Of a stretch of 38,460 nt of DNA, positions 1-38,460 are shown piece by piece. Numbering within the stretch: position 1 is the stretch's first letter; each line of letters starts with the position of its first letter. Source of the stretch: a virus; IMG/VR virus record IMGVR_UViG_3300006854_000036, positions 1 to 38,460 of that record. One strand, given 5' to 3'. The notes below the pieces were generated by a model that was not told the DNA's origin, ran no database searches, and saw nothing but the letters and a program-made list of their open reading frames with translations. The position numbers and the translations under genes are program-made.

Positions 1-1
1 C

Positions 2-34
2 CCGGATTTGTACGCGTACAGGATCAAGACCTGA
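2..34 (+). CDS. C-terminal end of an unidentified gene (partial)
   Basis: Ten codons (ending YAYRIKT) run into a TGA at 32-34 that overlaps the ATG of the next gene as TGATG, the coupling style used throughout this genome. The gene starts outside the window and cannot be identified. An HNH endonuclease often precedes the small terminase in related phages, but nothing here proves it. A perfect 12-bp palindrome, TGTACGCGTACA, lies inside at 9-20. Confidence 0.45.
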   Translation, partial: PDLYAYRIKT

Positions 35-528
35 TGCCTGGACCCGTACCGAAGCCACCGGGTCTACGTCAACGACGCAACCGCGTCTCGACGCGCTCGC
101 TGCTCCCGAGCGCCAGCGAATCGCGCAAGCGCAGAGTCCCGCAACTGCCGAAACGCGACTCGTTGACGGAGAAATGGCATCCGAAGGTCATCGAGTGGTG
201 GAATTCCGTGTGGAAGTCACCGATGGCTGCGGAATTCCTCGACGCGGATATGCGCGGCGGTCTCTACGTGCTCGCTGAGCTGAAGCAGCAGTGGTACAGC
301 ACGGGTGATCCCAAAGTGCTCGTCGCGCTCTCCTCGGAGATTCGGCAGCAGGAAGTGCGCTTTGGTCTCTCTCCGATCGACCGTCGGCGCCTGCAATGGG
401 AGGTCGAGAAGGGCGAACAGGCTGTCGAGCGCACTACGCGCCGCCAAAAGGCAAAGGAGATCGACAAGCAGCGCGCCGGCAAGGATCCGCGCGAACTCAT
501 GAAGGTCGAGCAGGGCGGTAAGCGATGA
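34..528 (+). CDS. Phage terminase small subunit (P27-like)
   Basis: Probable small terminase subunit, which recognises the packaging site and loads the large subunit onto phage DNA. The N-terminus (PGPVPK followed by a RQRRN basic patch) is the signature start of many P27-family small terminases. The middle (about residues 45-110) is helical with WHP and WWNSVW aromatic patches, and the tail is highly charged. At 164 residues it is a normal length for the family. It lies directly before the large subunit with an ATGA overlap. The call rests on the N-terminal motif and synteny. The DNA-binding fold itself was not confirmed. Confidence 0.82.
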   Translation: MPGPVPKPPGLRQRRNRVSTRSLLPSASESRKRRVPQLPKRDSLTEKWHPKVIEWWNSVWKSPMAAEFLDADMRGGLYVLAELKQQWYSTGDPKVLVALSSEIRQQEVRFGLSPIDRRRLQWEVEKGEQAVERTTRRQKAKEIDKQRAGKDPRELMKVEQGGKR

Positions 529-2216
529 GCACGATCGTCTTCCCCGCGATGGAGGACGAGCCCTGGCCCACGCTGGGACCCGAAATCTGCTCGTTCATGG
601 AGGAAAACTGGTGCCACGGGCCCGGTGACCTCCTCGGTGAGCCGCTCAACCTCGACGACGAGGTGCGAGCCTGGCTGTATCGCATGTATGAGGTCGAACC
701 GCCGTTCCACGTGCAGCGCAAGAACAAGACGATCATCAAGCACAAGAACCCGCGCGCTGGCAAGCGGCGCTTCGAGCGGTGCGTTTTGTCGCTCCGAAAG
801 GGCTCGAACAAGACCGAACTGGCCGCGCTGATCGTCGCGACCGAGCTGCACCCCGACGGACCGGTCCGCTGCGCGGGGTTCGAGTCGGTCCGCGGCGTTC
901 TGCGGCCGATCAGCCGTGGCGTCACCGATCCGTACATCCCGATGATCGCCTACACCGAAGAGCAGACCGAGGAGCTGGCCTACGGCGCGTTGCTCAGAAT
1001 CATCGAATCGAGCCGCCTGGCCGGTGATTTTGACATCGGACTTGAGCGAATCATGCGGGCCGACGGCACCGGGAAGGCCGAAGCGGTCTCCGCCTCGCCC
1101 AACGCGCGCGATGGTGCGCGCACCACGTTCCAGCACGCCGACGAGACCCACCGATTCACGCTCGAGCATTTGCGCAACGCGTGGAAGGTGATGATCGCAA
1201 ACCTCGGCAAACGGCCGATTGCCGACCCCTGGGCGCTCGAAACCACGACCGCACCCGAGCCCGGGACCAATTCGGTCGCGGAATCGACCATGGATCACGC
1301 GCGCGACGTCATGCAGAAGCCGCAACTCGCCGCGCGATCAAAGATGTTCTTCTTCCACCGCGAGGCGTCGGCCCATCATGACCTCAAGACCGATGCCGGT
1401 CTGCGCGCAGCGGTCGTCGAAGCGTCGGGTCCGTACATCGTGAAATGGTCGGACGTCGATCGCATCATGAGCATGTTCCACCAACCGGATGCCGAGCAGG
1501 CCTATCTCGAGCGGGTTTACCTCAATCGGCCCGTACAGGCGGCCCTCAAGGCCTTCGACGTTGAGCGGTGGAAGGAACTGATCAAGCCGAAGCTCGTGAT
1601 CCCCGACGGCGATGCGATCTCGCTTGGCTTCGATGGCAGCCGCTTCGACGACGACACCGGTCTCGTCGGCACCCATCTCGTCACCGGCTACCAGTGGGTG
1701 GTCGGCCACTGGTTCAAACCGGCCAATTTGCGCCCTGACGATCCATGGGAAGTCGACGGTGACGACGTCGACGCGATCGTGCGCGATGCCTTCACGCGCT
1801 GGCACGTGGTGCGCATGTACTGTGACCCGTTCAAGTGGGAGACCTGGGTCTCGGCCTGGGCGGGCCGCTACACGAAAAAGCGCGTCTTCGAGTGGGAAAC
1901 GAACCGGCGCAAGCCGATGGCCTACGCAATTCGCTCGTATCGCCAGGCAATGGCCGCGGGCGAGCTCACTCACGAGGATAACGCGGCATTCGAGCACCAC
2001 ATCGGCAACAGCTGCCGGCTGCATACGGGGCTCGTCGATGAGGAGGAGAAGCCGCTCTGGATCCTGCGCAAAGAGCGGCCCGACAGTCCGCACAAGATCG
2101 ACCTCGCGATGGCTGCCGTGCTGTCGCACGAGGCGAAAAACGACGCCATCGCCGGTGGCGCCGGGCAACAGAGGCGCTGGAAAGTGATCCCTAAATCCAC
2201 ACAGGAGAACAAATGA
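525..2216 (+). CDS. Phage terminase large subunit
   Basis: ATPase-nuclease motor that pumps DNA into the prohead and cuts concatemers. A Walker-A-like element RKGSNKT sits at residues 91-97, in the variant form (R-K-G-x-x-K-T) common in phage terminases. The C-terminal nuclease half begins near residue 365 with SLGFDGSRFDDDT, where D370 is the likely first metal ligand. A late acidic motif, KIDLAMAAVLS, contains D526. Length (563 aa) is typical. The start overlaps the small subunit stop (ATGA), and the end overlaps the next gene, preceded by a good AGGAG ribosome site. Confidence is high from motifs and position between small terminase and portal. Confidence 0.92.
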   Translation: MSTIVFPAMEDEPWPTLGPEICSFMEENWCHGPGDLLGEPLNLDDEVRAWLYRMYEVEPPFHVQRKNKTIIKHKNPRAGKRRFERCVLSLRKGSNKTELAALIVATELHPDGPVRCAGFESVRGVLRPISRGVTDPYIPMIAYTEEQTEELAYGALLRIIESSRLAGDFDIGLERIMRADGTGKAEAVSASPNARDGARTTFQHADETHRFTLEHLRNAWKVMIANLGKRPIADPWALETTTAPEPGTNSVAESTMDHARDVMQKPQLAARSKMFFFHREASAHHDLKTDAGLRAAVVEASGPYIVKWSDVDRIMSMFHQPDAEQAYLERVYLNRPVQAALKAFDVERWKELIKPKLVIPDGDAISLGFDGSRFDDDTGLVGTHLVTGYQWVVGHWFKPANLRPDDPWEVDGDDVDAIVRDAFTRWHVVRMYCDPFKWETWVSAWAGRYTKKRVFEWETNRRKPMAYAIRSYRQAMAAGELTHEDNAAFEHHIGNSCRLHTGLVDEEEKPLWILRKERPDSPHKIDLAMAAVLSHEAKNDAIAGGAGQQRRWKVIPKSTQENK

Positions 2217-2803
2217 CGGAGACTGCAACGAAAGAGGCGGCGAGACCGTTCAAGCTGACCGACTACATCAAGGACGGATACCTCGCCAAGGCCATCCGCA
2301 ATGAGCTGAAGGGCCTGGACTCGAAGCAGCTGCCACTCGCCCAGGAAGCGATTCGCGAGGCGGCCGAGGGCGGCATCGCCGGCACCTTCGACGAGCTCCG
2401 GCTCGAATACCTGCGGGCGATTCGGCGCGCGCTGCATCCGGAGCGCAAGCTGGTCAAGAACCCCCAGATCGACCGGAAGGTGGTCAAGAATCCCCAAATG
2501 GCCGCCCGCCTCGATCGCGAGCTCGAGGATGTGACGGCCGAGGAGCTGGCCCGCGCGAATGCGGCGGTGCGCGAGATCATCGAGCAGGCGCGCAGCGTGC
2601 AGGTGCTGAACAAGGAGAACGGCGAGCCGCCGGGCCCGGGCGATGAGCGGTTCGTGCTGCATGGGCCGACCGACATTTGCCCGCTCAGCAAGGAGCATTC
2701 GACCATTCCCGGGGGCGATAAGGCCGGCTGCGGCTACTTCCGCCCGCCCGAAGCATGGGAAGAGGTGCTCCGCGAAGCCGTGCGAGCAGCGATCCTCGGG
2801 TGA
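2213..2803 (+). CDS. Hypothetical protein between terminase and portal
   Basis: A 196-residue soluble, charged protein with no domain I recognise. It is helix-rich and has an internal duplication around residues 82-98, where LVKNPQIDRK is followed by VVKNPQMAAR. The C-terminal third carries a possible metal or redox set (ICPLSKEH, then GCGYF). AGGAG lies just upstream of the ATG. The gene overlaps both terminase (ATGA) and portal (GTGA), so it is expressed with the packaging genes and may act in packaging or portal assembly, but that is only inferred from position. Confidence 0.7.
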   Translation: MTETATKEAARPFKLTDYIKDGYLAKAIRNELKGLDSKQLPLAQEAIREAAEGGIAGTFDELRLEYLRAIRRALHPERKLVKNPQIDRKVVKNPQMAARLDRELEDVTAEELARANAAVREIIEQARSVQVLNKENGEPPGPGDERFVLHGPTDICPLSKEHSTIPGGDKAGCGYFRPPEAWEEVLREAVRAAILG

Positions 2804-4227
2804 GCCTCGCCCAGCGGGTTTCTGAACGACTGAACCGGCTGGCGCTGACGATGGCGCCGCCGGGGCTCGTTCGGAACGGCGGCGAGCAGAAGGCGCTCAC
2901 GCGCATGCGGTTCCCGCTCGGTGGGGCGAATAACGACCTCCGATGGTCGTTTTTTCCCTTCACTGACGCCCTGACCGCGCGCATGGGCGATTTCAACTAC
3001 GCCTCCGCGGTCGGCGATGGGCTGAATTCGTCCGTCGTCGCGCCGGCGATCTGCTGGGTGATGCGCACCTTCCCGGAGGCGCCGGCGGTCGTTCAGAAAC
3101 TCGAGAAGGAGCAATGGCGCAATCAGCGCAAACACACGCTGACCAAGCTGATCGCGCGCCCTAACCCATTTTATGACGGGCGCATTCTCTGGATGGCCAC
3201 CTGCCTGGACTTCCTCTTCGGCGAAGCGTTCTGGCTGAAGATCCGGAATCCGATCGGCGAGGTCGTCCAGTTCTGGTGGGTGCCCCGCGGGCTGATCACG
3301 CCGCGCGCACCGGCCGATGGATCGGTATTCATCAGCCATTACGACTACAACGTGGGTACCGGACAGCCCGAACGGATCCTCCCGCGCGATATCGTGCATT
3401 TCCGCTTCGGCATGGACCCGCGCAATCCCCGCCGCGGCTTCTCGCAGCTCGCTGCCGTGATGCGCGACGTCTATACCGATGAGCAGGCCTGCGCGTTCAC
3501 CGCATCGATTCTGCGCAATTTGGGCGTGATCGGCGTAATTATCTCGCCCAAGGTCGTCGATGCGGCTGGCGGTGCTGTTGGAGCGAGCCCGGAAGACGTC
3601 AAAGAGGTGCGCGACTACATCGATGCGAACATGACGGGCGAACAGCGCGGCCGCACCCTCGCCCTCGGCTCACCGACCGAAGCGCAGCTGCTGCAGTACA
3701 ACCTCCAGGGCCTCGACGTCGGACCGCTCCGCGACATCCCCGAAGAGCGAGTTTGCGCGGCGATCGGCATTCCCGCGGCGGTGATCGGGTTCGGCACCGG
3801 CCTGCAGCAGACCAAAGTCGGCGCGACGATGTCGGAAAACGTCAAACTCGCCTGGAAGGGCTGCTTGATGCCGACGCAGAAGATCCTCGGCGGCGAGCTC
3901 GGTCGTTCGGTGCTGCCAGAGTTCGAAAATGATCCGGAGGATTACCGGGTCGGCTTCGACTGGTCCGAGGTGCCTGCGCTCTGGGAAGACGATTCGGAGC
4001 GCGGGAAACGCGTCACTGGCCTCTTTACGGGCGGCGTCATCAAGCGCGGCGAGGCCCGGCGCGACATCAATCTGCCCGCCGATGCGAATGATGAGGTCTA
4101 TGTGCTGCCCGCCGGCGCGCAGCTGCTGGACAAAGACGGCAAGCCACTCACCAGCAATCCAAATGCGCCGACGCCACCGGCGCCCGACAATCCCGCTCCG
4201 CCACCCGCACCAGACGAGGGCCTATGA
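2800..4227 (+). CDS. Portal protein (HK97-type)
   Basis: Dodecameric portal at the capsid vertex through which DNA enters and to which connectors bind. The start is taken as GTG 2800, overlapping the preceding stop as GTGA; an upstream ATG at 2755 would overlap the previous gene by 49 bases and is less likely. The product is 475 aa. Recognisable portal features are PRDIVHFRFG followed by the PRNPRRGFSQL turn near residues 195-220, a crown/wing middle, and IGIPAAVIGFGTGLQQTK typical of the clip and stem region. The tail is Pro/Ala/Asp-rich and disordered-looking. It is followed directly by the prohead protease, the standard HK97 order. Confidence 0.9.
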   Translation: MSLAQRVSERLNRLALTMAPPGLVRNGGEQKALTRMRFPLGGANNDLRWSFFPFTDALTARMGDFNYASAVGDGLNSSVVAPAICWVMRTFPEAPAVVQKLEKEQWRNQRKHTLTKLIARPNPFYDGRILWMATCLDFLFGEAFWLKIRNPIGEVVQFWWVPRGLITPRAPADGSVFISHYDYNVGTGQPERILPRDIVHFRFGMDPRNPRRGFSQLAAVMRDVYTDEQACAFTASILRNLGVIGVIISPKVVDAAGGAVGASPEDVKEVRDYIDANMTGEQRGRTLALGSPTEAQLLQYNLQGLDVGPLRDIPEERVCAAIGIPAAVIGFGTGLQQTKVGATMSENVKLAWKGCLMPTQKILGGELGRSVLPEFENDPEDYRVGFDWSEVPALWEDDSERGKRVTGLFTGGVIKRGEARRDINLPADANDEVYVLPAGAQLLDKDGKPLTSNPNAPTPPAPDNPAPPPAPDEGL

Positions 4228-4979
4228 CCGCGCGCGCGCAGGGCGTTACGATGCCCGAGACGAAGCCACTGGAACGCAAATCCGTGACGCTGGAGATCAA
4301 AGACGCTGCGAAGGGCCAGGTCGAGGCCGTCTTCGCGACATTCGACGTCATCGACCATCACAGCGACTGGACCGAGCCCACTGCATTCGAGGACGGCGCT
4401 GAAGTACTGATCGGATCATGGGGACATGGCACGGTGTTCGGGGAACCCCCCGTCGGCAAAGGCGTCATCAAAGTCACCAAAAAGGACGCACGGCTCGTCG
4501 GGAACTACTTCCTCGACACCGCTGCCGGTCTCGAGCAATTCACTACCGTCAAGAATGTGGGCGGTCAGCAGGAATGGTCGTACTCCTTCGAGATCAAAGC
4601 GACCGGTGAGGTGACCGAGGAGCTGCGCCAGCGCGGCGTGCGGCGCGTGCTCTCGAAGCTCCTGGTCCATGAGGTGAGTCCGGTAATGCGCGGCGCCGGG
4701 ATCGATACGCGCACCGTTACGGCGAAGTGCGCGAAATGCGGCGGCGACCATGCGGCGGAGGAATCCGGCAAAGGAAAACCGGCCGACGCGGCATCCGCCG
4801 CAGCAGAACCGGTCGCCGAGCAGAAGACCGACGAGAAACCGGCTGACAAACCGGTTGACAAGCCCGCCGAGCCGACGGCGGAGCAGAAGGCCGCCGAGGA
4901 AGCGCGCAAGCGTCAGCGCGCGGAGATCGATGTGGAGGTCGAGCGGTTTGAGCGAACCCGTCGCCGTCTCGGTTACTAA
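4224..4979 (+). CDS. Prohead protease (HK97 gp4-like, peptidase family U35)
   Basis: Maturation protease that cleaves the capsid delta domain and itself inside the prohead. The first 165 residues match the family: a conserved histidine in SWGHGTVFGEPPVGKG and the serine-bearing strand LVHEVSPVMRGAG, the usual His/Ser pair. A CAKCGGDH knuckle follows, then a long Ala/Glu/Lys/Pro tail with repeated EKPADKPVDKPAEP, probably a scaffold or linker segment discarded during maturation. The start ATG overlaps the portal stop (ATGA). A second ATG at 4251 is possible. It lies between portal and capsid as expected. Confidence 0.88.
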   Translation: MTARAQGVTMPETKPLERKSVTLEIKDAAKGQVEAVFATFDVIDHHSDWTEPTAFEDGAEVLIGSWGHGTVFGEPPVGKGVIKVTKKDARLVGNYFLDTAAGLEQFTTVKNVGGQQEWSYSFEIKATGEVTEELRQRGVRRVLSKLLVHEVSPVMRGAGIDTRTVTAKCAKCGGDHAAEESGKGKPADAASAAAEPVAEQKTDEKPADKPVDKPAEPTAEQKAAEEARKRQRAEIDVEVERFERTRRRLGY

Positions 4980-5208
4980 GCCGCGGCTCGAGCTGTTCCG
5001 CTGCCATCATTGCGGGCGGCCCAGCGAACGGATGACGCGCCCAATGCGTATTGCGGGCGTGTTTATGAATATCCCGCAGTTTTCGATCATTCAGCTACCG
5101 CCCGGTGCGGAAAAATTCCGGTGCCGCGGCTGCGGCTGGATCAACGTCTTCGAACTGATTCAGGGCGCGCGGGGCCCGGTAGTTGACTTGCAGACCGTCG
5201 TCACCTAG
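4948..5208 (+). CDS. Small two-CxxC zinc-ribbon protein
   Basis: This protein of about 86 residues has two clean cysteine pairs, FRCHHCGRP and KFRCRGCGW, about 45 residues apart, the pattern of a zinc ribbon or rubredoxin-like knuckle. Starts are uncertain: TTG 4948 has GGAGG about ten bases upstream, and ATG 4930 is an alternative. Either way the gene overlaps the end of the protease in another frame. Its stop TAG is also the beginning of the -10 box of the capsid promoter. It may be a minor head protein or a regulator; its function is unknown. Confidence 0.6.
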   Translation: MSEPVAVSVTKPRLELFRCHHCGRPSERMTRPMRIAGVFMNIPQFSIIQLPPGAEKFRCRGCGWINVFELIQGARGPVVDLQTVVT

Positions 5209-5211
5209 AAT
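5183..5211 (+). promoter_or_regulatory. Sigma70-like promoter for the capsid gene
   Basis: TTGACT at 5183-5188, a 17-base spacer, then TAGAAT at 5206-5211: five of six consensus bases at each box with ideal spacing. Transcription would start near 5218 and give a leader of about 110 bases before the capsid start. The -10 box begins on the stop codon of the upstream small gene. It would add extra transcription to the most abundant virion proteins. Confidence 0.6.
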
Positions 5212-5328
5212 AGGACCACTTCTTCGCAGGGCCACCTTCATCGGCCGGCGACGTGCGCAACCCCAATTGCGCCGCGCTGGCCTTCTGATTTTTCAGAGCC
5301 CCGCGGCGCGCTCCGTAGGAGGAGCGCC

Positions 5329-6594
5329 ATGGCCAAGCGGTCGATCCAACTCCGCGAGGAAGCCCGCACCAAACACAACCTCGTCGGCGACGTGCTCAAG
5401 CTCGCGGGCGCCGACCGCGATTTCAGCAAGCGCGAGGTTCTCGATAAGCTCGGCGCGAGCGATTCCGAGGATGCGGTCAAGAAATTCCGAGCGCTGAACG
5501 GCGAAGCGCATCGGCTCTTCGGTGAAGCCACCGACGAAGAGCTCAAAGAAGACATCCAGGATCACGAAGCTCGCGACGAGGCGCTTCGGAATCCGAAGCC
5601 GAACGCCGGTCGGCACCCCTCCCCCTTCCCGGACAGCCAGAAGACGGTCGGCCGCCTGGTCGTCGAGGGCGATGCCTACAAAAACTGGCGCGATCAGGGC
5701 AAGAATCGCGGCCCGTTCGGCGTCGAGGTCCCGGTCAGCGCCAGGGAGTATCTGCAGGGGCAGAAGACGCTCGTGACCACTGCCGCGGGCTTCGCGCCGC
5801 GGCCGCCCCGGATCGCTGACGTCGTGCCCGCCGCGGTGCGACCGATCCAGGTTCTCGACCTGATCCCGATCGAGGGTACGAACAACCCCACGATCATCTT
5901 CATGGAGAAGACCACCTACACGATCTCCGCTGCGGAGCTCGCGGAAGGTGGGACCTATCCTGAGAGCACCTACGTCTGGACCGAGCGCACGTCGCCCGTG
6001 CGCAAGATCGCGGATTCGATCCCGGTCACGGACGAGCAGCTCGATGATGTCGACCAGATGGCCGGCCTCATCGATACGGATCTGCGCTTCGGGGTCCAGC
6101 AGAAGCTCGACTCGCAGGTCATGGTCGGCACGGGCGCCGGCGTGCAGCTCACCGGCATCGTGAACACGGGCGGCATCCAGACGCAGGCCCGCGGCACGGA
6201 TCCGCACTTCGATGCGGTCTTCAAAGCGCTCACGAAAGTGCGCGCGGTCGGCCGCGCCGAGCCCGACGCGATCTCGCTGCATTCGACCGACTGGCAGACG
6301 TTCCGCCTCATGCGGACGGCTGACGGCATCTACATCATGGGCAACCCGGCCGAGCCGGGGCCGATGAATCTCTTCGGTGTGCCCGTGGCCCTGAACGAGG
6401 TCCTGACGCTCGGGACGGGCATGGTCGGCGATTACAGCCGCTTCTCGAAGCTCTGGGAGCGCAAGGGCATCGCGGTCGAGGTCGGCTTCACCGGCACGCA
6501 GTTCACGGAAGGCAAAAAGACCCTGCGCGCGGATGGACGCTTCGCGTTCGTCGTGCGTCGGGCCGCGGCCTTCTGCTCGCTGACCGGGCTGTAA
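5329..6594 (+). CDS. Major capsid protein (HK97 fold)
   Basis: Builds the icosahedral head. A very strong ribosome site (TAGGAGGAGCG) precedes ATG 5329. Residues 1 to about 125 are charged and helical (delta/scaffolding domain, with SEDAVKKFRALNGEAHRLFG), expected to be removed by the protease encoded upstream. The rest shows HK97-type features: an N-arm, the AGGxxPES/YVWTERTSPVRKIADSIPVTDEQL strand-helix region (about 205-245), and the late P-domain/A-domain segment YIMGNPAEPGPMNLFGVPVALNEV followed by VGDYSRFSKLWERKGIAVEV. At 421 aa it fits a fused scaffold-capsid. It has its own candidate promoter. Confidence 0.93.
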   Translation: MAKRSIQLREEARTKHNLVGDVLKLAGADRDFSKREVLDKLGASDSEDAVKKFRALNGEAHRLFGEATDEELKEDIQDHEARDEALRNPKPNAGRHPSPFPDSQKTVGRLVVEGDAYKNWRDQGKNRGPFGVEVPVSAREYLQGQKTLVTTAAGFAPRPPRIADVVPAAVRPIQVLDLIPIEGTNNPTIIFMEKTTYTISAAELAEGGTYPESTYVWTERTSPVRKIADSIPVTDEQLDDVDQMAGLIDTDLRFGVQQKLDSQVMVGTGAGVQLTGIVNTGGIQTQARGTDPHFDAVFKALTKVRAVGRAEPDAISLHSTDWQTFRLMRTADGIYIMGNPAEPGPMNLFGVPVALNEVLTLGTGMVGDYSRFSKLWERKGIAVEVGFTGTQFTEGKKTLRADGRFAFVVRRAAAFCSLTGL

Positions 6595-6597
6595 GCA

Positions 6598-6936
6598 GTG
6601 CCGCAGGCGAAGCCGCTTGTCGGCACGCACACGATCGCGAACGGAGCGAGCCTCTCCGACGCGATCGAGGTTGGTGAGTCGGTCGTCGTAGGCTTCCAGT
6701 TGCCGACGATCGACAACGCCGCTCTCTCATTTCAGGGGAGCCATGACGGCGTGACGTATCAGAACGTGTTCGACTCGGCCCAGACCGAAGTACAGGTCGC
6801 GGCCAGCACGGGGGCGCGGTTCGTGGCCGCGCCGGCTGCACTCAACGGTCTCCCATTTATCAAAATTCGCAGCGGGCTTTCCGGTGCCCCGGTGAACCAG
6901 ACCGGTCAACGAACCATCCAGGTCGTCGCGAAATAG
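6598..6936 (+). CDS. Putative head decoration or minor structural protein
   Basis: Begins with GTG 6598 four bases after the capsid stop. The 112-residue product is nearly all beta-strand in character (VGFQLPTIDNAALSFQGSH, then VTYQNVFDS and the closing INxTGQRTIQVVAK-like strand), resembling small jelly-roll or Ig-like virion surface proteins. Its place directly after the capsid gene fits a decoration protein, but no diagnostic motif is present, so the role is inferred. Confidence 0.65.
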   Translation: MPQAKPLVGTHTIANGASLSDAIEVGESVVVGFQLPTIDNAALSFQGSHDGVTYQNVFDSAQTEVQVAASTGARFVAAPAALNGLPFIKIRSGLSGAPVNQTGQRTIQVVAK

Positions 6937-6951
6937 CGGCGGAGGGACATC

Positions 6952-7335
6952 ATGGGTCAGGCGCCCGACACAAAGGCACTCAAGACATGGCGCGGTGAGT
7001 ATGACTTCGCCATCGACGGCGGTGCGGCTGGGACTATCACGCTGCGCAGCCAGGACGGGCCGATTCCGATCAATGCAATCGTCCTGGGCGGCTACATCGA
7101 TGTCCTGACCGCCTGCCTCTCGGCGACCGGCACGATGCAGTTGAACAGTGAGGCAGCCGCGGATCTTCTCGCCGCGACCGCGCAGGCAGGGCTCACGCTG
7201 GGCCGCAAGTCGGTCATCCCGAACTTCACCGGCGCGTCGTCGCTGAAGATGACGGCCGATCGCCTGGTGCAGCTCGTGATCGCGACCGCCGCGTTCACGG
7301 CCGGGAAATTCCGGCTCTCGTTGGTCTACCAGTAA
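6952..7335 (+). CDS. Putative minor structural (head) protein
   Basis: A 127-residue protein with CGGAGGG ahead of the ATG. It is rich in small residues and beta-strands, without cysteine pairs or charged helices. PIPINAIVLGGYIDVLTACLSATGTMQLNSEAA suggests a virion shell protein whose fold resembles those encoded between capsid and connector genes in many siphophages. It may be a second decoration or stabilising protein paired with the preceding one. I do not recognise a named family. Confidence 0.6.
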   Translation: MGQAPDTKALKTWRGEYDFAIDGGAAGTITLRSQDGPIPINAIVLGGYIDVLTACLSATGTMQLNSEAAADLLAATAQAGLTLGRKSVIPNFTGASSLKMTADRLVQLVIATAAFTAGKFRLSLVYQ

Positions 7336-7348
7336 CCCGAGGTCCCGG

Positions 7349-7684
7349 ATGACGCTGAGAATCGTTCGGGCCCAGGGCGATACCGATCATCTGCAGCCAG
7401 GCGAGTTGCTCGCCGATCGGCGACTCTGGGTCAATGCCGCGAAGACGCGCCTCCTCGAAGACGGTGATTCCGCGGCGGCGTTCCTCCTCGCGGCCGAAGG
7501 TCGGCCGATCCCGGCAGATCTGGTCACATCGCTGGGGCTCGAGCTGGTCGATGGTCGCGTCGTGCAGCGACCGGTCGCCAAGGCCGAGGCTCCGGCAGTG
7601 AGCGCGCCACCGCCACCGACCGTCCCGTCGGTCGACGATGGTGAGAAACACCCCGGAGGGGATTCCTCCGACGCGGTGAAGTAA
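7349..7684 (+). CDS. Hypothetical head-region protein with disordered tail
   Basis: 111 residues. The first 75 look folded (VNAAKTRLLEDGDSAAAFLL, then IPADLVTSLGLELVDGRV), and the remainder is Pro/Ala/Asp-rich low complexity. Small proteins with this layout commonly sit between decoration proteins and the first head-tail connector, and may be assembly factors or head fibres. The gene has a close upstream neighbour, and the next gene starts 14 bases downstream, so it belongs to the head operon. Function is not known. Confidence 0.6.
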   Translation: MTLRIVRAQGDTDHLQPGELLADRRLWVNAAKTRLLEDGDSAAAFLLAAEGRPIPADLVTSLGLELVDGRVVQRPVAKAEAPAVSAPPPPTVPSVDDGEKHPGGDSSDAVK

Positions 7685-7697
7685 CCAGGCCGGGCTC

Positions 7698-8249
7698 GTG
7701 GCCGACCTGGTTTCACTTGCGGAGGTCAAAGCATGGCTCGGGAATCCGCCATCCTCCGACGACTCACTCCTGACGGATCTCGCCGATCGCATCGAGGTCA
7801 TTCTCGAGCAGGTGAAGCGCCGGTCGTTCGCGGTGGCCGCCGCAGGGGTCGTCGTCAAGGTGGATGGCACCGGCATGCCCTACGTCTGGCTCGACCGACC
7901 GATCGCCACGCTGACCAATGTGAAGATCGGGCTCGATGCAGCGAGCCCAGACGAGACGCTCGTGGCAGCACCCAGAACGGTCATCGCACAAGGACGGCGC
8001 ATCTACCGTCAGGACGGCGGGTTCTTCCCGCGCGGCGTGGCCAATGTGCAGGTGACCTTCGATGCCGCGGATCAGCTCGACAAGGATGCGAAGCAGGCAG
8101 TGCTCGACGGAGTGGCGCTCGCCTATCGGATGCGGGGGTCCGAGGATGCCTCGAGCGAAGGGGTCGGCGCATTCGCGCATGGTCTGCGCGATCGCTTCGA
8201 GCAGCTCCCGAGTTGGCGCGCAGTACCAGCCCGGCCGATCGTCGCATGA
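7698..8249 (+). CDS. Head-tail connector adaptor (HK97 gp6-like)
   Basis: Adaptor ring that docks below the portal. The N-terminus has the family pattern SLAEVKAWLG, then DDSLLTDLADRIEVILEQ, a two-helix motif seen in gp6-like connectors. A beta-strand half follows (PYVWLDRPIATLTNVKIG), and the C-terminal helix KDAKQAVLDGVALAYR is also typical. The length, 183 aa, is somewhat longer than short gp6 versions. The start is GTG 7698. It is followed by the stopper gene with an ATGA overlap, the canonical connector order. Confidence 0.8.
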   Translation: MADLVSLAEVKAWLGNPPSSDDSLLTDLADRIEVILEQVKRRSFAVAAAGVVVKVDGTGMPYVWLDRPIATLTNVKIGLDAASPDETLVAAPRTVIAQGRRIYRQDGGFFPRGVANVQVTFDAADQLDKDAKQAVLDGVALAYRMRGSEDASSEGVGAFAHGLRDRFEQLPSWRAVPARPIVA

Positions 8250-8590
8250 GTTTCGCTGGCTTGGTGGCGATTCGCGGAACACAGGTAGTCCTGGAACAGG
8301 ATACCGGCGTCACGCGCGATACCGATGGCGCCCCACTCGATGGATGGACGACGTTTGCCACCGTTCCGGCGCTCAAAGATGTGTTGGGCGGCAGTGAGAT
8401 CGAGACCGGTGAGGGCCGGACTGCATCCGCAACCGTGCGCTGGCATTTGGCCGATAGTGCGGCGCTGGCGGCGGTGAAGCCGACGAAGTTCCGCATCAAC
8501 GAAGGCGGCGTGCTGTTTGACATCATCAACGTGGATCGGAAGACGGCGCGCGGCCAGCTGCATCTCATGACCAAGCAGAGGGGCGCGTAG
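8246..8590 (+). CDS. Head-tail stopper / joining protein
   Basis: 114 residues from ATG 8246 (ATGA overlap with the adaptor). It is predominantly beta-stranded, with the segment VLGGSEIETGEGRTASATVRW-like strands and a closing GGVLFDIINVDRKTARGQLHL, resembling SPP1 gp16 / HK97 gp7-type stopper proteins that close the head channel after packaging. The family is weakly conserved, so the call leans on size, fold character and its place between adaptor and tail-completion protein. A longer open frame begins upstream but overlaps the adaptor gene and is rejected as a start. Confidence 0.7.
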   Translation: MSFAGLVAIRGTQVVLEQDTGVTRDTDGAPLDGWTTFATVPALKDVLGGSEIETGEGRTASATVRWHLADSAALAAVKPTKFRINEGGVLFDIINVDRKTARGQLHLMTKQRGA

Positions 8591-9009
8591 TGCCTGATAC
8601 CTCAATGCTCTGTGCCGAACCGGCCGTGACGCAAGCGACCAAAGAGGTCGATTGCGAGAGCATCGGAACCGGACCACAGGGCAAGCCGCTCGCACGTGAG
8701 CGTGTCGCGATCGCGGGCCCAGGTTCGGTATCTGTCACAGAGGTTGATCTGGGCACGCTCAACGATGCGACCCGAAATGTCGTGTTGCTTGCAGCCAATA
8801 CGACGCGCCGCTCGGCGAAGATCGAGAATCAAAGCGAGCTCGTGCTCCTGATTGGAGAAGGCACCGCCGCGAAGGTGAATAGGTACTCGTATCGGATCGA
8901 GCCGGGGGAGACGCAGGAGATCCCGTTTCCGGCCTGTAGTCTCGCGCTCAACGGGATGTTCCTGGGCGGCCTGCCGTCGCGGCCGGTGCTGATCACGGAG
9001 AGGAGCTGA
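8590..9009 (+). CDS. Structural protein with C-terminal beta-barrel decoration-like domain
   Basis: 139 residues from GTG 8590, overlapping the previous TAG. Residues about 55-139 match a pattern common in phage virion proteins: a strand VVLLAANTTRRSAKIENQS, a glycine turn, YSYRIEPGETQEIPF, and a final RPVLITE strand. The N-terminal 50 residues are variable and contain two cysteines. Such modules occur in decoration and tail accessory proteins. The exact location in the virion cannot be told from sequence. Confidence 0.62.
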   Translation: MPDTSMLCAEPAVTQATKEVDCESIGTGPQGKPLARERVAIAGPGSVSVTEVDLGTLNDATRNVVLLAANTTRRSAKIENQSELVLLIGEGTAAKVNRYSYRIEPGETQEIPFPACSLALNGMFLGGLPSRPVLITERS

Positions 9010-9011
9010 GC

Positions 9012-9677
9012 ATGGATGATATCCGCAACCTTCTGCTAATCGGTGAAGGCAAGTTCGGTGACGACAATCAGGCGCAGCAACGCGGCGACTGGTGGGGCGG
9101 CGCGATCGTCAACGAGCTGTATGGCCGCTATACCGAGCTCATGCTGCGCGGCAAGCTGCTCATCTTCTCCTCAGCTGCAGCCGGCCTCGCGATCGGCGTC
9201 GCGGGGAACAACAACCCGACGATCTGGAATCCTGCGGGTTCGGGCCGGTTGTTCGTACCCATCCGCACGCTGCTCGGCTATGTCTCGACGACACAGGTCG
9301 CCGGGCATTACGCCTGGGCCTATCAGACCGACGTCGGATCCGCGATCGCTACGGGCGCGCCCATTACCGCATTCACAAAACTTCCGCCAGTCAACGCATT
9401 GATCGGCGCGCGCAATCAGAAGAGCCCGATCGTTTTCGCGACGGCGGTCACGTTCGGGGCGGCACCGACATATCTGCGGCCTACGGGTCTGAGCAATGCG
9501 GCGATGGCGGCGGCGACGGCCATCGCGCCGTTCACGCAGATCCTCGACGAGGATGGCACGCTCGGGCTTCTGCCTGGCTGCGCGTTGCAGCTCTGCGCCA
9601 ATGCCGCAGTCGCAGCGGTTCAGGCCGTGGCGATCATTGGCATCGATCTCCCGGCGCCACCGGGCTATGAGAGCTAA
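9012..9677 (+). CDS. Hypothetical structural protein
   Basis: A 221-residue protein rich in Ala, Gly, Thr and Pro, with an AGGAG site overlapping the previous stop. It starts with a helical DDIRNLLLIGEGKFGDDN stretch, then long hydrophobic beta-type segments (LLIFSSAAAGLAIGVAG; IAPFTQILDEDGTLGLLPG). The hydrophobic parts are short and interrupted by Gly/Pro, so they look like a virion shell rather than membrane spans. It sits inside the connector cluster and is probably a neck or head accessory protein. No known family was recognised. Confidence 0.6.
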   Translation: MDDIRNLLLIGEGKFGDDNQAQQRGDWWGGAIVNELYGRYTELMLRGKLLIFSSAAAGLAIGVAGNNNPTIWNPAGSGRLFVPIRTLLGYVSTTQVAGHYAWAYQTDVGSAIATGAPITAFTKLPPVNALIGARNQKSPIVFATAVTFGAAPTYLRPTGLSNAAMAAATAIAPFTQILDEDGTLGLLPGCALQLCANAAVAAVQAVAIIGIDLPAPPGYES

Positions 9678-9875
9678 GTGCTCGCGCTCTTCCATCACGA
9701 GTTCTGGGAAGCGCAGCATTCGGGAGCTGATCGGTTGAATTGGGTTCCGAAGCATCAACCAATTCGACCAATGACACGGTCGGGGATGTTCCGGATGGCG
9801 GGCCGAGCTTCACGTAGGCGATCACGATGGATCGGCTGGCCACGACATAACCGTCGACAGCAGCGGAGAGCCTGA
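9678..9875 (+). CDS. Doubtful small ORF, possibly a frame-disrupted gene
   Basis: GTG 9678 opens a 65-residue frame whose TGA overlaps the next ATG as TGATG, which favours a real gene. Its first 20 residues (ALFHHEFWEAQHSGADR) look protein-like, but the rest is Arg/Trp/Gln-rich like out-of-frame DNA. From about 9731 the frame one base over reads much more naturally (ELGSEASTNSTND, then GDVPDGGPSFT, a TAG, and AITMDRLATT before a TAA). The parts may be an old gene broken by a shift and a nonsense change. Confidence 0.3.
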   Translation: MLALFHHEFWEAQHSGADRLNWVPKHQPIRPMTRSGMFRMAGRASRRRSRWIGWPRHNRRQQRRA

Positions 9876-10537
9876 TGCCAGTAGCGGCATCGATCAGATG
9901 GAGCGGAGGTCGAGAGCTCGCGCAAGCCTTGCGCGAGCTCCCCGCGCTTGTCGCGACCGAAACGCTCGAATCTGCCGCTGTGGCTGGGGCTGGCATTGTG
10001 CGCGCTGCCGCGGCGGCCAAGGCACCGCGCAGCTTGCTCCGCCGGCGTCCACGCTCGCCGCGCCTGGCCGATACGATCCGTGTCGAAATCCAAGAGAAAG
10101 ATCGCGCGCATGTGCGGGTCGCGATCGTCAGCAAGGCACCCTTTGCCCATCTCGTGGAGTACGGCCACGACATCATCGCGCGCGGACCGGGTCGCAAAGC
10201 GCTGGGTTCGCAGCAGCGCATCAAGCGCGCGGTTGGCGTGCGCTGGAAAATTGTGCGGCGCAAGCGCAAGGACGGGTCGGTGGTCGAGAAAACCGTCCTG
10301 CTGACGAAACAGCGGTCCTTTGTGACCGGCATGCATGCAGAACTGCGTTCAAAACTTCTCGACAGGCGGCGCGCGGGTGCCATCGGCCATGTGGCCGCGG
10401 AACCATTTCTCCGGCCCGCGTTCGATGAGACCAAGGACGCAGTGCTCGCGCGCATGAGCCAGGTGATCGGGAAAAGCATCGAGGAGCATTACCGCCGCGT
10501 AAGCACTCCACAGGGACCAGCCAAGGCGGCTGCGTGA
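9875..10537 (+). CDS. Tail-completion / neck protein (HK97 gp10-like)
   Basis: Caps the tail tube and joins it to the head. Family features are clear: residues 55-95 with the basic RSLLRRRPRSPRLADTIRV segment, KAPFAHLVEYGHD (the F/Y-A-x-x-V/L-E-Y-G-T/H motif), and the C-terminal AEPFLRPAFDETKDAVLARM helix. At 220 aa it is longer than the usual 120-160 because of an inserted basic segment (about residues 115-165) between the EYGH and PFLRPA motifs. ATG 9875 overlaps the preceding stop, and its end overlaps the tail terminator gene. Confidence 0.85.
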   Translation: MPVAASIRWSGGRELAQALRELPALVATETLESAAVAGAGIVRAAAAAKAPRSLLRRRPRSPRLADTIRVEIQEKDRAHVRVAIVSKAPFAHLVEYGHDIIARGPGRKALGSQQRIKRAVGVRWKIVRRKRKDGSVVEKTVLLTKQRSFVTGMHAELRSKLLDRRRAGAIGHVAAEPFLRPAFDETKDAVLARMSQVIGKSIEEHYRRVSTPQGPAKAAA

Positions 10538-10935
10538 GCCTCAGCGAGGCGATCTACGCGCGCGCGGTGGCGCATGGCTTGGGTGCCCTCATCGGTACGC
10601 CGCCGCGGCTGTATCCCGTGGATCACGTGCCCCAGGACGTCGCAGGGGATTATGCCCAATACCTCATCGTCGACGGACCGCGAATCCATGTCATGAGTCG
10701 CGATTCGCTTGCGCAGCCGCGGGTACAGGTCGAGTGCTTCGCGTCGACGCGGAAGAAGGCTTGGGCGATCGCCGAACAGATCAAAGCGTGTTTTGGACGC
10801 GTGAGCTTTTCAGGCGGAGGGACGGTGGTATCGGCCTCGGTCATTATGGACGACGGACATGACATCCCGAAAGACGAAGAGACCCAGAGGCCGGGAGTGA
10901 GCACGGACCTGCAACTGACGTATGCGTTGCCCTGA
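10534..10935 (+). CDS. Tail terminator protein (DUF3168 / gpU-like)
   Basis: Hexameric ring that ends tail-tube polymerisation. 133 residues from GTG 10534 (GTGA overlap). The pattern is that of DUF3168-type proteins: an N-terminal helix (LSEAIYARAVAHGLGALIG), the RIYP-like PRLYPVDHVPQD turn, a central QPRVQVECFASTRKKAWAIAEQI strand-helix, and a closing TDLQLTYALP strand. Its position between the gp10-like protein and the major tail protein is canonical. Confidence 0.8.
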   Translation: MSLSEAIYARAVAHGLGALIGTPPRLYPVDHVPQDVAGDYAQYLIVDGPRIHVMSRDSLAQPRVQVECFASTRKKAWAIAEQIKACFGRVSFSGGGTVVSASVIMDDGHDIPKDEETQRPGVSTDLQLTYALP

Positions 10936-11186
10936 TGCCTGAGGAACTGGAGCCACTCGACGAGCGATCGGTTCTGATTTCGCAGGTGAAGGCGATGCGC
11001 GCGCAGTGTGACGCCATGCTGGTCTTGCTCGAGGGAGCAGTAGAAGAAACGACCTGTCTGCATCCAGAGGGTCAACGACAGTACTTGCCTGGGACGATGG
11101 GTAGCCCGCGGCGCTTTACGTGCCAGGCATGCAATGAGACCGTGACGGAGAAACCCAGCGCGCCCATCGAGGGCGCAGGAGCGTAG
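10935..11186 (+). CDS. Small cysteine-containing protein with helical N-terminus
   Basis: 83 residues from ATG 10935 (TGATG overlap). Residues 8-37 form one amphipathic helix. The C-terminal half carries C-x-H (TTCLHPEG) and F-T-C-x-x-C (FTCQACNETV), a compact Cys-His-Cys-Cys set that could bind one zinc. Similar small proteins occur beside tail-terminator or major-tail genes in actinophages and others. The role is unknown; a tail assembly helper is a guess from position. Confidence 0.65.
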   Translation: MPEELEPLDERSVLISQVKAMRAQCDAMLVLLEGAVEETTCLHPEGQRQYLPGTMGSPRRFTCQACNETVTEKPSAPIEGAGA

Positions 11187-11189
11187 CAG

Positions 11190-11618
11190 ATGGCCCATTT
11201 CGCCTTCGTCGATGGGATCGCCACGATCAACGCGGTCAATCTCGCCGCGCATTGCCGCAGCGTCGATCTCACGCTGAAGCTGCGGATGGTCGAGGACGGT
11301 CCGTGCATGGCGCAGACGGACATGAAGAGCATCCCGGTGCTGAAAGAATCGGGCCCGCTCCGTCTCGTCTTCAAGAATGATTTCGCGGCGGCGCAGGTCT
11401 ATGCCACGCTCTTCCCGCTGTGGCAAAACAAGACGTCGTTTACCTACGACGTGAAACCGACCTCGGGGGCTGATTCAGCAACAAACCCGCGGCTCAACGG
11501 CACCGGCTATCTCTCGAGCTTCAGCGTGCTCAAGGGTGGCTTCGGCGACGTGCCCGAAGTCGAAGTCGAAATCACGCCGGGAGGCGCGCAGCCGGATATC
11601 CAGGCGGACATCACATGA
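11190..11618 (+). CDS. Major tail (tube) protein
   Basis: 142 residues. Beta-rich with a long central loop, like small tail-tube subunits. The order terminator, tube, chaperone, tape measure supports the call. Segments such as GIATINAVNLAAHCRSVDLTL, then ESGPLRLVFKNDF and TGYLSSFSVLKGGFGDVPEVEVEI, match the two-sheet sandwich expected of tube proteins. The stop overlaps the tail chaperone start (ATGA). Sequence similarity to a named family is not certain. Confidence 0.72.
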   Translation: MAHFAFVDGIATINAVNLAAHCRSVDLTLKLRMVEDGPCMAQTDMKSIPVLKESGPLRLVFKNDFAAAQVYATLFPLWQNKTSFTYDVKPTSGADSATNPRLNGTGYLSSFSVLKGGFGDVPEVEVEITPGGAQPDIQADIT

Positions 11619-12007
11619 GCGAGATCAAAGAGCAGTTGCGGGCAGCGATCCTCACACCGCGCCCGCTCCCCTACGAGGATGTCGTGGTCCCCGAGTGGAC
11701 CTCGGAGAAGTTTCCCAAGGGCGTCAGTGTTCGTATTCAAGGCCTCAGCGCTGGCGAGGGCGAGGCGCTCGCAATCGAAGTAACGCGCATTGATGCTCAC
11801 AACCAGGTCCACGCGGATCGACAGAACTTCCGCGCTCGCCTTGTCGCGCGCTGCCTGGTGGACCCCGCTGATGGAACGCGGCTGCTCAAAGATGAGGAGG
11901 CTGCACTCCTGAGCCATCAATCGGGTGCGATCCTTGAGCGGCTCTTCAAGATCGCAGCACGGGTCTCCGGGATGGCGCAGAACTTGGAGACCGTCAAGGG
12001 AAACTGA
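11615..12007 (+). CDS. Tail assembly chaperone (G-like)
   Basis: Binds the tape measure before tube polymerisation. 130 residues, mostly helical, charged, with no membrane span: an N-terminal ILTPRPLPYEDVVVPEW, a small beta part (VSVRIQGLSAGEGEAL), then helices ending LERLFKIAARVSGM. Upstream of the tape measure, this is the G-type chaperone. Its last codons AAG-GGA-AAC-TGA contain a -1 slippery heptamer (11998-12004) that would fuse it to the next small frame, giving a GT-like product of about 189 residues. Confidence 0.82.
   Translation: MSEIKEQLRAAILTPRPLPYEDVVVPEWTSEKFPKGVSVRIQGLSAGEGEALAIEVTRIDAHNQVHADRQNFRARLVARCLVDPADGTRLLKDEEAALLSHQSGAILERLFKIAARVSGMAQNLETVKGN
11998..12004 (+). promoter_or_regulatory. 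Programmed -1 ribosomal frameshift site GGGAAAC
   Basis: The heptamer G-GGA-AAC is in the correct X-XXY-YYZ register with the chaperone frame, directly before its TGA stop. A -1 slip continues in the frame of the 12007 gene (CTG ATG GCG). Lambda uses GGGAAAG at the same place between G and T. The stem that may stimulate it was not worked out. Confidence 0.65.
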
Positions 12008-12183
12008 TGGCGCGGCCGAGCCGAGTCTTCGGCTACCGACTCTGCCGCGACCTGGGGATACTGGATGTCGATGGGGCGCTTGATTCGATGAGTGGCCCCG
12101 CATTGCTCGAATGGCAAGCCTTCTACGCCCTCGAGAGGGACGCTGAGGAGGAAGCCTACAAACGCGCGAAGGAGGAAAGATGA
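12007..12183 (+). CDS. Tail assembly chaperone T-like domain (58 aa or frameshift extension)
   Basis: A short frame from ATG 12007 (TGATG overlap with the chaperone stop) to TGA 12183, itself overlapping the tape measure start (ATGA). Its product reads like gpT/GT C-terminal domains: VFGYRLCRDLGI at the start, then MSGPALLEWQAFYALERD, the characteristic L-x-x-W-x-A-F-Y-x-x-E pattern, and a charged helix. It may be translated alone from its ATG or as the -1 extension of the upstream protein. The size and pattern make it a real tail chaperone part. Confidence 0.8.
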   Translation: MARPSRVFGYRLCRDLGILDVDGALDSMSGPALLEWQAFYALERDAEEEAYKRAKEER

Positions 12184-13652
12184 CCGTAGCGGCGCGTTTG
12201 CTCGCCATTCTCGAAGCCGAAACCAGCCAATTCGATGCGCGCTTCACGGCCTCCGCGGTCGTGGTCGACAAAATGACCCGATCGCAGACTGTCGCCCATC
12301 GCGCCACGACCCAAATGCGCGCGGGGCTTCAAGAACTTTCGATGACCGCATTCGCCGGCGCCGGTCCCCTGGGCAAGCTCGCATCAGGGATTGCGGAGAT
12401 TGCCGGAGGTTGGGCTGCGTTGGTGGGCGGTGGCATTGGCGGCGCCGTCTTCATGTGGTTTGATCATCTCACCAAGCAACTCAAAGAGGCGACGGATCGG
12501 GCAGACGAGCTCGGCGGGACCGTGCGACGCATGGCGGCCGAGCGTCTGGGTTCACCACTGCTCAGAGCGTTGAGCGAGAGCGAACCGTTCCAGAAACAGG
12601 CTGAGGATATCCAAGACCAGATTAACCAGCGCCTTCGGTCTGTTCCCGTCGGTGGGACTCTCTCCAAAGAAGCCCTGATCGCAGCGGATCCGCTGCTCAG
12701 TCAATTGCAGCGTCAGCTTAACGACATCAACAAGATTATCGAGGAGATCGGCCGCAAGCCCGAATCGGTGCTCGTTGGACTACGCCACGAGCTTACATTG
12801 ATTCCGCTCGAGCTCGATGACTCGCTGCGGCTCCAGGCGCAATGGCTCGGCCTGGTGGGCAAGACCGCTGATGAGTTCGTGCGCTTGAGTACGGCACTGG
12901 CGATCGAGCCGGTGCAGCGTGAAGGGATCCGCATTCAGCAGGATATCAACGACTTCCTATTTGGGAATGCCGCGAAAGGCATCGCGCCCTTCGCACTGTC
13001 CCCCGACATCGCGCCCTTCGTGTCATTGGCGAAGGCACAGAGCGCTCACGACATCAACGTCAAGCCAGCCTTGGAGGATGCGGCCGGCCTGCGCCGCGGC
13101 CTCAGTAAGAACGATCTCTCGAACGACATCGTCAATCAGCTCGTCGCGCAGGAGCAGCAGCGCCTCGCGATCCTCGATCTGATGAATAACAAGACGTTCA
13201 TGGCTAATCTCGCCGCTGAGGGGTTGACCGACGAGTTCAACGCGATGGTGCGCGCGATGAACAAGACCGAGATCAAGGCGCAGCAGCTCGCTGTGGCATT
13301 GGTCTCGGCAGTCACGGGGGCGATCTCCGCGATCGCGAGTGGTGGTGGCCCCGGCTCGTTCCTATCCGGCGCCGGCGGCATCCTCAGTGCCATGGCGACG
13401 AAGCACCCCAGCCTCCTCCTTCCCGGAGTCATTCTCACGGGATTCGGTAACATCTTCAGTCAGTTTGATCGCAACGAGGAGCGGCGCAATCAGCGTCTCA
13501 TACAGGCGGTGCAGGATAGCCTCCGGCCGTTGGTCGGGCCCGAACGGATAACGGATCTCACGGCCAACAGCCGCGGCCGCGATCTCTCGCGGCACGACTC
13601 AATGCGGGACGAAATGCGCGATGCGGTGGAACGCAGCTCGGGAGGTAGATAA
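12180..13652 (+). CDS. Tail tape measure protein (short)
   Basis: Sets tail length and is ejected with DNA. 490 residues, mostly helical. It starts with SQFDARFTASAVVVDKMTRS, a tape-measure opening, followed by a hydrophobic stretch (about 65-98: GWAALVGGGIGGAVFMWF), helical blocks (QEQQRLAILDLMNNK), a second hydrophobic Gly-rich part (about 375-425: VTGAISAIASGGGPGSF, GVILTGFGNIF) and a charged tail. At about 0.15 nm per residue this predicts a tail near 70-75 nm, a short siphovirus tail. No lysozyme or peptidase domain is visible. It follows the G/T chaperones as expected. Confidence 0.85.
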   Translation: MTVAARLLAILEAETSQFDARFTASAVVVDKMTRSQTVAHRATTQMRAGLQELSMTAFAGAGPLGKLASGIAEIAGGWAALVGGGIGGAVFMWFDHLTKQLKEATDRADELGGTVRRMAAERLGSPLLRALSESEPFQKQAEDIQDQINQRLRSVPVGGTLSKEALIAADPLLSQLQRQLNDINKIIEEIGRKPESVLVGLRHELTLIPLELDDSLRLQAQWLGLVGKTADEFVRLSTALAIEPVQREGIRIQQDINDFLFGNAAKGIAPFALSPDIAPFVSLAKAQSAHDINVKPALEDAAGLRRGLSKNDLSNDIVNQLVAQEQQRLAILDLMNNKTFMANLAAEGLTDEFNAMVRAMNKTEIKAQQLAVALVSAVTGAISAIASGGGPGSFLSGAGGILSAMATKHPSLLLPGVILTGFGNIFSQFDRNEERRNQRLIQAVQDSLRPLVGPERITDLTANSRGRDLSRHDSMRDEMRDAVERSSGGR

Positions 13653-14516
13653 GTGGGCCTCATCCTCCCCTTCTTCGGCGTCGATAACCATCTGTCGGTC
13701 ACGCAGTACTCGGATGTCGCACTGCTGGGCTACGAGAATGGTGTGGCACAGACGGCCGGGCTCGAGTTCCGCGTCGCCGACGGCCGCCGCAGCCCTGGCG
13801 GGTGGACCGGCATCAGCACGAATGTCGAGTACATCCTTAAGTGGACCAACGGCCGCCAGCGTGGGGCCGATTACTGCGCGATCGATCGCGGCCATAACCT
13901 CTCGCGGCTGATCTATGAAGTCTCCGATGATGACTTCACCGGTCTCCCGCAGCTCGTCTTCGATATCACGTTCCCCACCGCGAGCATGACGGGCGCGGTC
14001 GACGATCCATTTGGCGTGCGCACCGAGGAAGCGGCTTGGATCAAAGCCTTTGGCTTCCGCGCGTTCAAGTACGGACGATTCCGGATCCCGGCGATGGGTG
14101 TCGGGCTGAAGCCGATGTTCCGGGCATATACGGGGCTGTCCTACCGGCGCGCGCGCTACGATTTGCCGTTCATTGACGATCGCAATCATCTCAACGTGCA
14201 GGAATGGACGACGCCGGCGGGCGTCCGCGGCCGCGGCCAGGCGGCGGTCTCGCGCCAGGGCCAGATCGATTTTCAGATGACGTTGGAGAGCCTCGAATAT
14301 CCGACTTTCCGCGATCACATCATCAACAAGTTCGGCGGCGATTTCGGGAAAGTCGGCTCGCCGATGTGGATCATCCATGATGATCAGCAGGCCGATCGTG
14401 CGGTACTGACGATGCGCGCGGGTGGTGGTGAGATCGGGTCCATCGTCACCGGCGAACGCCTCACGCAGCGGATCGGCTCCCTGACTTGGGTCGAGCACGA
14501 CCCCAAGAAGAACTGA
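13653..14516 (+). CDS. Putative distal tail protein
   Basis: Starts at GTG 13653 directly after the tape measure stop, with GGGAGGTAG upstream. 287 residues, beta-rich and aromatic, with VTQYSDVALLGYENG, LPQLVFDITFPT, FKYGRFRIPAMGVGLKPMF and DDRNHLNVQEWTTP segments. The product next to the tape measure is usually the distal tail (Dit) or a minor tail protein that forms the hub ring. It precedes a fibre-like protein and the big hub protein. No family signature is certain, so the name comes from position, size and composition. Confidence 0.6.
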   Translation: MGLILPFFGVDNHLSVTQYSDVALLGYENGVAQTAGLEFRVADGRRSPGGWTGISTNVEYILKWTNGRQRGADYCAIDRGHNLSRLIYEVSDDDFTGLPQLVFDITFPTASMTGAVDDPFGVRTEEAAWIKAFGFRAFKYGRFRIPAMGVGLKPMFRAYTGLSYRRARYDLPFIDDRNHLNVQEWTTPAGVRGRGQAAVSRQGQIDFQMTLESLEYPTFRDHIINKFGGDFGKVGSPMWIIHDDQQADRAVLTMRAGGGEIGSIVTGERLTQRIGSLTWVEHDPKKN

Positions 14517-15838
14517 TGGCCATCCCGCGCGAATCTGAAATCATGCTCCGCTTCGGTTGGGGAGCACAAAAACGCGCCGGCGTGTGGGTGGTGGGCGGCG
14601 CGGGACGCGGGCGTGTGGAGGAGCTCAAAGAGGTCTTTACGCGGGCGGATGCCACCACGTGCGCGACCTATATCGATCGTGATGGCACGATCCGCCTCGC
14701 GTTGCCGAATATCCCTCGACCCGAGTGGGTCGATCTCGATGGGGATGGAATTCGAGAAACGCCAGGGTTCCTATTTGAAGGGAGCCGCAGCAACGCCTGG
14801 TTGTGGAGCGATGACCAGACGAACGTGGCGTGGCTCTCGAACGGCCTCTCAAGCGTGGTCGGTGGTGATCCTGATCCGATGGGTGGGACGACTGCCTGTC
14901 ATACCGTCGAGAACGGCATCAACACGTCGCACATCGTGGGACAGAACTTCGCGAGCGCGACCGACAACACGCGGCAATCGATCACGTGGCATGCGGCGAA
15001 GAAAGAGCGGACCTGGGCCGTCATCCGGAGCTTCCCGAAGGACGGCGTGGCGAAATTCTCCTACGTGAATCTTGCCACCGGCGCGAAGGGAACGATTGAC
15101 CCCTCGCACGATATCACGGTCTCCTCCATCCTCAAGAACGGCTTCTATCGGATCACGATGTCGTTCGACGCGAAGTCGGGCGCATCGACACCTTCAGCCT
15201 GGATCGGTGGCGCGACGGGCGATGGCGGGATCATCTTCGTCGGCGATGGGGCAAGCGGGATCTACGTCTGGCGTGGCCAGCACGAGAAAGACGTCGCCTT
15301 CGCCTCGAGTCCAATCAAGACGACTACAGCTGCGGTCACGCGCGCTGCGGACAGCCTCGTCATTCCGTTCAATTGGGGGACCACCGACCTGACCCTACAG
15401 GCACGGCTTGCACGCCCTGTCTGGGCAGATGCTGGTGCTGCAGTCGATATCGGTGGCCCACCGGGCATTTTCCAGTTCGCGACCGGTGCGATTCCGCAGA
15501 TCCGAGGGGGATCGGTGCAGGCTGCACGGCAATGGTATGGGTATATCGATACAGCGGTTGCCGACAGCAACTTCTCAACGGCCATCCTCGCTGGCATGTC
15601 ACAGATCATCACGTGGCAGTTCAAGAATCTTGCCTCAGCAGGACAGGTGGCTGCGGCCGCGGATATAGCTGGGGGATTCGGAGCATTCGCTTCAGCGGCA
15701 ACGGGGTTCCTGGCCTATGGGGGCCAAACCCTGCGCATCGGTGGGGCTGGCGCCGGGCAGGAACTCTATGGCGTCCTGATAGACTTCGTTCCCGTGCGCG
15801 GTCTCTTCCTCCCGACCGAAATGCTCGCCGCCGCGTGA
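14516..15838 (+). CDS. Tail fibre-like protein with head-spike-fibre/LamG-type domain
   Basis: 440 residues from ATG 14516 (TGATG overlap); an upstream ATG at 14486 overlaps the previous gene and is less likely. Residues about 85-290 show the familiar fibre pattern: RSNAWLWSDDQTNVAWLSNG (like R-T-N-L-x-x-x-S-E-x-x-x-x-x-W), then a DPMGGTTACHTVENG stretch (D-P-x-G-x-x-T-A), SITWHAAKKERTWAVI, NGFYRITMSFDA and GIYVWRGQHEKDVAFASSPI. This module forms a concanavalin-like sandwich in many phage fibres and likely binds host glycans. The C-terminal part is Ala/Gly-rich, and a second sandwich is possible. Confidence 0.78.
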   Translation: MAIPRESEIMLRFGWGAQKRAGVWVVGGAGRGRVEELKEVFTRADATTCATYIDRDGTIRLALPNIPRPEWVDLDGDGIRETPGFLFEGSRSNAWLWSDDQTNVAWLSNGLSSVVGGDPDPMGGTTACHTVENGINTSHIVGQNFASATDNTRQSITWHAAKKERTWAVIRSFPKDGVAKFSYVNLATGAKGTIDPSHDITVSSILKNGFYRITMSFDAKSGASTPSAWIGGATGDGGIIFVGDGASGIYVWRGQHEKDVAFASSPIKTTTAAVTRAADSLVIPFNWGTTDLTLQARLARPVWADAGAAVDIGGPPGIFQFATGAIPQIRGGSVQAARQWYGYIDTAVADSNFSTAILAGMSQIITWQFKNLASAGQVAAAADIAGGFGAFASAATGFLAYGGQTLRIGGAGAGQELYGVLIDFVPVRGLFLPTEMLAAA

Positions 15839-18800
15839 GAGTCTCGAGCGGTGGCGTTGTTGGCCTGCATCCGGCGCTGGAAGCCCGCACACGGCGCGCC
15901 GATCGCACCTCGGAGCTGGTGGCCGAATTGCGCACGGTCGCGCGTGCGGCGATCAAGCAGACGCAGACAGATTTCCTCGCCGCCGATTCCCTGACCGGTC
16001 TAACGGTCCTGCCTGAGGGGATTGTACGGCTCACCGATGTGATCACGACGTTGATCACGAAGGCTGGGCCGCCGAACAACTACTTCACGGGTCTGGATCG
16101 TACTGCGCCATTCGACACGCTCTTCATCCAGTGGGGCGGCACGCAGAGCTTCGACTTCGAGCTGCAGCGGCTTAAGATCCATATGCACCCGCGGATCAGC
16201 GGCAGCCAGCGCCAGGAGGTCGCGTTTTGGAAGCTCGATCTGTTCCGCATCGTGCGGATCTCCGGGACGTCCGCGGCGCCGCGAATCGAGCTCGCGCAGC
16301 TTTGTGACCCGCTGAAGGTCCCCGTGCCCGACGGCGCCGCCGAAGGCCTCGTGACGTTCGACTTTACCGGCCGCGCCGATCGGCCCAGGCCCAAGTTCGC
16401 AGGGCTCGTCGTGGAGACTGGTGAGCCGCTGATCCCGGTCACGATCGGCTTTCTGTATGCATTGAAAGCCGACGGATCGTTCGCGGCGAATGCTGGCATC
16501 GGTTATGACTCGACCACTGAACGCGTGAACACCGGCGGCAACGTACTGACGAGCTTCAGGCTCACCGGCATAGACAGCAGGGGGCTCTACATTCCCGGCG
16601 TTGGGGGCGCCGGCGGGCTCGGGCCTAGCCTCGGTACGCCGATCTGCACCGTCGAGACAGGCACCTATACGAGCGCGAAGATCAGCTTCAGCGGCGGTGG
16701 CAATAAGGCAACGCTCGTGCCCGCCGGGACGCCCACCGGCGACGTCGTCTTTACCTGCCAGGGCCCCGTTCCAGAGGGCTGCTCCCTCGTCGGCAAGGTC
16801 CTTAAGGACGGCGGTAATCCGGTCGTCGATGGTGATTGGGTCACGTTCTTGGATGGGCAGAAGAACACCGATCTGGTGAACGTCTCGAAAAAAGCCGCCT
16901 ACGAATTGCGCGCGGAGCTCAATACCAATGCCGCCGGCAATCAGAGCCCGCAGCTTTGGAAGCTGGCAGTCGAAGAGATCACACCGGTTGATCTAACCGG
17001 CCTCGCCGAGGTTGAGGATTATAGCTCGGGCGTCGATCCGATGGACTGTAAGGGCGAGATCGCGCAGCTGAAGCTGCGCATTGTGAAGGATGGACCCTAT
17101 CGCGACTTCCAATCGCTGATCGAGAACACGATCAGCAGCACCGCGCGTAAGAACCTCCAAGTCAGACTCTACGTCGGGGATCGTTCTCTCTCGCGCGACA
17201 AATGGCTCCACAAAGCGGATTTCCTCGTCGAGGAGCCGAATCCTGACGAGCACTCGATCCTGCTGACCTGCCTATCCCCGCTCGCGCTGGTGCGGAGTCT
17301 CTTGCCAGCATATTCGCCCGGCGTCGCCTACCATCCAGATGGGACGCTCTCGACCGGCGCGTGGCGCGACCAGGTTGGCGGCACGAACCTCCATCTCGCG
17401 ATCGATGAAGCGATCGCCGATGAGACGGACTGGATCCAATCCAACGCGGCGGCAGGCCTCGATACCTGCCGGGTCTCGCTATCAACGCCCAGCGACTCAG
17501 CCGGGCGCCGGCACATCATTGAGTACGAGTACTTCAAGGATGTAAGCGGTGGCGCGCAGATCAATCTGACGGTGCGGCTCAAACAATCGAACGTCACGAA
17601 AGCCGCGAACCTGCACACAGATATCGGTCCCCTCGCGGTCACTGGCAGCTTCGAGTTGACCGATGCGGAAATCCAGACGCTCACCGATCTGCCCAATCTC
17701 GAGCTCGAATTCGAAAAGAATGAGGTCAGCGGGGCGCCGAGCCGGCGCGCGATCGTCACGTGGGCGCAATTCCGTCTGGGCGGCAAACGCGAGGGCGTGT
17801 CCTACGTCAACCAGACGCGCCGCGCGGTGCTCGCAGATCTGCTCCAGAATCGCCTGGCCATCCCCGGCCGGCTGCTCGGTCCTGGCACACTCGACCTGAA
17901 CGACACGACGACGCTACTCACCAAGGCGCTGGTGCCGCCATCAAAGCGCCTGTTTGAGCGAGAGAACCTGACGTCAAAGACTGAGGTCGATGCTGTGTGC
18001 CGGATTGGCTATGCCGGTCCCGATGGCCGCTCGGTCGCGCAGGTATTGATCGAATCCCAAGGGCGGCTCAAGGTGATCGATCTTGATGCGCCGCGCGCCA
18101 ATCCGATAATCTTCTGGCCCGACGAGGTCGAGGTTGAAGATTGCTCGCCTGGACTCAGTCAGGCGACGCCCGAGTTCTTTGCGAAGTGGCGTTGGGATGT
18201 CGCGCGCGGGGATTTCACTGATGAGGTGCGCGCCAAGAACGACGCCGCGCGTGATGCGCTCGGCGATCTCTTTTTCGAGCAGCCACGCGAGCTCGATGAG
18301 GAGGTCGGCAAATACATTCAGGATGAGGCGACGGCCAACCGCGTCGCGTTCCGCCAGGTGGACTACTTCGGCGCTGCCTATCTCGACTGGGGGATCAGGA
18401 TTGCCTACCCCTACCCCGAGGCCGAAGAGGGCGACTTGGTCCTCGTGCCTACGGAGAAGTTCTGCGCCTTTGATCCGATCGCCAGCCGCGCGCTAAAGGG
18501 CAAGCTCTGGGTACTGGGGATAATCCGCAAATGCCTCGACGGCATGGGCCATCGGTTCCGCATCTACCTGCGCGGCTTCAATGACATCTTGGGAACGACC
18601 GAAGCAGCGCGGATGCTCGGCTTTGTCGCGCCGATCGTCCGTGCTGTTGGGCTGCACGTCGATGATGGTGGCAACGTGGTCGCGAACATATCCGTCACCG
18701 GAGGCTTGGTCGTCCGCGTAGCTGTTTCGACGGCGGGCGAGCCTTCCGATGCCACGACGCGCGTTGCGCCGCTGCAGCTGCTCAATGCCAACAGTCAGCT

Positions 18801-19794
18801 GACGACCGCTACGCTCGTCAGCATCATCCCGGGCCAGATCGCATATGTGAAAGTCTTCGCCTATGAGCGAGGCGATGGCTCAGGCGCGGAATCTTCACCC
18901 GTGACCGCGGTGACGCCAAAGGGCACGCGTAAGCGCGCGTTCGTTTTCGATGATGGGCTCTTTGTATTACGCGCCGGCAATCCTACAGGTATTGCCGCCC
19001 ACTCTTCGGTGCAGCTGGATCCGGCCAATGGCGTGGCCGAAGGGGGCACGGTCTACCGGATCTATCGCCACCGCGAGGAGATTACGGTCAATGGCGCGGA
19101 TGCGGACGGCGACGTCGCCGTCTCCTTTTCACTGAGCTATCAGAATCCCCCACTCATCATCCTCCGAGGGGGCCAGTACCTGAGCTTTGCCACGGCCTTC
19201 GGCACGGGCGTCAATCATCGCCAGCGTTTGCAGGCGCTCAACATCACGACCAGCGGCTTCACATCGCGCGCGCAGATGCTGAATGCCGGCGTCGTGACCG
19301 GCCAAAATGATGACTTCCCGAGCGGAAACCTGCTCGTCAATGTCAGCGATACCGCCGAGGCAGATCTGCAGCCGGGCGGTGCAAATGATGATTCCTACAC
19401 GGTCAACTATCGCGTCACCGTCACGAACCCGGACGGCAGTGCCAATGTCTCGGTCACGGTCGCGATCGAGATCAACCGTCAGGACGGGAACGGCTGGATT
19501 ACGGCCGCGAGCTACGGGTACTCGCGCAATATCGCAGGCACACAGAGCTGGAACAGCGAGTCGAAGACGATTCTCGCGACCGGCCTGGGCACAGGCGATG
19601 ATATCCGGATCCGCATCTCATCCTTCGATGACAACGGGATCGGTGGCTCGTTCACGGTGCGCGGCGCCGACGGTGCCGGCTCAAATCCGGATACGCGCAA
19701 TGGCGTGACCTACAACACCGCCTCCGATACGACCGCGAGCGCGATCCCCAACAATGGCGACCAGGTGATCTGGGTGGCCCAGGAGGTCACCTGA
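15835..19794 (+). CDS. Large tail hub / host-specificity protein (J-like)
   Basis: The start is GTG 15835 (GTGA overlap), giving 1319 residues; a longer upstream opening overlaps the fibre gene and is rejected. The first 330 residues are beta-rich with a WGGTQSFDFELQRLKI strand set. Residues about 330-700 look like tail hub/baseplate domains, including KAAYELRAELNTNAAGNQS, EIAQLKLRIVKDGPYRDFQSL and TCLSPLALVRSLL. Residues about 800-950 carry TPEFFAKWRWDVARGDFTDE and a YPYPEAEEGDLVLVPTEKF segment, then FnIII/Ig-like repeats (VVRVAVSTAGEPSDATTRVAP; SYTVNYRVTVTNPDGSANVS). This is the central tail protein that contacts the receptor and guides penetration. No hydrolase motif was found. Confidence 0.82.
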   Translation: MRVSSGGVVGLHPALEARTRRADRTSELVAELRTVARAAIKQTQTDFLAADSLTGLTVLPEGIVRLTDVITTLITKAGPPNNYFTGLDRTAPFDTLFIQWGGTQSFDFELQRLKIHMHPRISGSQRQEVAFWKLDLFRIVRISGTSAAPRIELAQLCDPLKVPVPDGAAEGLVTFDFTGRADRPRPKFAGLVVETGEPLIPVTIGFLYALKADGSFAANAGIGYDSTTERVNTGGNVLTSFRLTGIDSRGLYIPGVGGAGGLGPSLGTPICTVETGTYTSAKISFSGGGNKATLVPAGTPTGDVVFTCQGPVPEGCSLVGKVLKDGGNPVVDGDWVTFLDGQKNTDLVNVSKKAAYELRAELNTNAAGNQSPQLWKLAVEEITPVDLTGLAEVEDYSSGVDPMDCKGEIAQLKLRIVKDGPYRDFQSLIENTISSTARKNLQVRLYVGDRSLSRDKWLHKADFLVEEPNPDEHSILLTCLSPLALVRSLLPAYSPGVAYHPDGTLSTGAWRDQVGGTNLHLAIDEAIADETDWIQSNAAAGLDTCRVSLSTPSDSAGRRHIIEYEYFKDVSGGAQINLTVRLKQSNVTKAANLHTDIGPLAVTGSFELTDAEIQTLTDLPNLELEFEKNEVSGAPSRRAIVTWAQFRLGGKREGVSYVNQTRRAVLADLLQNRLAIPGRLLGPGTLDLNDTTTLLTKALVPPSKRLFERENLTSKTEVDAVCRIGYAGPDGRSVAQVLIESQGRLKVIDLDAPRANPIIFWPDEVEVEDCSPGLSQATPEFFAKWRWDVARGDFTDEVRAKNDAARDALGDLFFEQPRELDEEVGKYIQDEATANRVAFRQVDYFGAAYLDWGIRIAYPYPEAEEGDLVLVPTEKFCAFDPIASRALKGKLWVLGIIRKCLDGMGHRFRIYLRGFNDILGTTEAARMLGFVAPIVRAVGLHVDDGGNVVANISVTGGLVVRVAVSTAGEPSDATTRVAPLQLLNANSQLTTATLVSIIPGQIAYVKVFAYERGDGSGAESSPVTAVTPKGTRKRAFVFDDGLFVLRAGNPTGIAAHSSVQLDPANGVAEGGTVYRIYRHREEITVNGADADGDVAVSFSLSYQNPPLIILRGGQYLSFATAFGTGVNHRQRLQALNITTSGFTSRAQMLNAGVVTGQNDDFPSGNLLVNVSDTAEADLQPGGANDDSYTVNYRVTVTNPDGSANVSVTVAIEINRQDGNGWITAASYGYSRNIAGTQSWNSESKTILATGLGTGDDIRIRISSFDDNGIGGSFTVRGADGAGSNPDTRNGVTYNTASDTTASAIPNNGDQVIWVAQEVT

Positions 19795-20339
19795 CGACCT
19801 GGGCCGAGGCCGCGAAGCTGGAAGTCACGTCAGTCACGATCGACCGCGATCGCGGCGAGGGGCCGCCGCGCTGCTGCACGACGGCCCGCGTCCCGGCAGA
19901 TGGTCTGGCGTGGTGGGGGGAGATGCCGCCCGAGCTCCTCGCGATCGCGCGCAGCCGGCTTCCGCAGCTCTTAGAAATTGCCGACGAGGACCTCTATCTC
20001 TGCGCTGGGTGCGTGGAGGTCCTCATCCGCGAGCAGCTCGCCACGCGCGCGGATATCGCGCGCGGGCATGGATTGTCACCGAAGCTGATCGCGAAGGCCT
20101 GGATCCATGACGAGGAATTCTGGCGTCGCGGACCGGAGTCGGCGCCGGCAGAGGTCACCGCGCAGCCCTGGTGGCAAGAGTATCAGGCGCTCGTGGCAGC
20201 GCCACAGCAACAGCTATTGATGGGTGCGGATCTCGAGCTCGCGGAAACGACGGCGCGCGGGCGCTGGAAAACGGATGTGCAGGAGCTGCTCCGGCGCTAT
20301 GCCGCGGACGATCAGGTCAGTGCTACGGGGTTGCCTTGA
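19791..20339 (+). CDS. Hypothetical protein after tail hub, probable CTG start
   Basis: The frame stays protein-like back to CTG 19791, which sits four bases after AGGAGGT and overlaps the hub stop as CTGA. An ATG at 19923 would drop 44 sensible residues including RGEGPPRCCTTARVPADG, so a CTG start is likelier. The product is 182 aa, with cysteine pairs RCC and CAGC, then a helical C-terminal half (DLELAETTARGRWKTDVQELLRR). It may be a tail accessory. Its 3' end overlaps the convergent lipoprotein gene by 17 bases. Confidence 0.6.
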   Translation: MTTWAEAAKLEVTSVTIDRDRGEGPPRCCTTARVPADGLAWWGEMPPELLAIARSRLPQLLEIADEDLYLCAGCVEVLIREQLATRADIARGHGLSPKLIAKAWIHDEEFWRRGPESAPAEVTAQPWWQEYQALVAAPQQQLLMGADLELAETTARGRWKTDVQELLRRYAADDQVSATGLP

Positions 20340-21084
20340 GATCGTAAGCCGTGCCGCCGTCCTGCCAGTCAGACGAGCATTCTCCCGGTGCGTCCAGATG
20401 ATAGGTTAATGGAGCGTCCGACGTGCGCTTCATCCATGGCGCCGCAGATCCGATGTTGCTGCCGAGCGCCAGCATGAGCGTGTCCTGGGTCGCCACGATT
20501 GTGGTCTGTCCGAACGTCGTATCGACGACGCCATCCTTCCAAAAGCTGATGACGCGCTCATCGACGGCGATCACGGCTTTGAAATTCCCCTTCCCCCAAT
20601 TCGCATCCGAATAGGTGAGCACGCCATTCGATCGGATGACGATCGCGGAGTCGACGCCGATCGGCGGATTCTCCGTGCCGCGTCTGCCGTTGGGTGAGTT
20701 GTAGCAGATATGCTGCGAGGACCAGGTGCCCTTGGCGGACAGATCATCGAGCGTGGCAATGCCGAGCGAGTCCGACACGGCCGTGCCGGCGACGGACGCA
20801 TGGATCGCGCCGCGCGCCTCGTGTGCGCCGAGGAGGGAGTCGCTTTGCTGCGTGAAGCCGCCAGGCAACGTCCACGTCACCGCCGGCGCCGCGACGGTAT
20901 CCCCATTGTCCAGCACGGCGCGGACGAGTCTCGCGAGGCTGAGCTTCTGCCCACGCCAGAAGCCGGTGTCCTGAGCCATAAGTAGCTTGACGACCGCTGG
21001 CGGTGGGGGTGGGGGCGGCGGAGAGATGGAATCCTTGCAGGCGGCTAACGTTAGCAAGGCTGTCGCAATCAGGAATCGATTCAT
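20323..21084 (-). CDS. Phage-encoded outer lipoprotein (cargo gene)
   Basis: Reads against the surrounding late genes. MNRFLIATALLTLAACKD is a clean lipoprotein signal with lipobox LAAC (C16) and no aspartate at +2, so it would be acylated and probably sent to the outer membrane. A poly-proline run (residues about 22-30) tethers a body of about 215 residues, beta-rich, with Ig-like wording (VTWTLPGG) and a repeated DTTxxQDTL character. Signal-peptide lipoproteins carried in late regions often alter the infected cell surface, for example by superinfection exclusion. The gene is coupled by ATGA with the membrane gene encoded just upstream of it on the same strand. Confidence 0.78.
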   Translation of the reverse strand: MNRFLIATALLTLAACKDSISPPPPPPPPAVVKLLMAQDTGFWRGQKLSLARLVRAVLDNGDTVAAPAVTWTLPGGFTQQSDSLLGAHEARGAIHASVAGTAVSDSLGIATLDDLSAKGTWSSQHICYNSPNGRRGTENPPIGVDSAIVIRSNGVLTYSDANWGKGNFKAVIAVDERVISFWKDGVVDTTFGQTTIVATQDTLMLALGSNIGSAAPWMKRTSDAPLTYHLDAPGECSSDWQDGGTAYDLKATP

Positions 21085-21296
21085 GGTTCCACCTCCTCTT
21101 GACGAACAAAACGAAGCAATCGCGGCGAGTCTAAACGTTCGGCTTCCATCAGTCGAAGTATTCTACCTGTGCTGTCGGCCTGCCGAACGGCCTGCTCAAG
21201 CTCTCGGGTTTGATGGGCACAAGTTAGATAGATCGCCCCGCCAATTCCGAGTCCCAAGAGGACCGCGAGAATCAATCCGCGCGCCGTTGCCATCAT
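21081..21296 (-). CDS. Small single-pass membrane protein, paired with the lipoprotein
   Basis: 71 residues from the ATG pair at 21296/21293. One hydrophobic segment (LILAVLLGLGIGGAIYLTC, residues 8-27) is followed by a charged helix (QTRELEQAVRQADSTGRILRLMEAE). It overlaps the lipoprotein start (ATGA on the minus strand), so both are made together. The layout, membrane anchor then coiled helix, could also suit a spanin, yet its strand and partner suggest an envelope cargo unit. No family was recognised and no clear minus-strand promoter is seen. Confidence 0.62.
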   Translation of the reverse strand: MMATARGLILAVLLGLGIGGAIYLTCAHQTRELEQAVRQADSTGRILRLMEAERLDSPRLLRFVRQEEVEP

Positions 21297-21357
21297 TGCT
21301 CTAGGATGCGGGCGGTTCTTTTTTCTCGCCAGCCAGTAATGCCCTACCAGTGGACTG

Positions 21358-21386
21358 TTGTTTCGCGCGACCTGAAATACTACATT
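21358..21386 (+). promoter_or_regulatory. Candidate promoter ahead of lysis genes
   Basis: TTGTTT at 21358-21363, 17-base spacer, TACATT at 21381-21386. Transcription would start near 21393, only about 34 bases before a strong terminator. A modest consensus match (4/6 and 5/6), so it is a proposal only. Confidence 0.35.
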
Positions 21387-21426
21387 GGTGCCTGACAGCA
21401 GGACCACAACCTAGGTAGGAACCCAG

Positions 21427-21455
21427 GGCCGCGTCGCCACACGACGCGGCCTTTT
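21427..21455 (+). terminator. Rho-independent terminator before the lysis cassette
   Basis: A ten-pair perfect GC stem (GGCCGCGTCG with CGACGCGGCC) around loop CCACA, followed by TTTT. It works on the plus strand only. It lies just before the AGGAGG of the first lysis gene, so it ends tail-operon readthrough or acts as an antitermination checkpoint. Confidence 0.8.
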
Positions 21456-21473
21456 CGCGTTCTAGGAGGTTGC

Positions 21474-21713
21474 TTGGCCGACGGGAACGGCAAGGGCATC
21501 TGGGGCCGGGTCGCGATTGCGCTGATCCCCACGGCGCTGGCTGGCCTCGTCGCGATCGCGGCACTCCGCAGTGATGTTCGGCACATCGAGCAGGACCTCG
21601 AGAGCAAAGCCAATCGTGAAACCGTCGAGACGCAGAACCGCGCCATCCTCCAGGGCCTCGAGGATCTGCGATCCGATATCCGTGAACTCCGGCGCGCGAT
21701 GGGGCATCCGTGA
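21474..21713 (+). CDS. Small N-anchored membrane protein (holin or i-spanin-like)
   Basis: A TTG start at 21474 with AGGAGG at 21463-21468. The 79-residue product has a short charged head, one membrane span (RVAIALIPTALAGLVAIAAL, about 12-31), then a coiled-coil tail with heptads (VRHIEQDLESKANRETVETQ, LEDLRSDIRELRRAM). That topology fits an inner-membrane spanin or XhlA-type accessory lysis protein. The next gene is coupled by overlap (21710). It is the first gene after the terminator, so it opens the lysis unit. Confidence 0.65.
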   Translation: MADGNGKGIWGRVAIALIPTALAGLVAIAALRSDVRHIEQDLESKANRETVETQNRAILQGLEDLRSDIRELRRAMGHP

Positions 21714-21976
21714 CCAAGCGCGATACCCACGAGCTCCGCCTCGAGCACTGGCCGCGACTGTCGACCTTCCCCACCACCGCCGGCATCATCGTCGCGGCGA
21801 TCGTCCTCGACTTCCTCACGATGTTCGCCTGGGCCATGGGCCGCGAGGTCCCTGATGGCTGGCTGTTTTTCCTGGCCGGTCTGCACGGCATCGGGACTGC
21901 GCACTTCGGGATCAAACGCAAGACGTGGGACCCGGACAAGATGGTGACGCCCAGCAATGGGGGCACTAGCGAATGA
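21710..21976 (+). CDS. Putative holin
   Basis: GTG 21710 overlaps the previous stop. 88 residues with two probable membrane spans (TTAGIIVAAIVLDFLTMFAWAMG, about 22-44; GWLFFLAGLHGIGTAHFGI, about 49-67), a charged N-terminus and a basic end (KRKTWDP). Size and topology match small class II holins, and it precedes the endolysin gene with an ATGA overlap. Holin families are too diverse for a firm name. Confidence 0.6.
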   Translation: MTKRDTHELRLEHWPRLSTFPTTAGIIVAAIVLDFLTMFAWAMGREVPDGWLFFLAGLHGIGTAHFGIKRKTWDPDKMVTPSNGGTSE

Positions 21977-22515
21977 CCGAGCTCGCGCTGCGCGATATCG
22001 AATTCCTGCGCAAGGTCGCCGGGCTCGGTCACGCGGATGCCGATCTCACGAAGGGTCACGGACTCCTCCAGCTCCGCTGGCCCAAGCTCGACGCACGGCT
22101 GCGGAAGGTCGGCCTCGAATGCCGAATCATCGAGGTCTATCGCCCGGATGCCCGCCAGCAATGGCTCTTCGGCCAGGGGCGCACCGCGACTGAGCTCGAG
22201 GCGAAGGGCATCGATCCCCGCTACGCGCGCGCCGGCGCGATCGTCACGAACGCCTGGTCTGCGCTCACCAGCGCGCATGGCTGGACCGAGGGCGGCAAGC
22301 CTGCCGCGGCCGCGCTTGACGTCGATCCCGTCGGCGTCGACGGTCGACCATGGACGCCCGATGATCCGTGGGATGAGATGGTCAGCGAGGTCGCGAGCTG
22401 CGCGGCACAGTCAGGTCTGGTCCATTTCATGACGCAGGGCAAGGTACGCGACAAGCCCCATTTGCAGCTCGTGGAATGGTCTGATCGGCTGCATAGCATG
22501 ACGGGGATCGGATGA
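21973..22515 (+). CDS. Endolysin, M15-type peptidase (VanY / L-Ala-D-Glu peptidase-like)
   Basis: Zinc peptidase that cuts peptidoglycan stem peptides at lysis. 180 residues. IEVYRPDARQQWLFGQGR (about 53-70) matches the YRP entrance of M15 proteins. TSAHGWTEGG-PAAAALDVDP (99-120) supplies H102 and D116 or D118, and KPHLQLVEW gives H163, the third ligand. The glycine-rich insertion after H102 is longer than in the usual SxHxxGxAxD version. It starts with ATGA overlap from the holin-like gene. No wall-binding domain and no signal peptide, so it needs the holin to cross the membrane. Confidence 0.85.
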   Translation: MTELALRDIEFLRKVAGLGHADADLTKGHGLLQLRWPKLDARLRKVGLECRIIEVYRPDARQQWLFGQGRTATELEAKGIDPRYARAGAIVTNAWSALTSAHGWTEGGKPAAAALDVDPVGVDGRPWTPDDPWDEMVSEVASCAAQSGLVHFMTQGKVRDKPHLQLVEWSDRLHSMTGIG

Positions 22516-22718
22516 GGTGGGGCGTCGTGATGTGCGCGCCTGGCGATCGCCGAGTCGTCAAGAAGTTCATCTGCTTTAACGAGCTCGGCGCCACGCGCCG
22601 CGGCCGCCTCTGGAAGCGCCGCAATCCTGATCATGTCGTGCGCACCTTCTCATTGCTGCCCGGCGATCGTTCCCCGGCACAGGAGATCGGCATCATGCGG
22701 CGGAGGCAGCGAGCATGA
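22512..22718 (+). CDS. Small basic hypothetical protein
   Basis: 68 residues from ATG 22512 (ATGA overlap with endolysin), very basic at the end (MRRRQRA), with two cysteines (VVMCAPG, FICFN) and no membrane span. It may bind nucleic acid or be an accessory lysis factor. Nothing recognisable beyond composition. Confidence 0.55.
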   Translation: MRWGVVMCAPGDRRVVKKFICFNELGATRRGRLWKRRNPDHVVRTFSLLPGDRSPAQEIGIMRRRQRA

Positions 22719-22924
22719 ATCTCGCGCGCGCTCCCCATGCGGGCTGGTACGTCGTGCTGACGTTGGCGCTCTGTATTCTCGCTGTCTCCTGGGCAGGCTT
22801 TGCCGGTCGACGCGCATTAGCCCAAACCGGCCGCGCGAATCGGGCACTCGATTCCCTCGCGAAATTCCGCTGCGTGCCCCTCGATTCGGGCGACGTCATC
22901 ATCCGTCGCCGCGGGGGCAGTTGA
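22715..22924 (+). CDS. Small membrane protein (possible spanin-like)
   Basis: 69 residues from ATG 22715, overlapping the preceding stop. One span at residues about 11-31 (WYVVLTLALCILAVSWAGFAG), then a helix and a short beta tail (FRCVPLDSGDVIIRRRGGS). N-terminus positive, so the C-terminal part likely faces the periplasm. Similar small proteins flank endolysin genes. It overlaps the following gene by TGATG. Function not established. Confidence 0.55.
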   Translation: MNLARAPHAGWYVVLTLALCILAVSWAGFAGRRALAQTGRANRALDSLAKFRCVPLDSGDVIIRRRGGS

Positions 22925-23799
22925 TGCGCTGGGTCATCGCGGCGGTCGAGCTCTATTTCCTGATCTGGTTCGTCCTGATCGGGATCGAAGCCTTCATGCA
23001 GCGCGTAACGGGCCTGAAGTCGCCATTCGATCTGCTGGAATTCCATCACGCCTATATCGGCGCGGCGCTCGTGGCGCTTGGCTTTTGGATGCACACGCCG
23101 CTCGGAATCTCGCTCCAGATGCTCGGCCTGATCTTCACGATCGACGATCTCGTTCAGCATGGCGTACAGACCTATAGCGGCGATCGAGACTATCAGTCCC
23201 CGCTCCATCAGCTCTTTGGCAAGACTCTCTGGCGCGTGCCTGGCGTGCCGATGCTCATGGCGTTTCTCGATGCTCGGTGGTGGGCACTGGTCCTGATCGG
23301 TGGGATTGCGCTGCTCGCGTTCGGATGTGGTCCCTCGCGGCTCGTGCCCATTATCCCGCGGCCTGATACGCGCTTTGTCGCCGGCGTCTTGATCACCCAG
23401 CCGGTTGGCCAACGTTCGCTCGAGCTGCTCCAGGCCGCGCTGCCGAAGGAAGGCTCACTTTGCTATTACGGTGGAGCACGCGACACGACCATCGATGGGA
23501 TCGTGATGCAGATCCTCGAGCCGGTCCGCGTCGAGGCCGCACGCTCGGACAGCTCCAGCGAATTCAACGTCTGGTATCCGCGAGGGGTGCTGGCAGGCTG
23601 TGTCGGCACCGGGCTGATTGGGATCGCGCATAGTCATCCGTATGCTGCCGAGCCGAACGCCTGCACGCACTCGGATCCTGACGCCTATGTGCTGTTCGCC
23701 GATCCCGCGGCGCTCTTCTCGATCGTCTTCTGCGGTGACGGCCGCCTGGAGGTCATGTATCAGGACGGCCGCCGCGTGCCTAATCGGTGGCGCAAGTGA
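22924..23799 (+). CDS. Membrane-anchored JAMM-like (JAB/MPN+) putative metalloprotease
   Basis: 291 residues from ATG 22924 (TGATG overlap). The N-terminal 140 residues hold about four hydrophobic segments (7-24, 44-60, 61-80, 117-136), the last ending LLAFGCG with a possible lipid-attached C135. Residues 145-291 are soluble. They contain IAHSHPYAAEPNACTHSDPD, where H236 and H238 (HSHP), S250 and D253 fit the JAMM arrangement H-x-H...S-x-x-D, with a longer than usual gap (11 residues) between the histidines and serine. The following FADPAALFSIVFCGDGRL strand set is JAB-like. Fusion of membrane segments to a JAMM domain in a lysis cluster is unusual. Confidence 0.6.
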   Translation: MRWVIAAVELYFLIWFVLIGIEAFMQRVTGLKSPFDLLEFHHAYIGAALVALGFWMHTPLGISLQMLGLIFTIDDLVQHGVQTYSGDRDYQSPLHQLFGKTLWRVPGVPMLMAFLDARWWALVLIGGIALLAFGCGPSRLVPIIPRPDTRFVAGVLITQPVGQRSLELLQAALPKEGSLCYYGGARDTTIDGIVMQILEPVRVEAARSDSSSEFNVWYPRGVLAGCVGTGLIGIAHSHPYAAEPNACTHSDPDAYVLFADPAALFSIVFCGDGRLEVMYQDGRRVPNRWRK

Positions 23800-24122
23800 A
23801 GCTCACCGACCTCGATCCCAAGCTGAAGGGCTCTCTGCAGGATGGGGTGCTTGATTTCGATTGCCCATTCCCCGCGTGCCAGGCGGCTGGTCCCCATCGC
23901 GTGCGGGTCGCCATTAGCGCCGCAGCGTTTCATGAACGGGCCCCGAGGCCTGGAGAGTATCCCGGCAAGAACGGCAAAGTAAAAGTCTGGCAGGCATCGG
24001 GTTCATTCCCCGATACGCTCAGCATCCAGCCATCGATCGACATCATCGAATCCGATGCCCAGGGCAACAAGATTCGCACGCTCTGCTGGCATGGCTTCAT
24101 CACAAACGGGCAAGCGACATGA
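23796..24122 (+). CDS. Small phage protein with PSI...CWHGFITNG signature
   Basis: 108 residues from GTG 23796 (GTGA overlap); a GTG at 23787 is possible. The body contains FDCPFPACQA, VWQASGSFPDTLSIQPSID and the closing CWHGFITNG. I recall this ending from small phage and prophage proteins of unknown function (DUF6527-like), with cysteines and histidine that may bind metal. It overlaps the next gene by ATGA. Not part of any known pathway. Confidence 0.55.
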   Translation: MKLTDLDPKLKGSLQDGVLDFDCPFPACQAAGPHRVRVAISAAAFHERAPRPGEYPGKNGKVKVWQASGSFPDTLSIQPSIDIIESDAQGNKIRTLCWHGFITNGQAT

Positions 24123-24532
24123 AGAAGGGTCGCGTTTTCCTTCGCGCCGGCTGGCCCAAGCACGTCACCAAAGAGTTTCGCAAGAAGCTCCAGCACGTCG
24201 GGAACGGTCTGCGCGGCTTGTACGGAGCGCCCGTCTATCTCGTGGGGTCCGCGCTGCTCGACTCGAATATGTACCCTCGGGATTGGGACATCCGGATCAT
24301 GCTCTCGGATGCCGAATTCACCAGGCGTTACGGCAACCCGCAGACGTGGCACGCGGAGCAGGCGCACAAGAACTGGACGCGCATCAGCTGGCGCTGGTCA
24401 GATGATTGTGTCAAGCAGTCGAAGGTCGAGTCGTCGATTCTGGGAGTGCTTGTCGATTTCCAGGTCTACCCACTCTCGATCTATCGGAAGTCATTCCGCC
24501 ACCGGCCGCGGCTCCGACTGGATACCCGATGA
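24119..24532 (+). CDS. Minimal nucleotidyltransferase-fold protein
   Basis: 137 residues from ATG 24119. The pattern of the pol-beta/minimal nucleotidyltransferase superfamily is visible: VYLVGSALLDSNMYPRDWDIRIM holds G43-S44 and, eleven residues on, D55-x-D57, the metal-binding DxD. LVDFQVYP supplies the third acidic residue D113. This would let it transfer a nucleotide to a protein, RNA or small molecule. The rest (EQAHKNWTRISWRWSDDCVKQS) is specific to this group. It sits among lysis genes. The substrate is unknown. A family with similar size exists in other phages, but I cannot name one. Confidence 0.62.
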   Translation: MKKGRVFLRAGWPKHVTKEFRKKLQHVGNGLRGLYGAPVYLVGSALLDSNMYPRDWDIRIMLSDAEFTRRYGNPQTWHAEQAHKNWTRISWRWSDDCVKQSKVESSILGVLVDFQVYPLSIYRKSFRHRPRLRLDTR

Positions 24533-25143
24533 AGTTCGGGAATGTGACTCTGAGCGCCGGTATGCTGCTGGCGATTGGCCTGGCGGGCTGGCTCCTGGCT
24601 ACCTGCGCGCGACGCGATGGGATCGCGATCGGCAGGCAGCTTGCCCATGATGATGCGACCGATCGGATCAATGCCGCGCGCGCCGCGGCCGAGATTGAGG
24701 CGACCACCACCTTTCGTCATCAGCTTGATTCGCTCGCCCGCGCGAATACCGCAAGCCGCGCGCTTCCCGCGCAGCGCGCGCGGTCCGATTCTGCCGGCGC
24801 CGCGATCGCGGCCATCCCTGACTCGCTCATTCCGAAGAGGCGGGTCGAAGATCTGCGGCACGAGAAGGACTCGACGATCGCGCTGCTCGATTCAATCGTG
24901 GCGCATGATTCGGTGGGCATCCGCGCGCGCGACGTGCGGATCCTCGCGCTCGAGAGCTCGGTCCGATCATATGCCGATACGATCGTCCCAAACCTCACGC
25001 GCGATCGAAACAAATGGCGCCAGCGCGCGTTAGCCAATTGCGGACTGCAGCTGACGGCGGGATACGGCCCACGCGGGGTCGATGCGGTGGCCGGGTATGG
25101 CTGCAAGATCCCGCTGCGACTTCCCCTGTTAGGCGGCTTCTAG
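24529..25143 (+). CDS. Spanin-like membrane protein with coiled coil
   Basis: 204 residues from ATG 24529 (ATGA overlap). Residues 9-29 are a membrane anchor (AGMLLAIGLAGWLLATCA) with a cysteine where a lipobox might be, then a long charged helix-rich region (DATDRINAARAAAEIEATTTF; RVEDLRHEKDSTIALLDSI; RDVRILALESSVRSYADTI) that suits the periplasmic coiled coil of an i-spanin. The end (LTAGYGPRGVDAVAGYGCK) is glycine/beta-rich, a layout common in phage spanin-type lysis proteins. It closes the rightward lysis operon. An o-spanin overlapping in another frame was not identified. Confidence 0.62.
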   Translation: MKFGNVTLSAGMLLAIGLAGWLLATCARRDGIAIGRQLAHDDATDRINAARAAAEIEATTTFRHQLDSLARANTASRALPAQRARSDSAGAAIAAIPDSLIPKRRVEDLRHEKDSTIALLDSIVAHDSVGIRARDVRILALESSVRSYADTIVPNLTRDRNKWRQRALANCGLQLTAGYGPRGVDAVAGYGCKIPLRLPLLGGF

Positions 25144-25226
25144 GGTCTTCGGGAGGCATTCGGCCAGGGCGTGCCTAAACGTGACGCATGGCACCAACAG
25201 GCTGGAATGTACGTAGGGGCTAAACC

Positions 25227-25257
25227 GGCCGATTGAGCCGAAATGGCCCAACCGGCC
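25227..25257 (-). ncRNA. Hairpin in the 3' trailer of the tRNA transcript
   Basis: On the minus-strand RNA a 13-pair stem forms around loop AUUUC, with two G·U pairs. The same positions would be A·C mismatches on the plus strand, so the structure is suited to minus-strand RNA. It lies about 54 bases after the tRNA 3' end. It may stop or stabilise the tRNA transcript; no strong U run follows. Confidence 0.4.
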
Positions 25258-25310
25258 CACTTGCAAGATTCTCTCGGTGCCGTCATATATACGGCGCCGC
25301 TGGTGTTCGA

Positions 25311-25404
25311 CGGAGGCGGTGGGTTTCGAACCCACGGATCGCATTGGACGATGCGACCGCCCGATTAAGAGTCGGGTGCAATAAACCAGCTCTGCCACGC
25401 CTCC
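25311..25404 (-). tRNA. tRNA with long variable arm and anticodon CUU
   Basis: The RNA reads from 25404 down to 25311. Acceptor stem GGAGGCG/CGCCTCC (7 pairs), discriminator G73 (25311), D stem GCAG/TTGC with loop AGCTGGTTTA, anticodon stem CCCGA/TCGGG with loop CTCTTAA (anticodon CUU, lysine AAG), a 24-base variable region containing a TCGCAT/ATGCGA stem, and T arm GTGGG-TTCGAAA-CCCAC. CCA is not encoded. Long variable arms and G73 are serine-type identity features, while the anticodon says lysine, so the charged amino acid is uncertain. It has its own candidate promoter. The cloverleaf was built by hand. Confidence 0.85.
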
Positions 25405-25413
25405 AAGTCTGAT

Positions 25414-25450
25414 CCGGCCCGGGTTCCGCTACCGGGCCGGTCGTCTTTCT
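25414..25450 (+). terminator. Rho-independent terminator of lysis operon
   Basis: Nine-pair stem CCGGCCCGG/CCGGGCCGG with loop GTTCCGCTA, then a pyrimidine-rich tail TCGTCTTTCT. It is oriented to stop rightward transcripts after the spanin-like gene and past the antisense tRNA. On the minus strand the same stem lies in the leader of the tRNA transcript without a T run. Confidence 0.65.
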
Positions 25451-25457
25451 GCCATTG

Positions 25458-25485
25458 ATCCTAGCAATCGCCAATCCTTGCGCAA
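25458..25485 (-). promoter_or_regulatory. Candidate minus-strand promoter for the tRNA
   Basis: Reading the minus strand: TTGCGC (25485-25480), 16-base spacer, TAGGAT (25463-25458). Transcription would begin near 25451, about 47 bases before the tRNA. Box matches are 4/6 and 4/6, so this is modest. Confidence 0.35.
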
Positions 25486-25514
25486 GCTATTCGAGCAGCG
25501 TGTTTTTGCCTTCC

Positions 25515-25562
25515 AACAAAAAGCGCCAGTTCCGTGGGGGTTCTCACCCATCGGGACTGGCG
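25515..25562 (-). terminator. Rho-independent terminator of the ArdC gene
   Basis: On the minus strand CGCCAGT...ACTGGCG pairs as a long stem, with a CCCG/CGGA extension and inner GGGT/ACCC pairs, then CTTTTTGTT. It lies about 60 bases past the end of the ArdC reading frame and shields the tRNA unit from ArdC transcription. Confidence 0.65.
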
Positions 25563-25625
25563 TGCCGTGGTTTGGTTATCGCCTATCGGGAAACCTACGG
25601 GTATTAGGGCGGCTGTCAATCGCTG

Positions 25626-26551
25626 CTACGCCGCGAGCGCCGCGGCTACTTCCCCGCCCTCGCGCGCTTCCATGGCCTCGGCCGGCGCGGCGATCGCCGC
25701 GCGGTCGAGGATGAAATCGGCGGCTTTCTGCGCCTGCTGGCCTGCATAGATCAGCATCGACGGATCCGCGCGCATGGCCTTAAGCCAATTCGCCAGGTAG
25801 GCCGCCGCGTTGTTCATCGTCGCGTCATTCTCGAGGTCGCAGCTGGCCATCAGGAAGGAGGCGCCCATCTCGGCGACGAGCTCCTCGCGTGAGTACTGCT
25901 CGGAGCCGAACGACGTCGATCTTGCGGCCAACGCGCGAGGCGTGCGACGTGCTGTGCGTCAGCTCGTGGAATAGCGTCGCATAGTAACCGGCCGCGGAAT
26001 AGAAGCTCTCGCGGTTTGGCATGGCGACGATGTCCGCCGCCGGCGAGTAGGACGCCTGGTCATCGCCATGCACGATCGCCGGACGCTTCGGCATGTCGGC
26101 GACGAGCTGCTCGGCTGCGGCGATCGGGTCGAAGCCCTTCGGCGCATCGGCCGCGGCCGGGACCGTCAGGCCCTCGCACTGCTCGACGTTGAAGACCGTG
26201 TAATAGCGGACCGTCGGGAACGGCCGGTCGAGCTGCTCCTTGGTGCCATCCTTGCGCTTGCGCTCCGAGACCCAGCGCCAGAATACGACCGGCGTCCCCT
26301 TCTCGCCCTTCTTCACATGGCCGCCGAGCTCGAGCGCCTGCTTGAACGTCACCCCAGTAGGGCGAGCTATAGCCTGCCCACAGCAGCGCGAAGACATTCG
26401 AGCCGCGGTAGGGCTGGCCGCTGGCTAGGTTGCGCGGCATGTCGGCCGACTTCCACGGCTTCCGCCATGGGATGACGCCCTGCTCGAGGGCGGCGATCAG
26501 GCGATCGGTGACGATCTGGTAGACCTTGGAGAGCTGCATCTGGCTATTCAC
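25626..26551 (-). pseudogene. ardC: ArdC-type antirestriction protein, broken by two frameshifts
   Basis: Three frames together spell one ArdC-like protein of about 305 aa. Part 1 from GTG 26551: ArdC N-terminal domain with VIPWRKPWKS and SGQPYRGSNVFALLWAGYS. Part 2: VTFKQALELGGHVKKGEKGTPVVFW and the zincin motif ATLFHELTHS. Part 3: FGSEQYSREELVAEMGASFLMA and the helical end. Each shift is +1: one surplus G in the GGGG near 26356, and one extra base near 25928. ArdC proteins bind single-stranded DNA and protect incoming DNA from restriction. As sequenced, the full protein cannot be made. Errors in the sequence are a real alternative, since all domains keep their conserved residues. Confidence 0.75.
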
Positions 26552-26581
26552 GGGAACCCCGTCGTTTAGTGGACGGGGATA

Positions 26582-26610
26582 TATATAGGCGCTAGCGCCT
26601 ATATTGTCAA
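26582..26610 (-). promoter_or_regulatory. Strong minus-strand promoter of ArdC
   Basis: Minus strand: TTGACA (26610-26605), 17-base spacer, TATATA (26587-26582). The spacer is largely a perfect palindrome. Transcription would start near 26575, giving a leader of about 24 bases before GTG 26551. Confidence 0.75.
26583..26604. promoter_or_regulatory. Operator 1: perfect 22-bp palindrome
   Basis: Half-site ATATAGGCGCT followed by its exact complement. It fills the spacer of the minus-strand promoter, so a bound dimer would block RNA polymerase. It is repeated exactly 50 bases away as operator 2. Confidence 0.75.
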
Positions 26611-26627
26611 GGGGTCTAGGACAGGGC

Positions 26628-26655
26628 TTGACATATAGGCTCTAGCGCCTATATT
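26628..26655 (+). promoter_or_regulatory. Strong plus-strand promoter of the DUF4258 gene
   Basis: TTGACA (26628-26633), 16-base spacer, TATATT (26650-26655): 6/6 and 5/6 matches. A start near 26662 gives almost no leader before ATG 26666. The spacer is operator 2. Confidence 0.75.
26633..26654. promoter_or_regulatory. Operator 2: near-perfect 22-bp palindrome
   Basis: Same 22-base site as operator 1 except one base (ATATAGGCTCT on the left half). It occupies the spacer of the plus-strand promoter. Centre-to-centre distance from operator 1 is 50 bp, about five helical turns, so one protein could bridge both. Confidence 0.72.
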
Positions 26656-26665
26656 GGGCTTTACA

Positions 26666-26911
26666 ATGAGCCCGCTCCAGATTCAGTATTCAGACCACGC
26701 AGTCGTCGAAATGCGGAAGGCGAAGATCACCCGGCAGGTGGTCCGGCTGGTGCTGGCGCATGGCGTGAAGGCCTTCGATGGACGGCGTGGGCACGAGGAC
26801 TATTGGACCTCAACGCTCCAGATCGAAAACCAGTCCTATCAGGTCTCGTGGGTGCAGAAGGCGGGCTACATTCTCGTGGTCACCGCCTATCGACTCGGCG
26901 AGTATGACTGA
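26666..26911 (+). CDS. DUF4258 protein, putative toxin of a toxin-antitoxin-like pair
   Basis: 81 residues from ATG 26666; an upstream TTG in the same frame lies inside the promoter and cannot be used. The family pattern is visible: QYSDHAVVEMRKAKITRQVVRLVL, then the strands YQVSWVQKAGYILVVTAYRL. DUF4258 proteins are RelE-like in outline and commonly paired with DUF2283 antitoxin-type proteins, as here. The promoter leaves about 3-4 leader bases, so the mRNA is nearly leaderless. The downstream gene starts 9 bases later with AGGAGG. Confidence 0.72.
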   Translation: MSPLQIQYSDHAVVEMRKAKITRQVVRLVLAHGVKAFDGRRGHEDYWTSTLQIENQSYQVSWVQKAGYILVVTAYRLGEYD

Positions 26912-26920
26912 GGAGGATGC

Positions 26921-27343
26921 ATGCAGGCGACGTATGATGAAAAGGCGGATGCGATGAGCATTACCCTGCTCGAGGCCGACCGGCTGCGGACCGTCCAGGT
27001 CTCGCGCGGCGTCCTTGCGCACTTCGATCGTGATGACCGTCTGATCGAAATCGAGATCATCGGCGCGAGCGGATTCTATCCGCCCGCGGTGCTCGAGCGT
27101 CTGAGCTCGCCGGCCGAGCTGCTCACCCTGGCCGATGCCGCGAAGGAATTCGGTCTGTCGCCGACGACACTGCGCAATCAAGTCCTCAAGGGGAAGATCG
27201 CTGCGGTGAAGTCGGGGCGTGACTGGATGGTGACACGTGCGGTCATGATGAGCTATCTCGACAATCGGGCGCCGAGTGGCCGGCAGGCTCGGCGGAAGAA
27301 AGCGCGACGGCTGAAGCGCCAGGCTGCAACGATCGCTCGTTAG
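26921..27343 (+). CDS. DUF2283 plus helix-turn-helix protein (antitoxin/repressor candidate)
   Basis: 140 residues. N-terminal half is a DUF2283-type domain (ATYDEKADAMSITL, VSRGVLAHFDRDDRLIEIEI, about 2-52). Next is an excisionase-like helix-turn-helix (LLTLADAAKEFGLSPTTLRNQ ... KSGRDWMVTRAVMMSYL, about 68-112). A basic tail (QARRKKARRLKRQ) may bind DNA. A single protein with antitoxin and DNA-binding parts is the natural ligand for the two 22-bp operators upstream. AGGAGG sits four bases before ATG. Stops of this gene and the repressor downstream overlap (27340-27343), transcribed convergently. Confidence 0.75.
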   Translation: MQATYDEKADAMSITLLEADRLRTVQVSRGVLAHFDRDDRLIEIEIIGASGFYPPAVLERLSSPAELLTLADAAKEFGLSPTTLRNQVLKGKIAAVKSGRDWMVTRAVMMSYLDNRAPSGRQARRKKARRLKRQAATIAR

Positions 27344-28134
27344 CTGTTGATCCCTTCACCGCATCCCGGGCAGAACTTCGCACCGGTGGGCACTGCGGCA
27401 CCGCAGATATGTCGTTCCTGCGCCGGTAGGCCGATCTCCGCCGCTAGTTCATCAGTGATGTGAAACATTCGACGCATGTCAAAGCCGAGCACATGGAGAT
27501 CCCGAGCAAGGGTCTTCAGTGCCCAGACGAGGGCCTGTTGACGACCTTTCTCCGTTGTGCCATCGAAGAGAACTGGCGCCTCGCTCCGCGCGAGGTCCTC
27601 TTGTAGGGCAGCTGCGATGCGTTTTGCTTCAGCAGCCAATTTCAGGAGCTCCCCGCCCTCGTGCTCCGCATGATCTGTGCGGGGGTGTCCGGGGGGATCT
27701 GGAGGCCGATCTCCCCACTCGCTCTCACGCGAATGCTGATCAATTGCAATAGCTGAGGAATCTTGAGATTCTACACCCGTTCCAGGCTGCTTCGTCATTG
27801 AGTTATGACGTATCGATCGTTCGCCCTGGAGGTCGCCAGGTGGCATTATGCCCCTTTTGCTGGGAGCCTGCCCACGGCCATGGATGAGCCAGTCGGATGT
27901 CAGGCCCACGAGGCCAAGCTCCCCCTCCGCGAGTAACAGCCGTTTCGACACCGTCTTAGTCACGCTCGCCCGCCGTACACAGTCCTTCAGCGTACCAGCA
28001 CGCAGCCGCGCCACGCGCTCGACATAAGCGAGCGTCGGCTTTGTGTTGGGCGGCGCGCTCAGTGTCGCGAGGCTTAAGAGCCGATCCTGCACCGCCTTAC
28101 TGCCGGTGGATAATTGCCCCTTGACAGATGGCAT
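27340..28134 (-). CDS. Phage repressor-like protein with zinc-ribbon tail
   Basis: ATG 28134 chosen (264 aa); ATG 28224 would add 30 residues (with CPVC) and overlap the divergent gene's start. N-terminal half is helical with KPTLAYVERVARLRAGTLKDCV and the clear repressor motif GLTSDWLIHGRGQAP, which ends the helix-turn-helix region in many CI-type phage repressors. A linker rich in Pro/Asp/His (about 95-165) leads to a helical C-terminus ending ICGAAVPTGAKFCPGCGEG, a CxxC zinc ribbon. No protease (S24) domain is visible, so induction by RecA self-cleavage is unlikely. It is probably autoregulated through GGCATTATGCC sites. Confidence 0.66.
   Translation of the reverse strand: MPSVKGQLSTGSKAVQDRLLSLATLSAPPNTKPTLAYVERVARLRAGTLKDCVRRASVTKTVSKRLLLAEGELGLVGLTSDWLIHGRGQAPSKRGIMPPGDLQGERSIRHNSMTKQPGTGVESQDSSAIAIDQHSRESEWGDRPPDPPGHPRTDHAEHEGGELLKLAAEAKRIAAALQEDLARSEAPVLFDGTTEKGRQQALVWALKTLARDLHVLGFDMRRMFHITDELAAEIGLPAQERHICGAAVPTGAKFCPGCGEGINS
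27842..27852. promoter_or_regulatory. Operator-like site GGCATTATGCC (intragenic)
   Basis: An 11-base inverted repeat (GGCAT-T-ATGCC) within the repressor gene, coding GIMP. The same site covers the repressor's ATG at 28130-28140. The flanks also match (about 17 bases, one mismatch). No other copy was noticed in the window. Confidence 0.4.
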
Positions 28135-28140
28135 TATGCC
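28130..28140. promoter_or_regulatory. Operator-like site GGCATTATGCC over the repressor start
   Basis: Overlaps the ATG of the repressor and lies just downstream of a TTGACA (28121-28126) on the plus strand, and upstream of a second candidate rightward promoter. A repressor binding here could block its own translation start region and the divergent genes. Confidence 0.45.
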
Positions 28141-28146
28141 CTTAAG

Positions 28147-28175
28147 TTGGTGGCTCGTGATGCATGCGCTATACG
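28147..28175 (+). promoter_or_regulatory. Candidate rightward early promoter
   Basis: TTGGTG (28147-28152), 17-base spacer, TATACG (28170-28175). Starts near 28182, about 30 bases before ATG 28213. Moderate consensus (3/6 and 4/6). It would drive the small-gene operon from 28213 rightward. Confidence 0.35.
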
Positions 28176-28212
28176 ACCGAAGTACCGAACAAACCGGGCA
28201 AAGGTAGGGGGC

Positions 28213-28422
28213 ATGAGTAGGCACAGCAAGATGGCCGGGAAGCCGCTGATGGTTCGCATCAGCCCCGAACAGCGGGCTCGGTTGAAGCGCGCCTGCGCCA
28301 TCGAGACGCGCCGGCGTGGCGAAACCGTTGATCTCAGCCAGCTCCTCCGGGAGCGGGCTATGGCCGAGGTCGACCGGATCATCGCCGAAGCTGAGCAGCA
28401 GCAGCGTGTGGATGCGGCGTGA
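28213..28422 (+). CDS. Small ribbon-helix-helix-like DNA-binding protein
   Basis: 69 residues from ATG 28213 with AAGGTAGGGG upstream. PLMVRISPEQRARLKRACA then VDLSQLLRERAMAEVDRII has the beta-strand plus two-helix plan of CopG/Arc-type repressors. It is the first gene rightward of the repressor's control region, where a Cro-like or anti-repressor-type regulator is usual. The stop overlaps the next start. Confidence 0.55.
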   Translation: MSRHSKMAGKPLMVRISPEQRARLKRACAIETRRRGETVDLSQLLRERAMAEVDRIIAEAEQQQRVDAA

Positions 28423-28622
28423 TGGCTCGATACCAGACGGTCTCCGCCGCCCTCAGCGCATCAGAAAAGCGCGAATTCATTGCTCGCTGCCGTGCCTCTG
28501 GTCATAAGCGCGAATCGTCAGTCGCCCGCCGCGTCGTGCTCGCCTGGACCAGATCCGCGCGCGTCCGTCGCGCAGTGCTGACCTATGAGGCGAAGCAGTC
28601 ACGTGGGCTGGTGATTGCATGA
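28422..28622 (+). CDS. Small basic hypothetical protein
   Basis: 66 residues from ATG 28422 (GTG 28419 possible; both overlap the preceding TGA). It has the wording LSASEKREFIARCRASGHKRESS and is strongly basic. The second half is helical. It may be another ribbon-helix-helix or DNA-binding protein working with the gene before it. The end overlaps the next gene (ATGA at 28619). No family was recognised. Confidence 0.55.
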   Translation: MARYQTVSAALSASEKREFIARCRASGHKRESSVARRVVLAWTRSARVRRAVLTYEAKQSRGLVIA

Positions 28623-28978
28623 CGGCACTCGCGCTGGATCTGCGCCATGCCCCGCTCTCGGCGGAATCCCTCAAAACGCTGCTCGATACCCTCGGCGCCT
28701 CGATCGGGATTCGAGATACCGTCGATGAGATCATCGCTCGCTGGCCTGTCCGGTCTGCGCGCGTAGCCCATGACGAGCGACGCGTTGCCGTGTTCCGGAT
28801 GAACGAGCGCGGTGAATGGCGCGGCGTGCTGATGGTCGGCGGCGACACGCCCCATGCCTACGAGCTGGTCGCCCAAGAGGCGCATTTCCGCGACGTGCTG
28901 CATGTCGCGCTGTGGTTGTCGCGCAGCGATCCGAAGGGTCGGACCGCCGCGCTGTCGTTCAGTCCCGTCCTGCACTAG
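28619..28978 (+). CDS. Hypothetical early protein
   Basis: 119 residues from ATG 28619. Helical start (LSAESLKTLLDTLGASIGI), a beta segment (RRVAVFRMNERGEWRGVLMVGG), a helix and a final AALSFSPV strand. No cysteines or membrane spans. Not recognised. Its position in the early operon suggests a host-takeover or DNA-metabolism accessory, but this is a guess. Confidence 0.6.
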   Translation: MTALALDLRHAPLSAESLKTLLDTLGASIGIRDTVDEIIARWPVRSARVAHDERRVAVFRMNERGEWRGVLMVGGDTPHAYELVAQEAHFRDVLHVALWLSRSDPKGRTAALSFSPVLH

Positions 28979-28986
28979 GAGTCCCA

Positions 28987-29496
28987 ATGTCCGTTGCCAC
29001 GAGAGTTCGCAGCCAACGCTATATCCGCAAGCCAGTCCTGACACCGCATTGGACGCCTGGCGACCGACAACCCACCGCGCTCGCGCTCGCCGCCGCCGGT
29101 CTGCTTGGCCGGATCGCCGATCTCATGGGCAAGCACGTCAACACGCTCGAGAAGTGGTCGCAGGGCGAGCGCGGCCCGGAGTTCGATTGCTCCGAACTCT
29201 TCCCTGCCCTCCAGCGCGCGGGCGTCTCGAGCGATCGCGCCGGGATGATCGTTGCGCGCATCAAAGCGTTCTACGAGGCGGCCTATCGTGCCGACCTGCC
29301 ATCGCTGCGCGAGCTGCAGAAGCCTGAGACGATCGCCGACCATGCTGAGGATGAGACGCAGATCGATTGCGTGCTGCATGAGGGAGACCTCGAGGCGCAG
29401 GCGCGTCATCTGCCCAACGTCCTCGCTGAGATCGCGATGCTGGAGACCGTGGCCGCCCGCATCACCCAGAACCTCCAAGCTGCGGGGCGCATGTGA
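28987..29496 (+). CDS. Helix-turn-helix protein (CII/Cro-like candidate)
   Basis: 169 residues from ATG 28987, which has TAGGAG before it (an upstream open frame overlaps the previous gene). Residues about 30-62 (ALALAAAGLLGRIADLMGKHVNTLEKWSQGERG) look like an XRE-type helix-turn-helix with the GKxxNTLxxW recognition helix. The rest is helical and charged, ending in a coiled-coil (LPNVLAEIAMLETVAARI). A regulator of early or lysogenic genes is plausible. The downstream gene overlaps (GTGA). Confidence 0.58.
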   Translation: MSVATRVRSQRYIRKPVLTPHWTPGDRQPTALALAAAGLLGRIADLMGKHVNTLEKWSQGERGPEFDCSELFPALQRAGVSSDRAGMIVARIKAFYEAAYRADLPSLRELQKPETIADHAEDETQIDCVLHEGDLEAQARHLPNVLAEIAMLETVAARITQNLQAAGRM

Positions 29497-29723
29497 AAAC
29501 AGCCGAGAAGATGATTCCAAAAGCCAAGCTGCTACGCGCCCTACACGAGATCATGGGTGCCGCCCGCGATCCCGACGAGTTGGCTCTCATGAAAGCCGAT
29601 GGTCCCGTAAACCCGGAAACTGCCCGAGCCTTTACGCTCGGTTGGATCGAGGCGATTGCGCGCGATGCACTCGGCGCTGAAGCGCCGACAACTGGCTGGC
29701 TCGCCGCGGACGTGGAGTCCTGA
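29493..29723 (+). CDS. Small hypothetical protein
   Basis: 76 residues from GTG 29493, helical throughout (KAKLLRALHEIMGAARDPDELALM; ETARAFTLGWIEAIARDALG). No motif is recognised. It overlaps the neighbours on both sides, so it is read in the early small-gene operon. Confidence 0.5.
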   Translation: MKTAEKMIPKAKLLRALHEIMGAARDPDELALMKADGPVNPETARAFTLGWIEAIARDALGAEAPTTGWLAADVES

Positions 29724-30265
29724 TGCCGTGCCCCGTCTGCGGTGCCAAGTGCGTATGCCGGAAGCGCGGCGAGGATGGCCGCTGCTGCCCCTGCCACAAA
29801 CACAAATCCCGGACGCCAGCTCAGGCCGCGGCGCACGCGCAGTACGACGCTAAACGGAAGGCGGCCTATCCAATCGACGAGTTGCTGGCGGAGATCGGGG
29901 CGCAACGCGTCGATCGGCGCGATGGCTTCACGTATCCCGGTCTGTTCGAGCGGCCGGTCATCACGGATGTGGTGATCGTGAAGGATGGCCCGGTGCCTGT
30001 CGTGATCGCGACGGAGCGCGGCGACAATCCCGGCGCGTCGATCACCAACACCATCGAGCGACTCGCGGCAGTGTTGGCGAAGGACATGCGCTGGTCGCTC
30101 GGCGATTTCATCTTGGTCGAGCACTACCCGCCCCACCGCTTTGGCGGTGATTTCGATCGTTCGCTCAGCCAGGTGTATTTCGAGCGGCTGTGGAGTGGCG
30201 TCTCGTGGAGTCATCTAGATATCGATGGGCTGCGTGCTCTGCTCGTGCAGGCTGTGCCCGCATGA
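29723..30265 (+). CDS. Hypothetical protein with cysteine-rich N-terminal zinc knuckle
   Basis: 180 residues from ATG 29723. The first 27 residues hold seven cysteines and two histidines (PCPVCGAKCVCRKRGEDG then CCPCHKHK), able to bind two zincs. The rest (about 45-180) is a folded domain with beta parts VITDVVIVKDGPVPVVIATERG, an Asn/Thr helix (ITNTIERLAAVLAKD), and HYPPHRFGGDFDRSLSQVYFERLW. Such a knuckle points to nucleic-acid binding. I do not recognise the second domain. Confidence 0.58.
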   Translation: MPCPVCGAKCVCRKRGEDGRCCPCHKHKSRTPAQAAAHAQYDAKRKAAYPIDELLAEIGAQRVDRRDGFTYPGLFERPVITDVVIVKDGPVPVVIATERGDNPGASITNTIERLAAVLAKDMRWSLGDFILVEHYPPHRFGGDFDRSLSQVYFERLWSGVSWSHLDIDGLRALLVQAVPA

Positions 30266-30450
30266 TCATTGAATCCCCTGAAGAACTGGCCGAAGAGTTG
30301 CGCCTAGCCCTGCGCAAAGAGAACGACCAAGCGATCGCCTCCGACGTCACGCCGTGCTCGGCGAGCATTGTGCCGCCCCGCGCGTCGTTCAGCGTCGAGA
30401 CGATCATCGGCAAGCGATTCTGCGTCATGGTCACGGAGCTCTGGACGTAG
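30262..30450 (+). CDS. Small hypothetical protein
   Basis: 62 residues from ATG 30262 (ATGA overlap). An acidic helix (SPEELAEELRLALRKEND) leads to a beta-type end (ASFSVETIIGKRFCVMVTE). Two cysteines. No family recognised; frame, overlap and composition favour a real gene. Confidence 0.5.
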   Translation: MIIESPEELAEELRLALRKENDQAIASDVTPCSASIVPPRASFSVETIIGKRFCVMVTELWT

Positions 30451-30666
30451 ATGCCAGGCCTCCCGGAAGCGCGCTTCTCGGCAGCCGGCGAAATCCGGCC
30501 GAGCAGATATAACGCGAACGAGTACGTCGTCGTCGTCCGGATTGGCGAGCTCAGTGCTGCCAATCCGGATGAAGGGCAACTCTCCGCGATGGCGTGGATG
30601 TATCTCAGCGGCGCGTTGAAGCGGCGCGGCTACGATCTCAAATCGATGGTGCGGGCTCTGCCATGA
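30451..30666 (+). CDS. Small hypothetical protein
   Basis: 71 residues; ATG 30451 follows directly on the preceding TAG. Contains strand YNANEYVVVVRIGEL and helix DEGQLSAMAWMYLSGALKRRG. It may be a small enzyme-inhibitor-type or host-interaction protein; nothing recognisable. The end overlaps the next start (ATGA). Confidence 0.5.
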   Translation: MPGLPEARFSAAGEIRPSRYNANEYVVVVRIGELSAANPDEGQLSAMAWMYLSGALKRRGYDLKSMVRALP

Positions 30667-30845
30667 AGAAGCCGATTGTGCACTATCGACCGCGTCGCAT
30701 CTGGCCGCAGCAGGCGCTTTGGCATGGTCGCGTCGCCTGCGGGCTGTTCCTGCCGTGCACGGCGGTGACCTCTCGTAAGAAGTCCACGACCTGCAAGAAC
30801 TGTCGGCGCGCGATCTGGTTCACCGATCCCTGGCGTGGGAAATGA
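30663..30845 (+). CDS. Small zinc-binding phage protein (CG...TCKNC)
   Basis: 60 residues from ATG 30663. RVACGLFLPCTAVTSRKKSTTCKNCRRAIW has four cysteines in the C...C...CxxC arrangement typical of small early actinophage-type zinc proteins that contain TCKNC near the end. Presumably a DNA- or protein-binding accessory. The end overlaps the next small gene. Confidence 0.58.
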   Translation: MKKPIVHYRPRRIWPQQALWHGRVACGLFLPCTAVTSRKKSTTCKNCRRAIWFTDPWRGK

Positions 30846-30949
30846 ACGTGCTCGCCTGGCTCGTCGGTGGCCTGATCGCGCTGTGTGGCGCGGCGTTGGT
30901 CCTGCATGTGATCGCGCGGCTCGGTTCGCTGGGGACTAAAGCCCCATGA
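30842..30949 (+). CDS. Very small membrane protein (35 aa)
   Basis: ATG 30842 (ATGA overlap with the previous gene) to TGA 30949. Almost all of its 35 residues form one span (LAWLVGGLIALCGAALVLHVIARL). Tight overlaps with both neighbours support translation. It could be a host-membrane modifier, role unknown. Confidence 0.55.
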   Translation: MNVLAWLVGGLIALCGAALVLHVIARLGSLGTKAP

Positions 30950-31095
30950 ATAGTCGCGATGCATTCAGACGCTACCGTGCCCGGTTACCATGGCGGCGTC
31001 GCGTGCAATTCGATCTTTGGTGCGCGTGGTTCGCGTTCGTGGCTTGGGTCAAGGACCGCTATTACGGCGCGCCCTGGGAAGCGCAGGAGCGGTGA
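30946..31095 (+). CDS. Small aromatic/basic protein (49 aa)
   Basis: ATG 30946 overlaps the previous stop (ATGA), and TGA 31095 overlaps the next ATG (TGATG). It is rich in Arg, Trp and Phe (RYRARLPWRRRVQFDLWCAWFAF). The end, KDRYYGAPWEAQER, is a pattern seen in small phage proteins. It may attach to membranes. Function unknown. Confidence 0.5.
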   Translation: MNSRDAFRRYRARLPWRRRVQFDLWCAWFAFVAWVKDRYYGAPWEAQER

Positions 31096-31226
31096 TGCAG
31101 GCGATCGCGCTCGCTGTGATCGTCGGTGCAGCTGTGCTGTTGTGGCTTCGCCAGGAGCCGCGCGTTGATCGCAATGCCGATATCGCCGAGTACCTCGCTC
31201 GAAGCGCGAGCGGTCGAGACGTCTAA
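31095..31226 (+). CDS. Small membrane protein (43 aa)
   Basis: ATG 31095 (TGATG overlap) to TAA 31226. One span (AIALAVIVGAAVLLWL) then a charged tail (RVDRNADIAEYLARS). It ends the run of overlapping small genes. 170 bases follow before the next start, without a clear promoter or terminator that I can see. Confidence 0.5.
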   Translation: MQAIALAVIVGAAVLLWLRQEPRVDRNADIAEYLARSASGRDV

Positions 31227-31396
31227 GGAAGGCTTTGCAGCCAGCGAAGGAATCAGGTGCTAGGGCGCGGTTGGGTGCGGTTGTCGGGCCGGGTGACGAG
31301 GACTCCACATCCGCCGACGTCAAGGAAAGGACCCTTCCGCCGCTCGATCTCGACGCCCTGCACCGGACAACCACCACGCGAGGGAGAAGTCAAGTC

Positions 31397-31444
31397 ATGG
31401 AGAACACCACGGGCGCGCGCATAGAGAACACCACGGGCGCGCGC
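31397..31444 (+). repeat. 24-bp tandem duplication at a gene start
   Basis: Two copies of a 24-base unit beginning ATGGAGAACACC or ATAGAGAACACC, differing by one base, coding ENTTGAR twice at the N-terminus. The second copy has ATA, so it keeps no second start codon. A recent in-frame duplication. Confidence 0.85.
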
Positions 31445-31795
31445 GAAGAGAAGATCGCCGACCTCTCAACCCTCGGCGCCGGCGCCGCGGCCGAGAAGTT
31501 CCAGGCCGAGCTCGCCAAGGTGCTCGACAACATTCGCGACCCGAACACGGACGCCAAGGCCAAGCGCAAGATCACTCTCGAGTACCTGTTCATTCCCGCC
31601 GAGGATCGCGAGCGGGTGCTGGTCGCGATTGCTGCGCGCTCGAGCCTGCCATCCACCAAACCCTCGGGTGATGTGATGTACGTCGGCAGCAAGAATGGCG
31701 AGGCGATCGGGACGGTGCTGCACAGTCCGGATGGGTCCGAGGATCCGCGGCAGGGCATTCTCGACATCAAAACAGGAAAGGCAGGCAGTACGTGA
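31397..31795 (+). CDS. Replication-terminator-like phage protein
   Basis: 132 residues from ATG 31397 with GGGAGAAG upstream; TTG 31235 in the same frame gives an implausible extension. After a duplicated start, the body LGAGAAAEKFQAELAKVLDNIRDPNTDAKAKRKITLEY matches the small phage family often called replication terminator protein (G-x-x-x-E-x-F...L...V-x-x-N-I-x-D-P-N-T). The C-terminal half (SGDVMYVGSKNGEAIGTVL) fits too. The name is historical and activity is unproven. Next to the DUF2303 gene, as often seen. Confidence 0.68.
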   Translation: MENTTGARIENTTGAREEKIADLSTLGAGAAAEKFQAELAKVLDNIRDPNTDAKAKRKITLEYLFIPAEDRERVLVAIAARSSLPSTKPSGDVMYVGSKNGEAIGTVLHSPDGSEDPRQGILDIKTGKAGST

Positions 31796-32541
31796 GTGAT
31801 CAGACCGCAGTGACTGCAACGGCGGTGAACGAAATCGCCGCGCTCGCCGAGCGGGGGGCTGAGGTGCAACGCTTTACCGTCGGCGACGCCGAATTCGCCG
31901 ATCGTGCGCTGGTGCGTATCAACTCCGATCCGCAGCGACCCGAGACGCTGGAGTTCTATACGCTCGCGGGATTCGTGAAGTACCTCGAGGCCGAGGACGA
32001 AGACACCCGCCCGCTGATTCACGTGGTGAACGCCGGGCGCGTGGACGCCGTCAGCGAGCTCTATGGTGCTGACCTGCACCTGCGGCGGAATCCGGCTCGT
32101 GCGGTTTGCAAGAACGCGGCCATGCACGGCTTCTCGTTCAACAACGCGGTGCCCATCGAGCTGCTGACGATCGCACTGCAGACCTGCTTCGAGCCTGGCC
32201 GCGGGCAGATTGACGATCTCCGCCAGTTCTGCGCATCGGTCCGCAGCACATCGGAGATCGGCGTCGATGATGACGGCGTCAGCCAGTCCATCGCGGCGAA
32301 GAGCGGCATCGCCGCCACCCTACCGACGCGCGTCAACAACCCTTGGAGACTCGCGCCCTGGCGCACGTTCTCTGAGATCCCGCAGCCGGAGTCACCCTAC
32401 ATCCTCCGGTTCATCAAAGGTGAGGAGCCGCGGGCCGGGCTCTTCGAGACGGGGGATGCGCGGTGGCAGGTCGAAGCGGTCGAAGCGATCGCCAAGCAGC
32501 TGCGGGTGCTGCTCGGCCAGGATTGGAAGATCCTCGGCTAG
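31792..32541 (+). CDS. DUF2303 (YfdQ-like) protein
   Basis: 249 residues from GTG 31792 (GTGA overlap). Typical DUF2303 order: N-terminal helix, a beta stretch with LEFYTLAGFVKYLEAE, then a helical middle (IDDLRQFCAS), and the conserved end NPWRLAPWRTFSEIPQPESPYILRF. Such proteins occur in early regions of many phages and E. coli prophage CPS-53 (yfdQ). Molecular role unknown, possibly DNA or recombination related. Directly precedes the methyltransferase cluster. Confidence 0.82.
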   Translation: MSDQTAVTATAVNEIAALAERGAEVQRFTVGDAEFADRALVRINSDPQRPETLEFYTLAGFVKYLEAEDEDTRPLIHVVNAGRVDAVSELYGADLHLRRNPARAVCKNAAMHGFSFNNAVPIELLTIALQTCFEPGRGQIDDLRQFCASVRSTSEIGVDDDGVSQSIAAKSGIAATLPTRVNNPWRLAPWRTFSEIPQPESPYILRFIKGEEPRAGLFETGDARWQVEAVEAIAKQLRVLLGQDWKILG

Positions 32542-34257
32542 ATGCTCGACGGACTGGTGGTTGATCTCTTCGCCGGCGGAGGTGGGGCGAGCGCAGGCAT
32601 TGAAGCTGCGCTCGGCCGCTCGGTGGATATTGCGATCAACCACGATCCCGTCGCGCTGGCCGTCCATAAAGCGAATCATCCCTCAACGCATCATGTCGAG
32701 GAGGACATCTGGAAAGCCAACCCCGGCGAGCTGGTCCGGGGGCGGCCAGTCGCGCTGCTCTGGGCCTCGCCCGACTGCACGCACTTCTCGACCGCCAAGG
32801 GCGGGAAGCCACGGAAGAAGAAGCTCCGCACGCTCGCCTGGGCGGTCTATCGGTGGGCGCGCGCCACGCAGCCTGCCGTGATCTTCCTCGAGAACGTTAA
32901 AGAGTTCGAGGGCTGGGGCCCACTCACGAAGGCAGGCAAACCGGACAAACGATTCATCGGCAAGACCTTCCGCTGCTGGATTCGGCGCATTGAGCGGCTC
33001 GGTTATCGCGTTGAGCACCGGATGCTTGATGCCTCGCTGTATGGCGCGCCCACGCGGCGCCGTCGCCTCTTCATCGTCGCGCGCAGGGACGGCAAGCCGA
33101 TCGTCTGGCCCGAGTTCAGTCATGGGCCGGGTCGCTTGCCGCTGCGCACGGCAGCGGAGTGCATCGACTGGTCGCTGCACTGCCCGTCGATCTTTGAGCG
33201 CAAGCGGCCGCTCGCTGACAAGACGCAGTGGCGCATCGCGCAGGGCGTGAAGCGGTTCGTCCTGGAATCTCCGCGGCCCTTCATCGTGAAGTTCCGCGGC
33301 GATGCCCATAGCTCCGACATTAATGAGCCGCTGCCGACCATCACCGCTGGCCCGAAAGAGAATCCTGCCGGCGCCGCCCATGCCCTCGGAATCGCGACGC
33401 CCGTCCTCGTCGAGATGAATCACTCGAACGCTCCACAGCCAGTCGATCGGCCGCTCGGCGTCGTTACGAGTCAGCACAATCGGCACAACCTCGTCGCCCC
33501 ACATCTGATCGCCGTGAACCACGGGGACGGGTGGAAGGATGGTCGCGCTGGCCGACGCGAATATCCCGCAGATGCGCCCCTGGGCACGGTTACCGCTGCT
33601 CGGCGCAGTCACGCCGTCGTTGCGTCCACGCTAGTGCAAACGGGCTATGGCGAGCGCGATGGTCAACTCGCGCGGGTGCCTGGCCTGGACAAGCCGCTCG
33701 GCACGCTGGTCAACAGCCGGAAACACGGGCTAGTCTCGGCATTCCTCGCGAAGCATTTCGGTGGTGTGGTCGGTCACGAGCTCCAGCGGGAGATCGGGAC
33801 GATTACCGCGCGCGATCATCACGCGTTGGCCGCCGCGCACCTCGTCAAGCTCCGCGGGGAATGCCATGGCGCCGGCGCCGATGAACCAGTTCCGACACTC
33901 ACGAGCGGTGGCACTCACATCGCCGAGGTCTGCGCGTTCCTGTTGAAGTATTACGGCACTGCGCGCGCGGGCCAGCAGATCGACATGCCGCTGCACACAC
34001 TCGAAGCAAAGCAGCGTTTCGGGCTCGTTACGGTCGAGGGCACTGACTACCAGATCGTCGATATCGGGATGCGGATGCTCGAGCCGCACGAGCTGCTCCG
34101 CGCGCAATTCGGCCGGTTTGCCTCCTCCTATGATCTCTCCATCGCCAAGACGAAGACTGCGATGGTGCGGCTCATCGGGAATTCCGTTTGTCCAGAAGTC
34201 GCTGAGGCGGTCGTGCGCTCGAATCTGCCGCAGCAGATCGAGAGGGCCGCCGCGTGA
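32542..34257 (+). CDS. dcm: DNA cytosine-5 methyltransferase (Dcm-type)
   Basis: Transfers a methyl group to cytosine C5. Residues 8-21 (VVDLFAGGGGASAG) are SAM motif I, ASPDCTHFS (75-83) is motif IV with nucleophile C79 (proline-aspartate before it, not the usual PPC), LENVK (116-120) is motif VI, and RRRRLFIVA (172-180) is motif VIII. The end IGNSVCPEVAEAVV is motif X. Between VIII and X is a region of about 300 residues with seven repeats of the D-x-P-L-x-T-x-T type, where target-recognition would normally sit. Length 571 aa. A GGCA tract follows the stop. Confidence 0.92.
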   Translation: MLDGLVVDLFAGGGGASAGIEAALGRSVDIAINHDPVALAVHKANHPSTHHVEEDIWKANPGELVRGRPVALLWASPDCTHFSTAKGGKPRKKKLRTLAWAVYRWARATQPAVIFLENVKEFEGWGPLTKAGKPDKRFIGKTFRCWIRRIERLGYRVEHRMLDASLYGAPTRRRRLFIVARRDGKPIVWPEFSHGPGRLPLRTAAECIDWSLHCPSIFERKRPLADKTQWRIAQGVKRFVLESPRPFIVKFRGDAHSSDINEPLPTITAGPKENPAGAAHALGIATPVLVEMNHSNAPQPVDRPLGVVTSQHNRHNLVAPHLIAVNHGDGWKDGRAGRREYPADAPLGTVTAARRSHAVVASTLVQTGYGERDGQLARVPGLDKPLGTLVNSRKHGLVSAFLAKHFGGVVGHELQREIGTITARDHHALAAAHLVKLRGECHGAGADEPVPTLTSGGTHIAEVCAFLLKYYGTARAGQQIDMPLHTLEAKQRFGLVTVEGTDYQIVDIGMRMLEPHELLRAQFGRFASSYDLSIAKTKTAMVRLIGNSVCPEVAEAVVRSNLPQQIERAAA

Positions 34258-34262
34258 GCCCT

Positions 34263-34304
<42 letters not shown>

Positions 34305-34323
34305 TTCTTCTGCGGGCGGCGCT

Positions 34324-35373
34324 GTGAGTCAGGCGCAGCTCTTTTGCGGGAGCGCGACTGACGTGCTTCAAACGCTGCCGGTCGACTCCGTCCAGTGTGT
34401 CGTGACGAGTCCGCCATACTGGGGACTACGCGACTACGGTGTTGCCGGACAAATCGGATTGGAGTCGAGCCCCGAAGAATACGTCTCGAATCTCGTCGAC
34501 GTGTTTCGAGCAGTTCGGCGCGTCTTGTCGGCCGACGGCTCGCTGTGGCTGAACCTGGGCGACTCATATACCGATAGCGGCCGCGGTGACGACATTGGGA
34601 GCACCCTGCAGGGCACCCGTCGCAACCAGCGTGAGAGCCGACGGACGCGCGTGCGTGAGTCCATGCGCACCCGGCTCCGGCCCAAGAACCTGCTGATGAT
34701 GCCGGCGCGAGTTGCGCTCGCGCTCCAGGCGGATGGCTGGTGGGTGCGCGAGGATATCATCTGGGCGAAGCCGAACCCGATGCCGGAGAGCGTCACCGAT
34801 CGGTGCACGCGGGCGCATGAGTACCTCTTCCATCTCGCCAAATCGGAGCGCTACTACCACGACGCTGCGGCGATCGCCGAGCCACTATTACCGACGAGCC
34901 GCGATCGACTCTCGCAGGATGTAGATCATCAGACTGGCTCCGCGCGTGCGAATGGCGGCGCAAAGAGGAATGGGCCGATGCGCGCCGTTGGTGGCACGCG
35001 GAAGCGGAGCGGCAATCTGAAGCGCGATCTCCCAACTGGGCGCGACGGCCGGGGAATCCCGAACGACCATCTCGGCCGCGGCGTGCCCTGGGAGGATACC
35101 ACGGGCAAGCGCAACGCGCGTTCGGTATGGCTGATCGGCACGCAGTCCTATGCCGGGGCGCACTTCGCCACCTTCCCAGAGGAACTCGCGCGGCGCTGCA
35201 TCGTGGCCGGCTCAAGGCCTGGCGACACGGTCCTCGATCCGTTCGGCGGTAGCGGCACCGTTGCCCAGGTGGCCACGGGCAACGGTCGCAACAGCATCTA
35301 TATCGACCTGAATCCGAAATACCTCGAGCTGGCGCGTCATCGCATCGGGCCGATGCTCTGTGAGGTGGCCTAG
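34324..35373 (+). CDS. Class-beta DNA N4-cytosine/N6-adenine methyltransferase
   Basis: 349 residues from GTG 34324. CVVTSPPYWGLRDYG (25-39) contains catalytic motif IV TSPPYW, a form more usual for N4-cytosine methylation. DPFGGSGTVAQVA (about 305-317) is SAM motif I near the C-terminus. This IV-before-I order is class beta. The middle (about 80-200) is DNA-binding and helical, with RPKNLLMMPARVALALQADGW and WVREDIIWAKPNPMPESV typical of the group. A weak ribosome site and the GGCA tract suggest variable translation. Target site unknown. Probably protects phage DNA from host restriction. Confidence 0.88.
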   Translation: MSQAQLFCGSATDVLQTLPVDSVQCVVTSPPYWGLRDYGVAGQIGLESSPEEYVSNLVDVFRAVRRVLSADGSLWLNLGDSYTDSGRGDDIGSTLQGTRRNQRESRRTRVRESMRTRLRPKNLLMMPARVALALQADGWWVREDIIWAKPNPMPESVTDRCTRAHEYLFHLAKSERYYHDAAAIAEPLLPTSRDRLSQDVDHQTGSARANGGAKRNGPMRAVGGTRKRSGNLKRDLPTGRDGRGIPNDHLGRGVPWEDTTGKRNARSVWLIGTQSYAGAHFATFPEELARRCIVAGSRPGDTVLDPFGGSGTVAQVATGNGRNSIYIDLNPKYLELARHRIGPMLCEVA

Positions 35374-35757
35374 ATGCCGAGAGCGATCTGCCAGAAGTGC
35401 GGCCACGAGGTGAATTGGAGCAACACGCGCGGCTCTCGCCTCGCTGACCTACGACATGGCGGATGCGGCGGTGCGCTGAGCCGACCGCCGCGCGAGGCCG
35501 ATGTTAAACCCCGCGGCGAGCAGGTGAAATGCGCAGTCTGCGGGCGCCGGCGGTTTAGTCAGCGCGGGAACGTTTATCGAACCACGAAACCACATCAGTG
35601 GCATGGATCGGGTGCATGGGTGGCCGGTCAACCGCCAGTCCGAGAGACACAGCCAGGCGATTTCGTTTGCTGGGCTCACACGCTGATCGCCAATAACGAT
35701 CGCGGCACGATCTATGGCCGTTGCGCGGCCGAGCTCGCGAAGACAGGCGACCTATGA
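35374..35757 (+). CDS. Hypothetical protein with two zinc-ribbon-like cysteine pairs
   Basis: 127 residues, ATG directly after the preceding TAG. CQKCGHEVNW and HGGCGGAL form one possible site, and VKCAVCGRRRFSQ a second. The rest (PHQWHGSGAW, VCWAHT) has further histidine and cysteine. It lies between two methyltransferase genes and ends on the next gene's start, so it may assist DNA modification, but no link is proven. Confidence 0.6.
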   Translation: MPRAICQKCGHEVNWSNTRGSRLADLRHGGCGGALSRPPREADVKPRGEQVKCAVCGRRRFSQRGNVYRTTKPHQWHGSGAWVAGQPPVRETQPGDFVCWAHTLIANNDRGTIYGRCAAELAKTGDL

Positions 35758-36290
35758 TGGCTTCAGCCGCTGCGACGCATGCGACACGCTGGAAGGTGGC
35801 CACTCTGCTGCCCGGCGCAGTGGAGTGGGCGACGCCGCCGGCGATCTATGCGGCGCTCGACCAGGAATTCAAGTTCACGCTGGACGCCGCGGCGGCCGAT
35901 TTCAACGCCCAGCACGTCCGGTATTTCGATCGTGACACCGATGCGCTCACGGCCTCATGGGCTGGCGAGCGAGTCTTTTGCAATCCGCCCTACGGCAAGG
36001 GCATGACGTTATGGGTCCGGAAGGCGCTCCTCGAGGCCACCGAGCACGGAGCGCTGGTCGTCATGCTGCTGCCGGCGCGCACGGATACCTCGTGGTTCCA
36101 TGAGGTCGTGCTGCCGCATGCCGAAATCCGCTTCATTCGTGGACGGCTGAGCTATACCCTCGGTGCGCCAGCGACCCGCCGCGGTCGCGCGCCCTTCGCC
36201 AGCTTCGTCGCGGTCTTCCGACCGGGTCTCAAGCTCGGCGGTAACGGCAAACGTCAGCTGCTCTTCCCGTTCCTGTCGAAGGTCCCGTGA
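35754..36290 (+). CDS. Dam-type phage DNA N6-adenine methyltransferase
   Basis: Methylates adenine N6. 178 residues from ATG 35754 (overlaps the previous TGA). Family signatures: EWATPPAIYAALD (24-36), LDAAAADFN (43-51), the catalytic FCNPPYGKG (75-83), then VVMLLPARTDTSWFHEVV and AEIRFIRGRLSY. It matches the short phage Dam family (T1 Dam-like), which lacks a separate specificity domain. Third methyltransferase in the block. Confidence 0.9.
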   Translation: MMASAAATHATRWKVATLLPGAVEWATPPAIYAALDQEFKFTLDAAAADFNAQHVRYFDRDTDALTASWAGERVFCNPPYGKGMTLWVRKALLEATEHGALVVMLLPARTDTSWFHEVVLPHAEIRFIRGRLSYTLGAPATRRGRAPFASFVAVFRPGLKLGGNGKRQLLFPFLSKVP

Positions 36291-36796
36291 TCTCCGATGC
36301 CGTGATCACACCCGATCAGCGGTATCGCTATTGCCTCTTCCGCCGTTGGAGCGAGCACGATGAGCGGTGCGTGCTGTGGATCATGCTCAACCCGTCAACG
36401 GCCGATGAGAGTATCGATGACCCTACAATCCGTCGCTGCATCGGGTTCTCGAGGCTCTGGGGCTATAGCCAGCTTCGCGTCGTGAATCTCTTCGCGTTGC
36501 GCGCGACCAACCCCAAGATGATCGAGCATGCCGGTTTCCCGGTCGCGGTCGGCCCAGAGAACGATGAGTGGATCAGCATGCAGCTCGTGCACGCGTCGAT
36601 CGTCATCGCCGCGTGGGGGCATAAGGGCGGTCTGTTCAGTCGCGATCGTGCGGTGCAGCGAATCCTGAAGCCGTGGCGGTATATGGTGCATCACCTTGGG
36701 TTGACGCTGAATGGTGCCTATCCGCGACACCCGCTCTACGCTCCGAGCGCGGCAATCCCCACGCTCTGGGATGCGCTGGAGCACGTCGCGTGCTGA
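36287..36796 (+). CDS. DUF1643 protein
   Basis: 169 residues from GTG 36287 (overlaps previous TGA). Classic signature WIMLNPSTADESIDDPTIRRC, then FSRLWGYSQLRVVNLFALRATNP, and VIAAWGHKG further on. DUF1643 proteins occur on phages and in defence or modification loci; their function is not known. Adjacent to Dam and the replication-like gene. Confidence 0.85.
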   Translation: MISDAVITPDQRYRYCLFRRWSEHDERCVLWIMLNPSTADESIDDPTIRRCIGFSRLWGYSQLRVVNLFALRATNPKMIEHAGFPVAVGPENDEWISMQLVHASIVIAAWGHKGGLFSRDRAVQRILKPWRYMVHHLGLTLNGAYPRHPLYAPSAAIPTLWDALEHVAC

Positions 36797-37512
36797 GTGA
36801 TCGTCCGCCGAAGCTGCCCGCGATCGCGCTGGGCGTGTTCTGGGGCTGCCCCGAGCTCACGCTCGGCGAGGTCGTCGTGTGCTATCACGACTGGATCCTC
36901 GATCAGGGCGGCCCGGACGGCTCTTACATCTCGCACGAGAGTCTGGCGGCGCGCCTGGCTAACAAACTGAAGGCCGGGACGATCTCGAGGATCCGTCAGC
37001 GGCTGAAGCGTCTGACGCTGCACGAGACGATTCGCCGCAAGGATGCGCGCAACCTCGGCTGGGTGACGACGCTGCCGCGTGTGTGCGTCCCGCGCACCTA
37101 TCACGAGATACCGGCGCTGGCGATCGCGCTTGGGAAACACCTGCGAAGCTTGACTACATGGTCTGAACAGAACGGACTCGACAGTCCAGATGAGATGGAC
37201 GCCAGAGTCCAAACAGGCCAGACGCCAGAGTCCGACCTCCCGGCCGCCGCTTTGGGGGGTAGGGGGGAAATTTCCTTCTCAGTACCAGTGCGACAAGCAC
37301 AACTCCCTTCTATGGTTAGAGAGAAGGGAGTTGGTGCTCGCGCACCAGAACTACAGAAGAGAGAGGAGCGCGACCCCGCGGTGGTCAGAGCCGAGGGATT
37401 CGCACTCATCCATCTCCAGCAGGGCAAGAAGCTCACGCCCGAGGAGCGGCATCTCGTCGATGAGTGGTTGAAGCGCCAGCCGCCGGATCGCAGGAAGGCG
37501 ATGGGAGGGTGA
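36790..37512 (+). CDS. Winged-helix replication-type protein
   Basis: 240 residues from GTG 36790 (overlaps the DUF1643 stop by seven bases); an earlier start overlaps that gene strongly. The N-terminal domain CPELTLGEVVVCYHDWILDQ, then YISHESLAARLANKLKAGTISRIRQRLKRLTL is the winged-helix layout of phage replication initiators (O-like). Residues about 130-190 are linker-like. The end (RAEGFALIHLQQGKKLTPEER) is a helical C-terminal piece. Possible origin-binding protein, but no origin iterons are evident inside the gene. Confidence 0.6.
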   Translation: MLSDRPPKLPAIALGVFWGCPELTLGEVVVCYHDWILDQGGPDGSYISHESLAARLANKLKAGTISRIRQRLKRLTLHETIRRKDARNLGWVTTLPRVCVPRTYHEIPALAIALGKHLRSLTTWSEQNGLDSPDEMDARVQTGQTPESDLPAAALGGRGEISFSVPVRQAQLPSMVREKGVGARAPELQKREERDPAVVRAEGFALIHLQQGKKLTPEERHLVDEWLKRQPPDRRKAMGG

Positions 37513-37745
37513 TGGCGACCGAGACCGACATCCATCCCCCGCGCGAGCCGATCTGCCGGTCGGCCGACAACCCGCGCGAAGCCTGCCGCTTCGCGGGCCA
37601 GTGCAATGAGCGACGACAGCGAGCGATGCATTACGCCACGCCGCCGATCCGCGGGCGCGGGTGCTGGAAGTTCTTGCAGCTCGTCGAGCTCGAGGGCTCG
37701 GAGGCGCAGGCCGAACGCGTGGCGATCCAGGCGGAGGCGCGATGA
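37512..37745 (+). CDS. Small cysteine-containing hypothetical protein
   Basis: 77 residues from ATG 37512 (TGATG overlap). ICRSADNPREACRFAGQCNERR has three cysteines, and GRGCWKF one more. A small zinc-binding helper is possible. The end overlaps the next gene (ATGA). No family recognised. Confidence 0.52.
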   Translation: MATETDIHPPREPICRSADNPREACRFAGQCNERRQRAMHYATPPIRGRGCWKFLQLVELEGSEAQAERVAIQAEAR

Positions 37746-38083
37746 CGAGTGGCCTCCAGCTCGGATTTGACGCGCTCGAATTGGCGGCCGCAAAGGCTGC
37801 GCGCAAAGCATTGATCGAGAAGCTCGTCCCGATCGCGCAGGAGCTCGCGAAGCGTGCTGGCGACAACGGCATCACGGTCGCGAATCTGCGCCATGCTGCA
37901 CAGCGTCGCGGGATCCTGCCGCGGACCGGTGACGAGCGATCGCTCAGCTTCCTGGGCGCCGTGATGCGGAATGCGAAGCTGATTGCGACCAAACGGTTTC
38001 GGCGTAGTGACGTGACGGCGTCGCACGGCAACGCGCATCGTGTCTGGGTCGATGTCGCCTTCGCCGCTGTGGCGGATCAATGA
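37742..38083 (+). CDS. Small phage winged-helix-like protein
   Basis: 113 residues from ATG 37742. A helical N-terminus (KAARKALIEKLVPIAQELAKRAG) leads to ITVANLRHAAQRRGILP, then LSFLGAVMRNAKLIATKRFRRSD and the closing SHGNAHRVWVDV, a combination I know from small phage early proteins with a winged-helix character. Likely DNA-binding. End overlaps next gene. Confidence 0.6.
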   Translation: MTSGLQLGFDALELAAAKAARKALIEKLVPIAQELAKRAGDNGITVANLRHAAQRRGILPRTGDERSLSFLGAVMRNAKLIATKRFRRSDVTASHGNAHRVWVDVAFAAVADQ

Positions 38084-38430
38084 GCGCGCCGCGCCTCGAA
38101 GAAGTGCTGGCCGATAAACGCGAAGACGCCGCGGTGCTGCGTCGCGTGGGCCATGAGCACGACGCCAAGTTGATCGAGGGCATCTGTGATACGGTCGCCG
38201 CGGCGGCCGAGGATTATCTCCGATGGCTCAACGAGGGCGACGCGATGTTGCAGTCGGGCTGGTCGGTCGATAAGCTGCGGCGCCATTTCCCTGCGTGGGA
38301 GCGGCTGGGTCACGCAATGTACGACCAGAAGCGTCGGCGGATTTATCGTCAGCTGATTGTGCCGCATCGCGCCAACACGGTCGCGGCGCGTGAGCGCGGA
38401 CGCCGTGCAGCGATGAAGGGGACGCAATGA
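38080..38430 (+). CDS. Phage HTH-type hypothetical protein
   Basis: 116 residues from ATG 38080 (ATGA overlap). An N-terminal helix pair (EEVLADKREDAAVLRRVGHEHD), then YLRWLNEGDAMLQSGWSVDKLRRHFPAWERLGHA, a turn and helix with R/Y-rich strand KRRRIYRQLIVPHRA. This reads like the phage excisionase-type helix-turn-helix proteins carrying D/E-A-x-x-x-S-G-x-S-x-x-x-L-R. May regulate early genes. Confidence 0.55.
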   Translation: MSAPRLEEVLADKREDAAVLRRVGHEHDAKLIEGICDTVAAAAEDYLRWLNEGDAMLQSGWSVDKLRRHFPAWERLGHAMYDQKRRRIYRQLIVPHRANTVAARERGRRAAMKGTQ

Positions 38431-38460
38431 ACCCGATCCGTTATGTGTGGCGTGTACGCA
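38427..38460 (+). CDS. N-terminal start of an unidentified gene (partial)
   Basis: ATG 38427 (ATGA overlap) opens MNPIRYVWRVR and runs off the window. Continuing into the window's first base would not meet the reading frame ending at 32-34, so the two ends are not one gene joined directly. No function can be given. Confidence 0.4.
   Translation, partial: MNPIRYVWRVR

Follow-up and report, generated by a model that had tools for sequence, protein, structure and literature searches.

Our analysis of a virus record from an uncultured phage revealed two divergent predicted promoters that each carry a copy of the same 22-bp palindrome, one promoter facing an ardC anti-restriction gene and the other a putative toxin-antitoxin (TA) pair. 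The record (IMG/VR virus record IMGVR_UViG_3300006854_000036) comprises 38,460 bases and was analyzed as a whole; it is here referred to as the window, and the features of the locus are listed in Table 1. The arrangement suggested that the candidate antitoxin, a DUF2283 protein with an HTH domain, probably binds both palindromes and represses its own operon as well as ardC. In support of this, the palindromes fill both −35/−10 spacers, and their sole two copies in 38 kb lie at the operon of the HTH protein and at ardC. Furthermore, a syntenic relative carries another TA pair, and at both of its promoters the operator differs from that of the window as well.

Table 1. Features of the ardC/TA locus in the 38,460-base window (L003 and L004 are related loci described in the text)
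Feature	Position	Strand	Description
ardC anti-restriction gene	25626-26551	−	ArdcN and MPTase-PolyVal domains; frame broken twice (~26353 and ~25919) relative to L003
ardC leader	26552-26579	−	Contains CCCCGTCCACTAAACGACGGGGTTCCC; may fold into a 7-bp stem (prediction); homolog of the L004 leader (CGTCCACTAAnnGACGGGGTTC)
Predicted ardC promoter	26582-26610	−	TTGACA (26610-26605), 17 bp, TATATA (26587-26582); 10/12; consensus match only
Operator 1	26583-26604	none	ATATAGGCGCTAGCGCCTATAT, a perfect 22-bp palindrome; lies in the spacer of the ardC promoter
Predicted toxin-antitoxin promoter	26628-26655	+	TTGACA (26628-26633), 16 bp, TATATT (26650-26655); 11/12; consensus match only
Operator 2	26633-26654	none	ATATAGGCTCTAGCGCCTATAT, with a single change relative to operator 1 (GCTC instead of GCGC); lies in the spacer of the DUF4258 promoter
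DUF4258 protein, toxin candidate	26666-26911	+	81 aa; weak Pfam match; predicted RelE/ParE/MqsR-like fold
DUF2283 + HTH_17 protein, candidate antitoxin/repressor	26921-27343	+	140 aa; both domains over the Pfam cut-off
CI-like repressor candidate	27340-28134	−	Longest open frame from 28224; position matches the XRE CI-like repressor of the L004 phage

Each palindrome spans the entire −35/−10 spacer together with five of the six bases of the −10 element, and operator 2 additionally takes in the final A of the right −35 element. No other 22-mer of the record comes closer to the operator than 7 mismatches, and a scan of the whole window found only two promoter-like sites with a spacer palindrome of such strength, namely, the ardC and DUF4258 promoters. 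Neither feature arose by chance in shuffled sequence: no operator match with three or fewer mismatches turned up when the whole window was dinucleotide-shuffled 100 times, and 100 further shuffles gave no pair of like 20-bp palindromes at most 200 bp apart. A search of viral contigs for the exact operator words ATAGGCGCTAGCGCCTAT and TTGACATATAGGCNCTAGNGCC returned no match. The twin palindromes are a real, non-random feature of the window, and here the original prediction was accurate: one copy is perfect and the other carries one change, both lie where they had been placed, their centers are 50 bp apart, and two near-consensus promoters (11 of 12 positions on the right, 10 of 12 on the left) face away from each other. 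The prediction had further equated this distance with about five helix turns and proposed that one repressor might bridge both sites. At 10.5 bp per turn, however, 50 bp corresponds to 4.76 turns, and the operators of the relative L004, described below, are spaced by 65 bp, or 6.19 turns. This spacing weakens the bridging idea, and helical phasing was rejected as a conserved trait.

The left-hand gene belongs to the ArdC family, with matches over the cut-off to both PF08401 (ArdcN) and PF18818 (zincin-like metallopeptidase) and a match to the anti-restriction family phrog_7245. In the window, it is split over three frames: alignment with its closest ArdC relative, L003 (86% identity over the matched protein), showed a G run near 26353 to be longer by one base (+1) and two bases to be missing near 25919 (−2). 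Because the protein pieces still retain this identity, the breaks appear to be either the mark of a recent pseudogene or sequence errors. The naming of ArdC as the left-hand target therefore stood as to family and domains, but not as to an intact frame. The frameshifts are a counterweight to the proposed control of ardC, and they could mean that the operators are mere relics on the ardC side, where only autoregulation of the TA pair would still matter. We give this reading the least credence of those considered here: of the two operator copies, it is the perfect one that lies at ardC, the breaks look recent or erroneous, and ardC is intact in L004, which has the same architecture. Just past the end of ardC, at 25309-25405 on the minus strand, ARAGORN predicted a tRNA-Lys(CTT) of approximately 95 nt with an apparent long variable arm. 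Such an arm is unusual for tRNA-Lys.

On the right, the predicted −10 element lies approximately 11 nt from the start of the candidate toxin gene, the mRNA of which would be nearly leaderless if the predicted promoter is right. The encoded protein aligned with the whole DUF4258 profile (PF14076) at 22.6-22.8 bits (E values of 1.4e-4 to 1.2e-4), below the curated cut-off of 25. Its structural model (pLDDT of 91) resembled ParE, RelE, HigB, and MqsR with weak Foldseek E-values, the top TM-score among the listed toxins being that for MqsR (TMq of 0.66, rmsd of 2.3), and the predicted fold supports a place in the RelE/ParE superfamily. A review of this superfamily includes DUF4258 (PF14076) as a member of unknown activity (PMC11980606). 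The candidate resembles this toxin family in sequence (weakly), in fold, and as a small gene with a coupled partner; according to the same review, however, the usual order is antitoxin-toxin, with some DUF4258-MqsA fusions, whereas in the window the toxin candidate precedes DUF2283-HTH.

The second gene begins after a gap of 9 bp, and the two form what is expected of a type II TA locus, a small adjacent gene pair in which a predicted toxin-family fold has a partner with a DNA-binding domain. The pairing also recurs in unrelated genomes, though with partners there that carry no HTH. DUF2283 was present in 39 of the 199 Acidobacteriota genomes searched, and most of 30 such loci had a DUF4258-like gene of 75-90 aa directly upstream, usually with a 4-bp overlap; these neighbors were judged by eye, with Pfam confirming DUF4258 in 6 of 19 tested, mainly from those loci. 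A Lindowbacteria genome contained a DUF4258-DUF2283 pair as well. No added HTH was found on the DUF2283 proteins of the 30 Acidobacteriota loci, which end in tails of 15-28 aa. Because the pairing recurs elsewhere without the HTH, DUF4258-DUF2283 is, by sequence, a recurrent coupled pair and the fused HTH of the window is unusual; that DUF2283 proteins elsewhere have no HTH also counts against the proposed repressor role. Searches with DUF2283-HTH and DUF4258 in viral contigs, phages, and plasmids yielded no useful relatives, and a DUF4258 search of 246 Planctomycetota-group genomes came back empty. The TA-like pair that had been predicted on the right was borne out by the toxin-like fold and by the DNA-binding domain of the second gene, with toxicity being putative.

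Fold and family matches of the HTH part of DUF2283-HTH were to BldC, to the MerR proteins SoxR and NmlR, and to Xis. Taken with the position of the operators inside the spacers, they would fit a MerR-type activator or an excisionase instead of a repressor, which we consider very improbable. MerR activators need spacers of 19-20 bp, but those in the window are 16 and 17 bp long and thus near optimal. Moreover, no integrase was found among the window proteins scanned (part of the genes), and L004 has the same architecture, but with an XRE protein.

The comparison with L004 (IMGVR 3300036861_000513) is central to our reading. Its ArdC is 70% identical to that of the window, and its 28.6-kb contig, G002, has the same gene order and orientation on both flanks of the locus: G002 open reading frames 20992, 21489, ardC, 26605, and 27536 match 22512, 24406, ardC, 28114, and 28816 of the window. 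The place of DUF4258/DUF2283-HTH is occupied by a Gp49 toxin (PF05973, 6.9e-14) and an XRE antitoxin, both of unrelated families, and between this pair and the CI-like repressor lie a lipoprotein-like gene and others. Both L004 palindromes read ACAACGCTAG(C/A)GTTGT. The ardC-side operator is CACAACGCTAGAGTTGTA, in a promoter identified by eye as TTGACA-18-TATACT, and the TA-side operator is TACAACGCTAGCGTTGTA, with a TTGACG element and a weak −10; they are the only operator copies in the contig. The ardC leaders of the two phages are homologous (local score of 44, compared with a best of 32 in 500 shuffles). Of the leader hairpin, which has 7 bp and a z of −2.15 in the window, the L004 counterpart keeps the loop and shows no special stability. 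The ardC promoters have the same −35 element and keep a CGCTAG core in register, while their outer half-sites differ. Because the leader and the −35 element are homologous, the two phages share the ardC promoter as such; it is the operator half-sites inside it that changed, in step with the TA cassette and the TA-side operator. The swap backs that part of the original prediction which assigned control of both promoters to the DNA-binding protein of the pair itself; that DUF2283-HTH binds the sites is what we would presume from it. No other IMG/VR contig contained the leader pattern, and therefore the comparison represents one single swap, seen in one relative, which tempers its weight. The lipoprotein-like genes of the window (20323-21084, LAACKDSISPPPPP) and of G002 (24683-25399, AAACGNPDGP) look Gemmatimonadota-like, and from their style we would guess a Gemmatimonadota host.

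The two phages differ in their CI-like repressors as well, and the operators could have followed another regulator. In that case, the main CI-like repressor, encoded next to the locus, would occupy both operators, and lysogeny would simply keep ardC and the TA pair repressed; the L004 equivalent is a differing XRE CI-like repressor that could have changed along with the operator. We regard this as unlikely. As a rule, a CI repressor binds the control region of its own gene, yet the CI-cro interval contained no operator copy in either phage; the best other match had 7 mismatches over 22 positions for the window and 6 over 18 for G002. Control by the CI-like protein is disfavored because no operator copy lies at the control region of its gene in either phage. 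The window candidate itself yielded a weak zinc-ribbon Pfam match below the cut-off and no PHROGs match. Within its gene, TGGCATTATGCCC occurs twice (~27842-27854 and ~28132-28144), each time at an ATG after a purine-rich stretch, and may represent an internal start or a repeated control element.

The CGCTAG core is common to the operators of both phages despite their unrelated HTH proteins, which could hint at a common binder, and it occurs at the ardC promoters of the window, of L004, and of the Acidobacteriota locus L135. A host factor or an otherwise common regulator recognizing the CGCTAGCG core might bind these sites, and the TA pair would then be unrelated to ardC control. We find this quite unlikely because, outside the core, each phage has matching arms at its two promoters, and these arms are not those of the other phage. 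The loci L003 and L158 (phage MW202801.1) have quite different palindromes, and the core in L004 can be an inheritance from the homologous promoter. The simplest account is binding by the antitoxin candidate of each phage.

A survey of other ardC loci placed the twin operators in a wider setting. L003 and L158 each have one palindrome only, perfect or nearly so, in the spacer of the ardC promoter (TGGGGGCATATGCCCCCA and TAACCTAAGCGATTAGGTTA, respectively), and no TA pair was identified beside ardC in either; that L003, the closest ArdC, is arranged in this way is a further counterweight to the proposed control by the antitoxin. Judged from these sequences, the ardC promoters of such phages seem to be generally under a spacer operator, the word of which is variable. 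Among 173 ardC loci scanned, spacer palindromes occurred in 10 (~6%) versus 1.7% of shuffled sequences, a rough contrast that rests on a 2-mer block shuffle and on criteria set after the window and L004 were known. Upstream of approximately 170 ardC loci, no further clear case of twin palindromes near ardC was found; the candidates L036 and L046-L050 were rejected as AT-rich, L057 and L174 as terminator-like, and L080 for its long repeated upstream region. At L157, where ardC diverges from a HigB/HigA-like pair, an operator of the kind seen in the window was not found. In L254 (45%), the nearest of the other Gp49/XRE pairs, the toxin gene is directly preceded by a palindrome of another sequence, ATATTAGCTATAACTAATAT, and because it differs, the exact operator word is not fixed to the Gp49/XRE family.

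In the Deltaproteobacteria MAG locus L080, a pair judged by eye to be Gp49-like/XRE lies near ardC; an upstream repeat with AGGGAAGATATATCTTCCCT is present three times (at 1471, 2621, and 5013) and recalls the repeated regulatory regions upstream of pLS20 establishment genes. L134 (Malonomonas rubra) contains, far from ardC, two large inverted repeats with the core TATGCTTGCTAGCAAGCATA (at 9438 and 9570) upstream of a plus-strand frame. In L135 (Terriglobus), the ardC promoter and a site upstream of a divergent gene (~4616-4630 and ~4903-4918) share AGAACGCTAG(C/A)GTT, a word with the 12-base core AACGCTAGCGTT that is also present in the L004 operator.

From these comparisons we infer the binding, the identity of the repressor, the repression, its timing, and the toxin activity that make up the following scheme. 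DUF2283-HTH, probably as a dimer, would sit on each palindrome and cover the spacer and the −10 element, keeping RNA polymerase off both promoters, and would in this way autoregulate the DUF4258/DUF2283-HTH operon and repress ardC. Upon entry into a new cell, the repressor would be absent, and ardC and the TA operon would fire at once; as the antitoxin built up, both promoters would be shut off. Anti-restriction would in this way come as a burst, with expression staying low thereafter in a lysogen.

Parts of this scheme have precedents. The ardC gene of the Bacillus plasmid p576 is switched by the Reg repressor and expressed in a burst after entry (PMC8708921). In both cases, an ArdC-family gene has a strong promoter that is, or in the window would be, repressed by an element-encoded autoregulator which represses itself too. 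Reg, however, is a ribbon-helix-helix protein that acts on direct heptamer repeats (TTATCCC dual motifs) upstream of the −35 element, whereas the window has an HTH_17 domain in the candidate antitoxin repressor and 22-bp palindromes in the spacers. The main text of the p576 paper does not mention toxins (PMC8708921). The same source, citing Stanley et al. 2019, describes Aca repressors of phage acr operons, which shut down an anti-defense promoter once an early burst is over (PMC8708921), and the proposed control likewise involves a phage HTH protein that would silence an anti-defense promoter at that stage. In contrast to the Aca arrangement, with its HTH gene after an anti-CRISPR gene in one operon, the HTH gene here follows DUF4258 and partners this toxin-like gene, and the other target would be an anti-restriction gene, ardC, which has a divergent promoter and a separate copy of the operator. 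By analogy, the window system would work like p576 and Aca control without their defining features. RelE-type antitoxins are described as repressing promoters outside their own operon in accounts of MqsA (PMC4894380) and SavRS (PMC5913840). MqsR/MqsA resembles the window pair in its toxin-first operon, RelE/MqsR-like fold, DNA-binding antitoxin, palindromic operator, and, in the proposed scheme, extra target promoter; it differs in that the antitoxin candidate of the window is a DUF2283 + HTH_17 protein and not MqsA, and the extra target would be the adjacent anti-restriction gene. The open-licence papers searched yielded no account of an anti-restriction gene under the control of an antitoxin.

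Phages and plasmids need anti-restriction early and shut it off later. We suggest, more tentatively than repression by the antitoxin itself, that in this phage lineage the ardC promoter may be wired to whichever TA cassette is adjacent and that such cassettes may be exchanged together with both operators. The antitoxin would then be a repressor open to exchange, confining anti-restriction to the entry phase and making the silence of ardC depend on the presence of the TA pair. The natural swap of a TA pair plus operator between relatives makes this linkage directly testable. If the antitoxin is the switch, the TA pair gains a role beyond maintenance, and its loss would re-open ardC.
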